Shown here one piece after another: positions 1-64,000 of a stretch of 64,000 nucleotides of DNA (position 1 is the first letter of the stretch; each line of letters opens with the position of its first letter). A program made the translations under genes and the position numbers. This DNA is from Candidatus Zymogenaceae bacterium (lineage in GTDB: Bacteria; Desulfobacterota; Zymogenia; Zymogenales; Zymogenaceae), in assembly GCA_016933535.1 (NCBI GenBank), contig JAFGAS010000068.1, positions 1 to 64,000 of the forward strand, written 5' to 3'. The notes below the pieces were generated by a model, which saw only the letters and a list, made by a program, of their open reading frames with translations, searched no databases and was not told the origin of the DNA.

Positions 1-1581
1 GATCGAATTGTCTTTCGAGAACGACCTGATCGAGAGGGTTCCGCCTCCCTTGTCCCGGAGGGCGTCGTGGCTGTTGTTGATGAGGTTCAAAAAGACCTGC
101 TGGAATTGGAAAGGGTCGGCCGACGTTTCGGGGATATCGTCGGACATGTCTATGTCTACCCGGATGTTGTTAACCTTGAGGTCGTATTCCCTGAGCTTCA
201 GGGATTCCATCAGGACGGCGTTGATATCGATCATTTGACGCTGTGGCCTGTGCTCCCGGGCGAACGAAAGGAGGCCGGCGACGATCCTGGTGCAGCGGAC
301 GGACTCTCCTTTGATGACCTCCAGCTTGTTCCTGAAATCGGGAGGTATCTCCTTTCGCATCAACAGTTGGGCGTTGCCGATGATCGAGGTCAGCGGGTTG
401 TTGAGCTCGTGGGCGACGCCCGAGATCATCCCTCCCAGGCTCGAAAGTTTTTCGGCCTGCATGACTTGCCGCTGCAGTCGTCTCTGGTCGGTGATGTCCC
501 GGATAATTCCCTGGTAGCCGATAACGGCGCCCTCTGCGCCCCTCCGGACGGTGGCGGTGATGAGGCAATCGACGACCGTTCCGTCCTTTTTCTTCATCTG
601 GACGCCGTGATCCTTGACGAATCCTTTTTCTGCCACCAGCAGTTTGAACCGTTCCCGTTCTTCCGGATCCTTATAGAGGTCTTTAAGGTTGATCGTCAGA
701 AGCTCTTCATGCGTGTATCCGAAGGTCTCTTCGGCGGAGGAGTTAACGTCGAGGAAGCTCCCTGCGGCCGTGCTGATGTAGACGACATCCCGGGAGGTCT
801 CAAAGAGGTTTCTGTATTTTTCCTCGGACTGCCTGAGCGCTTCTTCGGCCCGTTTCCGCTCGGTTATATCCCTCCCGATCCCGCATACTTCGACGATGCG
901 GCCGTTGTTCCGCCTCAATTGCTCGCGGATCTCGATGACCCTGGTGTTTCCATCCCGGTCGACGAACTCAATCTCGAACGTGCCGACGTCTTCTCCCTTG
1001 ACCTGCCTCCTGAATATATCGGCGGCGCTCTCAAAGGACCGGGGGGTCACGAAATCTTTGAAGGTTTTGCCGACAATGTCCCGGTATGAATAGCCGAGCT
1101 TTTCGGATACCCGGTTGTTGATGTATATAATGTTGCCCTTTCCGTCCATGACATAGACCAGGTCGTTGGTGCTTTCGATGAGGTCACGGAAGAAATCCTT
1201 GAATTGCCTCTCCGATTCTTTCCTATCCAGGGCGATCTGGATGGCGGCCTTCAATTCCCCGACCTTGATGGGTTTGTTGAGATAACCGGCCGCGCCGAGG
1301 TCCATTGCGCGGTTGACCAACTCTTCTTTCTCGTACCCCGTGACGAAGATGACCGGAATATCGAGTTTTCGGCGTATTGCGGCGCCGGCATCGATGCCGT
1401 CGGGTGTTCCGGGCATCACGATATCCATGATTATCACGTCGGGAAGAATCTCTTCGGCCCGGGAGACGGCCTCCCGGCCGTTGGAGGCCGTGCCGGCCAC
1501 CTCGTATCCGGCATCGGTGATGTGCTTCTTGAGGAGTCTTACCATGTCGATAGAGTCATCGACAATAAGGACTCGTTTCAT
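1..1581 (-). CDS. Hybrid sensor: N-terminal receiver, two PAS domains, HisKA (partial, runs off left edge)
   Basis: Own translation of the minus strand from the ATG at 1581: MKRVLIVDDSIDMVRLLKKHITDAGYEVAG...DVIIMDIVMPGTPDG...PAS...GGMISGVAHELNNPLTSIIGNAQLL. Absent from the ORF track because it has no stop in the window. Confidence 0.9.
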   Translation of the reverse strand, partial: MKRVLIVDDSIDMVRLLKKHITDAGYEVAGTASNGREAVSRAEEILPDVIIMDIVMPGTPDGIDAGAAIRRKLDIPVIFVTGYEKEELVNRAMDLGAAGYLNKPIKVGELKAAIQIALDRKESERQFKDFFRDLIESTNDLVYVMDGKGNIIYINNRVSEKLGYSYRDIVGKTFKDFVTPRSFESAADIFRRQVKGEDVGTFEIEFVDRDGNTRVIEIREQLRRNNGRIVEVCGIGRDITERKRAEEALRQSEEKYRNLFETSRDVVYISTAAGSFLDVNSSAEETFGYTHEELLTINLKDLYKDPEERERFKLLVAEKGFVKDHGVQMKKKDGTVVDCLITATVRRGAEGAVIGYQGIIRDITDQRRLQRQVMQAEKLSSLGGMISGVAHELNNPLTSIIGNAQLLMRKEIPPDFRNKLEVIKGESVRCTRIVAGLLSFAREHRPQRQMIDINAVLMESLKLREYDLKVNNIRVDIDMSDDIPETSADPFQFQQVFLNLINNSHDALRDKGGGTLSIRSFSKDNSI

Positions 1582-1670
1582 TGATGATCTCCGTAAATAG
1601 TCCGAAAATACGACTATTTATATATTTTATCACATTTCCGGGACGTGGCAACCCCTATATGGAGGGAAGA

Positions 1671-1686
1671 GGGAGGGAAGGGAGGG
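1671..1686 (+). other. Canonical G-quadruplex motif GGGAGGGAAGGGAGGG in a polypurine tract
   Basis: Four G3 runs with 1-2 nt loops, read directly. Confidence 0.6.
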
Positions 1687-1876
1687 TAAGTATGAGGGAA
1701 GGATTATCATATAGCGTGGTTATGGGGTTGAAGCAGAGAGGGTTGTGCAGCCGATATAAAGTGGAGATAGAAATCTTAGGGAGGCGATGGAATGAGCGCA
1801 AGGTGGAGGGAAAATAGGGCGGACTCGTCGCACCTCCAAGAAGGACGTCTCTATCGGTATATTTATCGGGTGAAGT

Positions 1877-1950
1877 TGGCTGGGGGACGAGGATTCGAAC
1901 CTCGGTTCACGGAGTCAGAGTCCGTTGTCCTGCCGCTAGACGATCCCCCA
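1877..1950 (-). tRNA. tRNA-Gln (CUG anticodon), CCA encoded
   Basis: Reverse complement TGGGGGATCGTCTAGCGGCAGGACAACGGACTCTGACTCCGTGAACCGAGGTTCGAATCCTCGTCCCCCAGCCA folds as a cloverleaf; anticodon loop CTCTGAC; T-loop GGTTCGAATCC. Confidence 0.95.
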
Positions 1951-1999
1951 TTCGGTGCGAATCTTTCATACATAAGTCAAAAACGGCGAGATGTCAACC

Positions 2000-3022
2000 C
2001 TATTCGAAGTATTTTTTGAGATCGGCCGCGATTTTTTCGGGAAATTCGTCCGTGGCGGCTTCTCCGAGGATTACCTCGAAGTATGACTGGTCGTTTCGGG
2101 CGTACGGCACGAACCGCGTGCGCACGAGCATCCGCACCAGTATCCGGTAACTCTCCTTGTGTCCGACGATGGAGTAGATACCGAGGTTAAAGCCGTTGTC
2201 ACCCCCGTCGCGCCAGTAGCGCTGGACCGACAGGATACCCCGGGCCAGCATCGAGAGGTCATCGTCGGAAAGCTCCCGGAAGTCCGACCGCCCCTCGAAG
2301 ACCGCCCACACCTCTTTTTGCCCCTGGGGCGCAAACGGGCAAAGCCACACGATACCATCCGTGTGGGCAATAAACCGCTCGCCCAGGGCCTCCTCACGGG
2401 CGATGAGCTCGCCCCAGAAAGAGCGGCCCGTCTTCGTCAGAAAGGATTTGGAGAATGCCGCCAGTTCCCGCAGATAGTTGGTCGGGGTGACAAAGAGGTT
2501 GATCTGCAGGTGGGGGTGGATGAGGGTGCCGCCCGATGAGGGGAGGTAGTTCTGGGTGACGGTCGCATACCTCACGGCGGGGTCCAGCGTCATGATCCGG
2601 TCGATATAGTGCCTCGTGTTGACGAAGTTGTCCCGGTAGTGGATCTCGGTGAATTCTCCGATCTCGATGAAATGGTCCGGTGAGAAGGTCGATACCGCGC
2701 TGTGCCGCCCGTAGGGGGAAAGGTTCGGAAAGAGGATCGATTCCCCGGAGCCAAACCGCCCCCCCGGGACGATATCCGGTACAAACCGGGGCGTCGCCTC
2801 CATAATACGTCCGGGACAGAAGGGGCAGGCCGACGCGGTCTCATCGACGTGGATTCGATAGGGAGGATCGTCAAAATTGATGGGGGGCTCGTTCGTGCGT
2901 CGCCGGGTAATGCGGGCGGTGCGCCCGGTGAGGGGATCGGTCCTGATCTCGGTGGTGATCGTGACGGGTTGATCGGTCCCGGGCAAGATTATCCCGGTCT
3001 CTTCTTTGTGCCGCTCAAACAC
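2000..3022 (-). CDS. Galactose-1-phosphate uridylyltransferase-like (GalT/HIT superfamily) protein
   Basis: 340 aa; SACPFCPGRI and GGTLIHPHLQ (HPH) motifs; probable GTG start. Confidence 0.75.
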   Translation of the reverse strand: MFERHKEETGIILPGTDQPVTITTEIRTDPLTGRTARITRRRTNEPPINFDDPPYRIHVDETASACPFCPGRIMEATPRFVPDIVPGGRFGSGESILFPNLSPYGRHSAVSTFSPDHFIEIGEFTEIHYRDNFVNTRHYIDRIMTLDPAVRYATVTQNYLPSSGGTLIHPHLQINLFVTPTNYLRELAAFSKSFLTKTGRSFWGELIAREEALGERFIAHTDGIVWLCPFAPQGQKEVWAVFEGRSDFRELSDDDLSMLARGILSVQRYWRDGGDNGFNLGIYSIVGHKESYRILVRMLVRTRFVPYARNDQSYFEVILGEAATDEFPEKIAADLKKYFE

Positions 3023-3118
3023 CGGCAGTCCGATCGGGATACGATATAGGGCCGTCGGACGGCCTCTTGTGCGACCCGCGCCGGCCGGTGCCGGAGAAGT
3101 CTCTTTTTAGCGATCTTT

Positions 3119-3296
3119 TCACGGGCCGTCCCACCGCCGGAAGACGAGGTAGACGATCAAGAGCGCGATCATGGGGAGGTTTGCCGGCATCAGGTCAATA
3201 CGGTTCTTGCCGATCTCCACCCAAAGATTCATCCCGACAAAGACCAGCATCACCAGAAAGGGAAGCTCCGTGGTGATCCAGCCGGCTATCTTCATC
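3119..3296 (-). pseudogene. Small membrane protein ORF interrupted by an apparent 1-nt frameshift in an A4 run (plus strand 3239-3242)
   Basis: Minus-strand reading gives MKIAGWITTELPFLVMLVF then, after a -1 nt shift, VGMNLWVEIGKNRIDLMPANLPMIALLIVYLVFRRWDGP. Confidence 0.45.
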
Positions 3297-3338
3297 TTGC
3301 ATTACCTCGCTTGCTATCGAGCGCGCGTGACGGACCGG

Positions 3339-6300
3339 TCATCCCTTCTTCGCGGGTCGGGGCGGACTCCGGTGAAATTCCTGAAGGGACTTGACCTCTA
3401 TCTTACCCGTGTGATTGCTCTCTATCCCCTCGACGGCCGCCCGCGCGCCGGAGACGGTCGTGAACGCCGGGATGTTAAAGAGCAGCGCGTTTTTTCTGAT
3501 ATAGTACGAGTCCTTGATCGACTGCTTTCCGATGGTCGTATTGATAACCATGCGGATATCTCCGCTCTTGATCATGTCCACGATATTCGGCCGTTTTTGT
3601 TCCTTGAGCTTATAGACGAACTCGGCCGGCACGCCGTTTTCCTTGAGGAACCGGTGGGTCCCGGTGGTGGCGACCAGAGAGAATCCCAGCTCAACCAGTT
3701 TTCTGGCCACGGGAAGGAGCGGCAGCTTATCGCTGTCCTTGACGCTGACGAATACCGCGCCGTCGGCCGAAAGGACGAGCCCGGAGGCCAACTGTGCCTT
3801 GTAGAAGGCCCGGGCGAACGTGTTGTCGATGCCCATGACCTCGCCGGTCGACCGCATTTCAGGGCCGAGGATGATGTCGGTACCCGGGAATTTTGCGAAG
3901 GGGAATACCGATTCCTTGACCGATATATGCTTTGGGATGATCTCCGATCCAATCCCCATGTCTTTGAGCTTTTCGCCGACTATGACCCGGGCGGCAATCT
4001 TGGCCAGGGGCACCCCGATGGCCTTGCTGATGAAGGGAACCGTGCGGCTGGCCCGCGGGTTCACCTCGAGGATGAATATCTCGCCGTTCTTCAGGGCAAA
4101 TTGCACGTTCATGAGCCCCACGACGGCCAGCTCCAGGGCCAGCTTCTTCGCCTGGTCTTTGATCTTCCTGACGGTCTTGTCCGGCACGGAAAAGACCGGG
4201 AGGCTCATCGCGCTGTCGCCCGAATGGATGCCCGCTTCCTCGATGTGCTCCATCACGCCCCCGATGAAGACGTCGGTTCCGTCGCACACGACGTCTACGT
4301 CGATCTCGATAGCATCCGAAAGGAACTTGTCGATGAGCACAGGGTGTTCGGGGCTGGCCATCACCGCCAGCCGCATATAGTTGCCGAGGTCCTCTTCGTC
4401 ATAGACGATCTCCATGGCCCTGCCGCCCAGCACGTATGAGGGCCTGACCAGCACCGGATAGCCTATTTCCCGTGCCACCGCCACGGCCTCGTCGGCGGAC
4501 CTGGCGATGCCGTTGTCCGGCTGCTTGAGGCCGAGCGTGGTAAGGAGGTCCAGGAAGCGCTCCCGGTCCTCGGCCCGATCGATGGAATCGGGGCTTGTCC
4601 CGATGATAGGGACCCCCAGCTTTTCGAGGGGGACCGAAAGCCTCAAGGGGGTCTGCCCGCCGAATTGGACGATAACCCCGTCGGGCTTTTCCTTGCCTAC
4701 GATATTCAGGACGTGCTCGAGGGTCAGCGGCTCAAAATAGAGGCGGTCGGAGGTGTCGTAGTCGGTGCTGACCGTCTCGGGATTGCAGTTGACCATGATC
4801 GTCTCGTAGCCGGCCTCAGACAGTGCAAAAGCCCCGTGCACGCAGCAGTAGTCAAACTCGATTCCCTGGCCGATCCGGTTGGGACCGCCGCCAAGGATCA
4901 TTATCTTCTTCCGGCTCGTGGGGGCCGCCTCGCATTCTGTCTCGTATGTGGAGTAGAGGTAGGGTGTATAGGCCTCGAACTCTGCGGCGCAGGTATCCAC
5001 CCGTTTGAAGACCGCCCGGATGTCGTGATCCTGTCTGAGTTTTCTGAACTCGAGTTCGCCGATACCCATCAACTGGGCCATGCGCGAATCGGAGAAGCCG
5101 TATTCCTTGGCCTCACGAAAATAGTGTTTGAACCGCTCGTCGGTCAGCTCGTTGCGGTGTCCTGCAAGGAGGCTGATTTCCTGTTCCATCTCCACGATCT
5201 GCGAGATATTGGCCAGAAACCAGGGGTCGATCCGGGTTATCTCGTAGAGCTTTTCGACCCCGATGCCGTGGCGAAAGGCCTCGGCCACCCACAGGATGCG
5301 CTCGGGGGTCGGCAATACCAGCCGCGAGAGGACGATCTCGCGTCTCTCTGCCTCGGTCAACGCCCGCTCTTCGGCCGAAAGGGGATTGCTAAATCCGTTG
5401 TATCCGTATTCGAGGGAAACCAGCGCCTTCTGGACGGACTCCTTGAATGTCCTGCCGATAGCCATGGCCTCCCCGACAGATTTCATCTGGGTGGTGAGGG
5501 TGGGGTCGGCCTGGGGGAATTTTTCGAACGTAAAACGCGGAATCTTGGTGACGACGTAGTCTATGGTCGGCTCGAACGAGGCAGGGGTCTCGCGCGTGAT
5601 GTCGTTGACGATCTCATCGAGGCGGTAACCTACGGCAAGTTTTGCCGCGATCTTGGCGATGGGGAAACCCGTGGCCTTGGAGGCCAGCGCCGAGCTGCGG
5701 GAGACCCGGGGATTCATCTCGATGATGACCATCTTTCCGTCATCGGGATTCACGGCAAACTGGATGTTGCTGCCGCCGGTATCGACGCCGATCTCCCGGA
5801 TAATGGCCACGGCGGCGTCCCGCATGATCTGGTATTCCTTGTCGGTAAGGGTCAGGGCGGGCGCCACGGTGATGGAGTCGCCGGTGTGGATGCCCATCGG
5901 ATCCAGGTTCTCTATGGAGCAGACGATCACGACGTTGTCGGCGCCGTCCCGCATCACCTCCAGTTCATATTCTTTCCATCCGAGCACGGACTGCTCGATA
6001 AGGACCCGGCCCACCGGGCTTTGGGCCAGGCCCCAGCGGACATATTCGATGAACTCCTCCCGGTTGTACGCGATGTTGCCCCCGGTGCCGCCGAGGGTAA
6101 AGGACGGCCGAATGATGGCGGGAAAGCCCACCGCCGCCAGGACGGATTCGGCCTCGGAAAAGGACTCGGCGTAACCGCTATCGGGCAGCGAAAGCCCGAT
6201 TTTGGTCATCGCCTCCTTGAAGAGATTCCGGTCTTCGGCCTTTTCAATGGCCTCATACCGTGCGCCGATCAATTCGACGCCGTATTTCTCAAGGACGCCA

Positions 6301-6614
6301 CACTTTACGAGCTCGACGGCAATGTTGAGGCCCGTTTGGCCGCCGAGGGTCGGCAGCAGACAGTCCGGCCGATCCTTTTTGATGATCTTTTCCACCACCG
6401 ACGGCGTGATCGGCTCCACGTAGGTGGCGTGGGCGAACTCGGGATCGGTCATGATGGTGGCCGGGTTGGAGTTGATGAGAATAACCTCGTAGCCCTCTTC
6501 CTTGAGGGCCTTTACCGCCTGGGTACCCGAATAGTCGAATTCGCAGGCTTGACCGATGATGATCGGGCCGGAGCCGACGATGAGGATCTTCTTGATATCC
6601 GTTCGTTTCGGCAT
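3339..6614 (-). CDS. carB: Carbamoyl-phosphate synthase large subunit
   Basis: 1091 aa; two ATP-grasp halves, [33 protein letters not shown]. Confidence 0.98.
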
Positions 6615-6619
6615 GTGAC

Positions 6620-7750
6620 TTAAGCGAAGTCCTTTATAAGTGTGATGAATTGATCGAAAAGGTAGCCGGCGTCATGCGGCCCCGGGGATGCCTCGGGGTG
6701 ATACTGGACGCAGAAGAGGGGAAACCGGGTGTGTCTGAATCCCTCGACGGTGCTATCGTTAAGGTTGAGATGCGTGACCTCAACGTCCCCGTGAAGGGCG
6801 TCGGGGTCAACTGCAAAGCCGTGGTTTTGGGAGGTGATCTCGACCCGGCCGGTTGTCAGGTTTTTAACGGGCTGGTTTCCGCCCCGGTGTCCGAACTTCA
6901 TCTTGTAGGTGGCACCCTCGAGGGCCAGCGCCGAGAGCTGATGGCCCAGGCAGATGCCGAAGATCGGTTTCTTGCCGATGAGCTTTTTTATCTCTGCGAT
7001 GGCGTACGGGACCCCCTCGGGGTCCCCCGGTCCGTTGGAAAGTAATATCCCGTCGGGCTTGAGAGACAATACGACGTCGGCCGGGGTTGAGGCGGGCACC
7101 ACCTTGACGCGGATACCTCGGGCAACCAGGGAAAGCGGGATATTTTCTTTGAGACCGAAGTCAAAGACGACCACCGTTAGGCCGGTGTCCTTCGGGCGGG
7201 GGTAAGGCAGTCCGGTGACCGATGAGAGATCGGCGGGCTCTTTTTTGAATTCGTAGATCTTGTCGGTGGTAACCTCCCGGACGAGGTCGCGGCCGATGAG
7301 GCCGGGACAGTTGCGGGCCTTCTCGATGAGGATCTCGGGGGTGATGTCCACGGTGGAAACGACGGCCTTGATCGCCCCGCCGATTCGGATATGGCGTGTG
7401 AGTGCGCGTGTATCCACACCCTGGATGGCCACGATGTTGTGCCGCTTGAGAAACGCCGAGAGCTCTTCATGGGAGCGGAAGTTGCTGGCGACCGGCGAGA
7501 TCTCCTTGACGATGAACCCCTCGACCTGGGGCATCCAGGACTCGTTGTCGGCCGGATTGATCCCGTAGTTGCCGATCTGGGGTGTCGTCATGGTAACGAT
7601 CTGGCCCTTGTATGACGGGTCGGTGAGGATCTCCTGATAGCCGGTCATCGAGGTGTTGAAGACAACCTCCCCGTCCCGGATGCCGTCGGCCCCAAAGCTG
7701 CGGCCGTAAAAGATCGTCCCATCCTCCAGCGCGATGGCGGCGTTTTTCAT
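6620..7750 (-). CDS. carA: Carbamoyl-phosphate synthase small subunit
   Basis: 376 aa; class I GATase [18 protein letters not shown]; adjacent to carB. Confidence 0.97.
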
Positions 7751-7815
7751 ATGAGCGTTACCTCCCCGTCAAGTAGAAAACTATAACGAAATTCTTCCGG
7801 AATTTCAAGACAATT

Positions 7816-8439
7816 GTGGACTCTCTTTTTACAATACGCTATAATGACATATTATTTACTATCGGGTATTGTGTGATTCCAATACGATCCGACTGCCTGG
7901 CGGCCCTGAGAGAATACGGAGTCCCGGACAACATCATCGGGCACAGCATCGTCGTGGAACGGGTGGCGCTCTTTTTGGCCGACGAGCTCACACACGCCGG
8001 AAACGTAACGGATCCGGCGCTCGTCTCGGCCGGGGCGCTGCTGCACGACATTGCCAAGATGCGGGGACTTCGGGAGGGAAAGCCCCACGGCGAGCTGGGG
8101 GCCGAGGTGGCCGAAGAGCTTGGTTTTATCGAGGTCTCGCCAATTGTCGGCCAGCATGTGAGGCTTGTCGAGTATGCCGACAACGGCAGAATCGATGAGG
8201 CAAAGCTGGTCAATTACGCCGACAAACGGGTAAACCACGAACAGATCGTCACCCTCGATGAACGATTCGACTACCTGTTAGACCGATATGGGTCGGCATC
8301 ATCGGAGGCCGGGGAGCGGATCGGCCAGATGAAGCGGCTCACGAAGGCCATCGAAAAACAAATATTCGCACGGCTTGAGATAGCCCCCGGGGATATCAAG
8401 AGACTGATTGAGGAACACTATGGATTTTATTCTCGATAG
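7816..8439 (+). CDS. HD-domain (HDIG-like) phosphohydrolase
   Basis: GHSIVVERVALFLADEL...AGALLHDIAKMRGL; start may be the internal GTG near 7876. Confidence 0.8.
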   Translation: MDSLFTIRYNDILFTIGYCVIPIRSDCLAALREYGVPDNIIGHSIVVERVALFLADELTHAGNVTDPALVSAGALLHDIAKMRGLREGKPHGELGAEVAEELGFIEVSPIVGQHVRLVEYADNGRIDEAKLVNYADKRVNHEQIVTLDERFDYLLDRYGSASSEAGERIGQMKRLTKAIEKQIFARLEIAPGDIKRLIEEHYGFYSR

Positions 8440-8869
8440 GCTTGCCATCGGCGACCTCTCCGATGCCAAGAACAGCGCGATGCTCCTTGGAGGCGGTATC
8501 ACGGCGATACTCAATGTCGCCAAGGAGGCCCAGCATGAGCCCGATATAGAGCATTTCGACTACTATAAGGTGTCCATCGACGACGGGCAGGCGATGGATC
8601 TTTCGCACCTCTCCGAGGCGGTGGACTTCATCCACAGCCGCATCCGCAACGGGAAGGTGCTGGTGCACTGCCTCATGGGGGTGAGCCGATCCTCGACGAT
8701 CGTGCTGTGTTACCTGCACGAGTGCGGTTTCTCCCTGAGGGAAGCGATGAACCTCATCAAGAAAAAGCGGCCGGATGCGCAGCCGCACATTGCCCTCTAT
8801 AACTCGGTCAGGGAGTATTATCAGAACAAGGAAAGAGAACAGGCGGACCGTCTCATTATGAATGTGTAG
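8420..8869 (+). CDS. Dual-specificity protein phosphatase family
   Basis: VHCLMGVSRSSTIVLCYL (HCx5R signature); start overlaps the end of the HD gene. Confidence 0.88.
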   Translation: MDFILDRLAIGDLSDAKNSAMLLGGGITAILNVAKEAQHEPDIEHFDYYKVSIDDGQAMDLSHLSEAVDFIHSRIRNGKVLVHCLMGVSRSSTIVLCYLHECGFSLREAMNLIKKKRPDAQPHIALYNSVREYYQNKEREQADRLIMNV

Positions 8870-8965
8870 GAACCGATGAAAGACGGGAGCAAGGGGCGTG
8901 CGCGAGATAGTTACATCCGCAGGAAAAGTGCGTAAGCTTAAAATCCTGTGCAAAAGGAGGACACT

Positions 8966-9910
8966 ATGAAGACGTATATACAGGTCGCCCTCATCGTGGT
9001 TGGATGCCTCGCTATCGCCGGGTGCGCCTCGAAGCACTTCATTATCGACCGGTACCCGGTTTCGGAGACATCCGGCTTCGTGCTTGATCTGGACGAAGTC
9101 AGGAGGCTCGCCACGGCCGGGGGCGGCGAGCTCCCCGTGGAGGTGAGGTCTCTTGTCGTGGCCGAGGCATCCATGCCGAGGTGGTTTGCCATGGCCGGCG
9201 GTGGATCCGGAAGTATCCCGTTTGACATCGTCGCCTACCAGGTCGTCTACCCGGATGGGACCGTAATCATTGATTCGTGCTTTGACAAAGAGGAGGCCTA
9301 CGACGGGATCGCGGTCTTTTTCCTGCGTAAATTTCAGTTGAACACCTATAGCCAGGAGAACTACGAAATCCTCCAGGAATCATTGAGGAACGCGTCGCTC
9401 ATCCTGGTTACCCATGAACATTTCGATCACATCGGCGGAATCGCGGCATCACCCTATCCGACAGAGATCATTCCCCATCTCCTGCTAACAAAGGAGCAGG
9501 CCGAAGGCCCGATAGCCACCGATCCGAGATTTCTGGGGGGAGAGTTTTCCGGGTATGTGCCTCTCTCGTATGAGGGCCCCTACTATACTGCCAAGCCGGG
9601 AATCGTCCTGATCAAGGCGCCGGGTCACGCGCCGGGCCAGCAGATAATCTATGTGACGACGAAGGACGGCAACGAGTACCTCTTCATCGGCGACATAATA
9701 TGGAACCGGGAGAACCTGAAACGCCGTGTCTACCGGCCGCGCATCTCTTCCATGAAGGATGATCTGGATTCGGCCCGAGAAGAGTTTCGCTGGGTCCTCG
9801 AAAAGCTCTACGACGACCCGAGCAATAAGATCATCTACGTTATCTCTCACGATAGAGATCAGCTGAGGGACTATATCAACGCGGGGGTCATCACGGAGGG
9901 ATTCAAATAG
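8966..9910 (+). CDS. MBL-fold metallo-hydrolase, predicted lipoprotein
   Basis: Signal peptide with lipobox LAIAGC; THEHFDHIGG metal motif; GHAPGQQ. Confidence 0.85.
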   Translation: MKTYIQVALIVVGCLAIAGCASKHFIIDRYPVSETSGFVLDLDEVRRLATAGGGELPVEVRSLVVAEASMPRWFAMAGGGSGSIPFDIVAYQVVYPDGTVIIDSCFDKEEAYDGIAVFFLRKFQLNTYSQENYEILQESLRNASLILVTHEHFDHIGGIAASPYPTEIIPHLLLTKEQAEGPIATDPRFLGGEFSGYVPLSYEGPYYTAKPGIVLIKAPGHAPGQQIIYVTTKDGNEYLFIGDIIWNRENLKRRVYRPRISSMKDDLDSAREEFRWVLEKLYDDPSNKIIYVISHDRDQLRDYINAGVITEGFK

Positions 9911-10042
9911 CCGGAGCGCGGGCCGGCGAAGCAAGGTGACGCGGGGTACCTGCTGCGCCATCGGCACGGGCCGGCCCGTTTGCCGGACGCGGCCCCGTCG
10001 TTCAGTGCGCGTGGTTTTGAATGGCTATTGCCGGAGGATACC

Positions 10043-10969
10043 ATGAAGAAATTCCTGAAGGTCACCCTGATCGTGATCGCGTGTCTTGCCGTTATCGGAT
10101 TTGTCGGGAAATATTTCCTCGTGGATAAAGCGCTGATTCCGACGGACGCCTCGTTTACCGTCGATATGGACGAGATCAGACGGCTTGCAACGTCGCAGGA
10201 CGGCGGATTACCCGCCGAGATCAGGGCGCTGGTGGTTGCCGAGGGGGCCTTCCCGTCATGGATGGTCGCCGCAGGCGGCGGCGGGGGGGAGATCCCGATT
10301 GCGTTTGTCGCCTATCAGATCGTCTACGCGGACAAGACCGTCGTCATCGATACCGCCGCCGGCAGGGCCGCCTTCGAAGTGATGCCGTTTAAACTCAAGT
10401 CCTTCTCGGATGCTAACTACGAGGTCCTCCAGGAGTCATTAAAGAAGGCGTCGCTTATCCTGATTACTCACGAGCACTTCGACCATATTGGCGGAATCGC
10501 GGCATCCCCGTACCTCGCCGAGATACTCCCACACGTGCTGCTCACCACGGAGCAGTTCCAGAGCTTCTTCATGAAAGAGGCAGGGTTCCCCGCGGGCTCG
10601 CTGGACGATTACGCGCCCCTTTCCTATGACGGGTACTACAGTCCGGCGCCGGGCGTCGTATTGATCAAGGCGCCGGGGCACGCCCCGGGACAGCAGATGA
10701 TCTACGTGGTGACCAAAGGAGGCGTCGAATATCTCTTTGTCGGCGATATCGTCTGGAGCCTGGAAAACCTGAAACGGGAGGTCAACCGTCCGCTCCTCGT
10801 TTCCCTGATGTTGCGCGAGGACCTGGACTCGGCCAGGGGAGAAATCCGCTGGATCATCGACAACCTCTACGCGAATCCCCAAAACACGATCACCTATGTC
10901 ATCTCCCACGACGGGGGGCAGCTCAACGAATACTTCAAGACGGGTGTAATCATGGAGGGATTTAAATAG
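10043..10969 (+). CDS. MBL-fold metallo-hydrolase, N-terminally anchored paralog
   Basis: THEHFDHIGGIAASPYLAEILPH; strong full-length similarity to the preceding gene; no lipobox Cys. Confidence 0.85.
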   Translation: MKKFLKVTLIVIACLAVIGFVGKYFLVDKALIPTDASFTVDMDEIRRLATSQDGGLPAEIRALVVAEGAFPSWMVAAGGGGGEIPIAFVAYQIVYADKTVVIDTAAGRAAFEVMPFKLKSFSDANYEVLQESLKKASLILITHEHFDHIGGIAASPYLAEILPHVLLTTEQFQSFFMKEAGFPAGSLDDYAPLSYDGYYSPAPGVVLIKAPGHAPGQQMIYVVTKGGVEYLFVGDIVWSLENLKREVNRPLLVSLMLREDLDSARGEIRWIIDNLYANPQNTITYVISHDGGQLNEYFKTGVIMEGFK

Positions 10970-11086
10970 CCAAAATCAGGCATACAGACACCCGGCCCGA
11001 TTGAGGGCCCAAAGATATTCTGATCGGCATCATGAGACATCGCGTCGCTTTTTTCCCCGATATCGTACAGGAGAGCCCTGCCGAGA

Positions 11087-12073
11087 ATGCGAGAAGAATA
11101 CACCATCTTTCACCTTTCCGATACCCACTACAACGGGGAGAACCTCGATCTTCTTGCGCTTACGCTCGAAAACCTCGTAGAGATTGCTCCCCGGTACGTC
11201 CTGTTCACGGGCGACGTCGTGGACGGCCCCAAGTACTCCCCACGCCCCTTTGTGCGGATGATCAGGGGGGCGCTGGCCCGGGTGGAGAAGAAGACCGGCA
11301 GGCCGCCGGTCTTCCTGGTAATTCCCGGCAATCATGATTTTTTCTGGAAGGGGACCTACGGATTCAGAAAAGACCGCCGTTTCTATCAGGCCTTCCGTGA
11401 GGAGGAACGCTCGTTCTTCTTCTCACCCGGAGACGAAATAGCCGTCGCCCCCTTCGACTCAAACAGGGTCCTGGAACCGCGGGGAGGTTTTCGGCGCCGG
11501 TTGCTGCAGAGAGTCCGCTATAAGTCTCACGGGCTCGTCATAGAAAAGGATCTTGACGATTTTTCCCGGCACGTCCATGATCTTAAAAAATCGAAAGACG
11601 GGATGATCTACCGGAGATCGCTGAAGATCGCCCTCATCCACCACCATCTGCTGCCGACGTCTTATAACTACCTTCCGGCCCTGGCCGACGAGAGCTACAT
11701 GATGCTCGAAAATGCGGGCGTATTCATCTACCGCCTCATTCAGGACGACTTCGAATTGATCCTCCACGGCCACCGGCACTATCCCCAGTTCTGCCGTGCC
11801 GCCTATTACGACCCCACGGGAGACGAAAAGGTCATCTCGGTCCTCGGCTGCGGCTCATCGGGGAAACCCTACGACCAGTGGATTGCGGGTTCGGGGCATA
11901 ATTTTAACGTGATTCACATCCATCGGGACGGCTCGGTGACAGCCCGACAATATTTTAAGTTCGGTACGGGCGGTTTTTTGCCGGCCGAGCGGGTTATCAC
12001 GATCCGGGGACCGAGTAAGGGGAATAAGACGCTTGAGCATGAGCCGGGAGGATGGTTCGGCCCGCAATTTTAG
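11087..12073 (+). CDS. Calcineurin-like metallophosphoesterase
   Basis: FHLSDTHYNGEN, GDVVDGP, IPGNHDFFWKG, LHGHRHYPQ. Confidence 0.92.
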   Translation: MREEYTIFHLSDTHYNGENLDLLALTLENLVEIAPRYVLFTGDVVDGPKYSPRPFVRMIRGALARVEKKTGRPPVFLVIPGNHDFFWKGTYGFRKDRRFYQAFREEERSFFFSPGDEIAVAPFDSNRVLEPRGGFRRRLLQRVRYKSHGLVIEKDLDDFSRHVHDLKKSKDGMIYRRSLKIALIHHHLLPTSYNYLPALADESYMMLENAGVFIYRLIQDDFELILHGHRHYPQFCRAAYYDPTGDEKVISVLGCGSSGKPYDQWIAGSGHNFNVIHIHRDGSVTARQYFKFGTGGFLPAERVITIRGPSKGNKTLEHEPGGWFGPQF

Positions 12074-12686
12074 AACCAGGGTTAGCCGGACCTTCGATAA
12101 GGCATCGCCGTTTTACGGCTTCTTTGACTTCTTCTCCAGGGGGGTCTTAACGGAGGTAGCCGTGCGATTGTCCCGGATTGTCCCGATGGGGCCGCAGACG
12201 GTTATCCTCGAGGTCTTTTGCGCGACCGGCCTTTTTTCCCGGATACTGGCCCGGACGGGAGCGCGGACGGTCGCCGTCGATATCTCGCCCGGAATGATCC
12301 GGCGGGCCGTCCGCGAGGCGGGATTTTTGCATATCGACTTTTTCGTTGGGGATGCGGCCGACCTCCCGTTTTCGGACGATTCCTTTGACCTTGTGGTCGC
12401 CGGGCGGGGCCTTCACGGTATGCCCCGGCAGGTCCGAGATCGCGTCGTTACCGAAATCCGCCGGGTATCGGCCGGCCACGTCCTCTTCATGGAACCGCGG
12501 CGACCCGCTTCCATCCTCGGAAGGGCCGTTATGGGGGTCCTTGAACGGCTGGAGGGAGGATACGAGAACTACCTCGAATTTATCTCCACGGATTTCAAGA
12601 TCTACCTTTCCGCAATGGGATTTGTCCCGCGGGACCTCCTGCTGAAAGACAACGAGCACGTCATACTGTGCCGGAAGGGCAGGTAG
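12033..12686 (+). CDS. Class I SAM-dependent methyltransferase
   Basis: VILEVFCATGLFSRILARTG...VAVDISPGMIRRA...DLPFSDDSFDLVVAG. Confidence 0.85.
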   Translation: MSMSREDGSARNFRTRVSRTFDKASPFYGFFDFFSRGVLTEVAVRLSRIVPMGPQTVILEVFCATGLFSRILARTGARTVAVDISPGMIRRAVREAGFLHIDFFVGDAADLPFSDDSFDLVVAGRGLHGMPRQVRDRVVTEIRRVSAGHVLFMEPRRPASILGRAVMGVLERLEGGYENYLEFISTDFKIYLSAMGFVPRDLLLKDNEHVILCRKGR

Positions 12687-12726
12687 ACGGCCGTCTCTGC
12701 AACGCTTTATAGTCCGATTCTTTCCC

Positions 12727-12755
12727 TTGACACCCGTCGGCCGCCCCGCTATTAT
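12727..12755 (+). promoter_or_regulatory. Sigma70-type promoter TTGACA-N17-TATTAT
   Basis: Near-consensus hexamers at 12727-12732 and 12750-12755, just upstream of the MFS gene. Confidence 0.6.
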
Positions 12756-12760
12756 CGACA

Positions 12761-13993
12761 ATGATGACACGCGATCCCCGAAACGATTTTTCCATCAATG
12801 CGATGGCGCTCACCATCTTCACGACGAACATCGGGGGCGGCATCATCATCTCCATCCTTTCGATCTACATTAAGCACCTCAACATCAGCCTGATGTGGGG
12901 GGGCTTTGCCATCTCGCTGTTTGCCATCACCCGCGCGATCTCTCAGCCGATCATCGGCCATTTCATCGACAGAATCGACCCCCGGCCCGTCATCACCACG
13001 GGGGTCATCATCTTCACGATCGCCTCGGCGGCACCGGCCATTCCCAACGCGACGATCCTTTTTGTGGCACGGGCGCTGCTGGGTATATCCTCCGGGATGG
13101 TGATCGTGGCGTGCTACACGATTATCGCGCGCCTCTATGGGGATGCCTACCTGCGCCGTATGGCCAACGCCCGTTTCATGGCGCTGGAGATGATCGGCTC
13201 GATCGTAGGTCCGGTGCTCGGCTCGGTGACATTCTGGCTGACGGGCTCCTTCTCATCGCCCTTTATCGTCTGCTCAATGTTCGGCATGATTGCGCTGGCG
13301 CTTTTCCTTAAACGGGTAAAAGACATCGGGGGGGACAAGCCGCCGCAGGTTGCCAACGACGAAGCCCGATCCCGCGAGCGTGCGACGTTTGCCCCGGGCG
13401 GCCTGGCATCTCTGATGCTGCTGTCGGGGCTCAACTTCACGCTGATGTTCGTCTGGGGCGGACTGCTGCTGATTATGCCGCTGTTTGCCGATTCGGTGGG
13501 AATTGCCGGTTACAAGGCTGGCTATCTCTTCGGGTCGTTGTCGTTCGGGATGATCCTCTCTATCTGGCTGACGCAGCGCAAGTTTCTGGGCAACATGCCC
13601 ATCGAGCCGCTGATTATCGTGGGGAGTATTTTTGCCCTCATCCCCCTGACGATCCTCGTCTTCGTGTCGCATTTCTGGATATGGCTTCTGATATTCTGGG
13701 CGATGGGAATGGGGGTGGGACTGCTGTTTCCGATCTTTCCTTCGATGGCCACCGAGGCCATCATCAATCGGCCGGGGCAGGGGGTAAGCTACCTCGAGAT
13801 GGGAGGGAACATCGGTTTTATCCTCGGCCCGATCATGACCTCTTTTTTCGTACGGGGCGGCGACGTATCGTTTTCTTTCTATTTCGAGGTTGCGGTATCG
13901 TATATAACGGTGCCGGGGGCGATTGCCCTCGTACTCCTGAGACGGCGCAGTATGCGGCCTAAGGAGAGCCGTTCAGAAGGGTCTCAGACATGA
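12761..13993 (+). CDS. MFS transporter
   Basis: 410 aa polytopic; FIDRIDPRPVITTGVIIF loop, 12-TM-like hydrophobicity. Confidence 0.88.
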   Translation: MMTRDPRNDFSINAMALTIFTTNIGGGIIISILSIYIKHLNISLMWGGFAISLFAITRAISQPIIGHFIDRIDPRPVITTGVIIFTIASAAPAIPNATILFVARALLGISSGMVIVACYTIIARLYGDAYLRRMANARFMALEMIGSIVGPVLGSVTFWLTGSFSSPFIVCSMFGMIALALFLKRVKDIGGDKPPQVANDEARSRERATFAPGGLASLMLLSGLNFTLMFVWGGLLLIMPLFADSVGIAGYKAGYLFGSLSFGMILSIWLTQRKFLGNMPIEPLIIVGSIFALIPLTILVFVSHFWIWLLIFWAMGMGVGLLFPIFPSMATEAIINRPGQGVSYLEMGGNIGFILGPIMTSFFVRGGDVSFSFYFEVAVSYITVPGAIALVLLRRRSMRPKESRSEGSQT

Positions 13994-14627
13994 CGAAGAG
14001 GACACCGATGTCTTCCATCATCTTGAGCGATGTTTCCAGATGTCCCGGCGGGGAGGCAACCGGCCGGGAAAGATCGTAAATGACCACCGCCTCAAAACCC
14101 ATCGCCACGGCGTCTTTGGCGCTGTAGAACACGCAGTAGTCCAACGCCAGTCCCGAGAGGAAAACCTTCCGTATATTCTTGGTTTTCAGGTATCCCGACA
14201 ATCCCGTCTCGGTGGTCATATCGTTTTCCTTGAGCACGGAATAGCTGTCGATGTCGCGGTGGTAGCCCTTCCTGAGGATGAGCGTTGCCCGGTCGTCTTC
14301 GAAATCGGGGTGGAATCCGGCACCCTTTGTCCCCTGGACGCAGTGATCGGGCCACAGAACCGGCCCCAGACCGGGGGCCTCGTAGAGGTCGTAGGGCTTT
14401 TTCCCGGGGTGAGCGGCGGCAAACGACCGGTGGTCCTTCGGGTGCCAGTCCTGGGTTGCCACTACGGTCCTGAAGAGGGGGAGGATGCGATTGATGCCCC
14501 GGACGATTCGGTCACCCTCGGAGACGGGGAGGTTTCCTCCCGGCATGAAATCGGTCTGGAGGTCGACGACGATGAGGGCATCATCGGTTGTGACGGCGAT
14601 GTCTTGTATAAAGCGAATATCGGGCAT
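13959..14627 (-). CDS. pncA: Isochorismatase-family nicotinamidase-like protein
   Basis: ALIVVDLQTDFMPGGNLPV, TQDWHPKDHRSFA, LALDYCVFYSAKDA (catalytic Cys context). Confidence 0.8.
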   Translation of the reverse strand: MPDIRFIQDIAVTTDDALIVVDLQTDFMPGGNLPVSEGDRIVRGINRILPLFRTVVATQDWHPKDHRSFAAAHPGKKPYDLYEAPGLGPVLWPDHCVQGTKGAGFHPDFEDDRATLILRKGYHRDIDSYSVLKENDMTTETGLSGYLKTKNIRKVFLSGLALDYCVFYSAKDAVAMGFEAVVIYDLSRPVASPPGHLETSLKMMEDIGVLFVMSETLLNGSP

Positions 14628-14646
14628 GACGCCTCCTTGTGGCGTT

Positions 14647-14676
14647 ACTATAGTGTATCGGGTTTAATTGTGTCAA
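14647..14676 (-). promoter_or_regulatory. Putative promoter TTGACA-N18-TATAGT for the nicotinamidase gene
   Basis: Read on minus strand; short leader to the start at 14627. Confidence 0.5.
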
Positions 14677-14758
14677 GAGAAATAGAAATTTAGGCCGCCG
14701 GACTTTATCGGAAATTGGATGTTGAAATGGGCGGCACATTTTGATAGAATAAAAAACC

Positions 14759-15577
14759 ATGATTAAGGATGTCGTCATAGAATTGGTTCGGGGGCAGATC
14801 GTCTTTTCATGTCCCCACTGCCTGCAGGGCGACGTCTTTTCGCCGGAGACAGTGGCGGGAATCTCCCGCTCAATTACAGCCGTCACGTGCCCCCGATGCA
14901 GCTATATGGTAAGCCTCAATAAGTCCAAGATCGAGGCCGCCGTCGGCACAATCATCGGCGAAAACCCGCTGGTTAAAGATCCACTCAAACAAATGAAGGC
15001 CGGGCCATCCGCCGCCGTTCCTCAGCCGCCCCCCGCCGGGCCGAAAGAGCACCACGCACCGGCCACAAAGAAGCCGACCGCATCCCGGCCCGATAGCCCG
15101 TTGCCCGCGACGTTTGAAAAACTCCCCGCCGACTATGTTATGCAGCGGGTTCACGGAGAGCGGGGCACCCCCATGCCCTCGGACGTGGGCCTGATGGATC
15201 TCATACTCGTGGTGGATCAGGAAGACTCCTTCAGGGACGATATCTGGATCACCTTTTCGGACATCGCGCGTGTCGAGGGATACCGCGGCGCCAGAGGTGC
15301 GGCCGACTATATTAGAAAACGCTCGCGGGAGGTCACCATCATGATGATGGATATGGACCTGGGCGACGGTAACTGCTTTGAGGTGCTGGACGAACTGAAG
15401 GGCGACGGCAGTGCGGGCGGCATCCCCACCATCGTCACGTATGTCAACAGGAACCAGAATGAGATCGCTCAAAGGGGCTTGGCGAGCTACCCCCAGGTCA
15501 AGTTCTGCATTCAGAAAGAAGAATTCATAAAAAAGATGATCGAACTTTCCATCAAGATCGTCAGGCATAAAGACTGA
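14759..15577 (+). CDS. Zinc-ribbon plus receiver-domain protein (paralog 1)
   Basis: CPHC-x(n)-CPRC N-terminus; Pro/Ala-rich linker; receiver LILVVDQEDSF...MMDMDLGDG...IVTY...CIQKEEF. Confidence 0.65.
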   Translation: MIKDVVIELVRGQIVFSCPHCLQGDVFSPETVAGISRSITAVTCPRCSYMVSLNKSKIEAAVGTIIGENPLVKDPLKQMKAGPSAAVPQPPPAGPKEHHAPATKKPTASRPDSPLPATFEKLPADYVMQRVHGERGTPMPSDVGLMDLILVVDQEDSFRDDIWITFSDIARVEGYRGARGAADYIRKRSREVTIMMMDMDLGDGNCFEVLDELKGDGSAGGIPTIVTYVNRNQNEIAQRGLASYPQVKFCIQKEEFIKKMIELSIKIVRHKD

Positions 15578-15737
15578 GATGCTTGGCGTATCGGCCGGCC
15601 TCTTCTCAGCCGCACGATCGAAAAAATTCCCCATAAAAAAGACAAAAGAGGGGGATAACTGTTTTTTACGCGTTCGTTGTGTGCTATGATTCGGCCGGTC
15701 TATTGTTCGGTTATTTCCAATTCTCACGCTGTGTGCA

Positions 15738-16424
15738 ATGCCTATGGCCTCCGACGTCGTCATTACCATCATCAATAACGTGATCGTCTTTTCGTGTCCC
15801 TCATGCAATAAGACGGGAGGGTTTCCCCTTGCGCTGATCCGGGAGATGAGCGGGGAGACGATCTCATATCCCTGCGGCCACTGTAATGCCGAGGCGGCCT
15901 TTGATTCGGCCCGGATCGAGGGGACGGTCCGCCTCATGAAAAAGGACGATCCCGGCCTGAAGGGACCCTTTGAGGTGAAGTTTACCGAGGGGTCCCTCAT
16001 CGGCGGCGGTTCCGGCTCGGGGGGTGCGGGGGCGGCCGACCGGGACGTGATCGTGGTTATCGACAGCGACGAGAGCTTCCGCACGGACATCGGGACGATT
16101 TTTGAGGGACTGGCACGGGTGGAGGCATACGGGGGGAGTAAAGGGGCGGCCGAATTTATCGTCAGCCACGCCCAAGGGGCCATCCTCATGATCATTGACG
16201 TCTACCTGGGGGACGGCACGTTTATCGATATACTCGGCGCAATCAAGGCAAACGAAAAGGCGGCCGGGATATCCACGATCCTGGTCCACCCGACCCGCAA
16301 AGACCGCGTTATCATCGAGCAGATGGTGCTCCCGTTTCCCCAGGTCAAACGCATCATCCATAAAGACGACCTCCTCAAACGCCTTGCCGAAGTGGCGGAT
16401 AAGTTCCCGGGCAGGGGGAAGTAG
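15738..16424 (+). CDS. Zinc-ribbon plus receiver-domain protein (paralog 2)
   Basis: CPSC-x(n)-CGHC; Gly/Ser linker; receiver VIVVIDSDESF...MIIDVYLGDG...ILVHPT...IIHKDDL. Confidence 0.65.
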   Translation: MPMASDVVITIINNVIVFSCPSCNKTGGFPLALIREMSGETISYPCGHCNAEAAFDSARIEGTVRLMKKDDPGLKGPFEVKFTEGSLIGGGSGSGGAGAADRDVIVVIDSDESFRTDIGTIFEGLARVEAYGGSKGAAEFIVSHAQGAILMIIDVYLGDGTFIDILGAIKANEKAAGISTILVHPTRKDRVIIEQMVLPFPQVKRIIHKDDLLKRLAEVADKFPGRGK

Positions 16425-16431
16425 GGTTTCC

Positions 16432-16481
16432 GTCATTGCGAGGGCACGAAGTGCCCGTGGCAATCCCCTGACTGTCACCGT
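16432..16481 (+). repeat. Partial GTCATTGCGAG.../...CGTGGCAATCCC repeat followed by CCCCTGACTGTCACCGT
   Basis: Shares GTCATTGCGAG and ATCCCCTGACTGTCACCGT with the repeat at 56720-56810. Confidence 0.6.
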
Positions 16482-16498
16482 AATTAGAAAACCAGGAC

Positions 16499-16518
16499 GG
16501 GCACGACATGTCGTGCCC
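16499..16518. repeat. Perfect 20-bp palindrome GGGCACGACATGTCGTGCCC
   Basis: Self-reverse-complementary, read directly. Confidence 0.8.
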
Positions 16519-16556
16519 CTACGGCTATATACGCGAATCTGGTTAGTACCCGTAGG

Positions 16557-16574
16557 GGCCACATATATGTGGCC
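16557..16574. repeat. Perfect 18-bp palindrome GGCCACATATATGTGGCC
   Basis: Self-reverse-complementary, read directly. Confidence 0.8.
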
Positions 16575-16585
16575 CGTCTCTGCCA

Positions 16586-16705
16586 TCATCGCGAGCCCCC
16601 TCTATGGGGGCGTGGCGATCTCGGACCGTGATACATATAACAACACGATTACATGTTGTTACGCGTACGAGATTGCCACGGTCGCTGTCGCTGCCTCGCA
16701 ATGAC
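16586..16705 (+). repeat. MITE-like inverted-repeat element, copy 1
   Basis: TCATCGCGAG...GGCGTGGCGATCTCGG / CGAGATTGCCACGG...CTCGCAATGAC arms; inner stem TAACAAC/GTTGTTA; homologous to 52379-52493. Confidence 0.7.
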
Positions 16706-16843
16706 AGAGGGACGTGTTTACTCCCGGAGGGGCGCCATTCATGCCGCCCGGTTTTGTTTCCGATGAGCAGAGCTTACTATTGTACAGACATCTTTTTTAT
16801 GTTATAAAAACAATAGGTTCACTATAGAAGTCAGGAATAGCAT

Positions 16844-18034
16844 ATGGCAAAGAAAAGCGAAAAACAGCCGGTCGGGACAACGCCGCCCGAAAACCCGACA
16901 ATTCCGGCGACAACCTCAATGACCCTTATCAATATCGGGGCGGCCGTGGGATTGGCGGTGCTGTTCGTCGTGGTCATGCAGGCGATGGGGTCCATCCTCA
17001 AACCGTTTTTCATCGCCATCTTCCTTTCCATCCTCATATACCCCGCGGTTGCCTTACTCGTCCGCTTTAAGGTGCCGAGGTTTATCGCCTACTTCGTGGT
17101 ATTTGGGGCCATCGTCGGTGTCATCTACGTCCTGGGGATCCTGGTCTCCATCAACGTCTCGGCCTTCGTCGAGCGGCTCCCGTTTTACGAAACGCGGCTG
17201 ACCACTATCACGGAACAGGCCCTCATGCTGATACAGCGCATGATAACCTTTGACCGCTGGGGGCTGACAAAGGGTATCGATCTTACCGCGATCGATCCCT
17301 TCCAGTATATCTCGCTTCCCAAGATCACGTCGTATATTGGGGCGAGCCTTGGCTCGGTGTTCGATATCGTCGGGGTGGTCTTCGTTATCCTCTTTTTCAT
17401 GGTCTTTATCCTCATGGAGGCCGACCGCATTCCCGCGCGCGTGACGTGGGCCTACGGCGAGGCCAACGCCCCGGAGATCCTGGCCGTGGCCGACGATATC
17501 AATACGAGCGTCATGAAATACCTCTGGGTAAAGACGCTCATCAACATCGCCACGGGGCTTTTGACGGCCCTGGTCCTGGGGATCGGCGGGATTGACTTTT
17601 TCATCCTCTGGGGCATCATGGCCTTTGTCCTCAACTACATCCCATACGTCGGCTCCATCTTCGCGGTGGGTTTTCCCTTCCTGATGGCCCTGGTCCAGAT
17701 ATCACCCCTGGGGGCTCTGGTGATCCTGTTGTGCCTGATTGTCGTTCATTTTTCGCTGGGCAATTTCATCGAGCCGAAGGTTATGGGGCGGGAGTTGAAT
17801 CTCTCGCCGCTGGTGGTGCTGATCTCGCTGGCCTTCTGGGGGTGGCTCTGGGGCTTTATCGGGATGGTGCTGGCCATCCCCATCACGGCCACCATAAAGA
17901 TCGTCATGGAGCATATCCCGGCCACCCGTAACCTCGCGCGCTTTATGAGTGACGTGCTGGAGCTGCCCGCCGAGCGCCCCCCCCGGCGCCGGATCCCCAT
18001 TTTCTCGCTGCTGCAGAGGACCAAAAGAGGATGA
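16844..18034 (+). CDS. AI-2E family transporter (PerM-like), paralog 1
   Basis: 396 aa polytopic; MGSILKPFFIAIFLSILIYPAVALLVRFKVPRFIAYFVVFGAIVG; FVLNYIPYVGSIFAVGFP. Confidence 0.85.
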   Translation: MAKKSEKQPVGTTPPENPTIPATTSMTLINIGAAVGLAVLFVVVMQAMGSILKPFFIAIFLSILIYPAVALLVRFKVPRFIAYFVVFGAIVGVIYVLGILVSINVSAFVERLPFYETRLTTITEQALMLIQRMITFDRWGLTKGIDLTAIDPFQYISLPKITSYIGASLGSVFDIVGVVFVILFFMVFILMEADRIPARVTWAYGEANAPEILAVADDINTSVMKYLWVKTLINIATGLLTALVLGIGGIDFFILWGIMAFVLNYIPYVGSIFAVGFPFLMALVQISPLGALVILLCLIVVHFSLGNFIEPKVMGRELNLSPLVVLISLAFWGWLWGFIGMVLAIPITATIKIVMEHIPATRNLARFMSDVLELPAERPPRRRIPIFSLLQRTKRG

Positions 18035-18089
18035 AGCGGCCGCTGAGCGTAATCGGAAACCATCGATAACCTGTCTGTTGTGATACATA

Positions 18090-19274
18090 ATGACCGAGCA
18101 CCAAAATGAGTCTGATCGGGCGGAGCGACCCACGGCCGAACGCCGGCTCATCCCGTATCAGAAATTTACCGCCGTCGGGATCGGGGTGATCCTGGCGGTG
18201 GTCCTCGTGATCGCGCTGAGGGCGTTGGGCTCGATCCTCAAACCGTTCTTGATAGCTGTCTTCTTCTGTATCCTGATCTCGCCGGTCGAGCGGCTGCTCG
18301 TGCGTATCAAGATCCCGCGCCTTGTCGCCTACCTCCTTATCTTCAGCGCCGCGATCACGGCGGGCTTCTTCATGGGAAAGCTCATCTCGTTCAACGTCCG
18401 GGCCTTCTCCAACGAACTTCCCGTCTACGAGGAGACCATCCAGGGGCAGATCGAACGGCTGGACAAATCCATCCAGAACGTGGAAATCCTCAGGGAATTC
18501 GGTGTCACCGAGGAGTTCAACCTGAGGGAACTGGTTACCTCCGGCTATTTCTCGGCCGAGAGGCTCAAGGCGATTGTTAACAGGAGCATCGGTTCGTTAT
18601 TTTCGCTGGTCGGCAACACGCTGGTGGTGTTTCTCCTGATGATCTTCATCCTGCTGGAAACGGACCACTTCCCCGGGCGGGTTGTCTACGCCTATGGAGA
18701 GGCGCGATCGGGCAAGATCCTCAATGTGGCGCGGACCATCGTCGGGGACGTCATGAAGTACCTGACGATCAAGACCCTGATAGCCGTCGTTACGGGTTTT
18801 GTCTTTACGGGTTTACTGGGGGCCTGCGGGGTCGAATTTTTCGTGCTCTGGGGGGTCTCGGCCTTTGTGCTCCATTTCATCCCGTATATTGGCTCCTACC
18901 TCGCGGTGCTGCTGCCGGTGGCAATGGTCTTTATCCAGTTTTCACCGGAGGCGTCGGCGCTGATGCTGGGGATCCTCGTTGTCGTCCAGTTGGTGCTCGG
19001 CAGCTACCTGGAGCCGCGGGTTATGGGAAGGGAGTTGAAGCTTTCCCCGCTCTTCATCGTGCTGGCCCTGGCCTTTTGGGGATGGGTGTGGGGGATTGTC
19101 GGGGTGTTTCTGGCCGTTCCGATCACGGCGACGATCAAGATCGTCATGGAGAACTTCTCCGGCACCCGCGGCATCGCCCGGCTCATGAGCGACGTCACCG
19201 GAAGGACGCTCAGAAAAAAGAGGGACGTCTTGCCGAAAGGCAAGCGAGGCCGCCGGCCGGTAACAACGACCTGA
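18090..19274 (+). CDS. AI-2E family transporter (PerM-like), paralog 2
   Basis: LGSILKPFLIAVFFCILISPVERLLVRIKIPRLVAYLLIF; FVLHFIPYIGSYLAVLLP. Confidence 0.85.
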   Translation: MTEHQNESDRAERPTAERRLIPYQKFTAVGIGVILAVVLVIALRALGSILKPFLIAVFFCILISPVERLLVRIKIPRLVAYLLIFSAAITAGFFMGKLISFNVRAFSNELPVYEETIQGQIERLDKSIQNVEILREFGVTEEFNLRELVTSGYFSAERLKAIVNRSIGSLFSLVGNTLVVFLLMIFILLETDHFPGRVVYAYGEARSGKILNVARTIVGDVMKYLTIKTLIAVVTGFVFTGLLGACGVEFFVLWGVSAFVLHFIPYIGSYLAVLLPVAMVFIQFSPEASALMLGILVVVQLVLGSYLEPRVMGRELKLSPLFIVLALAFWGWVWGIVGVFLAVPITATIKIVMENFSGTRGIARLMSDVTGRTLRKKRDVLPKGKRGRRPVTTT

Positions 19275-19351
19275 AACCGTCGGGAATTCGGGGGATCGTG
19301 CATAATCGGGTCAGAAATAAGAAGTCGTCTTTCGTTTCATGGAGATAGGCA

Positions 19352-20569
19352 GTGAGAGAAATAAAGAGAAAAAGCACGGGCGGGCGGCGGGAACAGTCGC
19401 CGTTCGACTACGTTACATCGGACCTGGGCATCATCAAGATCGGGATGACGGTGATCCTTGCGGTCATCGCCGTTTTCGTGCTTAAGACCCTTGGCCCGAT
19501 CCTCAAGCCGCTTCTGATCGCGATCTTTCTGTACGTCCTTATCTGCCCCATTGAGCAGTTCCTCATGCGGATCAAGGTGCCGCGTTTTGTTGCCTACGTG
19601 CTCATCTTCATCGCGTTGTTTATCGTCGGTTTTTTCCTGGGCAAGCTTATCTCATATAACGTCAAATCGTTCATGGAAAAGCTCCCGATCTACGCGCATT
19701 CGATTCAACGGATGATAGCGGGATTTACGGTCTGGATCGGCGGGACGAACTTTCTTGGGGAAATCGGGGTAGACTGGATCCCGGCCGATTTGCCGATATC
19801 GGCGTCCACGATAAACAGGGTCCTCCGGGAGTACGCCGCCCGGGGTATCGGGTCCGTGTTCGGTTTGGTGGGCACCCTGTTTCTGATATTTTTTCTTATG
19901 GTCTTTATTATACTGGAAGTCGAGCAGTTCAGTCCAAGGGTAATCTACGCCTATGGTAAGAGGAGGTCCAATAGAATCCTCAGGGTCATAAAGGCCGTAA
20001 ATCGGGACGTGAGGAAATACCTGGTCATCAAGACGGCGCTGGCCACGGTGGACGGGATTATCTTTGCACTGCTGTTGTGGGCCTGCGGGGTGGAGTTCTC
20101 CATCCTTTGGGGAGTATCGGCCTTCATGCTTTTTTTCATCCCTTACGTCGGGGTTCATGTGGCGATTCTGCTGCCCGTCCTCATGGTGCTTGTGCAGTTC
20201 TCCGGGGCAGCGGCGCTGCTGATGCTCGTGGTCCTGGGCATCATCCAGATCCTTATGGGCAACTACGTGAGCCCGCGGATCATGGGCAAGGGGCTCAACC
20301 TCTCTCCGCTCGTTATCCTTTTCTCGCTGACTTTTTGGGGATGGCTGTGGGGGGTAGTGGGGGTTTTCATGGCGATACCGATAACCGCGACGATCAAGAT
20401 CATTATGGAGGATACCCATTCAACGCGCAAAACAGCCCGGCTCTTGGGTACCGAATGCGAGCAGGCGCCCATCCCGAGCGTCGAGGAGCGATGGAAGGCG
20501 GTTATCGACAAGCGAAAGGGCAAGCGGGGCGTATCCTCCAGGCAAGGGGCGCCCGAAAAGAAACGATAA
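19352..20569 (+). CDS. AI-2E family transporter (PerM-like), paralog 3
   Basis: LGPILKPLLIAIFLYVLICPIEQFLMRIKVPRFVAYVLIF; FMLFFIPYVGVHVAILLP. Confidence 0.85.
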   Translation: MREIKRKSTGGRREQSPFDYVTSDLGIIKIGMTVILAVIAVFVLKTLGPILKPLLIAIFLYVLICPIEQFLMRIKVPRFVAYVLIFIALFIVGFFLGKLISYNVKSFMEKLPIYAHSIQRMIAGFTVWIGGTNFLGEIGVDWIPADLPISASTINRVLREYAARGIGSVFGLVGTLFLIFFLMVFIILEVEQFSPRVIYAYGKRRSNRILRVIKAVNRDVRKYLVIKTALATVDGIIFALLLWACGVEFSILWGVSAFMLFFIPYVGVHVAILLPVLMVLVQFSGAAALLMLVVLGIIQILMGNYVSPRIMGKGLNLSPLVILFSLTFWGWLWGVVGVFMAIPITATIKIIMEDTHSTRKTARLLGTECEQAPIPSVEERWKAVIDKRKGKRGVSSRQGAPEKKR

Positions 20570-20580
20570 ACAGCCGGTCG

Positions 20581-21702
20581 TTAGACTTTCGGAGACGCTC
20601 GGTCGACTATTTCGAGCGGCTGGTACGGTGTTTCGAAATAGCGATGATATCTCTTCGGCAGGGTCCGGTAATCGATCCCCTTTATCTTTTTCTCAATATT
20701 GACGGAGTTATAGCTGTTCCAGAAGAGGACGGTCTTACCCTTCAGGAGGCCTGACCGGGCATCGTCGATCATGGCGGCCGCGGTCTTTCCGGTGTAAGTT
20801 CCGTCCAGGTCGATCCCGTCGGTTTTCTTAACGAGGCCCAATGCCGCCATCCCCTGCCGGGAAAAGCGGGCGTAACCGTCCCCGAGGTAGCCGTGGACGA
20901 CCTGGAGATTATCGGTCGTGATCTCCATATCTCTGAAGGACGGCTCATGCCGGCCGAGGATTCGTGCCGCCCCGTCGGCCAGTTCCTTGGAAATTTTGAA
21001 GCTCGCGTAGGCAAGATCGGAGACGCGCACCGCCCGCACCAGTGTCGGCAGGCCGAGGGCCCTGACACCCAAGGCGAGGCTTGCCGCGGTGCCGGAGGAG
21101 CCGATGGTTACGTAGATGACGTCGGGTGTCGGCAGGAGTCCCCGGTCTATCTGCTCTTTGAGCTCGAACATGCCGCTCATCCCTCCGACGACGCCGACGG
21201 CGCTCGATCCCCCGGCGGCGATGATATAGGGAAATCTCCCGGTCGTGACAAGGCAGCGCCCGCAGATCGCCAGCGTTCCCAGGGTGACGGCCGCTGTGTT
21301 TGGGAGCTCGTGGAGCTCGGCGCCGATAAGCTTCTGGTAGAGGAGGTTTTTTCGGACGTACGCGGCGTTCGGCTGCGGCAGGTGCATCGAAACGGGACTG
21401 ATCCCCACCCGTTTTGCGAATACCGCGGCCGCCAGCGTGAAGTTGGAGCCCGCGTAGCCGAAGGCGACGGTATGTGCCGCCTTCCTCTTGACCGCCTCGC
21501 CGAGGATAAATTCGAGCTTTCTGACCTTATTGCCGCCGTAGACGTCCGAGCTCTTGTCATCCCGCTTGATGAAGAGGTTAGTCAGTCCCAACTCCTTTTC
21601 AAGTCCGGTAAGCCGCTCGACGGGGGTGGGATACGTGCCGAAATCGCAGTGGGGGATCTTATCGGAAAGACCCGGAAATGCGGAAAACAGCGGGTTGGTC
21701 AT
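20581..21702 (-). CDS. PLP-dependent D-cysteine desulfhydrase / ACC-deaminase family protein
   Basis: LFIKRDDKSSDVYGGNKVRKLEFILGEA (PLP Lys region), GSSGTAASLALG. Confidence 0.85.
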   Translation of the reverse strand: MTNPLFSAFPGLSDKIPHCDFGTYPTPVERLTGLEKELGLTNLFIKRDDKSSDVYGGNKVRKLEFILGEAVKRKAAHTVAFGYAGSNFTLAAAVFAKRVGISPVSMHLPQPNAAYVRKNLLYQKLIGAELHELPNTAAVTLGTLAICGRCLVTTGRFPYIIAAGGSSAVGVVGGMSGMFELKEQIDRGLLPTPDVIYVTIGSSGTAASLALGVRALGLPTLVRAVRVSDLAYASFKISKELADGAARILGRHEPSFRDMEITTDNLQVVHGYLGDGYARFSRQGMAALGLVKKTDGIDLDGTYTGKTAAAMIDDARSGLLKGKTVLFWNSYNSVNIEKKIKGIDYRTLPKRYHRYFETPYQPLEIVDRASPKV

Positions 21703-21803
21703 GGGGATTCCTTTTCCTATTTGGGGCATCGTATCGTTTTTGTCCGAAGATTGCAAGGCGTTTTTCCTTGACACCAAACAAAGATGGGCAGACTATTATT
21801 AGC

Positions 21804-22694
21804 ATGAAACGATTTCCGGCTGTCGTCCTGATTTGTATGATCGTGAGCGTCTGGGGCTGTGCCGCCTTTACGCCGAGGGTGCCGGTCTATAGGAACGACG
21901 CGCTCAACGAAGTCTTCTGGGCCGACGAGGACTTTGCCGCCGAGCTGGCCAGGATTCCCGGCGTCAATACGCGCGTATCGCCGCTGGCCACGGGGGTTTC
22001 GGCCGTGTGGGCGGACTATCGGGCCGGCGGCCACAAGGACGCGTTTGAGAAGATACTCGGCACCGGGAAGCCGGGGTCGCGGGCCTATTGCGCCCCCCTG
22101 GAGGCCATGCTGTGGCTCTATGCTGAAAACCCTGCGTCCGCCCGGGAGGTTCTGGCCGGCTACGACATGGACACGCTCCTGGCGGCATCATGGGGGGTGT
22201 GTGCCGGAGACCGCTGGGACGAGTGGGAAGAGGTCCGGGCGCGCCTCTCGGCCCCCGGTCTCTGTTCCTACTATACGAGAAAGGCCCTCAACTATATCCC
22301 CGAACGGGACGACGGCAAGAACTACCTCCAGTCGCCCTACGAGACGATCCTCATGAAGGGAGGGGACTGCGAGGATTTCGCGGCGCTGGTCGTCGAGGCC
22401 CTCGAATACGGCGGCTGGCAGGCTCGTCTGTTTACCGTGGATATTTATCGCCAGGAGAAAAAACTCCTGGAGTCCCACACAGTGGCGTGCTTTTGGGACG
22501 GGGGTAAGGGCTACTTCATCCAGGGGTACGACGGGAAGTATCTTGCCGGCGGGGTAACGGGTCCCTTTGATCAGCCCGACGTCATGGCCGACTACATCGC
22601 CGGCAGCATCGGCGGTGAGACCTCCGCCTATTATGTCTTCACGGTCTTCGAGTTTATCGAGGCCTATAAGCCCCTCAGCCGGGGAAGGCCATAA
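21804..22694 (+). CDS. Transglutaminase-like cysteine protease-fold lipoprotein
   Basis: Lipobox VSVWGC; KGGDCEDFAALVVEAL and LESHTVACFW (Cys/His context). Confidence 0.65.
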   Translation: MKRFPAVVLICMIVSVWGCAAFTPRVPVYRNDALNEVFWADEDFAAELARIPGVNTRVSPLATGVSAVWADYRAGGHKDAFEKILGTGKPGSRAYCAPLEAMLWLYAENPASAREVLAGYDMDTLLAASWGVCAGDRWDEWEEVRARLSAPGLCSYYTRKALNYIPERDDGKNYLQSPYETILMKGGDCEDFAALVVEALEYGGWQARLFTVDIYRQEKKLLESHTVACFWDGGKGYFIQGYDGKYLAGGVTGPFDQPDVMADYIAGSIGGETSAYYVFTVFEFIEAYKPLSRGRP

Positions 22695-22699
22695 AAAAG

Positions 22700-22730
22700 A
22701 ACACGAGGGGCTCAGGGAGCCCCTCGTGTT
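22700..22730 (+). terminator. Rho-independent terminator hairpin
   Basis: AACACGAGGGGCTC-AGG-GAGCCCCTCGTGTT, perfect 14-bp stem, flanked by A-rich/T-rich sequence. Confidence 0.8.
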
Positions 22731-22803
22731 ATTATCCATACCGGGCCTCCCTTCCGGGGCAGACCCTCCTTGACGTACAGTTTGTCGGGTGCTTCGTTAC
22801 TTT

Positions 22804-23619
22804 CTACTTTCCCGTGAATTTCGCGTCGCGCCTTTCCATCTTGGCCATGAGCCCTTCCCGAACGTCCTCGGTTCTCGTGAGGCTTGTCTGGGCCACCCCT
22901 TCCATGTCCATGAAGCTCCTGACATCCAGGGGCTGGCCGAGGTTGATGACCCGTTTGGCGAGGCCGACGGCCAACGGGGCGTTCTTGTTGAGCGTATCGG
23001 CCAGGGCCATTGCGCCCACAAACGCGTCGTCGACCACTTCGTTGAAGAGCTGGATCGAGTGGGCCTCTTCGGCCTCGATGATCTTGGCGGTCATGATGAG
23101 CTCTTTTGCCTTGATGGGGCCGATGAGTTTCGTGAGGCGGGCCGTGCCGCCCACGTCAGGAATGAAACCGATGGCCGTCTCCTGTATGGCGATCTTTGTG
23201 CCGACCTGGGCGATGCGGAAATCACCGGCAAGGATAAGCTCGGTGGCCATGCCGAAGCAGAAGCCATGGACCGCGAAGATGACCGGCTTTTCGATGTCAT
23301 AGATTACATTGACGACGTCCTGCATCACCCGGATGATCTTGCGGGCGACGGGGGGGGTGGCGTCAAGGAGTCCCGTGCCGGCGAGCGCCGCAAAATCGAC
23401 GCCGGCTGAGAATCCCTTTCCTTCGCCCTTGATAACGATGGAGCGGACATCCGGATCCGTATAGACGGAATCCACGGCGTCCCTGATACCGAACATCATG
23501 TTGCCGTCGAGTGCGTTGCGCTTATCGGGACGGCAAAGCGTGATGATGAGGGTGGGGCCTCTTCTTTCGGTAGTGATTTTCGACCTGTCGTAGTCCTTGT
23601 CAGAGAGAAAATTAGTCAT
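22804..23619 (-). CDS. Enoyl-CoA hydratase/isomerase (crotonase) family
   Basis: LIITLCRPDKRNALDGNMM, IKGEGKGFSAGVDFAAL, FAVHGFCFGMATELILAGDFRIA. Confidence 0.9.
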   Translation of the reverse strand: MTNFLSDKDYDRSKITTERRGPTLIITLCRPDKRNALDGNMMFGIRDAVDSVYTDPDVRSIVIKGEGKGFSAGVDFAALAGTGLLDATPPVARKIIRVMQDVVNVIYDIEKPVIFAVHGFCFGMATELILAGDFRIAQVGTKIAIQETAIGFIPDVGGTARLTKLIGPIKAKELIMTAKIIEAEEAHSIQLFNEVVDDAFVGAMALADTLNKNAPLAVGLAKRVINLGQPLDVRSFMDMEGVAQTSLTRTEDVREGLMAKMERRDAKFTGK

Positions 23620-23759
23620 GTGCCCCTCCGTGAGACGTGGTGTAGGTTAATTTTTGAGCGACCGTGCCGTACAGGGCAGGTCTTCCATGTCAATGATATT
23701 TATATATCAGTTTTCTATAGCTCCTGTCAAGCAATGAAGCAAAGGGTGTTCTTTTTGAC

Positions 23760-23788
23760 TTGACAAAAGGCGATATCGTTGTTATTTT
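23760..23788 (+). promoter_or_regulatory. Promoter TTGACA-N17-TATTTT of the hrcA operon
   Basis: Directly upstream of CIRCE. Confidence 0.6.
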
Positions 23789-23794
23789 TAAATA

Positions 23795-23821
23795 TTAGCA
23801 CTCTTATATGCGGAGTGCTAA
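23795..23821 (+). promoter_or_regulatory. CIRCE operator (HrcA-binding inverted repeat)
   Basis: TTAGCACTC-TTATATGCG-GAGTGCTAA, exact consensus, N9. Confidence 0.97.
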
Positions 23822-23844
23822 AAGCGTATGGGGAGAGCAATGGT

Positions 23845-24882
23845 ATGGAGATAGAACTCAGCAACAGGGCAAAAACCGTCCTCTTTACCATAATAACGGA
23901 CTTCATCAGGACCGGTGATCCGGTCGGCTCACGGACGATATCCAAGAGAGGGGCACTGGACGTCTCTCCGGCCACGATACGCAATATTATGGCCGACCTT
24001 GAAGAGATCGGACTGCTGGTCCAACCCCACACCTCCGCGGGACGCGTTCCCACCGAACGCGCATACCGTTTCTACGTGGACAGCCTCGTCAAGGTTTCCG
24101 ACCTGACGACCTCCGAAGAACGGATGATAGAGAAGAACCTGAATCCGCCGTCGAGGGAATTCAAGGACGTGGTCAGGGAGACTTCCCGGGTGCTTTCCGA
24201 GATGTCCCGATGCGTTTCCATGGTCAGCACCCCCGGCTTTTCTGAGACACAATTCAAATATATCGATTTCGTGAGACTTTCGGAAAACAGGATCCTGGCT
24301 ATCCTCGTATCGAAAACCGGCATGATATATAACAAGCTGATCAGGGTCGAGGAAGAATTCAACCAGGAGAAACTTGCCTGGATGTCACGCTATCTCAACG
24401 ACATCCTCTCGGAACTTACGCTCAAAGACGTCAGACGCAAGATTATCCAGGAAATGCGAAGCGAAAAGAACCTCTATGATAATATCCTCATGAATGCCCT
24501 GAAAATGTCCCGGAACCTGTTTGATGCCGAAATTATCGATGACGAGCTTTTTATAGAGGGAAGCACCTATATCTTCGACTACCCGGAATTTACCGAGATC
24601 TCCAGGATGAAAGAGATATTCAAGACCTTTGAGAATAAGAATAATTTGATTAAATTACTTGATAAGGTGACGCGAGCCGACGGTGTAAAGGTGTATATTG
24701 GTTCCGAGACCAACATCCAGACCATGAGAGACTGTACTCTCGTGGCCTCACCGTACCGTAAAGAAGGCAATATTCTCGGAAGCATCGGTGTTATCGGTCC
24801 CACACGGATGGACTATGCGAAGGTAATACCGATCGTCGATTTTACCGCGCACCTGATCACGAGACTGCTGGATGAGGAGTAA
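23845..24882 (+). CDS. hrcA: Heat-inducible transcription repressor HrcA
   Basis: RTISKRGALDVSPATIRNIMADLEEIGLLVQPHTSAGRVPTERAYRFYVD. Confidence 0.97.
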   Translation: MEIELSNRAKTVLFTIITDFIRTGDPVGSRTISKRGALDVSPATIRNIMADLEEIGLLVQPHTSAGRVPTERAYRFYVDSLVKVSDLTTSEERMIEKNLNPPSREFKDVVRETSRVLSEMSRCVSMVSTPGFSETQFKYIDFVRLSENRILAILVSKTGMIYNKLIRVEEEFNQEKLAWMSRYLNDILSELTLKDVRRKIIQEMRSEKNLYDNILMNALKMSRNLFDAEIIDDELFIEGSTYIFDYPEFTEISRMKEIFKTFENKNNLIKLLDKVTRADGVKVYIGSETNIQTMRDCTLVASPYRKEGNILGSIGVIGPTRMDYAKVIPIVDFTAHLITRLLDEE

Positions 24883-24889
24883 CCGGATC

Positions 24890-25642
24890 ATGGCAGACAA
24901 GGAAAAGAAGAAGCACTCCACCGAACCGGTCAAAGAAGGCTATACCGATGAGGTGTCTCCGGAAGCGATAGACAGGACGGTATCGGAGATCGAAAATGCC
25001 GATTCGGATAATAACGAAAACGTGATGACCGAAAAAGCCGCTGCCGACGGCCGATCCGACGCCAAGAGGGGATCGGAAGAGATTCAGGATGAGCTCGACA
25101 AGGCGCGCGCCCAGGCCAAGGAAATGTACGAACGATATCTTCGATCGGCGGCCGACCTGGATAACTATAGAAAACGAATGACAAAGGAGGCGCAAGAAAG
25201 CCGGAAGTTCGCCAATGAAGAGCTGATCAAGGCGCTCATCCCGACCGTCGATAACCTTGAGCGAGCGCTTGCCCACAGCGAGGGAAGCTCCGATTCGGGG
25301 GCGTTTTTGGAGGGGATTAAGATGGTCCATAAGCAGTTCATGGATACCCTTGAAAAATTCGGCGTTGAGCAGATTGATTCTCTCGGCAAACCGTTTGATC
25401 CTAATTTCCATCAGGCCCTTATGCAGGTCAAAACGGACGAATTCCCTCCCAACACCGTTGTCTCCGAGGTCACGAAGGGGTACCTGCTTGCCGGCCGCCT
25501 CGTCAGACCGTCGATGGTTGGCGTTTCCGTACGTGAAGGACAGCAGCCCGCCCAGGGATCACCCTGGGGTGATGAGGATTTCCACAAAGAGGAAGACGTC
25601 CCCGATAAGAATAACGGGGATACGATAGATGACGAAGAATAA
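24890..25642 (+). CDS. grpE: Nucleotide exchange factor GrpE
   Basis: YLRSAADLDNYRKRMTKEAQESRKFANEELIKALIPTVDNLERAL; FGVEQIDSLGKPFDPNFHQA. Confidence 0.96.
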   Translation: MADKEKKKHSTEPVKEGYTDEVSPEAIDRTVSEIENADSDNNENVMTEKAAADGRSDAKRGSEEIQDELDKARAQAKEMYERYLRSAADLDNYRKRMTKEAQESRKFANEELIKALIPTVDNLERALAHSEGSSDSGAFLEGIKMVHKQFMDTLEKFGVEQIDSLGKPFDPNFHQALMQVKTDEFPPNTVVSEVTKGYLLAGRLVRPSMVGVSVREGQQPAQGSPWGDEDFHKEEDVPDKNNGDTIDDEE

Positions 25643-25679
25643 ATATAGGAATGCATCCCGAGGATAAAGGAGGAAGGAG

Positions 25680-27623
25680 ATGTCAAAGGTTATCGGAATA
25701 GATTTGGGGACGACTAATTCTTGTGTAGCTGTCATGGAGGCCGGTGAGTCCAAGGTGATCACGAACTCCGAGGGCAGCCGCACCACTCCCTCGGTGGTTG
25801 CCTTTACCGACAGCAACGAGCGGATCGTGGGTCAGGTCGCCAAGAGACAGGCCATTACCAACCCCGAACGCACGATATATGCCGTTAAGCGACTGATCGG
25901 CAGGAAATATGGGGACCCGGAGGTACAGAAGGATATAAAGGTCTGCTCCTATAAGATCACGAGGGCGTCCAATGATGACGCTCAGGTTACCGTCGGGGAT
26001 AAGAACTACAGCCCCGCGGAAATATCGGCGATGATTCTTACCAAGATGAAGCAGACCGCTGAAGACTACCTCGGGCAACCGGTTACGGACGCGGTCGTTA
26101 CCGTCCCCGCGTACTTCAATGACAGCCAGCGTCAGGCCACTAAAGACGCCGGGAGGATTGCCGGGCTCAACGTGCTCAGGATCATCAACGAGCCGACGGC
26201 GGCCTCGCTGGCCTACGGGCTGGATAGGAAGAAGGATGAAAAGGTCGCCGTCTTTGACCTTGGGGGAGGGACGTTTGACATTTCAATCCTTGAACTCGGA
26301 GACGGTGTCTTCGAGGTCAAGTCGACCAACGGCGACACCCATCTTGGCGGAGAGGATTTCGACCAGAACATCATCGAATACCTTGCCGATGAATTCAAGA
26401 AGGATCAGGGGATCGACCTGAGGGGGGATAAGATGGCGCTCCAGCGGCTCAAGGAGGCCGGCGAGAAGGCGAAGATGGAGCTGTCTACCTCCATGGAGAC
26501 CGATATCAACCTCCCGTTTATCACGGCCGACAGCGCGGGCCCCAAACATCTGAACATAAAGCTGACCCGGGCCAAACTCGAGGCATTGGTCGACAACCTC
26601 ATCCAGAAACTCGACGGCCCGTGCCGTACGGCAATAAAGGACGCGGGGATGTCCTCGGCCGATATTAACGAGGTTATCCTCGTTGGCGGTATGACCCGCA
26701 TGCCCAAGGTTCAGCAAAAGGTCAAAGAGATCTTCGGCAAAGAACCCCATAGGGGTGTCAATCCCGACGAAGTCGTGGCTATGGGGGCGGCGATCCAGGG
26801 TGGGGTGCTCAGGGGCGAGGTGAAAGATGTACTGCTCTTAGACGTTACGCCGCTGTCACTGGGCATCGAGACCCTCGGCGGGGTCTCCACAAAGCTCATC
26901 GAGAAAAACACCACCATTCCCACCAAGAAGAGCCAGGTATTCTCCACCGCCGCCGACAGCCAGACGGCCGTCTCAATCCATGTGCTGCAGGGGGAGCGGG
27001 ATATGGCCTCCGACAACAAGACGATCGGTAGATTTGACCTGGTCGGCATACCGCCGGCGCCCCGCGGTATTCCCCAGATCGAGGTCACCTTTGATATCGA
27101 CGCCAACGGGATCATGCATGTCTCCGCCAAGGATCTCGGTACCGGCAAGGAGCAGTCGATCAGGATAACGGCATCCAGCGGCCTCTCAGAGCAGGAAATA
27201 CAGCAGTTCATAAAAGACGCGGAATCACATGCCGAAGAGGATAAGAGTAAACGGGATCTGGTCGAGGCGCGCAACGCGGCCGACGGACTGGTATATACCA
27301 CCGAAAAATCGCTCGCTGAATTTTCAAGCAAGCTCGACCCGGCGGCCAAGTCCGAGGTGGAGAGTGCGCTGGCGAAGGTGAAAAAGGAGATGGAGGGGAC
27401 CGACAGTGAGGCCATCAAGTCGGCCACCGAAGAGCTTACCAAGGCGGCGCACAAACTGGCCGAGATGATCTATGCCCAGGCGGCATCAAGCGCCGGCCCG
27501 CAGGGGCCCGAGGCGGGGGCGGGGCCGGGGCCGGAAGACGCACCGGGGCAGGGCGGCTCCGGGCCGAAACCCGGGGACGGGGACGACGTTGTTGACGCCG
27601 ATTTCGAAGAAGTCAAGAAATAG
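25680..27623 (+). CDS. dnaK: Chaperone DnaK
   Basis: [42 protein letters not shown]. Confidence 0.99.
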
Positions 27624-27726
27624 CGAATCATCTCGATATGGTTTTCGTCGACAAGATACTGATTGTACGGATCGGGGATATCGGCATTAGACCGTCGATG
27701 AAGATCGTGTGCTCCCGATGTATCAA

Positions 27727-27794
27727 CTCAACACGTTGAGCGACCAACGGACGATTTATTATCATTATATTGCGCGGATAGTAAACGTATCCGC
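27727..27794 (+). promoter_or_regulatory. Possible internal promoter/hairpin region ahead of dnaJ
   Basis: CTCAACACGTTGAG near-palindrome (27727-27740) overlapping TTGAGC-N18-TATCAT; hairpin GCGGATA-gtaaacg-TATCCGC (27774-27794). Confidence 0.35.
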
Positions 27795-27823
27795 ACGGCC
27801 GTAAGAGGGGAGAGGAGACAACG

Positions 27824-28936
27824 GTGGAAAAAGCCGACTACTACGATATACTCGGCGTTCAGAAAAATATCGGCCAGGAAGAGATAAAGAAGGCATACCG
27901 AAAACAGGCCCTTAAGTATCACCCGGATAAGAACGCCGGGGATAAAGCAGCCGAAGAACGGTTCAAAGAGATCAACGAGGCTTATGTCGTCCTTTCGGAC
28001 CCCGAAAAGCGGGATCTCTACGACCGCTACGGTCACGCGGCCTTCTCGGGCGGTGGGGCCGATGGATTTCGCGATTTCGATTTCGGTTTCCGTGGATTCG
28101 AGGATATCTTTTCGGATGTCTTCGGTGATATCTTCGGCATGGGCCGCAGGGGAGGCCGCGGCGCCCGCGGAACGGACCTGCGGTACAACCTTACCATTGA
28201 TTTTACCGAGGCGGTCTTCGGCGTGGAGGCAAAGATCCAGGTGCCGCGGCATGAGGCCTGCGCGGCATGCGGCGGCAGCGGGGCCGAGCCGCCCACGAAA
28301 CCCGAGACCTGCCCAGCGTGCCGGGGTACAGGACAGATCAGAACCCAGCAGGGCTTCTTTGCCGTTTCGCGAACGTGCTCCCATTGTCGCGGAACGGGCA
28401 GGTTTATCAAGAGTCCCTGCAAAGAATGCCGGGGCTCCGGGAAGATGAAGAAGACCAGGACCCTTACGGTCAAGGTTCCGCATGGTGTGGAGATGGGGAC
28501 CAGGCTCAGGCTTTCCGGAGAAGGAGAAAACGGCAGCGGAGGGGCCCCGCCTGGTGACCTCTATGTGGTTATCGAGGTCAAACCGCATAAGATTTTCGAG
28601 CGAGAGGGAAACGACATCATTGTCATCGTCCCGATCACGTTTCCGGAGGCGGCGCTTGGCGCCGACATAGAAGTGCCGACGATCGAGGGTCTGGTGAAGA
28701 TGAAGGTAAAACCCGGAACACAATCGGGGGAGACGCACATCATCAGGGGTAAGGGAGTCCCCCATCTTTCGGGCTATGGCCGCGGCGATCAGCACGTCAT
28801 TGTTCGTGTAGAGACACCCAAGAAATTAAGTCGTCGGCAACGAGATATCCTCGAAGAGTTCTCGCGGGAGAGTCGAGCCGAGACACACCCTGAAACCCGG
28901 GGATTCTTCGAAAAGGTAAAGGAGATATTCCAATAG
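27824..28936 (+). CDS. dnaJ: Chaperone DnaJ
   Basis: J-domain [23 protein letters not shown]; CxxCxGxG zinc repeats. Confidence 0.98.
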
Positions 28937-29022
28937 GGAGGTAACGTAGGCCGGTTCTTTCGGTCCGAAGACCTGATCGTATCGGCGAGAGTACGGTGAG
29001 ATCTCGCTCGGGGTTGGATAAT

Positions 29023-29054
29023 AGAAAAGCCGCTGATAGGTCAGCGGCTTTTCT
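29023..29054. terminator. Bidirectional terminator between dnaJ and the convergent TPR gene
   Basis: AGAAAAGCCGCTGA-TAGG-TCAGCGGCTTTTCT. Confidence 0.8.
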
Positions 29055-29079
29055 GCGTACAACGAACGGTAACGGTTTT

Positions 29080-29784
29080 TCAGGAATCAATCATCTTCAG
29101 GTAAAGCGAAGCGATCTTATTGTCAGGGTCCGACTTTATAACCGTGGCCAGGATATTTTTTGCTTCCTTATTATTTCCCATCTTGAAGTAGCAGAGGGCC
29201 AGGGCCAAAAGAGCCGGGATATAGTCGGCGCGTTCGGAGACGGCCCGTTTAAGATGCGATAGGGCCTCGTCATACTTCTGTGAGTCCCTCAGTGCGATTC
29301 CCAGTTTCGTCCTGATATCGAAGAAATCGGGATTCATGTTGAGGGCCTTTGTGTATTCCTCTATGGCCTCCTCATTCATACCCAATGAAAGATAGATATC
29401 CGCAATATCTTTGTGGAGGTTGGAGAGTTTGCCGAGTGAAAAGGGATCGAGTCCCTTGGGTGATACCTTGGTCTGTGCCCTGGCCTGGGCGTCAAGATAG
29501 ACAGCCTTGGCCTTATCGAGCATACTCATATCGTTATAGATTACGGCCAGATTCATTGAGGCGTCGGTGTAATTCGGATTAATCTCGAGCGCTTTTTCGA
29601 AGGAGTGTACCGCCTTTTCGTATTTTCCGTGCTGGTGATAGATGATCCCGAGCATATTGTAGACGTCGGCGAACTCAAATCCGGCCTGGACCACTCGGTC
29701 CAGGTATTGTTCGGCCTTTTCGAAATCCTGGTGTTCGAACGCCTCTTTCCCTATCCAGTAGTCATTATTATCTGTTTTGACCAT
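29080..29784 (-). CDS. Tetratricopeptide repeat protein
   Basis: Repeated TPR motifs, e.g. YNMLGIIYHQHGKYEKAVHSFEKALEINPNYTDA. Confidence 0.85.
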   Translation of the reverse strand: MVKTDNNDYWIGKEAFEHQDFEKAEQYLDRVVQAGFEFADVYNMLGIIYHQHGKYEKAVHSFEKALEINPNYTDASMNLAVIYNDMSMLDKAKAVYLDAQARAQTKVSPKGLDPFSLGKLSNLHKDIADIYLSLGMNEEAIEEYTKALNMNPDFFDIRTKLGIALRDSQKYDEALSHLKRAVSERADYIPALLALALCYFKMGNNKEAKNILATVIKSDPDNKIASLYLKMIDS

Positions 29785-29847
29785 TTCTTACTTTACCTGG
29801 AAATCTTACTAATTATTCTTATGTTTCTTCCGGTAGAACCGGTTGGG

Positions 29848-30423
29848 CTATTTATCTTCAGACAGCCGCTTCTTGCTCTCCTCAATATATCGCTTTGACT
29901 CTTCATCATATCCGAAACCGGGATATTTGGTGATCACATCCTGGAATCGAAAGATTGCCGCGTTGTACTCATCTTTATCGAAATAGTAAACGCCGACGTT
30001 AAAATTGTAACGGGCAAGCCTTTCATGGCACAGCCTGAGGTAACTCATGGCGTTCGAGACATACTTACTGTTGGGATACATAAGGATGAGCTGTGAGAAT
30101 TTCTCGGCGGCCCGTTCCGTATTGGACTGATCCCGTCTCGTATCCTCCGATATCTTGAAATAGGACAGACCTTCCCTGAATAGGGCGTAAGGGATATTAT
30201 CGTTGAGGGGATGCTTTTTAATAAAGTTGTCGTAGGCAACGACCGCATTGGTGTAGTCTTCTTTAGAAAAATAATTCTCGGCGGTAGAAAGGTCGGACTC
30301 GAGAACCGGAACCGGCTGACTGTCGTCCCTTATCACGTTATCCGGTCCGCCGCCGCAACCCATGAGGGCCGCAGTGATGAAAACCGATAAAACCACCGCA
30401 AAGAATTTACGATCATAGGCCAT
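29848..30423 (-). CDS. bamD: Outer membrane protein assembly factor BamD-like lipoprotein
   Basis: Lipobox AALMGC; AENYFSKEDYTNAVVAYDNFIKKHPLND...AAEKFSQLILMYPNSKY. Confidence 0.85.
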   Translation of the reverse strand: MAYDRKFFAVVLSVFITAALMGCGGGPDNVIRDDSQPVPVLESDLSTAENYFSKEDYTNAVVAYDNFIKKHPLNDNIPYALFREGLSYFKISEDTRRDQSNTERAAEKFSQLILMYPNSKYVSNAMSYLRLCHERLARYNFNVGVYYFDKDEYNAAIFRFQDVITKYPGFGYDEESKRYIEESKKRLSEDK

Positions 30424-30592
30424 TGTTTTTCTCCCGTCTGTATTATTTTAGTTTACGTACCGTTCACGTTACATTGAACGATCGACTTTGTCAACTAAAT
30501 TCCTTGAGCCCGGTCCGTCCGGGGTAGGCTGCGCCGCGACGGCGCGAGCAGGGGACTGTCCGTACGAACGTTGGGCCGAGCATAAAAAAAGA

Positions 30593-30617
30593 AAAAGCCC
30601 CTGTAAAAGGGGCTTTT
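30593..30617. terminator. Terminator hairpin AAAAGCCCC-loop-GGGGCTTTT
   Basis: 9-bp stem with A/T flanks, downstream of the XRE gene (minus strand). Confidence 0.7.
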
Positions 30618-30634
30618 CGATACCGCGGGGACGG

Positions 30635-31189
30635 CTATTTGGTCAACTTCTGAAGTTGAAGCTGGTCCTCAAGATATTGGAGAACCTTTTCCTGTACCTT
30701 GGCGGCAAGTAGACGGAAGTTCGAAAGGAGGGTCACCTCGTCTCGATTTATCTTCGAGGGATCGGCGTTTTTATAGTCACCGCCCGACTCCATAACAGTC
30801 ATGACTTCCTGTGTGGAACGTAGAAGGTTTTCCGCCTCGATGGCCTTTTCTCTCCATATTTCGATTTCATCGGCCATGTCTTTCATGACCTGGTCCTTGA
30901 ATTCCTCTCCCTTTTCCATCAGTTGATCGTTGATAGTCTTGCCGCCGAGGATCCATTCCATGGACGTGTTGGAAAAGTCGGCTATCCTGGATAATATCGA
31001 GGATTCCGGAATCCTGTCTTTGTTGAGATAGGTGGAGAGAGCCGCCGCAGTGATGTGGCACTTATCGGCAAACTGGTACTGTTTGAGTCCCGATTTTTTA
31101 ATCAGAAATTGAAGCCGGTCCGAGACCTCCTTCGGGCTGATGTTCATGCGAGACTTTCTCTTCCTTTCTTTCATCTTTGCACCGTTCAA
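30635..31189 (-). CDS. XRE/HTH_3-type transcriptional regulator with C-terminal coiled-coil-like region
   Basis: VSDRLQFLIKKSGLKQYQFADKCHITAAALSTYLNKDRIPESSILSRIADF. Confidence 0.75.
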   Translation of the reverse strand: MNGAKMKERKRKSRMNISPKEVSDRLQFLIKKSGLKQYQFADKCHITAAALSTYLNKDRIPESSILSRIADFSNTSMEWILGGKTINDQLMEKGEEFKDQVMKDMADEIEIWREKAIEAENLLRSTQEVMTVMESGGDYKNADPSKINRDEVTLLSNFRLLAAKVQEKVLQYLEDQLQLQKLTK

Positions 31190-31544
31190 TAGTGGTTAAA
31201 TTTGGATACAGTATACACAACACCACAAAAAAAATACAAAATTCACCTTTGCTACTTTCGATAGTATCATAGCGTTGTATGCGTGTAAAGAAAAAAATGT
31301 ATATATTTTCGTAAATATACTAAAAAGTTTTAGAATCAATATGAGTAATAGGAGATATGATTATTTATGGCATGATTTGAACAGTATAGTAACCGGCTCG
31401 TCGGAGCGCGATAAATCTTATCGACGATTGGCGCAACTGTACGCGGCTCCGGACGGTGTGCAATTATCTGATAGGGTAAGGCAGAGTAGGGAGATCACGC
31501 ATTCCAATACTCAGTATATCAATTATTCGGGCGACGGAAAATCA

Positions 31545-31577
31545 ATCCCACGGGCAAGGGAGATATGCCCGTGGGAT
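31545..31577 (-). terminator. Terminator-like hairpin after rpoH
   Basis: ATCCCACGGGCA...TGCCCGTGGGAT stem; short T run on the minus strand. Confidence 0.6.
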
Positions 31578-31585
31578 CTGTTGCT

Positions 31586-32440
31586 TTATTCCTGCAGGCC
31601 CGCCCACTGTTCAATGGCGGGATTCTTTCTCAGCTTTTTGAGGGCGCCTTCTTCAATTTGACGGATTCGCTCACGGGAGATGCCGAAGGTATCGGCAATA
31701 TCTGCCAACGTCTTGGGCTTGGTCGCCATTATCCTGTGTTGAATGATATAGGTTTCCTTTTCATTCAACAGGTTCAGGGCCTTTTTGATATCCGTCTTGA
31801 GCCGGGCCGTCTCCTGCTCATCGATCAGGGCAGCTTCCTGGGATGGATCCTCCGAGACGAAATCGATATAGGTTGCATCCTCGCCTTCTTTGACGGCGGT
31901 GTTCAGCGAGAGATCGCGGCCCGAGAGCCTGCCGTTCATGTCCCGGACCTCCCGGTACTTCACGTGAAGGGTATCGGCGATGGCGCCGATATCTTCGTCC
32001 GTAGGGGCGTCAATCCCGAGTTTCTTCTTGACCTGTCCCATCTTGTAGAAAAGCTTCTTCTGCGCCTGGGTCGTGCCGATCTTCACAAGGCTCCACGACT
32101 TGATGATAAAGTTCTGGATATAGGCCCTGATCCACCATACCGCGTATGAGATAAGCCGGAAGCCTTTTTGCGGATCGAACTTCTTGACGGCCTGCATGAG
32201 ACCGATATTACCTTCCTGGATAAGGTCCATGATCTTGAGGCCGTAATCGGAGTATTCATAGGCGACCTTGACCACAAAGCGGAGGTTTGATACGACCAGC
32301 TTATGGGCCGCTTCGATATCACTGTTTTCCCGCCACCTCACGCCAAGGTCGTATTCCTCTTCTTTTGTGAGGAGGGGAAATCTATTTATCTTATGAATAT
32401 AGAGCGTCAGGGCGCTCGTTTTTTCTGGCAGCATTTTCAT
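31586..32440 (-). CDS. rpoH: RNA polymerase sigma factor RpoH (sigma-32)
   Basis: SNLRFVVKVAYEYSDYGLKIMDLIQEGNIGLMQAVKKFDPQKGFRLISYAVWWIRAYIQNFI; RpoH-box-like AQKKLFYKM; start at 32440 has AAAGGAGATTGGGAATG SD. Confidence 0.92.
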   Translation of the reverse strand: MKMLPEKTSALTLYIHKINRFPLLTKEEEYDLGVRWRENSDIEAAHKLVVSNLRFVVKVAYEYSDYGLKIMDLIQEGNIGLMQAVKKFDPQKGFRLISYAVWWIRAYIQNFIIKSWSLVKIGTTQAQKKLFYKMGQVKKKLGIDAPTDEDIGAIADTLHVKYREVRDMNGRLSGRDLSLNTAVKEGEDATYIDFVSEDPSQEAALIDEQETARLKTDIKKALNLLNEKETYIIQHRIMATKPKTLADIADTFGISRERIRQIEEGALKKLRKNPAIEQWAGLQE

Positions 32441-32499
32441 TCCCAATCTCCTTTCGTGCCTTTTCGGGGTATATGTGGAATCGTTCATACCCCGGTTTG

Positions 32500-32526
32500 T
32501 TAGCACTCGATCCTAATGAGTGCTAA
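32500..32526 (-). promoter_or_regulatory. CIRCE operator upstream of rpoH
   Basis: TTAGCACTC-GATCCTAAT-GAGTGCTAA, exact consensus arms. Confidence 0.96.
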
Positions 32527-32554
32527 TTATACCTCGTAAAGATAATGAAATCAA
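32526..32554 (-). promoter_or_regulatory. rpoH promoter TTGATT-N17-TATAAT abutting CIRCE
   Basis: Minus strand TTGATTTCATTATCTTTACGAGGTATAATTAGCACTC. Confidence 0.75.
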
Positions 32555-32685
32555 GAACAATTTATCTGTGGGACGCGTTTTCCATATAAAAGGGTATTTC
32601 ATTGACATAGAGTCCCTATTAGTATACATTACTTCTTATATACTAATTAAGATGAAGAAATAAGAGAAACGTTTCATCCCTAAAA

Positions 32686-33660
32686 ATGAGATTCTTCAAG
32701 AAAAATATTACATCACCCTTTGACTACCGGACGCTGTATAAGTATCTTCCCGATAGGTACCGCCTCAAGGTCGGGCTGGCCCTCGGCAGTGGCGGTGCCC
32801 GGGGATTGACCCATCTGGGAGTAATCAGTGCCCTGACGTCTGCGGGGGTAAAAATCGACTTTGTTTCGGGGACGAGCGTGGGGGCGCTCGTCGGCGCGTT
32901 TCTTGCGGCCGGAAAGCTCGATGATCTCATCGCGTTCACAGCCCCCCTCACGCTCAAAGAGTCGCTGAAGATGGCCGACATCATGTTCCCCACCAGCGGA
33001 CTTATCGAGGGAAAGAAGATCGAGCAATTCCTCCGTAAACACCTCGGTACCGTGAAGATCGAAGATTTGCCGGTTCCTTTTGCGTGCGTCGCGACGAATT
33101 TCTATACCGGACAAGAAGTGCTTATAAACAGGGGCGATCTTGTGACGGCCGTGCGGGCCTCCATCTCAATCCCTGGTGTATTCAAGCCGGTCGCCGCCGA
33201 TGGCATGCTCCTGGTGGACGGAGGTGTGGTAAATCCGGTGCCGGTCCAGGTAGTCAGGGACCTCGGTGCCGAATTCATCATTGCCGTAGATATCAGCCCG
33301 GAAATCGCCAATAAAATGACGGTCCAACACCCTATTATCGATCCGGGCCAAGGGAGCGGGAAATCCAGAAAGGGAGAGGCCAGACTGCCCAATATTTTCG
33401 ACATTATTATGGGATCGATCATGATCATGGAATCCCAGATCGTCGATATGCGTATGAAGACCGAGTTGCCCGATGTCATCATAAGTCCGTCGGTATCCGA
33501 CATCGGAACATACGATTTTCATCGCTATCGGGAAGGGGTAGAACGGGGAGAATCCGCAGCGGGTCAGGTTATTTCTCAGATAAGGAAATACATCGGCCTG
33601 TATCGAAACATATCACAACAGAAGTCGGGGGGAAGGCGCCCCGACGGTATATTAACGTAG
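32686..33660 (+). CDS. Patatin-like phospholipase (RssA-like)
   Basis: ALGSGGARGLTHLGVI, VSGTSVGALVGAF, VDGGVVNPVPV. Confidence 0.92.
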   Translation: MRFFKKNITSPFDYRTLYKYLPDRYRLKVGLALGSGGARGLTHLGVISALTSAGVKIDFVSGTSVGALVGAFLAAGKLDDLIAFTAPLTLKESLKMADIMFPTSGLIEGKKIEQFLRKHLGTVKIEDLPVPFACVATNFYTGQEVLINRGDLVTAVRASISIPGVFKPVAADGMLLVDGGVVNPVPVQVVRDLGAEFIIAVDISPEIANKMTVQHPIIDPGQGSGKSRKGEARLPNIFDIIMGSIMIMESQIVDMRMKTELPDVIISPSVSDIGTYDFHRYREGVERGESAAGQVISQIRKYIGLYRNISQQKSGGRRPDGILT

Positions 33661-33702
33661 GGTCCGGCTGATTTCCGGAACATCCCAAAGGAAAGAACCG
33701 AT

Positions 33703-34605
33703 ATGATCGGCAAGAAGACAGCGGCAAAAGAGCAGGTGCTCTCGCGGCTTATTATCGAGAGCGCCGGTGATATCGCCCAGCGGATAAAGGCACAAGAGGT
33801 TTTCGTTATCCTGCAAGGACGGGATGACTATGAGCGGACGGCCGATCAGATCAAGAAGTTGAACGCCGTTCCGGTGGTGCGGGGAAAAGAATTCTTCCAG
33901 GAGGTGCTGTCCGTGCACGGCAAGGCCATCAAGGTGCCGGATATCAAGCTCACGCGCATGGGACAGATCAAGGTGGCGGTAATGCTGGCCATGTCCGGAA
34001 GCATCATCAAGCCGGGCGATCGGATCGTCTGCGTGACGGGGGTTGCCTCCTTTGGAAACAACGATTCTATCGTGGTAATCGATACGGGAAAGGAGCTTGA
34101 GATCTTCAGCTCCGCCAATCTGCTGGACATCCCGGATTCAGTCCGTGCGGATGTTTTTGAGACCGTTCTCAAGCTTGCAATGGAGCTGGCCGCCCGGGGC
34201 CGGGAAGGAAAATCCGTCGGGACCATCTTTGTGCTGGGGGACGAGGAGAGGGTATTGCAGCTCTCCCGCCAGCTGATTATCAATCCCTTTAAGGGCTATT
34301 CCGAGGAGGAACTCTCCGTACATGATCCCCAACTCCGGGACGCAATCAAGGAGTTTTCGGCGATTGACGGGGCCTTCGTTATTCGGGGGGACGGGGTTTT
34401 GATCACCGCCGGCAGGCACCTCAACGCCGCCCTCGAGGAAGAGGATATGCCGAAGGGATTGGGAAGCAGGCACGTGGCCGCCGCCGGAATTACCTCTCTG
34501 ACCGAAGCCATCGCCATCGTAATATCCGAATCTGCCGGAACGGTGAGGATATTCAAGAAGGGCAGGGTCTTTATGGAGATCGAGCGGCCCCCGATCGGTG
34601 CGTAG
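33703..34605 (+). CDS. Diadenylate cyclase (DAC/DisA_N) domain protein with N-terminal extra domain
   Basis: IDGAFVIRGDGVLITAGRHLNAA...GLGSRHVAAAGITSLTEAIAIVISESAGTVRIFKKG matches DAC DGA and (R)H(R)-type motifs. Confidence 0.7.
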   Translation: MIGKKTAAKEQVLSRLIIESAGDIAQRIKAQEVFVILQGRDDYERTADQIKKLNAVPVVRGKEFFQEVLSVHGKAIKVPDIKLTRMGQIKVAVMLAMSGSIIKPGDRIVCVTGVASFGNNDSIVVIDTGKELEIFSSANLLDIPDSVRADVFETVLKLAMELAARGREGKSVGTIFVLGDEERVLQLSRQLIINPFKGYSEEELSVHDPQLRDAIKEFSAIDGAFVIRGDGVLITAGRHLNAALEEEDMPKGLGSRHVAAAGITSLTEAIAIVISESAGTVRIFKKGRVFMEIERPPIGA

Positions 34606-34610
34606 GGCGC

Positions 34611-35546
34611 ATGAAGATCGGTCACCTTGATCTTCGCTCTCGCCTGCTGGCCGCCCCCATGGCCGGCGTCATCGACGTCAGTATGCGCATCCTCCTGATC
34701 CGATACGGGGCGGGCATGGTCTTTTCGGAGATGATCAGTGCGGAGGGCGTCAGGAGAAACCAGAAAGGAAGCACGGCCCTCATAACCTGCCATCCCCAAG
34801 AGTCGCCGTGCGCCGTTCAACTCTTTGGGAGAGACCCGTTGGTCCTTGCCGAGGCCGGCAGGTACGCGCAAGAACGGGGGGCGGCACTGATAGATATCAA
34901 CATGGGGTGCCCGGTTAAAAAGGTCGTCCGTCAGGGGGCGGGGGCGGCGCTCCTCAGAGAGCCGGAGTTGTGTGCACGGATCGTTGACTCGATGGTGCGG
35001 GCGGTAACGCTGCCGGTAACGGCCAAAATCCGTGCGGGATGGGACACAGCTTCGATAAACTATCGTGAGGTCGGCGCCCGGTTGATGGATGCCGGGGCCG
35101 CAGCGGTAATCTTTCATCCACGGACGGCCGTTCAGTTATTTACCGGAGAGGCGGACTGGTCTCTCGTGGGAGATCTGGCCGAATGTCTTCCCCTTCCGGT
35201 AATCGGCAGCGGGGATATCACGAGCCGCCGGCAGGCCTATGAGCGGATCGCCGAGACCGGCGCCGCCTTCGTCATGATTGGGAGGGCCGCCATGGGTCGG
35301 CCCTGGGTCTTTTCATTGGAGGCGCATGAACCGGCTCCACACGATCTCTATCCCATTGTCGGACAACATCGACTGCTCATTGAGGAACTCTATCCGCCGA
35401 GAAAGGCGGTCTCCGTCCTCAAGAGACACTGTGTCTATTATATACGTGGGCTCGCCGGAGCGGCGTCGATGCGGGCAACCCTGATGAAAAGCGAGACCAC
35501 GGATGCTATCATGGCGTTGATGAGCGATTACCTCTTGGGCGATTGA
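34611..35546 (+). CDS. dusB: tRNA-dihydrouridine synthase DusB-like
   Basis: LLAAPMAGVIDVSMRIL, IDINMGCPVKKVVRQGAGAALL, IMIGRAAMGRPW-type motif. Confidence 0.92.
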   Translation: MKIGHLDLRSRLLAAPMAGVIDVSMRILLIRYGAGMVFSEMISAEGVRRNQKGSTALITCHPQESPCAVQLFGRDPLVLAEAGRYAQERGAALIDINMGCPVKKVVRQGAGAALLREPELCARIVDSMVRAVTLPVTAKIRAGWDTASINYREVGARLMDAGAAAVIFHPRTAVQLFTGEADWSLVGDLAECLPLPVIGSGDITSRRQAYERIAETGAAFVMIGRAAMGRPWVFSLEAHEPAPHDLYPIVGQHRLLIEELYPPRKAVSVLKRHCVYYIRGLAGAASMRATLMKSETTDAIMALMSDYLLGD

Positions 35547-35556
35547 CGGAATATCC

Positions 35557-36915
35557 ATGCAACAGACTCTCGAATCTCAATCAGCCAAACAGGCGGTGAT
35601 TTTTCAGTTGGCCGACGATGCCGCGCGGGCAGTTACGGAGACACTGGAGGGACAAAGAATCACGGTCGGCCGGGAATCGCATCTGGTCGATCTGCGCCGC
35701 ATTCTGAAGACGGATCGCCCGGATTATCTCTTTATCGGATCATCGTATCTTCTCAAACGGGGGGAAGCCCTCTTGGCTTCGATTAAAAAGGGCCGACCCG
35801 ACATTCCGATTATCATCGCCGTTACCGGGAAGGATCGGGAGCGCCTCCTGCCGATGCTCGGATCCCACGTTTCCGGATTTCTCCACGAGCCCTACTACCA
35901 GAAAGAAATACTCTTTGTCCTTTCGTCGGCCGGCCGGATGATCGATACGGAGATAAGGAACAAGATCGCCCAGCAATTAGCGACAAACCTCGGTAATCCC
36001 CACAAGGTCTTCATAGGGAGGTCTCGCAACGCCCAGCAGGCGCGCAGGGATACAATAGCGGCCCGGAAGGGAAGCGGTCATGTCCTGTTTATCGGGGAGA
36101 GCGGAACGGGAAAGACGCAGCTGTCATTCTGCGTCCACCTGAAACCGGGGCGTTTCCTGGCTCCCCTGAGCCTTTACGATCCGCTCGTTGACCTGAAGAA
36201 GAAGAGACGAAGCGTCTCCCCGTTTGATGATGCCTATCCTTCGGGAACGTTGATTGTCAAGAACAGCCAGCGTCTTGTGGCACGGGAGGCGCTACTGATC
36301 GAGTCGATGCTCAATAAGGATGTCGGTTCGGGCAGGAAGGCGCCGCGGCTTATTATTCACCACGATCCCTCCCTCGGTATCGATGAACGGTTTGACCGAT
36401 CCCGATTTGCCCACGTGATCCGTATAGAACCCTTGCGGCAGCGTCCCGAAGATATCGGGGCGATATTCGGCTATTACGTGAATAGTCTTTCGGCGGCGCT
36501 CGGCAATCCGCAGGTTTCGATAACCCCCTCGGCACGAAAGATGCTTGTACGCTATTCGTGGCCGAAAAACGTTCGAGATCTCATCGGATTGGTCATTTTT
36601 CTTATGGTCACGGAAAACGGAGGAATGGTCGACCCGCTGTCGCTTCCCGATTTCATCACGCGAACCGACCCCGATCCCTTTGGAAGGCTCTCTCTGGAAA
36701 ACCTTCTCTCATCCAAACTAAAACCCATCGTATCCCAAATGGATCTTAACAAGGTCGAGGGTCTTTACAACATAATCATCGCCCGGGTGGAAATGCCGCT
36801 CATCAAACTGGTACTTGACCGAACCCACCGCAACCAGTCCCAGGCGGCAAAGATACTCGGCATCAACCGGAACACCCTCAAGAAGAAGATCGATGAGTAT
36901 CGGATCGGCAAATAA
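35557..36915 (+). CDS. Degenerate NtrC-family protein: pseudo-receiver, AAA+ without GAFTGA, Fis-type HTH
   Basis: Walker A GESGTGKT; degenerate Walker B GTLIVKNSQRL; RPEDIGAIFGYYVNSL; C-terminal NQSQAAKILGINRNTLKKKI. Confidence 0.75.
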   Translation: MQQTLESQSAKQAVIFQLADDAARAVTETLEGQRITVGRESHLVDLRRILKTDRPDYLFIGSSYLLKRGEALLASIKKGRPDIPIIIAVTGKDRERLLPMLGSHVSGFLHEPYYQKEILFVLSSAGRMIDTEIRNKIAQQLATNLGNPHKVFIGRSRNAQQARRDTIAARKGSGHVLFIGESGTGKTQLSFCVHLKPGRFLAPLSLYDPLVDLKKKRRSVSPFDDAYPSGTLIVKNSQRLVAREALLIESMLNKDVGSGRKAPRLIIHHDPSLGIDERFDRSRFAHVIRIEPLRQRPEDIGAIFGYYVNSLSAALGNPQVSITPSARKMLVRYSWPKNVRDLIGLVIFLMVTENGGMVDPLSLPDFITRTDPDPFGRLSLENLLSSKLKPIVSQMDLNKVEGLYNIIIARVEMPLIKLVLDRTHRNQSQAAKILGINRNTLKKKIDEYRIGK

Positions 36916-36943
36916 GGCGATCCGCCGATCCGACTGATTCCCC

Positions 36944-36972
36944 TTGACAGTGTGATTCCCTTTTTATATTAT
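36944..36972 (+). promoter_or_regulatory. Promoter TTGACA-N17-TATTAT upstream of gmhA
   Basis: Near-consensus hexamers at optimal spacing. Confidence 0.65.
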
Positions 36973-36999
36973 TGACTTCCCTATATTGCAGAGGAGTAT

Positions 37000-37581
37000 A
37001 TGGATCCGGTTATACGGGACGCGTTTATCGATTCTGCCCAGATTAAGACAAAATTCGCAGAGACATATGAAAAGAAGATCGACGAGGTAGCCGAACTGAT
37101 CGTCAAGGCCTTCAAGGCGGGCAATAAAGTGTTGTTGTTTGGAAACGGGGGGAGCGCGGCCGACTGTCAGCATATTGCGGCCGAATTCGTCAATCGTTTC
37201 AAGATAGACCGACCCCCTTTGCCGGCTATTGCCCTGACGACCGACACGTCGATCATCACGAGCATCGGTAACGATTTTGACTTTTCCGATATTTTTGTAA
37301 AACAGATTAAGGCCATCGGGACCAAGGGCGATATCGCCGTGGCTATCAGCACGAGCGGCAGGTCACCTAATATTACCAAGGCCCTGGATGCGGCCGCGAA
37401 GCTTGACATCATCACGGTCCTCTTTACCGGTGGGGACGGGGGGGCCGCCCTCGAAATGGCAGGGTATGTGTTTGTCGTCCCTTCGAATAGCACACCGCGG
37501 ATTCAGGAGGTGCACATCGTCCTCGGGCATGTCTTGTGCGAGCTGGTGGACAATAAGCTTTTCCCGGGTGCAGCCGCATGA
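37000..37581 (+). CDS. gmhA: Sedoheptulose-7-phosphate isomerase (SIS domain)
   Basis: LLFGNGGSAADCQHIAAEFVNRF; ISTSGRSPNITKAL. Confidence 0.93.
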   Translation: MDPVIRDAFIDSAQIKTKFAETYEKKIDEVAELIVKAFKAGNKVLLFGNGGSAADCQHIAAEFVNRFKIDRPPLPAIALTTDTSIITSIGNDFDFSDIFVKQIKAIGTKGDIAVAISTSGRSPNITKALDAAAKLDIITVLFTGGDGGAALEMAGYVFVVPSNSTPRIQEVHIVLGHVLCELVDNKLFPGAAA

Positions 37582-38543
37582 CCAGACGTGAGCCTATTGC
37601 CCTGGATTTATCGAGGATAAGGACTTATTCCCTGATGGATCGTACGAGCAAGGTAACGGTGGCCGATTTTGCCCGCCCGCCGGCGGTTGGACTAACGATT
37701 GGGGAGTTCATCGAGGGGCTGGGGAAAATCCTTGCCGCCGGGGACCTTAGGACGGTGATCGGGGCGGTTGTGAGAGCGGTTGAAGCCGGGCGGCCGGTAA
37801 TGGCCGCCATGGGCGCCCACGTTATCAAGGTGGGCCTTTCTCCCCTCATTATCGATCTTATGGAACGGGGAATCATCAGCCTGGTGGCCCTCAACGGCGC
37901 GGGAATCATACACGATTTTGAGCTGGCCTACGCCGGGTTCACCTCGGAAGACGTGGATACGGTCCTTGACGGTGGGGCATTCGGAATGGCCCGGGAGACG
38001 TCCCAATTTCTCAACGAGGCGGTCCGTGAAGGGGCGGGCAATGGTCAGGGCATCGGGCGTGCCGTTGGAGCGATGATCGAACAAAAGGGTCTTCCCTATC
38101 GTCAGCACAGCATCCTGGCGGCGGGGGTAAGGCTCGGCATTCCCGTAACGGTGCATGTGGCGCTCGGAACGGATATTATCCATATGCACCCGGATGCTTC
38201 CGGGGAGGCGATCGGCAAGGGATCGCTTATCGACTTTCACACGTTTGCCTCGGCAGTGGCCGGTCTTTCGGGAGGTGTCTACTTAAATATCGGTTCGGCG
38301 GTGATACTGCCGGAGGTCTTCCTCAAGGCGATCTCACTGGCACAAAACGTGGGTGCGACTATCGAGGACTTCACGACGGTCAATATGGATTTTATCCGCC
38401 AGTACCGTCCCCAGACGAATGTGGTAAGACGGCCGACGGCGAAAACGGGAAGGGGTATTACGCTGATCGGCCATCACGAGATTATGGTGCCGCTGGTCTG
38501 CGCGGGGATTATCGATGCCCTCGGGACACGGAAAAACAAATAA
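37578..38543 (+). CDS. Conserved protein, possible deoxyhypusine-synthase-like fold
   Basis: 321 aa; MDRTSKVTVADFARPP, LNGAGIIHDFELAYAG, GSAVILPEVFLKAISLA; family assignment from memory only. Confidence 0.45.
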   Translation: MTRREPIALDLSRIRTYSLMDRTSKVTVADFARPPAVGLTIGEFIEGLGKILAAGDLRTVIGAVVRAVEAGRPVMAAMGAHVIKVGLSPLIIDLMERGIISLVALNGAGIIHDFELAYAGFTSEDVDTVLDGGAFGMARETSQFLNEAVREGAGNGQGIGRAVGAMIEQKGLPYRQHSILAAGVRLGIPVTVHVALGTDIIHMHPDASGEAIGKGSLIDFHTFASAVAGLSGGVYLNIGSAVILPEVFLKAISLAQNVGATIEDFTTVNMDFIRQYRPQTNVVRRPTAKTGRGITLIGHHEIMVPLVCAGIIDALGTRKNK

Positions 38544-38604
38544 GCCGGTCTCAGAAGCGAAGAAGAAATACCCCCGATAGCTGACCGGCCGGAGGGTCGT
38601 ATTA

Positions 38605-38994
38605 ATGGTAAAAACGACAACAGCCTCGGCAGAAAACGGGCCTCAAAGTAAACGCGCCCGTCTGTTTGGATTATCGGCCGCTATCGGCGTCGGTATAATC
38701 CTGTCTGTGGCAGGAGCCTGGGTGGTCTATGGGTCCGCCGAGGGTATAATTGGGACCCGTGAACCTCTGGAGGTGGGCAGCGAGGCGGCAACGCCGCCCG
38801 GCGCTGCGTATCCGGATATATGGTCAACGGGGGAGGAGTTCGTCAACGGCCTTATGAATGGTTCAATCCGTTCCGAAACGGGCGTACGAATAGTCTCCCA
38901 ACTATTTATCAATGCGAGCGACGGTGTCTTGACCAAAGAAGAAATCGGGAGTATACTGCAACAGATGAGGCGCGTGCATGGCATGAGTCTTTGA
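38605..38994 (+). CDS. Single-TM membrane-anchored protein of unknown function
   Basis: 129 aa; one hydrophobic segment LFGLSAAIGVGIILSVAGAWVVYG. Confidence 0.55.
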   Translation: MVKTTTASAENGPQSKRARLFGLSAAIGVGIILSVAGAWVVYGSAEGIIGTREPLEVGSEAATPPGAAYPDIWSTGEEFVNGLMNGSIRSETGVRIVSQLFINASDGVLTKEEIGSILQQMRRVHGMSL

Positions 38995-39016
38995 GAAGAA
39001 TGATACCGAGGATGGC

Positions 39017-39406
39017 ATGGAAAATAAAAAACGGGTGCTCATCGTCGATGACAACCACTTCTTTCGGGAAGTCATGACCAATGAGTTCAGTGAGGCTGGC
39101 TTTGACGTATTTGCCGCCGAAGATGGCCAAGAGGGGCTCCGTAAGTTCGAGAAGATGCACCCCGACGTCGTCATCGTAGATAAAATCATGCCGAAGATGG
39201 GCGGCACGCGGTTTATGAAAAAAGCCCAGGAGCTCGATTTTTCCAAGGATGTCCTTTTTGTCACGGTTAGCTCGATGATATCGGAGCCACCTCACGAACA
39301 CCATCACGATGTCCTCGGCTCAAAGGTACATATCCCCAAGACCACCAGACCCATCGATATCGTGATCCTCGTGGAACAGCTTCTGTCGAGGAAAGCAGCC
39401 AAGTAA
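39017..39406 (+). CDS. Stand-alone receiver-domain response regulator with His-rich loop
   Basis: VLIVDDNHFFREVM...DVVIVDKIMPKMGG...VTVSSMISEPPHEHHHDVLGSKVHIPKTT. Confidence 0.85.
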   Translation: MENKKRVLIVDDNHFFREVMTNEFSEAGFDVFAAEDGQEGLRKFEKMHPDVVIVDKIMPKMGGTRFMKKAQELDFSKDVLFVTVSSMISEPPHEHHHDVLGSKVHIPKTTRPIDIVILVEQLLSRKAAK

Positions 39407-39470
39407 TCGGATTCGCATTCTTTCGGTATCATGCGTGCCGCCTAAAGAGGGCGGTATTTTACTTACACGA

Positions 39471-39490
39471 TGCCGGTATACTTACCGGCA
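39471..39490. other. Perfect 8-bp-stem hairpin TGCCGGTA-TACT-TACCGGCA
   Basis: Read directly, upstream of the siroheme-synthase-like gene. Confidence 0.6.
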
Positions 39491-39515
39491 CACGTCGAGC
39501 GCGGAGGTAGGATCG

Positions 39516-40199
39516 GTGGGCTTGTTCGGTATATTTTTAGAGCTTGCGGGCCGTGCCTGCCTCGTGGTGGGCGGTGGAGCCGTGGGGACCAGAAAAGTGA
39601 CATCGCTCCTGGACGCGGGAGGACACGTCACGGTGGTATCCCGGGAGCTAACGTCGGAGCTGAGAAAACTCATCGACGAGGGTGAGGCGGCCTATATCAG
39701 CGGGTCGTTTGAGCCCGAGCACCTTACGGGTGTGTCTCTGTGCGTTTCGGCAATGGATGAGCGCGACGAAAACGAAAAGGTGGCCGGATCCTGCCGGGAG
39801 CACGGAGTGCTCGTCAACGTCGTAGATGACCCCTCTCTCTCCGACTTCTTCTTTCCTTCGGTGGTGCGCAGGGGGGACCTGGTGATCGCCCTTTCTTCGG
39901 GCGGTGTTGCGCCGTCGATGATAAAGCGGATTCGGCAGGACCTGGAAGCACAATACGGTCGGGAGTATGAGCCCGCCCTTAAGATCCTGGGACGGCTCAG
40001 GGAAAGGCTCAGAGAGGCCGGCGTTACGGGAGACAGCCTGGCCGACGTCATGGGACGGGCGGCCGATCTTCCCCTGGCGGCGATGATATCCGACAAGCGG
40101 GGCGACGAGATTATCCTGAGGATACGGGAGGCCCTCGTCGACGGCGGCGTGGCAGGGACCGTCGAGATTAACGACCTGTTGGATACTGAGAAAAGATGA
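39516..40199 (+). CDS. Precorrin-2 dehydrogenase/sirohydrochlorin ferrochelatase (CysG N-terminal-like)
   Basis: VGLFGIFLELAGRACLVVGGGAVGTRKVTSLLDAGGHVTVVSREL; SDFFFPSVVRRGDLVIALSSGGVAPSM. Confidence 0.88.
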   Translation: MGLFGIFLELAGRACLVVGGGAVGTRKVTSLLDAGGHVTVVSRELTSELRKLIDEGEAAYISGSFEPEHLTGVSLCVSAMDERDENEKVAGSCREHGVLVNVVDDPSLSDFFFPSVVRRGDLVIALSSGGVAPSMIKRIRQDLEAQYGREYEPALKILGRLRERLREAGVTGDSLADVMGRAADLPLAAMISDKRGDEIILRIREALVDGGVAGTVEINDLLDTEKR

Positions 40200-41509
40200 C
40201 GACGAAACGAAACATGACCCTATTTCTTGTAGGGGTGAGCCATAAATCTGCGCCGGTGGATGTTCGGGAGAAAATGGGCATCGGTCAGGAATCAGCGGAA
40301 AGATTCCTGAAAGGGCTGGCTACCTCCCCCGATATCGATGAATGTCTGGTGCTTTCCACCTGCAACCGGGTGGAGATATTGGGATTGTCTCCCGATGTAT
40401 CGGCGGCGGTAACGCACGCTATCTCGTATCTCGGTTTGTTTCACGGCAGGGACCCTTCCGCGATGAAGAACTACTTCTATATCAAAGAGGATCGAGATGC
40501 CGTCCGGCACGTCCTTCGCGTGAGCTCGTCGCTTGACTCGATGGTGGTCGGTGAGCCACAGATACTGGGACAGGTAAAGGACTCCTACCGGGCGGCGACG
40601 GCGTCGGATACCTCCGGGCCGGTCCTCAACCGATTACTGCATCGGGCCTTTTTTACCGCAAAACGGGTCAAGAACGAAACCGGCATTGCGTCCCGGCCCG
40701 TCTCCATCAGCTCGGCCGCGCTCTGGCTCTGCGAGGAGTCGCTGGGTGGTCCCTCCGGGAAAAGCATCCTCATGATCGGCGCGGGAGAAATGGGAGAGGA
40801 AACCCTCAAGCAGCTTGCCTGCGCCCAGCCGGGGGAAATACGTATCGCCAACCGAACGAGGGAAACGGCCCAGCGCCTCTGCGAACGGTTCGTGGGTAAA
40901 TACGTCGTCTGGGAAGACCTCGCACAGGCCATCGGATCGGCCGATATCGTCATTTCCTGCACCGGGTCAGAACGACCCATCATTACATCACCGATGATTG
41001 CCCGGGCGCTCAATGGCCGCAACGGGAGACCGCTGGCAATTATAGATATTGCCGTTCCACGGGACGTCGACGAGAACGTGGGTGACATCGCCGGGGTATC
41101 GCTCTATAACATCGACAGCCTCAACGCGGTGGTGAGAAAAAACATCACCGAGCGCGAATCGGACGCCGTCCGATCGGAGCGAATTGTCGAGGAGGAAACG
41201 GCCAAATTCATGGGCTGGCTTGATTCATTGGACCTCGTGCCGACGATTGTACTGTTGAGGAAAAAACTGAAGCTGATCGGTGATGAAGAGGTCAGAAAGA
41301 CGCTCGCGTCCTGGGAAGGACTCGGCGATGATGAGATCCGGCGCGTACGGCTTCTCGTCAATGCAATTATCAACAAGGTACTGCACGACCCCACGGTCTA
41401 TCTAAAGCGCGATGTCCAGACCACAGGATCGTCAACCGTTGAGCTGATTCGGGGCTTATTCGGCCTCGACGGGGAGGATGCCGATGATCAGGATCGGGAC
41501 AAGGGGTAG
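40196..41509 (+). CDS. hemA: Glutamyl-tRNA reductase
   Basis: VGVSHKSAPVDVREKM, VLSTCNRVEI, VVGEPQILGQVKDSY. Confidence 0.97.
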   Translation: MTTKRNMTLFLVGVSHKSAPVDVREKMGIGQESAERFLKGLATSPDIDECLVLSTCNRVEILGLSPDVSAAVTHAISYLGLFHGRDPSAMKNYFYIKEDRDAVRHVLRVSSSLDSMVVGEPQILGQVKDSYRAATASDTSGPVLNRLLHRAFFTAKRVKNETGIASRPVSISSAALWLCEESLGGPSGKSILMIGAGEMGEETLKQLACAQPGEIRIANRTRETAQRLCERFVGKYVVWEDLAQAIGSADIVISCTGSERPIITSPMIARALNGRNGRPLAIIDIAVPRDVDENVGDIAGVSLYNIDSLNAVVRKNITERESDAVRSERIVEEETAKFMGWLDSLDLVPTIVLLRKKLKLIGDEEVRKTLASWEGLGDDEIRRVRLLVNAIINKVLHDPTVYLKRDVQTTGSSTVELIRGLFGLDGEDADDQDRDKG

Positions 41510-42386
41510 CCCCCTTGCCCTTGTCCAGGCCCGCGCCGTCGCCCAAATGCTTACGGCGGCTCGGCCCGGGTGTGAATGTGAGATCGTCACGATCACGACA
41601 CAAGGCGACCGGATACTGAAGACCTCCCTCTGGGAAATCGGGGGGAAGGGGCTTTTCGTCAAGGAAATTGAAACGGCGCTCATCGAAGGACGCATCGACC
41701 TGGCGGTGCACAGCATGAAGGATATGCCCCAGGAAATACCTGCGGAGCTGGCGGTCGGGGCGGTGCCGAAGCGGGAAGATATTCGAGACGTGGTGGTGAC
41801 CCGCGTTCCCGTTAAGAACATTGACAGTATCCCGGCGGGCCTCGTCATTGGGACGTCCAGCCTGAGGAGAAAAGCGCAGATTCTCAGGGCCAGGCCCGAC
41901 CTAACGGTGTCATCGGTGAGGGGAAATGTCGGCACGAGGCTCAAAAAGCTCAACGGCAGTGAGTATGGAGGCGTGATCCTGGCGGCGGCCGGGATGCGCC
42001 GGTTGGGAATCGAGGCGGAGCATACCCTTTCCCTGGCTCCGGAAGATTTTATTCCGGCGGCGGGGCAGGGGGCGCTGGCTCTGGAGGTGAGGCGCGGAGA
42101 GGAAGGCCTCGTGGCCCATCTTGACGACGGCGACACGAGCCGGGCGGTTTTATGCGAACGGGCCTTTATCGAGTGCCTCGGGGCGTCGTGCCGCTCTGCG
42201 GTGGGGGCCTGGGCCCGGGAACAGGAGGGGCGGCTCACCATTACCGGACGGGTACTTACTCCGGACGGAGGACGGATGATAGAGGGGGAGCTAACAGGCC
42301 TCCCCCGGGACGGACATGAAATCGGCACCGCCCTTGCCGAGGAATTTTTAAGCCGGGGCGCGCGCGCGTTACTTGAGGAAGAGTAG
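41478..42386 (+). CDS. hemC: Hydroxymethylbilane synthase
   Basis: IRIGTRGSPLALVQA, DLAVHSMKDMP, GTSSLRRKAQ, AFIECLGASCRSAVGA. Confidence 0.97.
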   Translation: MPMIRIGTRGSPLALVQARAVAQMLTAARPGCECEIVTITTQGDRILKTSLWEIGGKGLFVKEIETALIEGRIDLAVHSMKDMPQEIPAELAVGAVPKREDIRDVVVTRVPVKNIDSIPAGLVIGTSSLRRKAQILRARPDLTVSSVRGNVGTRLKKLNGSEYGGVILAAAGMRRLGIEAEHTLSLAPEDFIPAAGQGALALEVRRGEEGLVAHLDDGDTSRAVLCERAFIECLGASCRSAVGAWAREQEGRLTITGRVLTPDGGRMIEGELTGLPRDGHEIGTALAEEFLSRGARALLEEE

Positions 42387-43940
42387 ATGACCCGTTTGAC
42401 CGATAAAAAGAAAGGTATGGTCTACCTGGTCGGGGCGGGGCCGGGGGACCCCGGTCTCGTGACGCTGAAGGCCGTACAACTGATGGCCGGGGCCGACGTG
42501 GTGGTCTATGACCATCTCGTGGATGAGGCCATCCTCTCCCATGCTGCCCGGAGGGCGCGGATTATCTACGCCGGAAAAGAGGGGGGGCGGCACACCCTGT
42601 CGCAGGACGAGATAAACCGACTCATCGTGGCCGAGGCCAAGGAGGGCCGGCGGGTCGTGCGTCTCAAGGGCGGCGATCCCTTCATATTCGGGCGGGGAGG
42701 AGAGGAGGCGTTGGAACTGGCGGCCGAGGAGATCCCCTTTGAGGTTGTCCCGGGGGTAACGTCGGCCTCCGCTGTCCCGGCGTATGCCGGCATCCCCGTC
42801 ACGCACCGCGGCCGCGCCTCGATGGTCGTCTTCGTGACGGGTCATGAAGACCCGACTAAAGAGGCGGATTCGGTCGACTGGGAGTATCTGGCCGGTTTCC
42901 CCGGGACGATCGTGGTACTCATGGGGGTCAAAAGGATCGAGGAAAACGTCAATGCGCTGATTTCGGGCGGAAAATCCCCCGATACCCCGTGCGCCCTGAT
43001 ATCACGGGGAACGACACCGGCCCAGAAGAGCGTACGGGCACGGCTGGCCGACATCGGCACGGCTGCCCGACAGAAAGGCGTAACTGCCCCGGCGGTCCTC
43101 GTCGTCGGGGAGGTGGCCGACCTCATGGAGCATCTCGCCTGGTTCGAGAAACTGCCGCTGTTCGGCAGGCGGATTATCGTCACCCGAGCCCGGCACCAGG
43201 CCGCCGAGTTGTCGGACCGACTGAGGGCCCTCGGCGCGTTGCCGATTCAACTTCCCACGATCCAGATCGTACCGCCCGAAGACGAGCAAGCCGCCGAACG
43301 GGCCGTGTCGTCGCTTTCGGCATACGACATTGCCGTGTTCACCAGTCCCAACGGGGTAGAGGCCTTCTTTGAACGCCTCGGGAGGCAGGGACGTGATTCT
43401 CGAGTCCTTGGTGGGTTGACCGTGGCCGCCATGGGTCCCGGAACGGCCCTGTCCCTGAGAAACTACGGGATAGCGGCCGATATCGTGCCCGATCGGTTTA
43501 TAGCCGAGGCCCTGGCCGAGGCGCTGATAACGGCGGGGGTAAGCGGAAAGAATATCCTCCTGTTTCGGGCCCAGGGGGCCAGGGATGTCCTGCCCCGGCT
43601 CCTTACGGAGGCGGGGGCGGGAGTGACGGACGCGGGTGCGTACCGCGCGGCGGTGCCCGATATTACCGACGAGCAATTAGTCCGGGCCTTTGAGGGCGCC
43701 GATCTGATGGTGTTCACGAGCGGGTCTACCGCAACGAATCTCGGATTGATTCTGGACGAAAAGAAGAAAAAAGGCACCGTCGATCTATCGACAATCACCT
43801 CTGTGCCGGCGGCATCTATCGGGCCGATAACCACCGAGGCGGCCGTAAAGGCCGGCTTCTCGGTCGTGGCAGAAGCGACCGACTATACGGTCGGGGGGCT
43901 GGTGGATGCGCTGGTCGAATATTATTCGGATAAAACATGA
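42387..43940 (+). CDS. cobA-hemD: Uroporphyrinogen-III C-methyltransferase / uroporphyrinogen-III synthase fusion
   Basis: VYLVGAGPGDPGLVTLKAV...RLKGGDPFIFGRGGEE, then RRIIVTRARHQAAELSDRLRALGA... Confidence 0.95.
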   Translation: MTRLTDKKKGMVYLVGAGPGDPGLVTLKAVQLMAGADVVVYDHLVDEAILSHAARRARIIYAGKEGGRHTLSQDEINRLIVAEAKEGRRVVRLKGGDPFIFGRGGEEALELAAEEIPFEVVPGVTSASAVPAYAGIPVTHRGRASMVVFVTGHEDPTKEADSVDWEYLAGFPGTIVVLMGVKRIEENVNALISGGKSPDTPCALISRGTTPAQKSVRARLADIGTAARQKGVTAPAVLVVGEVADLMEHLAWFEKLPLFGRRIIVTRARHQAAELSDRLRALGALPIQLPTIQIVPPEDEQAAERAVSSLSAYDIAVFTSPNGVEAFFERLGRQGRDSRVLGGLTVAAMGPGTALSLRNYGIAADIVPDRFIAEALAEALITAGVSGKNILLFRAQGARDVLPRLLTEAGAGVTDAGAYRAAVPDITDEQLVRAFEGADLMVFTSGSTATNLGLILDEKKKKGTVDLSTITSVPAASIGPITTEAAVKAGFSVVAEATDYTVGGLVDALVEYYSDKT

Positions 43941-45130
43941 TAGGTATCTCAAAACTCTACCTGGGGGCGGTGGAGGAGGCGGATGTGCTTCGCTACGGGG
44001 GCGACTCCCGGCGGCTCCCCTCACACCTGCTGCAGTTCTCCCGCGATAAGAAGCCGGTGGTCGTCTTCAACACCACCCGGCGCTGCAACCTTAAGTGCAT
44101 CCACTGCTACAGCGAGTCCGAGAACAAGGACTATACCGGGGAACTCTCCACGGACGAGGCGAAGGTCCTCATCGACGACCTGGCCCGGTTCGGCGCTCCC
44201 GTGATCCTTTTTTCGGGCGGGGAGCCCTTGATGCGGCCGGACCTGGAGGAACTTATCGCGCACGCCGTGGGGCGGGGTATGCGGGCGGTGATCTCCACCA
44301 ACGGCACCCTCATCACCGAGGATAGGGCGGCCCGCCTCAAGGACCTCGGCCTGTCGTACGTGGGGGTGAGCCTGGACGGGCTGGAGGCGACCCACGACTC
44401 GTTCCGAAAGGTAAACGGGGCATTCTCCAAGGCAGTGTCCGGGATCCAAAACAGTATGAGGCAGGGCATGAAGGTGGGTCTCCGATTTACCATCAACAGG
44501 CTCAATGCCCACGAGATCGGCCCGATCTTCGACCTGATGGAGGCCGAGCGGATACCCCGGATCTGTTTCTATCACCTGGTGGTGTCGGGACGCGGGGCGG
44601 GTATTAGTGAGATGATGCTTTCCGATAATGAGACGCGGGCCGTCGTAGACCTGATCATGGATCGGACGAAGGCGCTCTTTGACAAGGGATTTGAGCCCGA
44701 GGTCCTGACGGTGGACAACCACGCGGACGGCCCCTATGTCTATCTGCGCCTGATGCGGGAAGACCCGAACCGGGCGGCCGAAGTGCTGAAGCTCCTGACG
44801 CTTAATCAGGGAAACTCCTCCGGTGTGGGGATCGCGTGTGTCAGCTTCGACGGCGAGGTCTACGCGGATCAGTTCTGGAGGAACCGCTCCTTCGGCAACG
44901 TGCGGCGGCGGCCCTTCTCCGAAATATGGACGGACGTGACCAACCCGCTGATGGCGCGCCTCAAAGAGAAGCAGAAGCACGTTACCGGCCGTTGCGCCGG
45001 CTGCAGGTGGCTTTCCGTGTGTGCCGGAAATTTCCGGGCCCGGGCCGAGGCCATGACGGGCGATACCTGGGCGTCGGATCCCGCCTGTTACCTGACGGAC
45101 GAAGAGATTAGACCGCCCGCGGAAACGTAG
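43937..45130 (+). CDS. ahbC: Radical SAM heme-biosynthesis protein, AhbC/NirJ-like
   Basis: MIGISKLYLGAVEEADVLRYG...RRCNLKCIHCYSES (CxxxCxxC); Cys-rich C-terminus GRCAGCRWLSVC; downstream of hemA-hemC-cobA/hemD. Confidence 0.65.
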   Translation: MIGISKLYLGAVEEADVLRYGGDSRRLPSHLLQFSRDKKPVVVFNTTRRCNLKCIHCYSESENKDYTGELSTDEAKVLIDDLARFGAPVILFSGGEPLMRPDLEELIAHAVGRGMRAVISTNGTLITEDRAARLKDLGLSYVGVSLDGLEATHDSFRKVNGAFSKAVSGIQNSMRQGMKVGLRFTINRLNAHEIGPIFDLMEAERIPRICFYHLVVSGRGAGISEMMLSDNETRAVVDLIMDRTKALFDKGFEPEVLTVDNHADGPYVYLRLMREDPNRAAEVLKLLTLNQGNSSGVGIACVSFDGEVYADQFWRNRSFGNVRRRPFSEIWTDVTNPLMARLKEKQKHVTGRCAGCRWLSVCAGNFRARAEAMTGDTWASDPACYLTDEEIRPPAET

Positions 45131-45176
45131 TGCCCTGTAACGGTGTCGACCGAACCACAAGAGCATTATTGATTTT

Positions 45177-45205
45177 GAGTGCCGGATATAATCAGTGTGG
45201 CACTC
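45177..45205 (+). terminator. Terminator of the tetrapyrrole operon
   Basis: GAGTGCC...GGCACTC followed by CTTTTTG. Confidence 0.6.
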
Positions 45206-45363
45206 CTTTTTGTCTTTGTGGCGAGTCTTTTTCTATAGCATACCGATAAAGAGTCGGGGAAGGATTCACCACGAAGGCGCAAAGATATGAAACGTATGGA
45301 TAGAGAGATGTATCTTCGCCGGATGTCACCTTCATCCTTGTTCGGCGGACGGGCCGTATCGCC

Positions 45364-47223
45364 ATGAGCCGTTATGATGTCATCGTCATCGGGGCGGGGC
45401 ATGCCGGAATCGAGGCGGCGCTGGCCGCCGCCCGAATGGGGGCCTCGACCCTCGTTTTGACCGGCAACATCGAAACCATCGGCCAGATGTCGTGCAATCC
45501 CGCCGTGGGGGGGCTGGCCAAGGGGCAGCTTGTCAAGGAGGTCGATGCGCTCGGGGGCGAGATGGGCCGCGCCACCGACGAGGCGGGCATCCAGTTTCGG
45601 ACTCTCAATACCACCAAGGGGCCGGCCGTGCGGTCGTCCCGGGCCCAGGCCGACCGGGCGGGTTACCGCTCCTACATGAAGGCCGTCCTGGAAAGGACGC
45701 GGCGGCTCTGGGTGCGCCAGACGATGGCGCGGGCGATACTGGCCGAAGACGGCCGTGTGGCGGGAGTGCTGACGGAGTACGGGGAGGAGTTTCTCGCCCC
45801 GGCCGTGGTGATTGCCGCGGGGACCTTTCTCAAGGGGATGGTCAGGATCGGGCGGATATCATTCGGCGCCGGCCGCCTGGGCGACCCGCCGTCGGAGTTC
45901 CTCTCCGATTCGCTGAGGGACCTCGGGTTTGTCGTCGAGCGTTTTTCAACCGCCACCACCCCGCGGCTGGACGGTAAGACCATCGACTACACGAAGACTA
46001 CGGCGCAGCCGCTCCAGTGGCCGATCACCCCCTTTTCGTTCCGTACCGGGCCTATCGACCGGGACCAGCTGCCCTGCCACGTTACCTACACCAACGCCCA
46101 GACCCACGAGGTAATCAGAAACTGCATCGACAGCGACGCGGTGTCCGACGGGTGGCTGAACCGGAAGGGACCCCGCTACTGTCCCTCCATCGAAGAGAAG
46201 GTCCTCTTTTTTCCCGATAAGATACGCCACCAGATATTCCTGGAACCAGAAGGGTTTCATACGACCGAGGTCTACCCGAACGGCCTGTTTACGACCCTCG
46301 GCATCGAACAACAAATCGAAATTCTCGGGGCGATCCCCGGCCTACAGGACGCGCAGATGACGCGGCCGGCCTATTCCATTAAATACGACTACGTGCCGCC
46401 GACCCAGCTGAAACCGTCGCTGGAGACCAGGCGCGTCTCTGGGCTCTTTTTGGCCGGTCAGATCAACGGAACCTCCGGGTACGAGGAGGCGGCGGCCCAG
46501 GGGATTGTGGCGGGGATCAACGCGGCCCTTTTCGTCCAGAAGAGGCCGCCGCTTGTCCTGGGCCGATCGGAAGCCTACATCGGCGTTTTGATCGACGATC
46601 TGGTCACCAAGGGCACCAACGAGCCCTACCGGATGTTCACGTCCCGGGCAGAATACCGGCTGGCGCTTCGGGAGGGAAACGCAATCTTTCGTCTTACCCC
46701 GAAGGGGCGGGAGCTTGGGCTCATCGACGACGATGCCTGGGACCTCTTCTGTGAGAAGCGGCGGGCCCTGGACCGGGGCCTGGGATTGATGGAAGAGGCT
46801 CTCTATCCAACCAGGAAGACCAACGATCGACTGGCCGAACGGGGGCTTTCGCCCATCGTCAACAAGATGACACATGCCGATCTGTTGCGTCGTCAGGAGG
46901 TTACCGTGCCGATAATCAGGGACCTCGTGCCGGGGTTGAGCGAACTGTCTGAGGATATACTGGCAGAGATCGAAATCCAGACGAAGTACCAGGGGTACCT
47001 GCTGCGCCAGGACGAGGAGATCCGGAGGTTCGGCAAACTCGAAGGCCTCTCGATCCCGGAGGACTTCCAATATCGGGGGCTGGCGGGGCTGTCGGCGGAG
47101 GCCTCCGAAAAGCTCGAAGAGGCGCGGCCCATTTCGGTGGGGCAGGCGTCCCGCATTCCGGGGGTTACGCCGGCGGCGGTCTCGATCATCCTTATCCACC
47201 TCAAGAAGCGAAGGACGGCATGA
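45364..47223 (+). CDS. mnmG: tRNA uridine-5-carboxymethylaminomethyl modification enzyme MnmG (GidA)
   Basis: [62 protein letters not shown]. Confidence 0.98.
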
Positions 47224-47236
47224 CGGGGCCGCGCCA

Positions 47237-48136
47237 ATGAGGATAAAGAAGGCATTCAGACGACTTGCGGCCATTTTTGTCAGGGCCTGTTTCCTTCTCG
47301 TGAAAAATCCCGGGCTGCTGGCAAGAAAAACCGTCGCGAAGGTGCTGCTGTTGTTGCCCGCTCCCCGACGACAGGTTGTGAGGGTGCGGGAGGGTGTACG
47401 GTTTCCCTTCGATTGCCGATATGACCGGGCGGTAGAATGGATGTACCGGGGCGCCTATGAGATCGAGGTGGTGGACGCCATGCGGGGTATCCTGAAGCGG
47501 GGGGATACGTTCATCGACGTGGGGGCCAACATCGGGTATGATTCGTTTATCGCTGCTTCCATCGTCGGGCCGACCGGCCACGTCCACGCGTTTGAGCCGG
47601 TCGACGAATACTACGAGCGTCTGGCCGAGTTTGCCCGGATGAACCCCGGTTTTGACATCATCACAAATAATTGCGCCCTGGGCGACCGCCCGGGGACGGC
47701 CGAGATATCGGTGTCGGATTACCACAACATCGGCTGGAACACGATGGTACCCGGCCTGATGGCGCGCCGCATGCTGCTGGAGACGCGGGAGACGACGATC
47801 GAGCGGCTGGATGACTACATCGATCAAAGAAGGCTCGGCCCCCTATCGCTTATCAAGATAGACACCGAGGGATACGAGCTGCCCGTCCTTGAGGGGCTGG
47901 GGCGCTACCTTGACGGGAGCGGGGACCGCCCTTCGATCATCTGCGAGGTGAACCCGGAGGCCTACCCCCGCCTCGGCCGCACCCTCGGGGAGCTTTCGGC
48001 CTACCTCGGCAGGTATAGCTACCGGGCCTTCGACCTGATTGCCCGGGGCCGGGAGGTAAATATCATGAAGATCACGGTCAACACGAACATCCTGCTGGTT
48101 TCCGAAACGTCGGCTTACGGTCGACGAAAAGGGTGA
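47237..48136 (+). CDS. FkbM family methyltransferase
   Basis: DTFIDVGANIGYDSFIAASIVGPTGHVHAFEPVDEYYERL; LIKIDTEGYELPVLEG. Confidence 0.88.
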   Translation: MRIKKAFRRLAAIFVRACFLLVKNPGLLARKTVAKVLLLLPAPRRQVVRVREGVRFPFDCRYDRAVEWMYRGAYEIEVVDAMRGILKRGDTFIDVGANIGYDSFIAASIVGPTGHVHAFEPVDEYYERLAEFARMNPGFDIITNNCALGDRPGTAEISVSDYHNIGWNTMVPGLMARRMLLETRETTIERLDDYIDQRRLGPLSLIKIDTEGYELPVLEGLGRYLDGSGDRPSIICEVNPEAYPRLGRTLGELSAYLGRYSYRAFDLIARGREVNIMKITVNTNILLVSETSAYGRRKG

Positions 48137-48258
48137 CGGGGGTGGCCCGTGCGATGCCGTCACGTGGATGGTTGCCGGGGGGCGGAACATCGGGCAGATA
48201 GGACGCTGGAGCCGATGGGCATTGAATGACAATGCCATGACAGGGCATATAAAATAAT

Positions 48259-48284
48259 AACGGGACGGCAAATGCCGTCCCGTT
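48259..48284. terminator. Terminator hairpin AACGGGACGGCA-AA-TGCCGTCCCGTT
   Basis: 12-bp stem followed by a T-rich tract. Confidence 0.8.
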
Positions 48285-48314
48285 TCCTTTTTTATCCATA
48301 AATCAGATATACCG

Positions 48315-48773
48315 CTACGGCCGCCTGGTCCAGAGGTAATGAGGGCCGCGGTGCCGGGCCCAGTTGTCCGGGCCGTGTTCCCGGATGAGCCTCAGATTGT
48401 TTCGGGGCGTATCGCCGTGAAACGGCATAAACGGCTCAAGGAGCCCACAGGTCTCGAACGTGTCGCAGTCCCAGCAGCCGGCATATCCCTTATTGCCGGC
48501 GCAGTCTCGTATGGCGCACTCCTTCTTGCCGCCCCCTTCGGCACAAGGGCCGGGACACCTGATCCCGGCCACCGACGAAAGGTACGGCCGGAAATGATCG
48601 TAGCCGGTGAACGAATCGTCCCGGGAGGACTTAAGGGCGGCATAGTGCCCGAAGTCCAGACGGTCAAACTCGTCGGCAAGCGCCCGGGCGGTATAGAAAA
48701 GGGTCTCCCGGGAAGGGATGCAGTCGGTGCAGTAGAGGCCGCAGCAGGCGGTGTATCGTCGCACGTCCGTCAT
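48315..48773 (-). CDS. DUF3795-like cysteine-rich protein
   Basis: CCGLYCTDCIPSR ... CPGPCAEGGGKKECAIRDCAGNKGYAGCWDCDTFETC. Confidence 0.7.
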   Translation of the reverse strand: MTDVRRYTACCGLYCTDCIPSRETLFYTARALADEFDRLDFGHYAALKSSRDDSFTGYDHFRPYLSSVAGIRCPGPCAEGGGKKECAIRDCAGNKGYAGCWDCDTFETCGLLEPFMPFHGDTPRNNLRLIREHGPDNWARHRGPHYLWTRRP

Positions 48774-48782
48774 CGGGTATAC

Positions 48783-49616
48783 CTATTTTTCGTGATAGAC
48801 AACCGTATGTTCACCGTCTCTATCGGTGCCGCGGTATCCATCCATATCCCGGACGTTGGCCTGGATCACCTTTCCCTCGGGGAGAATGCCGGAGCGCTCG
48901 AGGTAGTAGCGGGACATGAAGGGCTTTGCCGAAAGCCCCAGATCCCTGATGGGCCCGGTGATCTCATGGTCGCCGAGGTCGAGAAACGACCCGTCCGGGA
49001 AAAATGAGTTCCGGGTTGTTCCTACCTGGGGAATGGTTGTCTGTATGAGATTCTTATCCTTCACCGAGAAGGTCGACAGCGGCCGGTAGTCCTTTTTTAC
49101 GAATCCGCGACGCGCCACTCGGGCGGTCAATATGTGTTTCTTGCCCTCGGACAGGCGGCACTCCATATACTCCGGCGTAATGACAAACTTCATATCGGCC
49201 ACGAACTTTGTGTATCCCCAGACGCCCCGTCCCCCATCCCGGGCCATGGTGTTGGTGACGGGCAGGTGCAGGACCACCATCCCGAAACGCGGGTCGTAGG
49301 TCTCCCGGATCGCGGGGATCAGGTACGGCGGCTTTTCGTCGGCATGAAACGCGGGGACGACGATCCCGACCTCACCGTAGGGACCGATGGTCGTGTCGAT
49401 GTAGTTAAAGCACGCCACCCCGAAGAGCGCCCTCTTTCCCCAGAGGACTATCGGATGGAGCTTGTCCGAGGGCATGAGGGCGGCCACCTTTTCGACTTCG
49501 GCGGTGTAGAAGAGGGCGAACGCGTCGTCGCGGTAGTAGAGGATCGGAAGGTCGAACTTTTCTCCCCCGACGGTCGTCGGTTTGCCGGGCCTGGTGCCCG
49601 AAAAAAAGGATTTCAT
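48783..49616 (-). CDS. Acetoacetate decarboxylase family protein
   Basis: VAALMPSDKLHPIVLWGKRALFGVACFNYIDTTIGPYGEVGIVVPAF; VWGYTKFVADMKF. Confidence 0.75.
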   Translation of the reverse strand: MKSFFSGTRPGKPTTVGGEKFDLPILYYRDDAFALFYTAEVEKVAALMPSDKLHPIVLWGKRALFGVACFNYIDTTIGPYGEVGIVVPAFHADEKPPYLIPAIRETYDPRFGMVVLHLPVTNTMARDGGRGVWGYTKFVADMKFVITPEYMECRLSEGKKHILTARVARRGFVKKDYRPLSTFSVKDKNLIQTTIPQVGTTRNSFFPDGSFLDLGDHEITGPIRDLGLSAKPFMSRYYLERSGILPEGKVIQANVRDMDGYRGTDRDGEHTVVYHEK

Positions 49617-49714
49617 AGTTATTCCTTAATAGTGTGGCGGTGAAAGGGTCTTCCCGTCTGTGTGCGGTGCCGGGAGGCGCCAATTCTCGGCGGGAGCACC
49701 GTATGAACGGCCGG

Positions 49715-50488
49715 TTAGGTCCCCTCCGTGTCGATCTCTATCTCCTTGAGGTCCATCTTCTTAAGCCTGTCCACCGTCTCTGGGGGGAGGTTTGTCTGCC
49801 CCTTGTCGAGGGAGTCCTTGAGGTCCCTCAGCTTTTTTATGGTTACGTTATAGTTTTCTATATAGAGTCTTTCTGTCGGTTTAAGTTCCACGGCCTTCTT
49901 AAAGTTGTCCAGAGCTTTGAAGTAGTCGCCGTACCATTCCATGTAGATCTCACCCAGGTTATTATATGCCTTGGCAATCCTCGGGTCCTTTTTCTCTTTA
50001 TCGATAGCGATGATGTACTGGCTCTTGGCCTTGTCCCACTGCTTGAGATCTGCATAGGCCTTGCCGAGGTTGTAGTAATTCCAACCGTAGGTCGGATCAA
50101 GGGCGATCTCGGCTTTGTAAAATTCGATTGCCTTATCGTACTGGCCCCGCGCCCAGAAGACGTAGGCGAGGGAGTTGTTGACATACTTCATCTTCGGGTC
50201 GAGCGTTTTTGCCTTTATGAACTCGTCGAACGACTTGTCGAAGGTGGCGGTTTCCTTGGTGAAATCGGCGTAGAGGTAGGCGATACCCAGAAGGTAGCGG
50301 CCGGCGGCATCATTCGGATTTTCGGCGGCCAGCGCCTCGTACTTCGTGACTATCGCGGCAAGGTCTCCGGCGATATAGGCCTTCTCAATCTCGACGACCT
50401 TGGCCTTGAGCGGGTCTTCCTGACAGAGGGCGGCCGAAGATACCAGGAGCAGCGATAAGAGGGTTATCCAGGTGAGACTTCTCTTCAT
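49715..50488 (-). CDS. Secreted tetratricopeptide repeat protein
   Basis: Signal peptide MKRSLTWITLLSLLLVSSAALCQ; YNLGKAYADLKQWDKAKSQYIIAI repeats. Confidence 0.8.
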   Translation of the reverse strand: MKRSLTWITLLSLLLVSSAALCQEDPLKAKVVEIEKAYIAGDLAAIVTKYEALAAENPNDAAGRYLLGIAYLYADFTKETATFDKSFDEFIKAKTLDPKMKYVNNSLAYVFWARGQYDKAIEFYKAEIALDPTYGWNYYNLGKAYADLKQWDKAKSQYIIAIDKEKKDPRIAKAYNNLGEIYMEWYGDYFKALDNFKKAVELKPTERLYIENYNVTIKKLRDLKDSLDKGQTNLPPETVDRLKKMDLKEIEIDTEGT

Positions 50489-50575
50489 GGTTATATAATC
50501 CTTTAAGATGTGGGCTGTTGAAATTGTATCAGAGGCTTTCCGAATGTTCAAGGAGAATCCCCGTTCCTTTTTCCT

Positions 50576-50604
50576 TTGACCGAGTTTCTAAATGATACTA
50601 TACT
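50576..50604 (+). promoter_or_regulatory. Promoter TTGACC-N17-TATACT
   Basis: Upstream of the FabK/NMO-like gene with optimal spacing. Confidence 0.6.
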
Positions 50605-50631
50605 GCCCGATATGTTTAAAAGGAGGAGGTA

Positions 50632-51585
50632 ATGTTTAAAACCAGGCTCTGCGATATATTGGGAATCCAATATCCGATAATCCAGGGCGGCATGGTCTGG
50701 ATCTGTATGCACGAGCTTACCGCGGCGGTATCCGAGGCCGGGGGACTCGGGGTGTTGGCCGGCGGCAGCATGACATCGGAGGAACTTGCCGAAGAGATCA
50801 GGCTGACCAAGTCGGCGACAAAAAAGCCCTTTGGGGTCAATATCCCGCTGCTTCGCCCGGACGCAGAAATCCTCATCGACACGACCATCGCGGGAGGGGC
50901 CGCCGCCGTGATAAGCTCGGCGGGAAACCCCAAACGCTTTACCGGCAAGATACAGGACGCCGGGCTTAAGGTCGTTCACGTCTCGCCAAACGTGGGGCTG
51001 GCCGTCAAGGCCGAGACCGCGGGGGTAGACGCGGTCGTCGGTGAGGGGATCGAAGCGGGAGGGCACGATGGATTTGACGAGATTACCACGATGGCGCTGA
51101 TCCCCCAGCTCGTGGAGCGCCTCACCGTTCCGGTGATTGCCGCGGGTGGGATAGCCGACGGGCGGGGGTTTGCGGCGGCGCTGGCGCTCGGTGCCCAGGG
51201 GGTGCAGATGGGAACGCGGTTTGCCGCAACGTTTGAAGCGCGCGCTCATATAAAGTTCAAGGAGGCGATCATCGGGGTCGGCGATACCGGGACGACCGTC
51301 TCGGCACGGACGCTGGGCCCCACCCGCGCCGTGAAAAACCGCCTCACCGAAAAGATAGCCGAGGCCGAGCGGGCGTGCGTTTCAAAAGAAGATCTCTTCG
51401 AGCTGATCGGTGAGGGACGCTCCCGGATGGCGTCGGTCGACGGCGATGTCCAGGAGGGGACGGTCTACTGCGGACAGATCGGTGGATTGATCACCGGGCT
51501 TATGCACGCGGGTGACGTGGTGAGGGAGACCATCGAGGGGGCCGAAAAAGTGGTGAAGGAACTGGAGGCGGCGGCCCGGCGATAA
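50632..51585 (+). CDS. Nitronate monooxygenase / FabK-like flavoprotein
   Basis: LGIQYPIIQGGMVWICMHELTAAVSEAGGLGVLAGGSM; GGHDGFDEITTMALIPQLVERLTVPVIAAGGIADGRGFAAALALGAQGVQMGTRF. Confidence 0.88.
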   Translation: MFKTRLCDILGIQYPIIQGGMVWICMHELTAAVSEAGGLGVLAGGSMTSEELAEEIRLTKSATKKPFGVNIPLLRPDAEILIDTTIAGGAAAVISSAGNPKRFTGKIQDAGLKVVHVSPNVGLAVKAETAGVDAVVGEGIEAGGHDGFDEITTMALIPQLVERLTVPVIAAGGIADGRGFAAALALGAQGVQMGTRFAATFEARAHIKFKEAIIGVGDTGTTVSARTLGPTRAVKNRLTEKIAEAERACVSKEDLFELIGEGRSRMASVDGDVQEGTVYCGQIGGLITGLMHAGDVVRETIEGAEKVVKELEAAARR

Positions 51586-51661
51586 AAGGGCTTCCTTGAC
51601 CTCGAACGGCCCGGCCGTAAAAAAGGTAAAAGCGTATTTTTGGAAATGGAAGGAGCGACCG

Positions 51662-52171
51662 ATGGACGCCCTTGAGGCAATCCTGACCAGAAGGAGCATC
51701 AGAAAATATAAGAACGACCCGGTGGACGAAGTGACGATACGGATGCTGCTTGCTGCCGCAATGAGCGCGCCGTCGGCCCGAAATCAGCAATGCTGGCGAT
51801 TTGTGGTCGTCACCGACCGGCCGACGCTGGAGGCGCTGGCGACCGTCCACCCCTATGCCAAAACGCTTAAAGAGGAGCCGCTGGCCGTTCTGGTGTGCGG
51901 GGACCTCGATGCCGAACAAACACCCGATTTCTGGGTACAGGACTGCGCGGCGGCTACCCAGAACCTCCTGGTGGCGGCCAACGCGCTGGGACTGGGAACG
52001 GTGTGGCTGGGATGCCACCCGCGCGCCGATCGGGTCCGGGGGATCCAGGAGCTGCTGGGCATCCCAAAAACAGTGGTGCCCCTGTCTCTGGTTGCCGTGG
52101 GCCGCTCCGACGAGGTAAAGGGCACAGAGGACCGTTACGACGAGAAGAAAGTCCATTACGACAGGTGGTGA
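51662..52171 (+). CDS. Nitroreductase family protein
   Basis: MDALEAILTRRSIRKYKNDPVDEVTIRMLLAAAMSAPSARNQQCWRFVVV. Confidence 0.9.
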   Translation: MDALEAILTRRSIRKYKNDPVDEVTIRMLLAAAMSAPSARNQQCWRFVVVTDRPTLEALATVHPYAKTLKEEPLAVLVCGDLDAEQTPDFWVQDCAAATQNLLVAANALGLGTVWLGCHPRADRVRGIQELLGIPKTVVPLSLVAVGRSDEVKGTEDRYDEKKVHYDRW

Positions 52172-52378
52172 TCTCCCAATGAGACCGCCGGGTTCGTGCT
52201 ATCGTCCGATCCTGTCAAAACCCACCCCCGGCGGCGGGGGGCAGGCTATCCGTATGAAAATTCCGGCAAGACAGATCTCACTCTTTTAAGTTCCGGGTCG
52301 GGGAAGGCCCATGGATAACAATTGGGCGAAACGAAGTCCGCCGGTGACTAATAAAAGGCCTTGAGATCCGAAGAAGTG

Positions 52379-52493
52379 TCATCGCGAGCACCCGAAGGGG
52401 CGTGGAGATCTCGGATATTGATACATATGACAATGTGATTATTGGTAGTTACTGCGCCCGAGATTGCCACGTCGCTTCGCTGCCGGCAATGAC
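52379..52493 (+). repeat. MITE-like inverted-repeat element, copy 2
   Basis: TCATCGCGAGC...GGGGCGTGGAGATCTCGGA...TGATACATATGACAA...CGAGATTGCCACGTCGCT...CAATGAC; homologous to 16586-16705. Confidence 0.7.
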
Positions 52494-52673
52494 GGGATTG
52501 GTATCGGCACCGTAAATAGAACATCGATAGGTTTGTCAGCGATCATTCCCCCCTTGTTAATTATAGCGATTCCACCGCGGCCGACATAAGCAAGGCGACA
52601 CGTACCACCCGACATTAATCTCATTGAATACGAGGGCATCGCCAGAGAAGCGGCGGCGAGGAGAGTTTTTGTC

Positions 52674-52752
52674 TTGACAATCAATCAATCGTTTGATAGA
52701 TTATACGATACTGGAACTTTGCCTTTGACATTTCAAAACCGTATGATACTAT
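52674..52752 (+). promoter_or_regulatory. Two tandem promoter candidates and an operator-like inverted repeat
   Basis: TTGACA-N17-TAGATT (52674-52702) spanning ATCAA-TCGT-TTGAT (52684-52697); TTGACA-N16-TACTAT (52725-52752). Confidence 0.5.
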
Positions 52753-52773
52753 CAAAAAAGGAGAGAGCCTACT

Positions 52774-53562
52774 ATGAAGATGAAATCATTGATCGCTCCG
52801 GCCGCCGCGGCGGCGATGGTCGCCTTTCTGATCGGACTTCCCGCGGCCTCGTTTGCGCTGACCGGAACGGAGATCATGACCAAGGTCCACGATCGGGAGA
52901 ACGGTACGTCCTCGATCGTCGAGAGCACAATGATCCTCATCAACGATAAGGGACAGACAAAAGAGCGGGTCGTGAGGGCAGTCCGCAAGGAATATGGGGA
53001 CCTCAGCAAATCGATGATCCGTTTTATGTCGCCTGCCGACGTTAAGGGAACCGGGTTCCTGATCTGGGAAAACTCCGGCCGGGACGACGATCAGTTTCTT
53101 TATCTCCCGGCCCTCAAACAGGACCCCCGGCGGATCGCCTCTTCGGAAAAGGGCTCCCGCTTCATGGGCACCGAGTTCATATATGAAGACCTCGAAAATC
53201 GTAAGGTCGATAAGGATGACCACAAACTCCTGAGGGAAGAAAAGCTCGACGGCAAGCAGGTCTATGTCGTGGAAAGTATCCCAAAAAAGAGCTCTGACTC
53301 CCAGTATAAAAAACTCGTCTCGTGGGTGCGACCCGACATCTGGATACCCGTAAAGATAGAGTTCTATGACAAAAACGGCGCCCTCCTAAAGGTTCTGACC
53401 GTCAAAAAGGTTGAGCAAATCCAGGGCATCTGGACCACCATGGACAGCATGATGGATAACATCCAGGACAAGAAGAAGACCCGGTTAATCCTGGGCAAGG
53501 TGCAGTATAACGCCGACATTCCCGATGAATATTTCACCGAACGTTTCCTCAAGAGGGACTAA
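52774..53562 (+). CDS. Outer-membrane lipoprotein-sorting (LolA/LolB-superfamily) protein
   Basis: Signal peptide; ERVVRAVRKEYGDLSKSMIRFMSPADVKGTGFLIWE; DDQFLYLPALKQDPRRIASSEKGSRFMGTEFIYEDL. Confidence 0.8.
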   Translation: MKMKSLIAPAAAAAMVAFLIGLPAASFALTGTEIMTKVHDRENGTSSIVESTMILINDKGQTKERVVRAVRKEYGDLSKSMIRFMSPADVKGTGFLIWENSGRDDDQFLYLPALKQDPRRIASSEKGSRFMGTEFIYEDLENRKVDKDDHKLLREEKLDGKQVYVVESIPKKSSDSQYKKLVSWVRPDIWIPVKIEFYDKNGALLKVLTVKKVEQIQGIWTTMDSMMDNIQDKKKTRLILGKVQYNADIPDEYFTERFLKRD

Positions 53563-53563
53563 G

Positions 53564-55336
53564 GTGATCCGGTGGATACGAGAGACCGGCATGCTGTGGG
53601 TGCCGGTCTTTTTTTTCATCGGGCTTCTCCTGCCCGTTATCCCGGCTGCGGCCGACGCCGAGCCGGAATATTCGGTCGATCCCTTTTCCTGCCAGGTTCA
53701 CTATGAACAATCGCAGGCCCGTATCGACCGGATACGCGCCGATTTCGAAGAACTCTCCGAAAGTATCGACCGGGAGATCGGGCGGGTACGGCGGTTGATT
53801 ATCGACGCCGACGACCCGGCCGTTCGCGAAAAACTCCTCACAGGTCTTTCCGACCTCGAAGCCCGGCGCACTGAAGCCCTTGCCCGGGCGCTTTCGGCCG
53901 TCGGTGACGTGAGGGTAGAGGATACCCAGCGGCACGTCTCCGAGACGATTGCCTGTCCGCCGCCGGCATATATGGCGCCCGATCGACTGCTGGCGGGAAA
54001 CTCCTTCTCGGATCTCTTCGGCCCCGAGGTCGATCTGGCGGGTTACCTTAAGATTCGTCTCGCAGGCGACATCTCAATCGACAACAGGTATGAAAATCTC
54101 TTCGAGGCCGAGCCCAAGGTATTCTTCTCCATCAAATACCCCGTCAACGATAAGCTCCTCATGTTCGTCTCGGCCTACGGTAAGTACGACTACTACACCG
54201 GCGGAGATACCCGACACGATCACGAAATTGCGCTCTTTGAGGCGTACCTCGACGTCTTTTTTGAAAAGCTGGACATACGGGTGGGAAACCAGATCATCTC
54301 CTGGGGGAAGACCGACGTCATCAATCCGACGGATATCATCAATCCGCTGGATCTGACCAACATGCTGACCGGAGATGTGGCCGAAAAAAAGGTTCCGACC
54401 TTTGCGATAAAGCTCGATTATTACCACGGCAACACCACGGCCGAGCTGGTGGTGGTGCCCTTTTTCCAGGAATACAAATACGATCTGGTCGGTTCGGACT
54501 GGGCGATCTTTCACTACGGCCTCTTTTCCGAATACGTCGGGGGGGTGTTTCCCTGGGCAGACCGAGTGGACGAAGAGTCCCAAAAACTGATCAATCGATC
54601 GAGCATCTCTTTTTCGTCGCCCATTCAGCCCACCGACAGCCCCGAGAACATCCAGGGGGGGATTCGGCTCTCCTCCAAATATCGCGGGTGGGACTTTTCC
54701 CTTTCATATCTCAATGTATTTGACCGGTTGCCGACCGTCACGATCTCGCAGGGGCTGCGAAACGCCATCGAGACCAACACCGTTGCCGATTATTTCTCCG
54801 GGTTGTCCCCGGAAGAGCTGGCCGGGACCGTATCTCTTGACTATCGCCGCTACCACATGATCGGGTTTGATTTCGCCACGACCGTAAAGAGCTGGGGAAT
54901 CCGGGGCGAGGGCGGCGTTTTTCTCGACCGATATACCTATACCGATGAGCTTGAAACGGCCAGGGATAGCTACCTCTTTTACGTGGTGGGGGTCGATCGG
55001 CTGTTTAAAGGCGACTTCTACGTCAATGCCCAGTTTATCCAGAAGATCATCTTCAACTACGACCGTAGCTATATCGAAGACGAATTCCAGAGCGGTGTGA
55101 GCCTCTATACCTATAAGGAGTTCGAGCTTTTCGGTCGTAAGGTTGTCCCCGAGGTCAGGGCCCTGTACGAGATCAACGGGAACAGCTTCTTTATTATGCC
55201 GAAGGTCACCTATAAGTGGTCGGACACGCTCGAGCTTTCTCTCGGTTTGAACATCTTCGAGGGAGACCGCGACACGATATTCGGCTATTTTACCGATAAC
55301 GACCAGGTCTTTTTTGAGATAAAATACATCTTTTAA
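53564..55336 (+). CDS. DUF1302-like outer-membrane beta-barrel protein
   Basis: Signal peptide; IRVGNQIISWGKTDVINPTDIINPLDLTN; terminal FFEIKYIF; GTG start. Confidence 0.7.
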   Translation: MIRWIRETGMLWVPVFFFIGLLLPVIPAAADAEPEYSVDPFSCQVHYEQSQARIDRIRADFEELSESIDREIGRVRRLIIDADDPAVREKLLTGLSDLEARRTEALARALSAVGDVRVEDTQRHVSETIACPPPAYMAPDRLLAGNSFSDLFGPEVDLAGYLKIRLAGDISIDNRYENLFEAEPKVFFSIKYPVNDKLLMFVSAYGKYDYYTGGDTRHDHEIALFEAYLDVFFEKLDIRVGNQIISWGKTDVINPTDIINPLDLTNMLTGDVAEKKVPTFAIKLDYYHGNTTAELVVVPFFQEYKYDLVGSDWAIFHYGLFSEYVGGVFPWADRVDEESQKLINRSSISFSSPIQPTDSPENIQGGIRLSSKYRGWDFSLSYLNVFDRLPTVTISQGLRNAIETNTVADYFSGLSPEELAGTVSLDYRRYHMIGFDFATTVKSWGIRGEGGVFLDRYTYTDELETARDSYLFYVVGVDRLFKGDFYVNAQFIQKIIFNYDRSYIEDEFQSGVSLYTYKEFELFGRKVVPEVRALYEINGNSFFIMPKVTYKWSDTLELSLGLNIFEGDRDTIFGYFTDNDQVFFEIKYIF

Positions 55337-55494
55337 GACGGGCAAATGGCCAGACGGTGGTTGACCGTTTAACCGTTTGAGATCGACAGTGCAGGCCACC
55401 CATTTTCCATCGGGGCCACCGCAAGGCCTGCTTCGCGGGATGAGACCGGGTCCACGCGAAAATAAAGTGTTTATAAAAAGATTAAGGAGACGAC

Positions 55495-56226
55495 ATGAAC
55501 CAAGATATAAACCTCCTGGTGGCCTTCTGGGGAGGGATCGTCAGCTTCGCCTCCCCCTGTGTGCTGCCGCTTTTGCCCAGCTACCTGACCTTTATCACCG
55601 GAATATCGTTCGAAGATCTCAAACAGGACGATCTGAAGGGGATCAGGAAGGCGACGGTGCTTCACTCACTGGCGTTTATCGGGGGGTTCACCGTCGTCTT
55701 CGTGGCGATGGGGGCGCTGTTCGGACTCCTCGGCGAGACCCTCTTTGAGTTTAAGGACATCATCCGGCGTATCGGTGCGGTCCTGATTATCCTGTTCGGC
55801 ATCTATATCACGGGCCTGGCGCCGATTCCCTTTTTAAATAGGGAAAAGAAGGTGCACCTGCGCGATAAGCCGGCAGGGTATTTGGGCTCGGCCTTCGTGG
55901 GAATCACCTTTGCGGCCGGGTGGTCGCCGTGCCTGGGGCCGATCGTCGGCTCTATCCTGGGGTTGGCAATGATCGGCTCGTCGCTCAATGCCGGATATGG
56001 GGTGCTGCTGCTGCTGGTCTATTCGATCGGCCTGGGCCTGCCGTTTTTCGTGTCGTCCCTGGCGTTCAACACATTTCTTTCCCTGTTCAACCGGTTTAAG
56101 CGTTTCATACCGGCGGTCAACATCGTTTCCGGCCTGATCCTGGTTGCCGTCGGCGTATTTCTGCTGATCACCGATTTCGATACGGTGATGAATCTACTCT
56201 ACAGGATGGGGTTTGGATATGAGTAA
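55495..56226 (+). CDS. ccdA: Cytochrome c biogenesis protein CcdA-like
   Basis: AFWGGIVSFASPCVLPLLPSYLTFITGIS; GITFAAGWSPCLGPIVGSIL. Confidence 0.9.
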   Translation: MNQDINLLVAFWGGIVSFASPCVLPLLPSYLTFITGISFEDLKQDDLKGIRKATVLHSLAFIGGFTVVFVAMGALFGLLGETLFEFKDIIRRIGAVLIILFGIYITGLAPIPFLNREKKVHLRDKPAGYLGSAFVGITFAAGWSPCLGPIVGSILGLAMIGSSLNAGYGVLLLLVYSIGLGLPFFVSSLAFNTFLSLFNRFKRFIPAVNIVSGLILVAVGVFLLITDFDTVMNLLYRMGFGYE

Positions 56227-56647
56227 AGAGCCGAAAAAGAAAAAAACCGAAGCCGAAACGGTCGCGCCGGCCGCGCCGACGCCGGTCGCCGAGATCACCA
56301 ACGACCAGAAGAACCTTGCCTTCATCTGCCATCTGTCGGGCTTCTTCTGGTTCGTAATCCCCGGTCTCAATATCGTCGTCCCCCTGGTCGTCATGCTGGT
56401 CAAGGGAAACGAAGACCCCTTCGTCTCCCACCACAGCCGCCAGGCGCTCATCTTCCAGGTGGTCATGTCGGTGGCAATGATCGTGCTTTTGGTCGTAGGC
56501 CTTGTGCTCCTGATCGTCTTGATCGGGATACTGGTCCTCGGGGTCCTGCTGATCGTGGCGGCCGTTGACATTGTCTTCATCCTCGTGGCGACGTTTGCCG
56601 CCGCCCGCGGGGAGTGGTATACCTATCCGTTGATGGGAAGGGTATAG
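56213..56647 (+). CDS. DUF4870-like small membrane protein
   Basis: NLAFICHLSGFFWFVIPGLNIVVPLVVMLVKGNEDPFVSHHSRQALIFQ. Confidence 0.7.
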   Translation: MDMSKEPKKKKTEAETVAPAAPTPVAEITNDQKNLAFICHLSGFFWFVIPGLNIVVPLVVMLVKGNEDPFVSHHSRQALIFQVVMSVAMIVLLVVGLVLLIVLIGILVLGVLLIVAAVDIVFILVATFAAARGEWYTYPLMGRV

Positions 56648-56719
56648 AAACCCACAAGGCAGGCTTCGCGTGGGGGCTGACAGGAGAGAGGGGGAGTGGA
56701 TAAGGACTTTCGAACCACC

Positions 56720-56845
56720 GTCATTGCGAGTCGTGTTGGGGGCTTCTCCCATCGGGGCCCCCAAAAAGCCTGCTTTTTGGGGTGATGCTCTATCCCCTGA
56801 CTGTCACCGTGTATCCTCAGACTGTGGGGGCGGCATATGTGCCGC
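56720..56845 (+). repeat. Intergenic palindromic repeat region sharing modules with 16432-16481
   Basis: GTCATTGCGAG, ATCCCCTGACTGTCACCGT, and hairpin GGGCGGCA-TATG-TGCCGCCC. Confidence 0.6.
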
Positions 56846-56901
56846 CCGCTTCATTCCATCGCTAGTGTGAGAGGCGACGCGATTCTCAAGAGGAGGAATT
56901 T

Positions 56902-57813
56902 ATGAGGAAGCTTTACAGGTTATCGGCACTATGTATTGTATTCTTCCTTATGGGCAGCCCGCTTGTCGCCGAGGACGCGAAGTACTGGTTGGATAAGGCG
57001 GCCGAGTACGAGGAGGCTGGCCGGTGGGACAAGGCGGTCGAGGCGGCCGAGAAGGCCGTGGAGATGGCGCCGGACGACATAGATATACGCGAAAAATTGG
57101 CCTCCTATTATTACCGGACGGGTCAATACGACAAGGCGCTGGAGCACTACAACAAGATAATAATGCATGATCCGAATCTTGCCCGGGCCTATAACGGCAG
57201 GGCGCGTATATACAGGAAACTGGACCGCTTCGAAGAGGCTATTGCCGACTGTAATCGGGCGATTGCGCTCGACCCGAAATACGCCGGTCCGTACAACATC
57301 AGGGGGGTGGCCCAAAAGAACCTTGGCCGTTTCGACGAGGCCGTCGCGGACTTCACCCGGGCCCTCGATATCGATCCGAAGCACTATCAGGCCCGCATGA
57401 ACCGGGCGATACTCTATACCGACCTGGCCCGGTACGACGCGGCCGTGGCCGACTACGACAAGGTCATCGAGTACTACCCCGAGGACGTAAACGGTTACGG
57501 CGGTAGGGGGTGGACCTACTACCTCGCGGGGAGATACGACGAGGCGCTCGGGGACGTGGAAAAGGCGATGGAGATCGCCCCGAACGATATCGGCGTGCTG
57601 GATACGCGGTCGAACATCTATCGGCAGCAGGGCAAGTACGACGAGGCAATGGCCGACATCGAGAAGGCCCTGGCTATCGACCCGGAATTCTATTTTGCCT
57701 ATTATACAAGGGGGCTGCTGTTCGAGGTGCTGGGCGAGGCGGAAAAGGCCTTGGCGGACTTCAGGTACGCCTGCGACAACGGCGAGAAGGAGGCCTGCGG
57801 CAAGCTAAAATAG
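56902..57813 (+). CDS. Secreted tetratricopeptide repeat protein
   Basis: Signal peptide then at least six TPRs, e.g. ARAYNGRARIYRKLDRFEEAIADCNRAIALDPKYAGPYNIRG. Confidence 0.88.
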   Translation: MRKLYRLSALCIVFFLMGSPLVAEDAKYWLDKAAEYEEAGRWDKAVEAAEKAVEMAPDDIDIREKLASYYYRTGQYDKALEHYNKIIMHDPNLARAYNGRARIYRKLDRFEEAIADCNRAIALDPKYAGPYNIRGVAQKNLGRFDEAVADFTRALDIDPKHYQARMNRAILYTDLARYDAAVADYDKVIEYYPEDVNGYGGRGWTYYLAGRYDEALGDVEKAMEIAPNDIGVLDTRSNIYRQQGKYDEAMADIEKALAIDPEFYFAYYTRGLLFEVLGEAEKALADFRYACDNGEKEACGKLK

Positions 57814-57823
57814 ACCGGCGCGC

Positions 57824-58469
57824 CTACCACACCCCGGGGATCAGGCGCTTTCTGCGCCGGGCGAATGCCCGGTATCCCTCGACGGCAAACAGGGTCCGCT
57901 CCTCGATGATGATCCTCAGCACGATGGCGGGGACGAGCATAAACAGCAGCAGGCAGAGGGTTGCGTAGTTGAAGAAGAAGACGGTAACGCCGACGTTGGC
58001 CGCGATCATACCGAGGTAGGCCGGGTGCCTGATGACCCGGTACGGCCCCGTGTCCACGATCTTATGGTCGTCCACCTCCCGGACGATGTGGGAATAGTAT
58101 CTTCCAAGGGTCCGTATCGCCCAGAGGCGGAAAATGACGCCGGACAGAAATATTATAAAACCGACCACGTGAAGGGCATTAAGCGGGCCGCCCGCGGGCG
58201 CGAAGAAGAGGGCCGAGAGGAACACCGCCGCCTGACCGACGGCATACAACCCGCACGTGCCGTAGTCCCTGGTTTTGTCCCCCCGGTCCATCTCCCGTTT
58301 TGATACGCCCCATTCGGCGAAAATCCACACGATATAGGTTGCCGCAAACAGGACGTCCCGGTTCAGGACGGCTCGCCAACCGGCGCCATCCCCGACACGA
58401 ATTATCAACAAAAAAGACGATCAGGCCGATAAGGATGACCGACAGGAACAACGGTACGCTGTTCTTCAT
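57824..58469 (-). CDS. Isoprenylcysteine carboxyl methyltransferase-like membrane protein, N-terminus apparently frameshifted
   Basis: DDHKIVDTGPYRVIRHPAYLGMIAANVG; N-terminal MKNSVPLFLSVILIGLIVFF lies in another frame, joined at the A6 tract 58410-58415. Confidence 0.7.
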
Positions 58470-58510
58470 GGAGCTTGCGTTCAATGCGTTTTAATGGCCG
58501 TGGGGTGACC

Positions 58511-59098
58511 TTATAATTTCCCCTTCGTCGACAGCACCCCCTCGATCCGGGGGTCTATTGTGACGGCCTCCGAAAGGGACCTGGCAAATGCCTTGAAAGA
58601 GGCTTCGGCCATGTGGTGGGCGTTCTTGCCGTGGTGCACGACGATGTGGACGTTGGCCCGGGCGTGTACCGAAAAAGATCTGAAAAATTCCTCGAGGAGT
58701 TCCAGGTCGAACTCGCCGATTTTATCCGAGTCGAACTCGACCTCGTAGACGAGAAAGGGTCTGCCCGAGAGATCCACCACCGCGGTGGCCAAGGCCTCGT
58801 CCATGGGCACCGTTGAGGTGCCGTAGCGCTTGATGCCCGTCTTGTTGCCCAGGGCCTTGTCCACCGCGTCGCCCAGGCAGATGCCGATGTCCTCCACGGT
58901 GTGGTGGAGGTCGATCTCGCTGTCGCCCGTGGCGGCCACCGTCAGGTCAAAAAGCCCGTGCCGTGCGAATAGCTCCAGCATATGGTTGAGGAAGGAGGCG
59001 GGGCTCTGTACATGGTAGTCTCCCCGGCCGTCCAGGGAAAGCGTCAGCGTGATATCGGTCTCGGCGGTCTTTCGAATTATCTCTGCCGTTCTGGTCAT
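58511..59098 (-). CDS. hisB: Imidazoleglycerol-phosphate dehydratase
   Basis: [56 protein letters not shown]. Confidence 0.96.
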
Positions 59099-59358
59099 GG
59101 CAACCTCATGGGCTAAAGGCCATCGGGCCGATACGTCCGGATACGTGGACGATAGTCGCACTCGTATCCGGCGTTCGGAAAAGATATTCTACTTTTATAT
59201 TTCTTTGGTACGGGTCTGTCAAGTCAAATACGAACCGGGCGGTGCAGGATGGCGGGCACGGATTTTTTGTTTCATTACGCGTTTACGTCGTCTATAATAT
59301 GGCGCGTATAGCACACTATTTTAAGCGGGCCGGCCATCTATCTTGCGGAGGTATACCC

Positions 59359-60234
59359 ATGACCACGATCGATTACGCGACCTGTTCTAACTGCGGTCTC
59401 TGCGCCCGGGTCTGTGGGGCCAGGATCATCCGGGAAGCCGGCGACAGGTATGATATCCATCCCTATGAGGATTGGGAGTGCTTTGGGTGCGGCAACTGCA
59501 TGGCGGTCTGCCCGTCCCAATCGATTACGGTCGAGGGGTTGAGCTACGACACGTTCCAACCCCTGCCCAAAAGGGTTGTCGAATTCGATCCGTTCTACGC
59601 CTCTTTGCTTTCTCGGCGATCGACGCGCGACTACAAGAAAGACCCCGTGCCCGAGGAGGCGATCCGATCGGTCATTGCCGCGGCGGCCACGGCACCCATG
59701 GGGGTCCCGCCCACGGATGTGGAGGTACTGGTGATCGACCGCAGGGCCGATATCGACCGGCTGCTGACGGACGTGCGCAAACAGTACCGGGGGTTGCTCT
59801 TTATCATGGGAAACCCGGTTACGAGGGGCATCATGCGGCTTTCCCACGGCGGCCCGATGTACCATGCCCTGAGGACGCACGTGGTACCGGCGGCGCGCCA
59901 CGCCCTGGAAGAGAGTGAAAAGAACCGCGAATATTTCAGCTACGAGACTCCCGCCCTGATGGTCTTTCACGGCAACCGCTACAAGGTGGCCATCGAGCAG
60001 GATTGCTTCATCGCATCATCCTACGCGACGATAGCTGCCCACACGCTGGGGCTGGGGACCTGCTTTTCCGGCCTGATACCGCCGATTATCGACCGCAGCA
60101 AAAAAATAAAACGGAGCCTCGGCATCCAGCCCGAAAACCGGGTGTGCGCCTGCCTGATGCTCGGCTATCCCGCCGTGAGGTTCAAGCGGGCCATACCGAG
60201 GAGTTTCAGGGCAGTAAGGTTTTTCGCGGGATAA
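59359..60234 (+). CDS. Nitroreductase with N-terminal 2x[4Fe-4S] ferredoxin domain
   Basis: CSNCGLCARVC and CFGCGNCMAVCPSQSI; LLSRRSTRDYKKDPVPEEAIRSVIAAAATAPMG. Confidence 0.92.
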   Translation: MTTIDYATCSNCGLCARVCGARIIREAGDRYDIHPYEDWECFGCGNCMAVCPSQSITVEGLSYDTFQPLPKRVVEFDPFYASLLSRRSTRDYKKDPVPEEAIRSVIAAAATAPMGVPPTDVEVLVIDRRADIDRLLTDVRKQYRGLLFIMGNPVTRGIMRLSHGGPMYHALRTHVVPAARHALEESEKNREYFSYETPALMVFHGNRYKVAIEQDCFIASSYATIAAHTLGLGTCFSGLIPPIIDRSKKIKRSLGIQPENRVCACLMLGYPAVRFKRAIPRSFRAVRFFAG

Positions 60235-60257
60235 AGGGGAGGCGGAGACCGGCCTTA

Positions 60258-62333
60258 TCAAAACGTGAAGACGACCCATGATTCATTTGAAAATGTCGGA
60301 CAGAGGGTATAAAGCTTGGCTATCGCGTCATTCTTTTCGGCGGGAATTATGAGGACGAAGCCGGGTGACAGCATATATGCGGGGATTTCCCCCCGTTCAT
60401 ATATGCCATCGAGTATAGCCTCGGAGGTCTTTTTTACATCATCGGACGGATTGACGACCGACGGATAACCCTCATAGAATACCATTCGCTCGGAGAAACA
60501 TGACGTCAATGCCTGTCCAAACGAAAAGACAGGCGAGACGACGATTACGTTTGGGGGCGTATGATCGCGAATATAGACGAGGGTCTCGTATAATGAAGGT
60601 TCCATACGGTTGAGTGTGTCCGGGACCTCAGATTTCGGGCGTCCGGAAAAATGGGGTTTGGCAGGACAATCGGTAGAGAGAATATTTGGGATGGAAAGTG
60701 AAACCCATTTGCGGATATTTCTCTCGGCCAACTCGGCAGGAGAAAATAGGAATAGGATTAAGAGGAACGCGATCACAAACCGACGGCGATGTATCGATTC
60801 CTTTATTACGGTGTATATGTCAAACCGGGTTATAAAAGCAAGAACGAGAAGATTGAGGGCCGCAAGTCCGAAGAGAGCAAAATAGTCAATATTGAAAACT
60901 CTCATGGAAAAATATATGGCATAGGCCGAGACCGCCAGGCAGACGAGCAGCCCGGCGAATTTCCCCTTTTCATGGGAGTGTGGAAGAAGAAAAAAAAGCG
61001 GCCCCACTATCCTGAAGGAGAAATGCGATAACACCGCGATTGCCGCAACGATATACCAGCAGGACGGCAGGTGATAATAATCCAATCCGCTCTTGAGGAA
61101 AAGGGTATCCAGGGGATAGAAATACGCCGTTCTCGGGCCGCCCAAAAAAAACGCGATATATGTCAGCGCAAACGATATTGACGCGCCTGCGCCGATACTA
61201 AGATATCTCACCTTGGATCGGCCCCGCATGAAGAGAAGGGATGACCAGAGCAGGGCACCGATGGAAAAAACCACGCCCCCCGGCCCTTTCGTAAAGGTCA
61301 GCAGCATGGCGCCTATTGTGACTATCAGCAGTAAGTGCTTTGTCCAAAAAAGCTGTTCCTGGCTGAGGACATAGATGATGAGAAAAAAGAGGGCCATCGC
61401 CAGGAAGGTACTTATATTTCCCATGATGGTAAACAGGTAGTAATCGAAGACGAGATGGGTACTGTTGGAGGAGAAAAGGGATAGAAAGAAGCCCCAGGCA
61501 AGGTAGAAGGGGTCGGTCGTCAGGTATCGAATCAAGAAAAAGACCGAGAGGCAGAAGATCGGAACGTAGAGAATAAAGATATGTTGAATGGAGACAAGAG
61601 ATACCGGAACTTTGGTGATGAGCCCGGCATGGGCGATAACGCAATAAGAAAAGAAATGGTAGTACTCAAGTGGACCTGCGCCCGGCATCTGTAAATTAAG
61701 CGGCGGAAATCCCCGTGCCAGCGATGCAGCCAATCCGGCATCGAAGGTAACGTCGGGGTAGTAACAAACGGTATCAAGACCGGGCGTGGGACGGGGGACG
61801 AGAAAGTAGACGTAGGTAATCAGAATAAATAATAACAATATGATCCGGGTGGATCGGTCAAGGGAAACGAAGCGGGAAATCCAGGTTGAAATGATATCAC
61901 GGGCTTTTCGGGCGACGGGGCGTTTAAACAGGGCAAGATACGATAACGCCGGCAAAAATAGAAAGATTGAATAATGCGTCAGCGCCCATGACATGTATGA
62001 AAGAAAGATAAGAAGAAACCCGGCTATGATGGCCAAACAACCCTGGACCATGGACCTCTCGGCGCCGACCTCTCTGAAGACGGCGGCGGCAACAAGGAGA
62101 CCCGGGACCAAAAGGAACAGCACCCCATAGAGGGATACGCGTGCGGTATCGGCGATGTCTATTCGGTAAAACAGGATAAAGAGGAGGAGTCCCGAAAGAA
62201 ACAGGCCCGTCTCAACCAGGGGCCCAATTAATTCGCGGGTATGCAGGGGGGACCGTCTCATATCTCCGTGAAGCGTCGGCATCGGTCTATTTCTGTTTTG
62301 CGTAAGAATCCTTCGATCGCCTATATGAGGCAA
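60258..62333 (-). CDS. Large polytopic membrane protein, possible GT-C-like/glycan-associated
   Basis: 691 aa with many hydrophobic segments; adjacent GT2 and methyltransferase; no specific motif recognised. Confidence 0.6.
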   Translation of the reverse strand: MPHIGDRRILTQNRNRPMPTLHGDMRRSPLHTRELIGPLVETGLFLSGLLLFILFYRIDIADTARVSLYGVLFLLVPGLLVAAAVFREVGAERSMVQGCLAIIAGFLLIFLSYMSWALTHYSIFLFLPALSYLALFKRPVARKARDIISTWISRFVSLDRSTRIILLLFILITYVYFLVPRPTPGLDTVCYYPDVTFDAGLAASLARGFPPLNLQMPGAGPLEYYHFFSYCVIAHAGLITKVPVSLVSIQHIFILYVPIFCLSVFFLIRYLTTDPFYLAWGFFLSLFSSNSTHLVFDYYLFTIMGNISTFLAMALFFLIIYVLSQEQLFWTKHLLLIVTIGAMLLTFTKGPGGVVFSIGALLWSSLLFMRGRSKVRYLSIGAGASISFALTYIAFFLGGPRTAYFYPLDTLFLKSGLDYYHLPSCWYIVAAIAVLSHFSFRIVGPLFFLLPHSHEKGKFAGLLVCLAVSAYAIYFSMRVFNIDYFALFGLAALNLLVLAFITRFDIYTVIKESIHRRRFVIAFLLILFLFSPAELAERNIRKWVSLSIPNILSTDCPAKPHFSGRPKSEVPDTLNRMEPSLYETLVYIRDHTPPNVIVVSPVFSFGQALTSCFSERMVFYEGYPSVVNPSDDVKKTSEAILDGIYERGEIPAYMLSPGFVLIIPAEKNDAIAKLYTLCPTFSNESWVVFTF

Positions 62334-62417
62334 ACCGCCGTTCCGTGACCCGCGGCGGTCATTCGGAAGCTGCCGAAGCGTATAAATACGGCGCGATTCA
62401 AACCGCCCATGGACCGC

Positions 62418-63212
62418 TTAACCAATCCCGGCCGGGGGTTGTCCTGAAGGCCTGTTTGATACGTATAAAAATATCCATATCCTGATCAGGTCAAAACAGG
62501 CAAAAATAAAATCGCCTGTTTTCAATTTAGAGCCGGATACGTCCGTCCACTCGTCGAGGGGATGTTCGACCGCAAACTCGGTAAGGGGGGGGATGCGTCC
62601 CGATCGAGCCATGATAGTGAACCGAGCGAGAATCTCAACGTCGAATACCCAGGTCGTCCTGAAAGGGGACGAGAAGACGTAAGAAAGCTCGTCGCTGTTT
62701 CTGAATAGTTTCGACCCGCACTGCGTATCATATACCGGAAGCCTCAGAATAAGGCTGGTGGCGGTGGAAAATATCCGTCCGAGGTAATGCCGCGCCGGCT
62801 TTCGGTCGATTCTGCGTCCCAGGAGCCTTACCCGGGAGCCCAGGACGATCCCGATCGACGGGAGCTTATCCAAAATCTCCACGAAATGGGGTATCGAATC
62901 CAGGGGAGTGGCCAGGTCCGCGTCCCAGTAACCGATGTATCTATGATTCGTTTCACGGGCTTTAATGACTCCGCGCCTCACCGCTTCGGCTTTACCGCGG
63001 TTCTCCTCCAGGGAAATGCAGGCCATATTTTGCGGATTTGACCGGCACAGATCATCAAGAATCTCCTGAGTTCTATCCGAACTCCCGTCATTGACGAAAA
63101 TAAACTTCACGTCTTCGTGTCCGTGCGCATAGGCAACGAATTGTTCGCGCCTCAGACGATTGTACTCATTAAAGCAGGGTATTACGATTGCCGTTTTTTG
63201 CAGAGCGCCCAT
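62418..63212 (-). CDS. Family 2 glycosyltransferase (dolichyl-phosphate-glucose/mannose synthase-like)
   Basis: AIVIPCFNEYNRLRREQF, FIFVNDGSSDRTQEIL, GYWDADLATPLDSIPHF. Confidence 0.92.
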   Translation of the reverse strand: MGALQKTAIVIPCFNEYNRLRREQFVAYAHGHEDVKFIFVNDGSSDRTQEILDDLCRSNPQNMACISLEENRGKAEAVRRGVIKARETNHRYIGYWDADLATPLDSIPHFVEILDKLPSIGIVLGSRVRLLGRRIDRKPARHYLGRIFSTATSLILRLPVYDTQCGSKLFRNSDELSYVFSSPFRTTWVFDVEILARFTIMARSGRIPPLTEFAVEHPLDEWTDVSGSKLKTGDFIFACFDLIRIWIFLYVSNRPSGQPPAGIG

Positions 63213-63943
63213 AGCGAAAGTCCTGGAAGTCTTATCCCAAATTTATTCAATGTGATCACAGACGTGTTTTCGGCATTGAGCAATGAGACGATTACGCCGG
63301 TTATGAAACCCGAATAGTCCCACCCCCCGACACCCTTCGGAGGACTCTTCCTTGATGAAACGAGCCGCTCCTTTGCGGTTACGAGCAAACGAATCGGCAG
63401 CAGTGACGTAAACAGATACCCGTGGGAAACACACATAAGCCCAGCGCGGTCAAGCAGATCGATAAATTCCGGCCGATCATATCGACGGCGGTGTTTCATA
63501 AATCTATCGTGAGAAGAGAAGAGCGCGCTGAATGCGGGGACTGTAATGAGAGCGTATCCCGCTCGGCACAGGTACCTATCTACGATATCTTTAAGAAACG
63601 ACTCGTCATCATCGAGATGTTCGATTACATCCAGGAGAAGAATCAAGGTAAAAGAATTCCGCTTGAGTCCGTCAAAGCTGTTATGGATGGTAATCGGGAT
63701 CGATAGATTCCGTTGTTCTTTAACCCGGTCGTCACTGAGGTTGATGTCAATACCGTCGATACTCTTGACCGGTATACCGACAAAGATATTGAGTGCGGCA
63801 TAGGAATCTCCACACCCGACGTCAAGCACGGTTGTGTTATGATCGATCTTCACGCCGCCGGTCAGGATCGTACGCAATGCACGAACTCGTGAAATCTCCC
63901 ACGGGTGGCGTGCGGCATTGTCGGCAATCTCACATAAGTCCAT
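63182..63943 (-). CDS. Class I SAM-dependent methyltransferase
   Basis: TTVLDVGCGDSYAALNIFVG...IDGIDINLSDD...LILLLDVIEHLDDDESFLKDI. Confidence 0.88.
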   Translation of the reverse strand: MDLCEIADNAARHPWEISRVRALRTILTGGVKIDHNTTVLDVGCGDSYAALNIFVGIPVKSIDGIDINLSDDRVKEQRNLSIPITIHNSFDGLKRNSFTLILLLDVIEHLDDDESFLKDIVDRYLCRAGYALITVPAFSALFSSHDRFMKHRRRYDRPEFIDLLDRAGLMCVSHGYLFTSLLPIRLLVTAKERLVSSRKSPPKGVGGWDYSGFITGVIVSLLNAENTSVITLNKFGIRLPGLSLWALCKKRQS

Positions 63944-64000
63944 GTCTATGGTCTGAAAAATCTTCCGATAATATACTCTTAGTTAATCGTCTCTCGTGCA

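Follow-up and report, generated by a model that had tools for sequence, protein, structure and literature searches.

Predicted HrcA control of the heat-shock sigma factor gene rpoH through a promoter-overlapping CIRCE operator in a Zymogenaceae bacterium and its relatives

Accounts of heat-shock control usually treat HrcA, the CIRCE-binding repressor, and sigma-32 (RpoH) as separate solutions. The heat-shock sigma factor of Geobacter sulfurreducens was reportedly the subject of a study by Ueki and Lovley in 2007. A perfect CIRCE operator was predicted at -51 of the rpoH gene of that organism (Rodionov et al. 2004, Table 8, PMC545781), which also has CIRCE sites at hrcA-grpE-dnaK-dnaJ and at groESL (PMC545781); the lists given in the same paper for G. 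metallireducens and for Desulfuromonas hold no rpoH site. The idea of HrcA control of rpoH is, in short, not new, having been put forward as a prediction for G. sulfurreducens more than 20 years ago, and a preliminary description of the locus analyzed here was right to allow that it might already have been predicted in related bacteria. No experimental test of HrcA acting on rpoH was found in the open literature searched. The finding reported below is sound and ordinary in kind, and is slightly extended by a survey: what is added is breadth within the phylum, a fixed geometry of promoter and operator, and co-occurrence of the site with HrcA.

The rpoH promoter, its CIRCE operator and the chaperone operon

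The window (the whole 64,000-nucleotide stretch of Candidatus Zymogenaceae DNA that was analyzed) holds rpoH on its minus strand, preceded by the following elements.

32549..32554, minus strand: -35 element of the rpoH promoter, TTGATT, an N17 spacer away from the -10
32526..32531, minus strand: -10 element of the rpoH promoter, TATAAT; base 32526 is common to CIRCE
32500..32526, minus strand: CIRCE operator of rpoH, TTAGCACTC-N9-GAGTGCTAA, a perfect inverted repeat matching at 18/18 positions
32448..32454, minus strand: Shine-Dalgarno sequence AAAGGAG of rpoH, as read in the sequence, 7 nt upstream of the ATG at 32440
31586..32440, minus strand: rpoH, encoding the heat-shock sigma factor sigma-32 (TIGR02392, above cut-off)

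The rpoH product scores 341.1 bits against the NCBIfam equivalog TIGR02392 (cut-off 323.1) over residues 10-272, and a search of the genome found this to be its single such gene. Its RpoH box reads QKKLFYKMGQ in the translation, matched by eye to the QRKLFFNLR-like motif. The operator, TTAGCACTCATTAGGATCGAGTGCTAA on the minus strand (32526-32500), begins with the T that ends TATAAT, so that the -10 element and CIRCE overlap by one base; 59 nt separate CIRCE from the rpoH ATG. The only promoter-like site directed at rpoH in the intergenic region is the one that CIRCE overlaps. The CIRCE lies where binding of a repressor would prevent initiation, at the -10 element of the promoter of a heat-shock gene.

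These coordinates bear out the layout proposed in the preliminary description, which had a TTGATT-N17-TATAAT promoter, a CIRCE operator, a leader of about 60 nt with a good Shine-Dalgarno sequence, and the same operator ahead of hrcA at 23795. They refine it in a single point: where it has CIRCE immediately following the -10, the two in fact share a base. CIRCE matches with ≤3 mismatches number 2 in the window, against 0.01 expected from shuffled windows; beyond these rpoH and hrcA sites, a search of the 2.94-Mb assembly yielded none at this threshold. The possibility that the rpoH leader holds an RNA thermometer or an element known to Rfam was considered and rejected, the Rfam search being without a match and the fold unremarkable.

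The second site heads the chaperone operon:

23795..23821, plus strand: CIRCE operator of the hrcA operon, a perfect match
23845..24882, plus strand: hrcA, encoding the CIRCE-binding repressor (TIGR00331, above cut-off)
24872..25642, plus strand: grpE (PF01025), its start unfixed at 24872 or 24887
25680..27623, plus strand: dnaK (TIGR02350, above cut-off)
27824..28936, plus strand: dnaJ (TIGR02349, above cut-off)

The hrcA product reaches 340 bits against TIGR00331 (cut-off 197), and HrcA is thus encoded in the same genome as the operator, about 8.6 kb from rpoH. A search for groEL in this assembly (89% complete) found none, which is read as an assembly gap because G001 and G002, the two closest relatives with near-complete genomes, both carry a CIRCE ahead of groEL. 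Each of these two genomes has three CIRCE sites, at groEL, hrcA and rpoH, with hrcA and rpoH on one contig and within ~9 kb of each other. The groEL-associated site lies ~450-480 nt upstream of the gene, a distance consistent with its placement ahead of groES.

Upstream of rpoH lies a neighboring promoter that faces the other way.

TTGACA (32602)-N17-TACATT (32630): divergent promoter of a patatin-family gene (32686-33660)

Its -10 element is overlapped by a perfect inverted repeat, ATTAGTATA-N12-TATACTAAT (32618-32647), possibly an operator for another regulator. No further copies of this repeat were found in the genome, and the nearest sequences in two relatives differ at 3 positions, which is chance level.

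CIRCE upstream of rpoH in the phylum and its co-occurrence with hrcA

A scan of related genomes for CIRCE upstream of rpoH had been proposed as a check when the locus was first described. An RpoH search of 395 genomes of the phylum picked out 76 genomes, which together have 77 close rpoH genes (E ≤ 1e-74); the upstream regions of these genes were scanned for CIRCE with distances taken from the aligned start; in one genome (G062) that region covers just 98 nt ahead of the rpoH start. CIRCE with ≤2 mismatches is present upstream of 53 of these 77 genes, 13-63 nt from the rpoH start in 52 genes and 170 nt from it in one. The distribution is bimodal: upstream of the 24 remaining genes, no match has fewer than 6 mismatches. 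An upstream CIRCE is likewise absent from a more distant set of rpoH genes (0/27; other RpoH of the phylum, Magnetococcales, Alphaproteobacteria). The site is also present in the named public Deltaproteobacteria MAGs RBG_16_54_18, RBG_13_52_11 and CSMAG_1136, which were matched to surveyed genomes (G142, G259, G085) and are not counted twice.

Two departures from the common pattern were observed. The 170-nt distance, unlike all others, belongs to G279 (L197), whose leader may be long. The two close rpoH copies of G152 (L178 and L188) both have a CIRCE with an identical change (TTAGCAGTC) that recurs in the related L013 and L189, a lineage-specific variant of the operator.

The best -35/-10 pair places its -10 anywhere from 4 nt inside to 6 nt before CIRCE upstream of 47 of the 53 genes, while 200 rounds with base-shuffled upstream sequences gave a mean of 9.5 and a maximum of 19. 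In most of these genes the predicted transcription start therefore falls inside the operator or at its edge, which is the layout expected for steric repression.

Co-occurrence of the rpoH site with HrcA was computed over the same genomes, 57 of 76 of which have a detectable hrcA. CIRCE precedes rpoH in 51 of the 58 rows (one rpoH gene each) with hrcA, leaving seven hrcA-bearing rows without the site, and in 2 of the 19 rows in which hrcA was not found. These two come from draft assemblies, G259 (86% complete) and G167 (720 contigs), which may simply fail to include hrcA. The 17 remaining HrcA-less genomes hold no CIRCE anywhere at ≤2 mismatches. Fifteen of the 17 constitute one clade, which is sister to the family of the window in the RpoH tree.

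L115-L118, L120, L122-L125, L135, L136, L138, L165, L167, L010: rpoH rows of the sister clade, without CIRCE and without hrcA

A CTTGAC-type promoter element lies upstream of most rpoH genes of this clade, and several also show an opposite-facing TGTCAAG, in the manner of a divergent promoter pair.

With 15 HrcA-less genomes in a single clade, the counts of hrcA and CIRCE are not independent. The two traits (hrcA, and CIRCE at rpoH) undergo 5-6 changes on the RpoH tree, providing only 4-5 independent contrasts, and a sign test of independent hrcA/CIRCE losses is not significant with only 4-5 independent pairs. Because these pairs are too few, the Fisher p value of 1e-9 for co-occurrence is not taken as proof. 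The genomes surveyed point in a clear direction, with moderate statistical weight.

Proposed control of rpoH by HrcA

The reading that we favor, at a probability of roughly 0.87, is that HrcA represses rpoH through its CIRCE and that heat would derepress rpoH together with the chaperone operon. That HrcA may control rpoH had been suggested for this locus from the outset, and the placement of the operator, its conserved position and the co-occurrence with hrcA support the suggestion at the level of sequence. The anatomy of the locus and the conservation of the position and sequence of the site are, like that co-occurrence, computed here; HrcA binding, repression, the link to GroEL and the downstream RpoH regulon we infer, as follows. 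A vegetative (sigma-70-type) promoter would serve rpoH, its predicted start lying inside the perfect CIRCE. In unstressed cells, HrcA dimers on this operator would obstruct RNA polymerase, and sigma-32 would stay low. Heat or unfolded protein would occupy GroEL, to which HrcA activity is linked in other bacteria, and HrcA activity would be lost; rpoH, hrcA-grpE-dnaK-dnaJ and, judging by the close relatives, groESL would be jointly derepressed, and the extra sigma-32 would switch on its own regulon. A search of this genome and of the two near-complete relatives for strict sigma-32 promoters (CTTGAA-N12-16-CCCCAT) turned up sites, none of them before chaperone or protease genes, the motif being that of the E. 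coli type, from which the preference of this lineage may differ.

That the site is a relic or a chance copy with no effect on rpoH is very improbable: some HrcA-bearing relatives do lack the rpoH site, as such a view would allow, but a perfect match over 18 positions stands against 0.01 expected per window, and many families of the phylum preserve both the position and the sequence of the site. Only a little less improbable is the notion that CIRCE acts mainly in RNA: together with another hairpin it would fold the rpoH leader, and translation or the stability of the mRNA would respond to temperature, in the manner of the E. coli rpoH leader.

32465..32494: second hairpin of the rpoH leader, CGGGGTAT-N14-ATACCCCG, an inverted repeat between CIRCE and the Shine-Dalgarno sequence

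The presence of this second repeat speaks for an action in RNA, as does a fold of the leader that is slightly better than that of its shuffles (z -1.77, 11/200 as good). However, G001 and G002 show no such hairpin in their leaders, the leader of the window's rpoH finds no counterpart in Rfam, the Shine-Dalgarno sequence is not strongly paired in the predicted fold, and the letters of CIRCE are conserved beyond what pairing would demand, almost only in genomes with hrcA. A further alternative, compatible with HrcA repression of rpoH, would have HrcA trim the basal level only, with heat control of sigma-32 resting chiefly on the stability and activity of RpoH (DnaK, FtsH) or on another promoter. 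Control of RpoH stability and activity is known in E. coli, and the hrcA-less relatives retain rpoH with their CTTGAC-type element and no CIRCE; against this stands the single promoter-like site toward rpoH, the very site that CIRCE overlaps. It is a possible account, if a rather doubtful one.

With HrcA repression of rpoH as the preferred reading, a repressor site on a sigma-factor gene would place HrcA and sigma-32 in series, and loss of HrcA activity would raise the chaperones directly and also indirectly, through sigma-32. The survey suggests that many members of the phylum share this design, so that it could be tested in many organisms; the published prediction had named one species. We lean toward a phylum-wide HrcA-to-rpoH wiring of fixed promoter-operator design, lost from rpoH along with hrcA, which would make for a conserved two-step cascade instead of parallel systems.

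Comparison with known systems

Escherichia coli rpoH encodes a member of the same sigma factor family; HrcA is not known from E. coli, in which sigma-32 is controlled through several promoters, through a thermosensor in the mRNA and through proteolysis. Bacillus subtilis and many other bacteria share the placement of HrcA/CIRCE beside the promoters of chaperone operons (groESL, hrcA-grpE-dnaK-dnaJ). We know of no sigma-32 in B. subtilis, and the locus described here differs from that arrangement in having as an extra CIRCE target the gene of a positive heat-shock regulator. The closest likeness is with G. sulfurreducens, in which TTAGCACTC-N9-GAGTGCTAA likewise lies shortly upstream of rpoH and CIRCE precedes hrcA-grpE-dnaK-dnaJ; the Zymogenaceae bacterium belongs to another lineage, the -10 element and the operator of its rpoH have one base in common, and its hrcA and rpoH are neighbors at ~8.6 kb.
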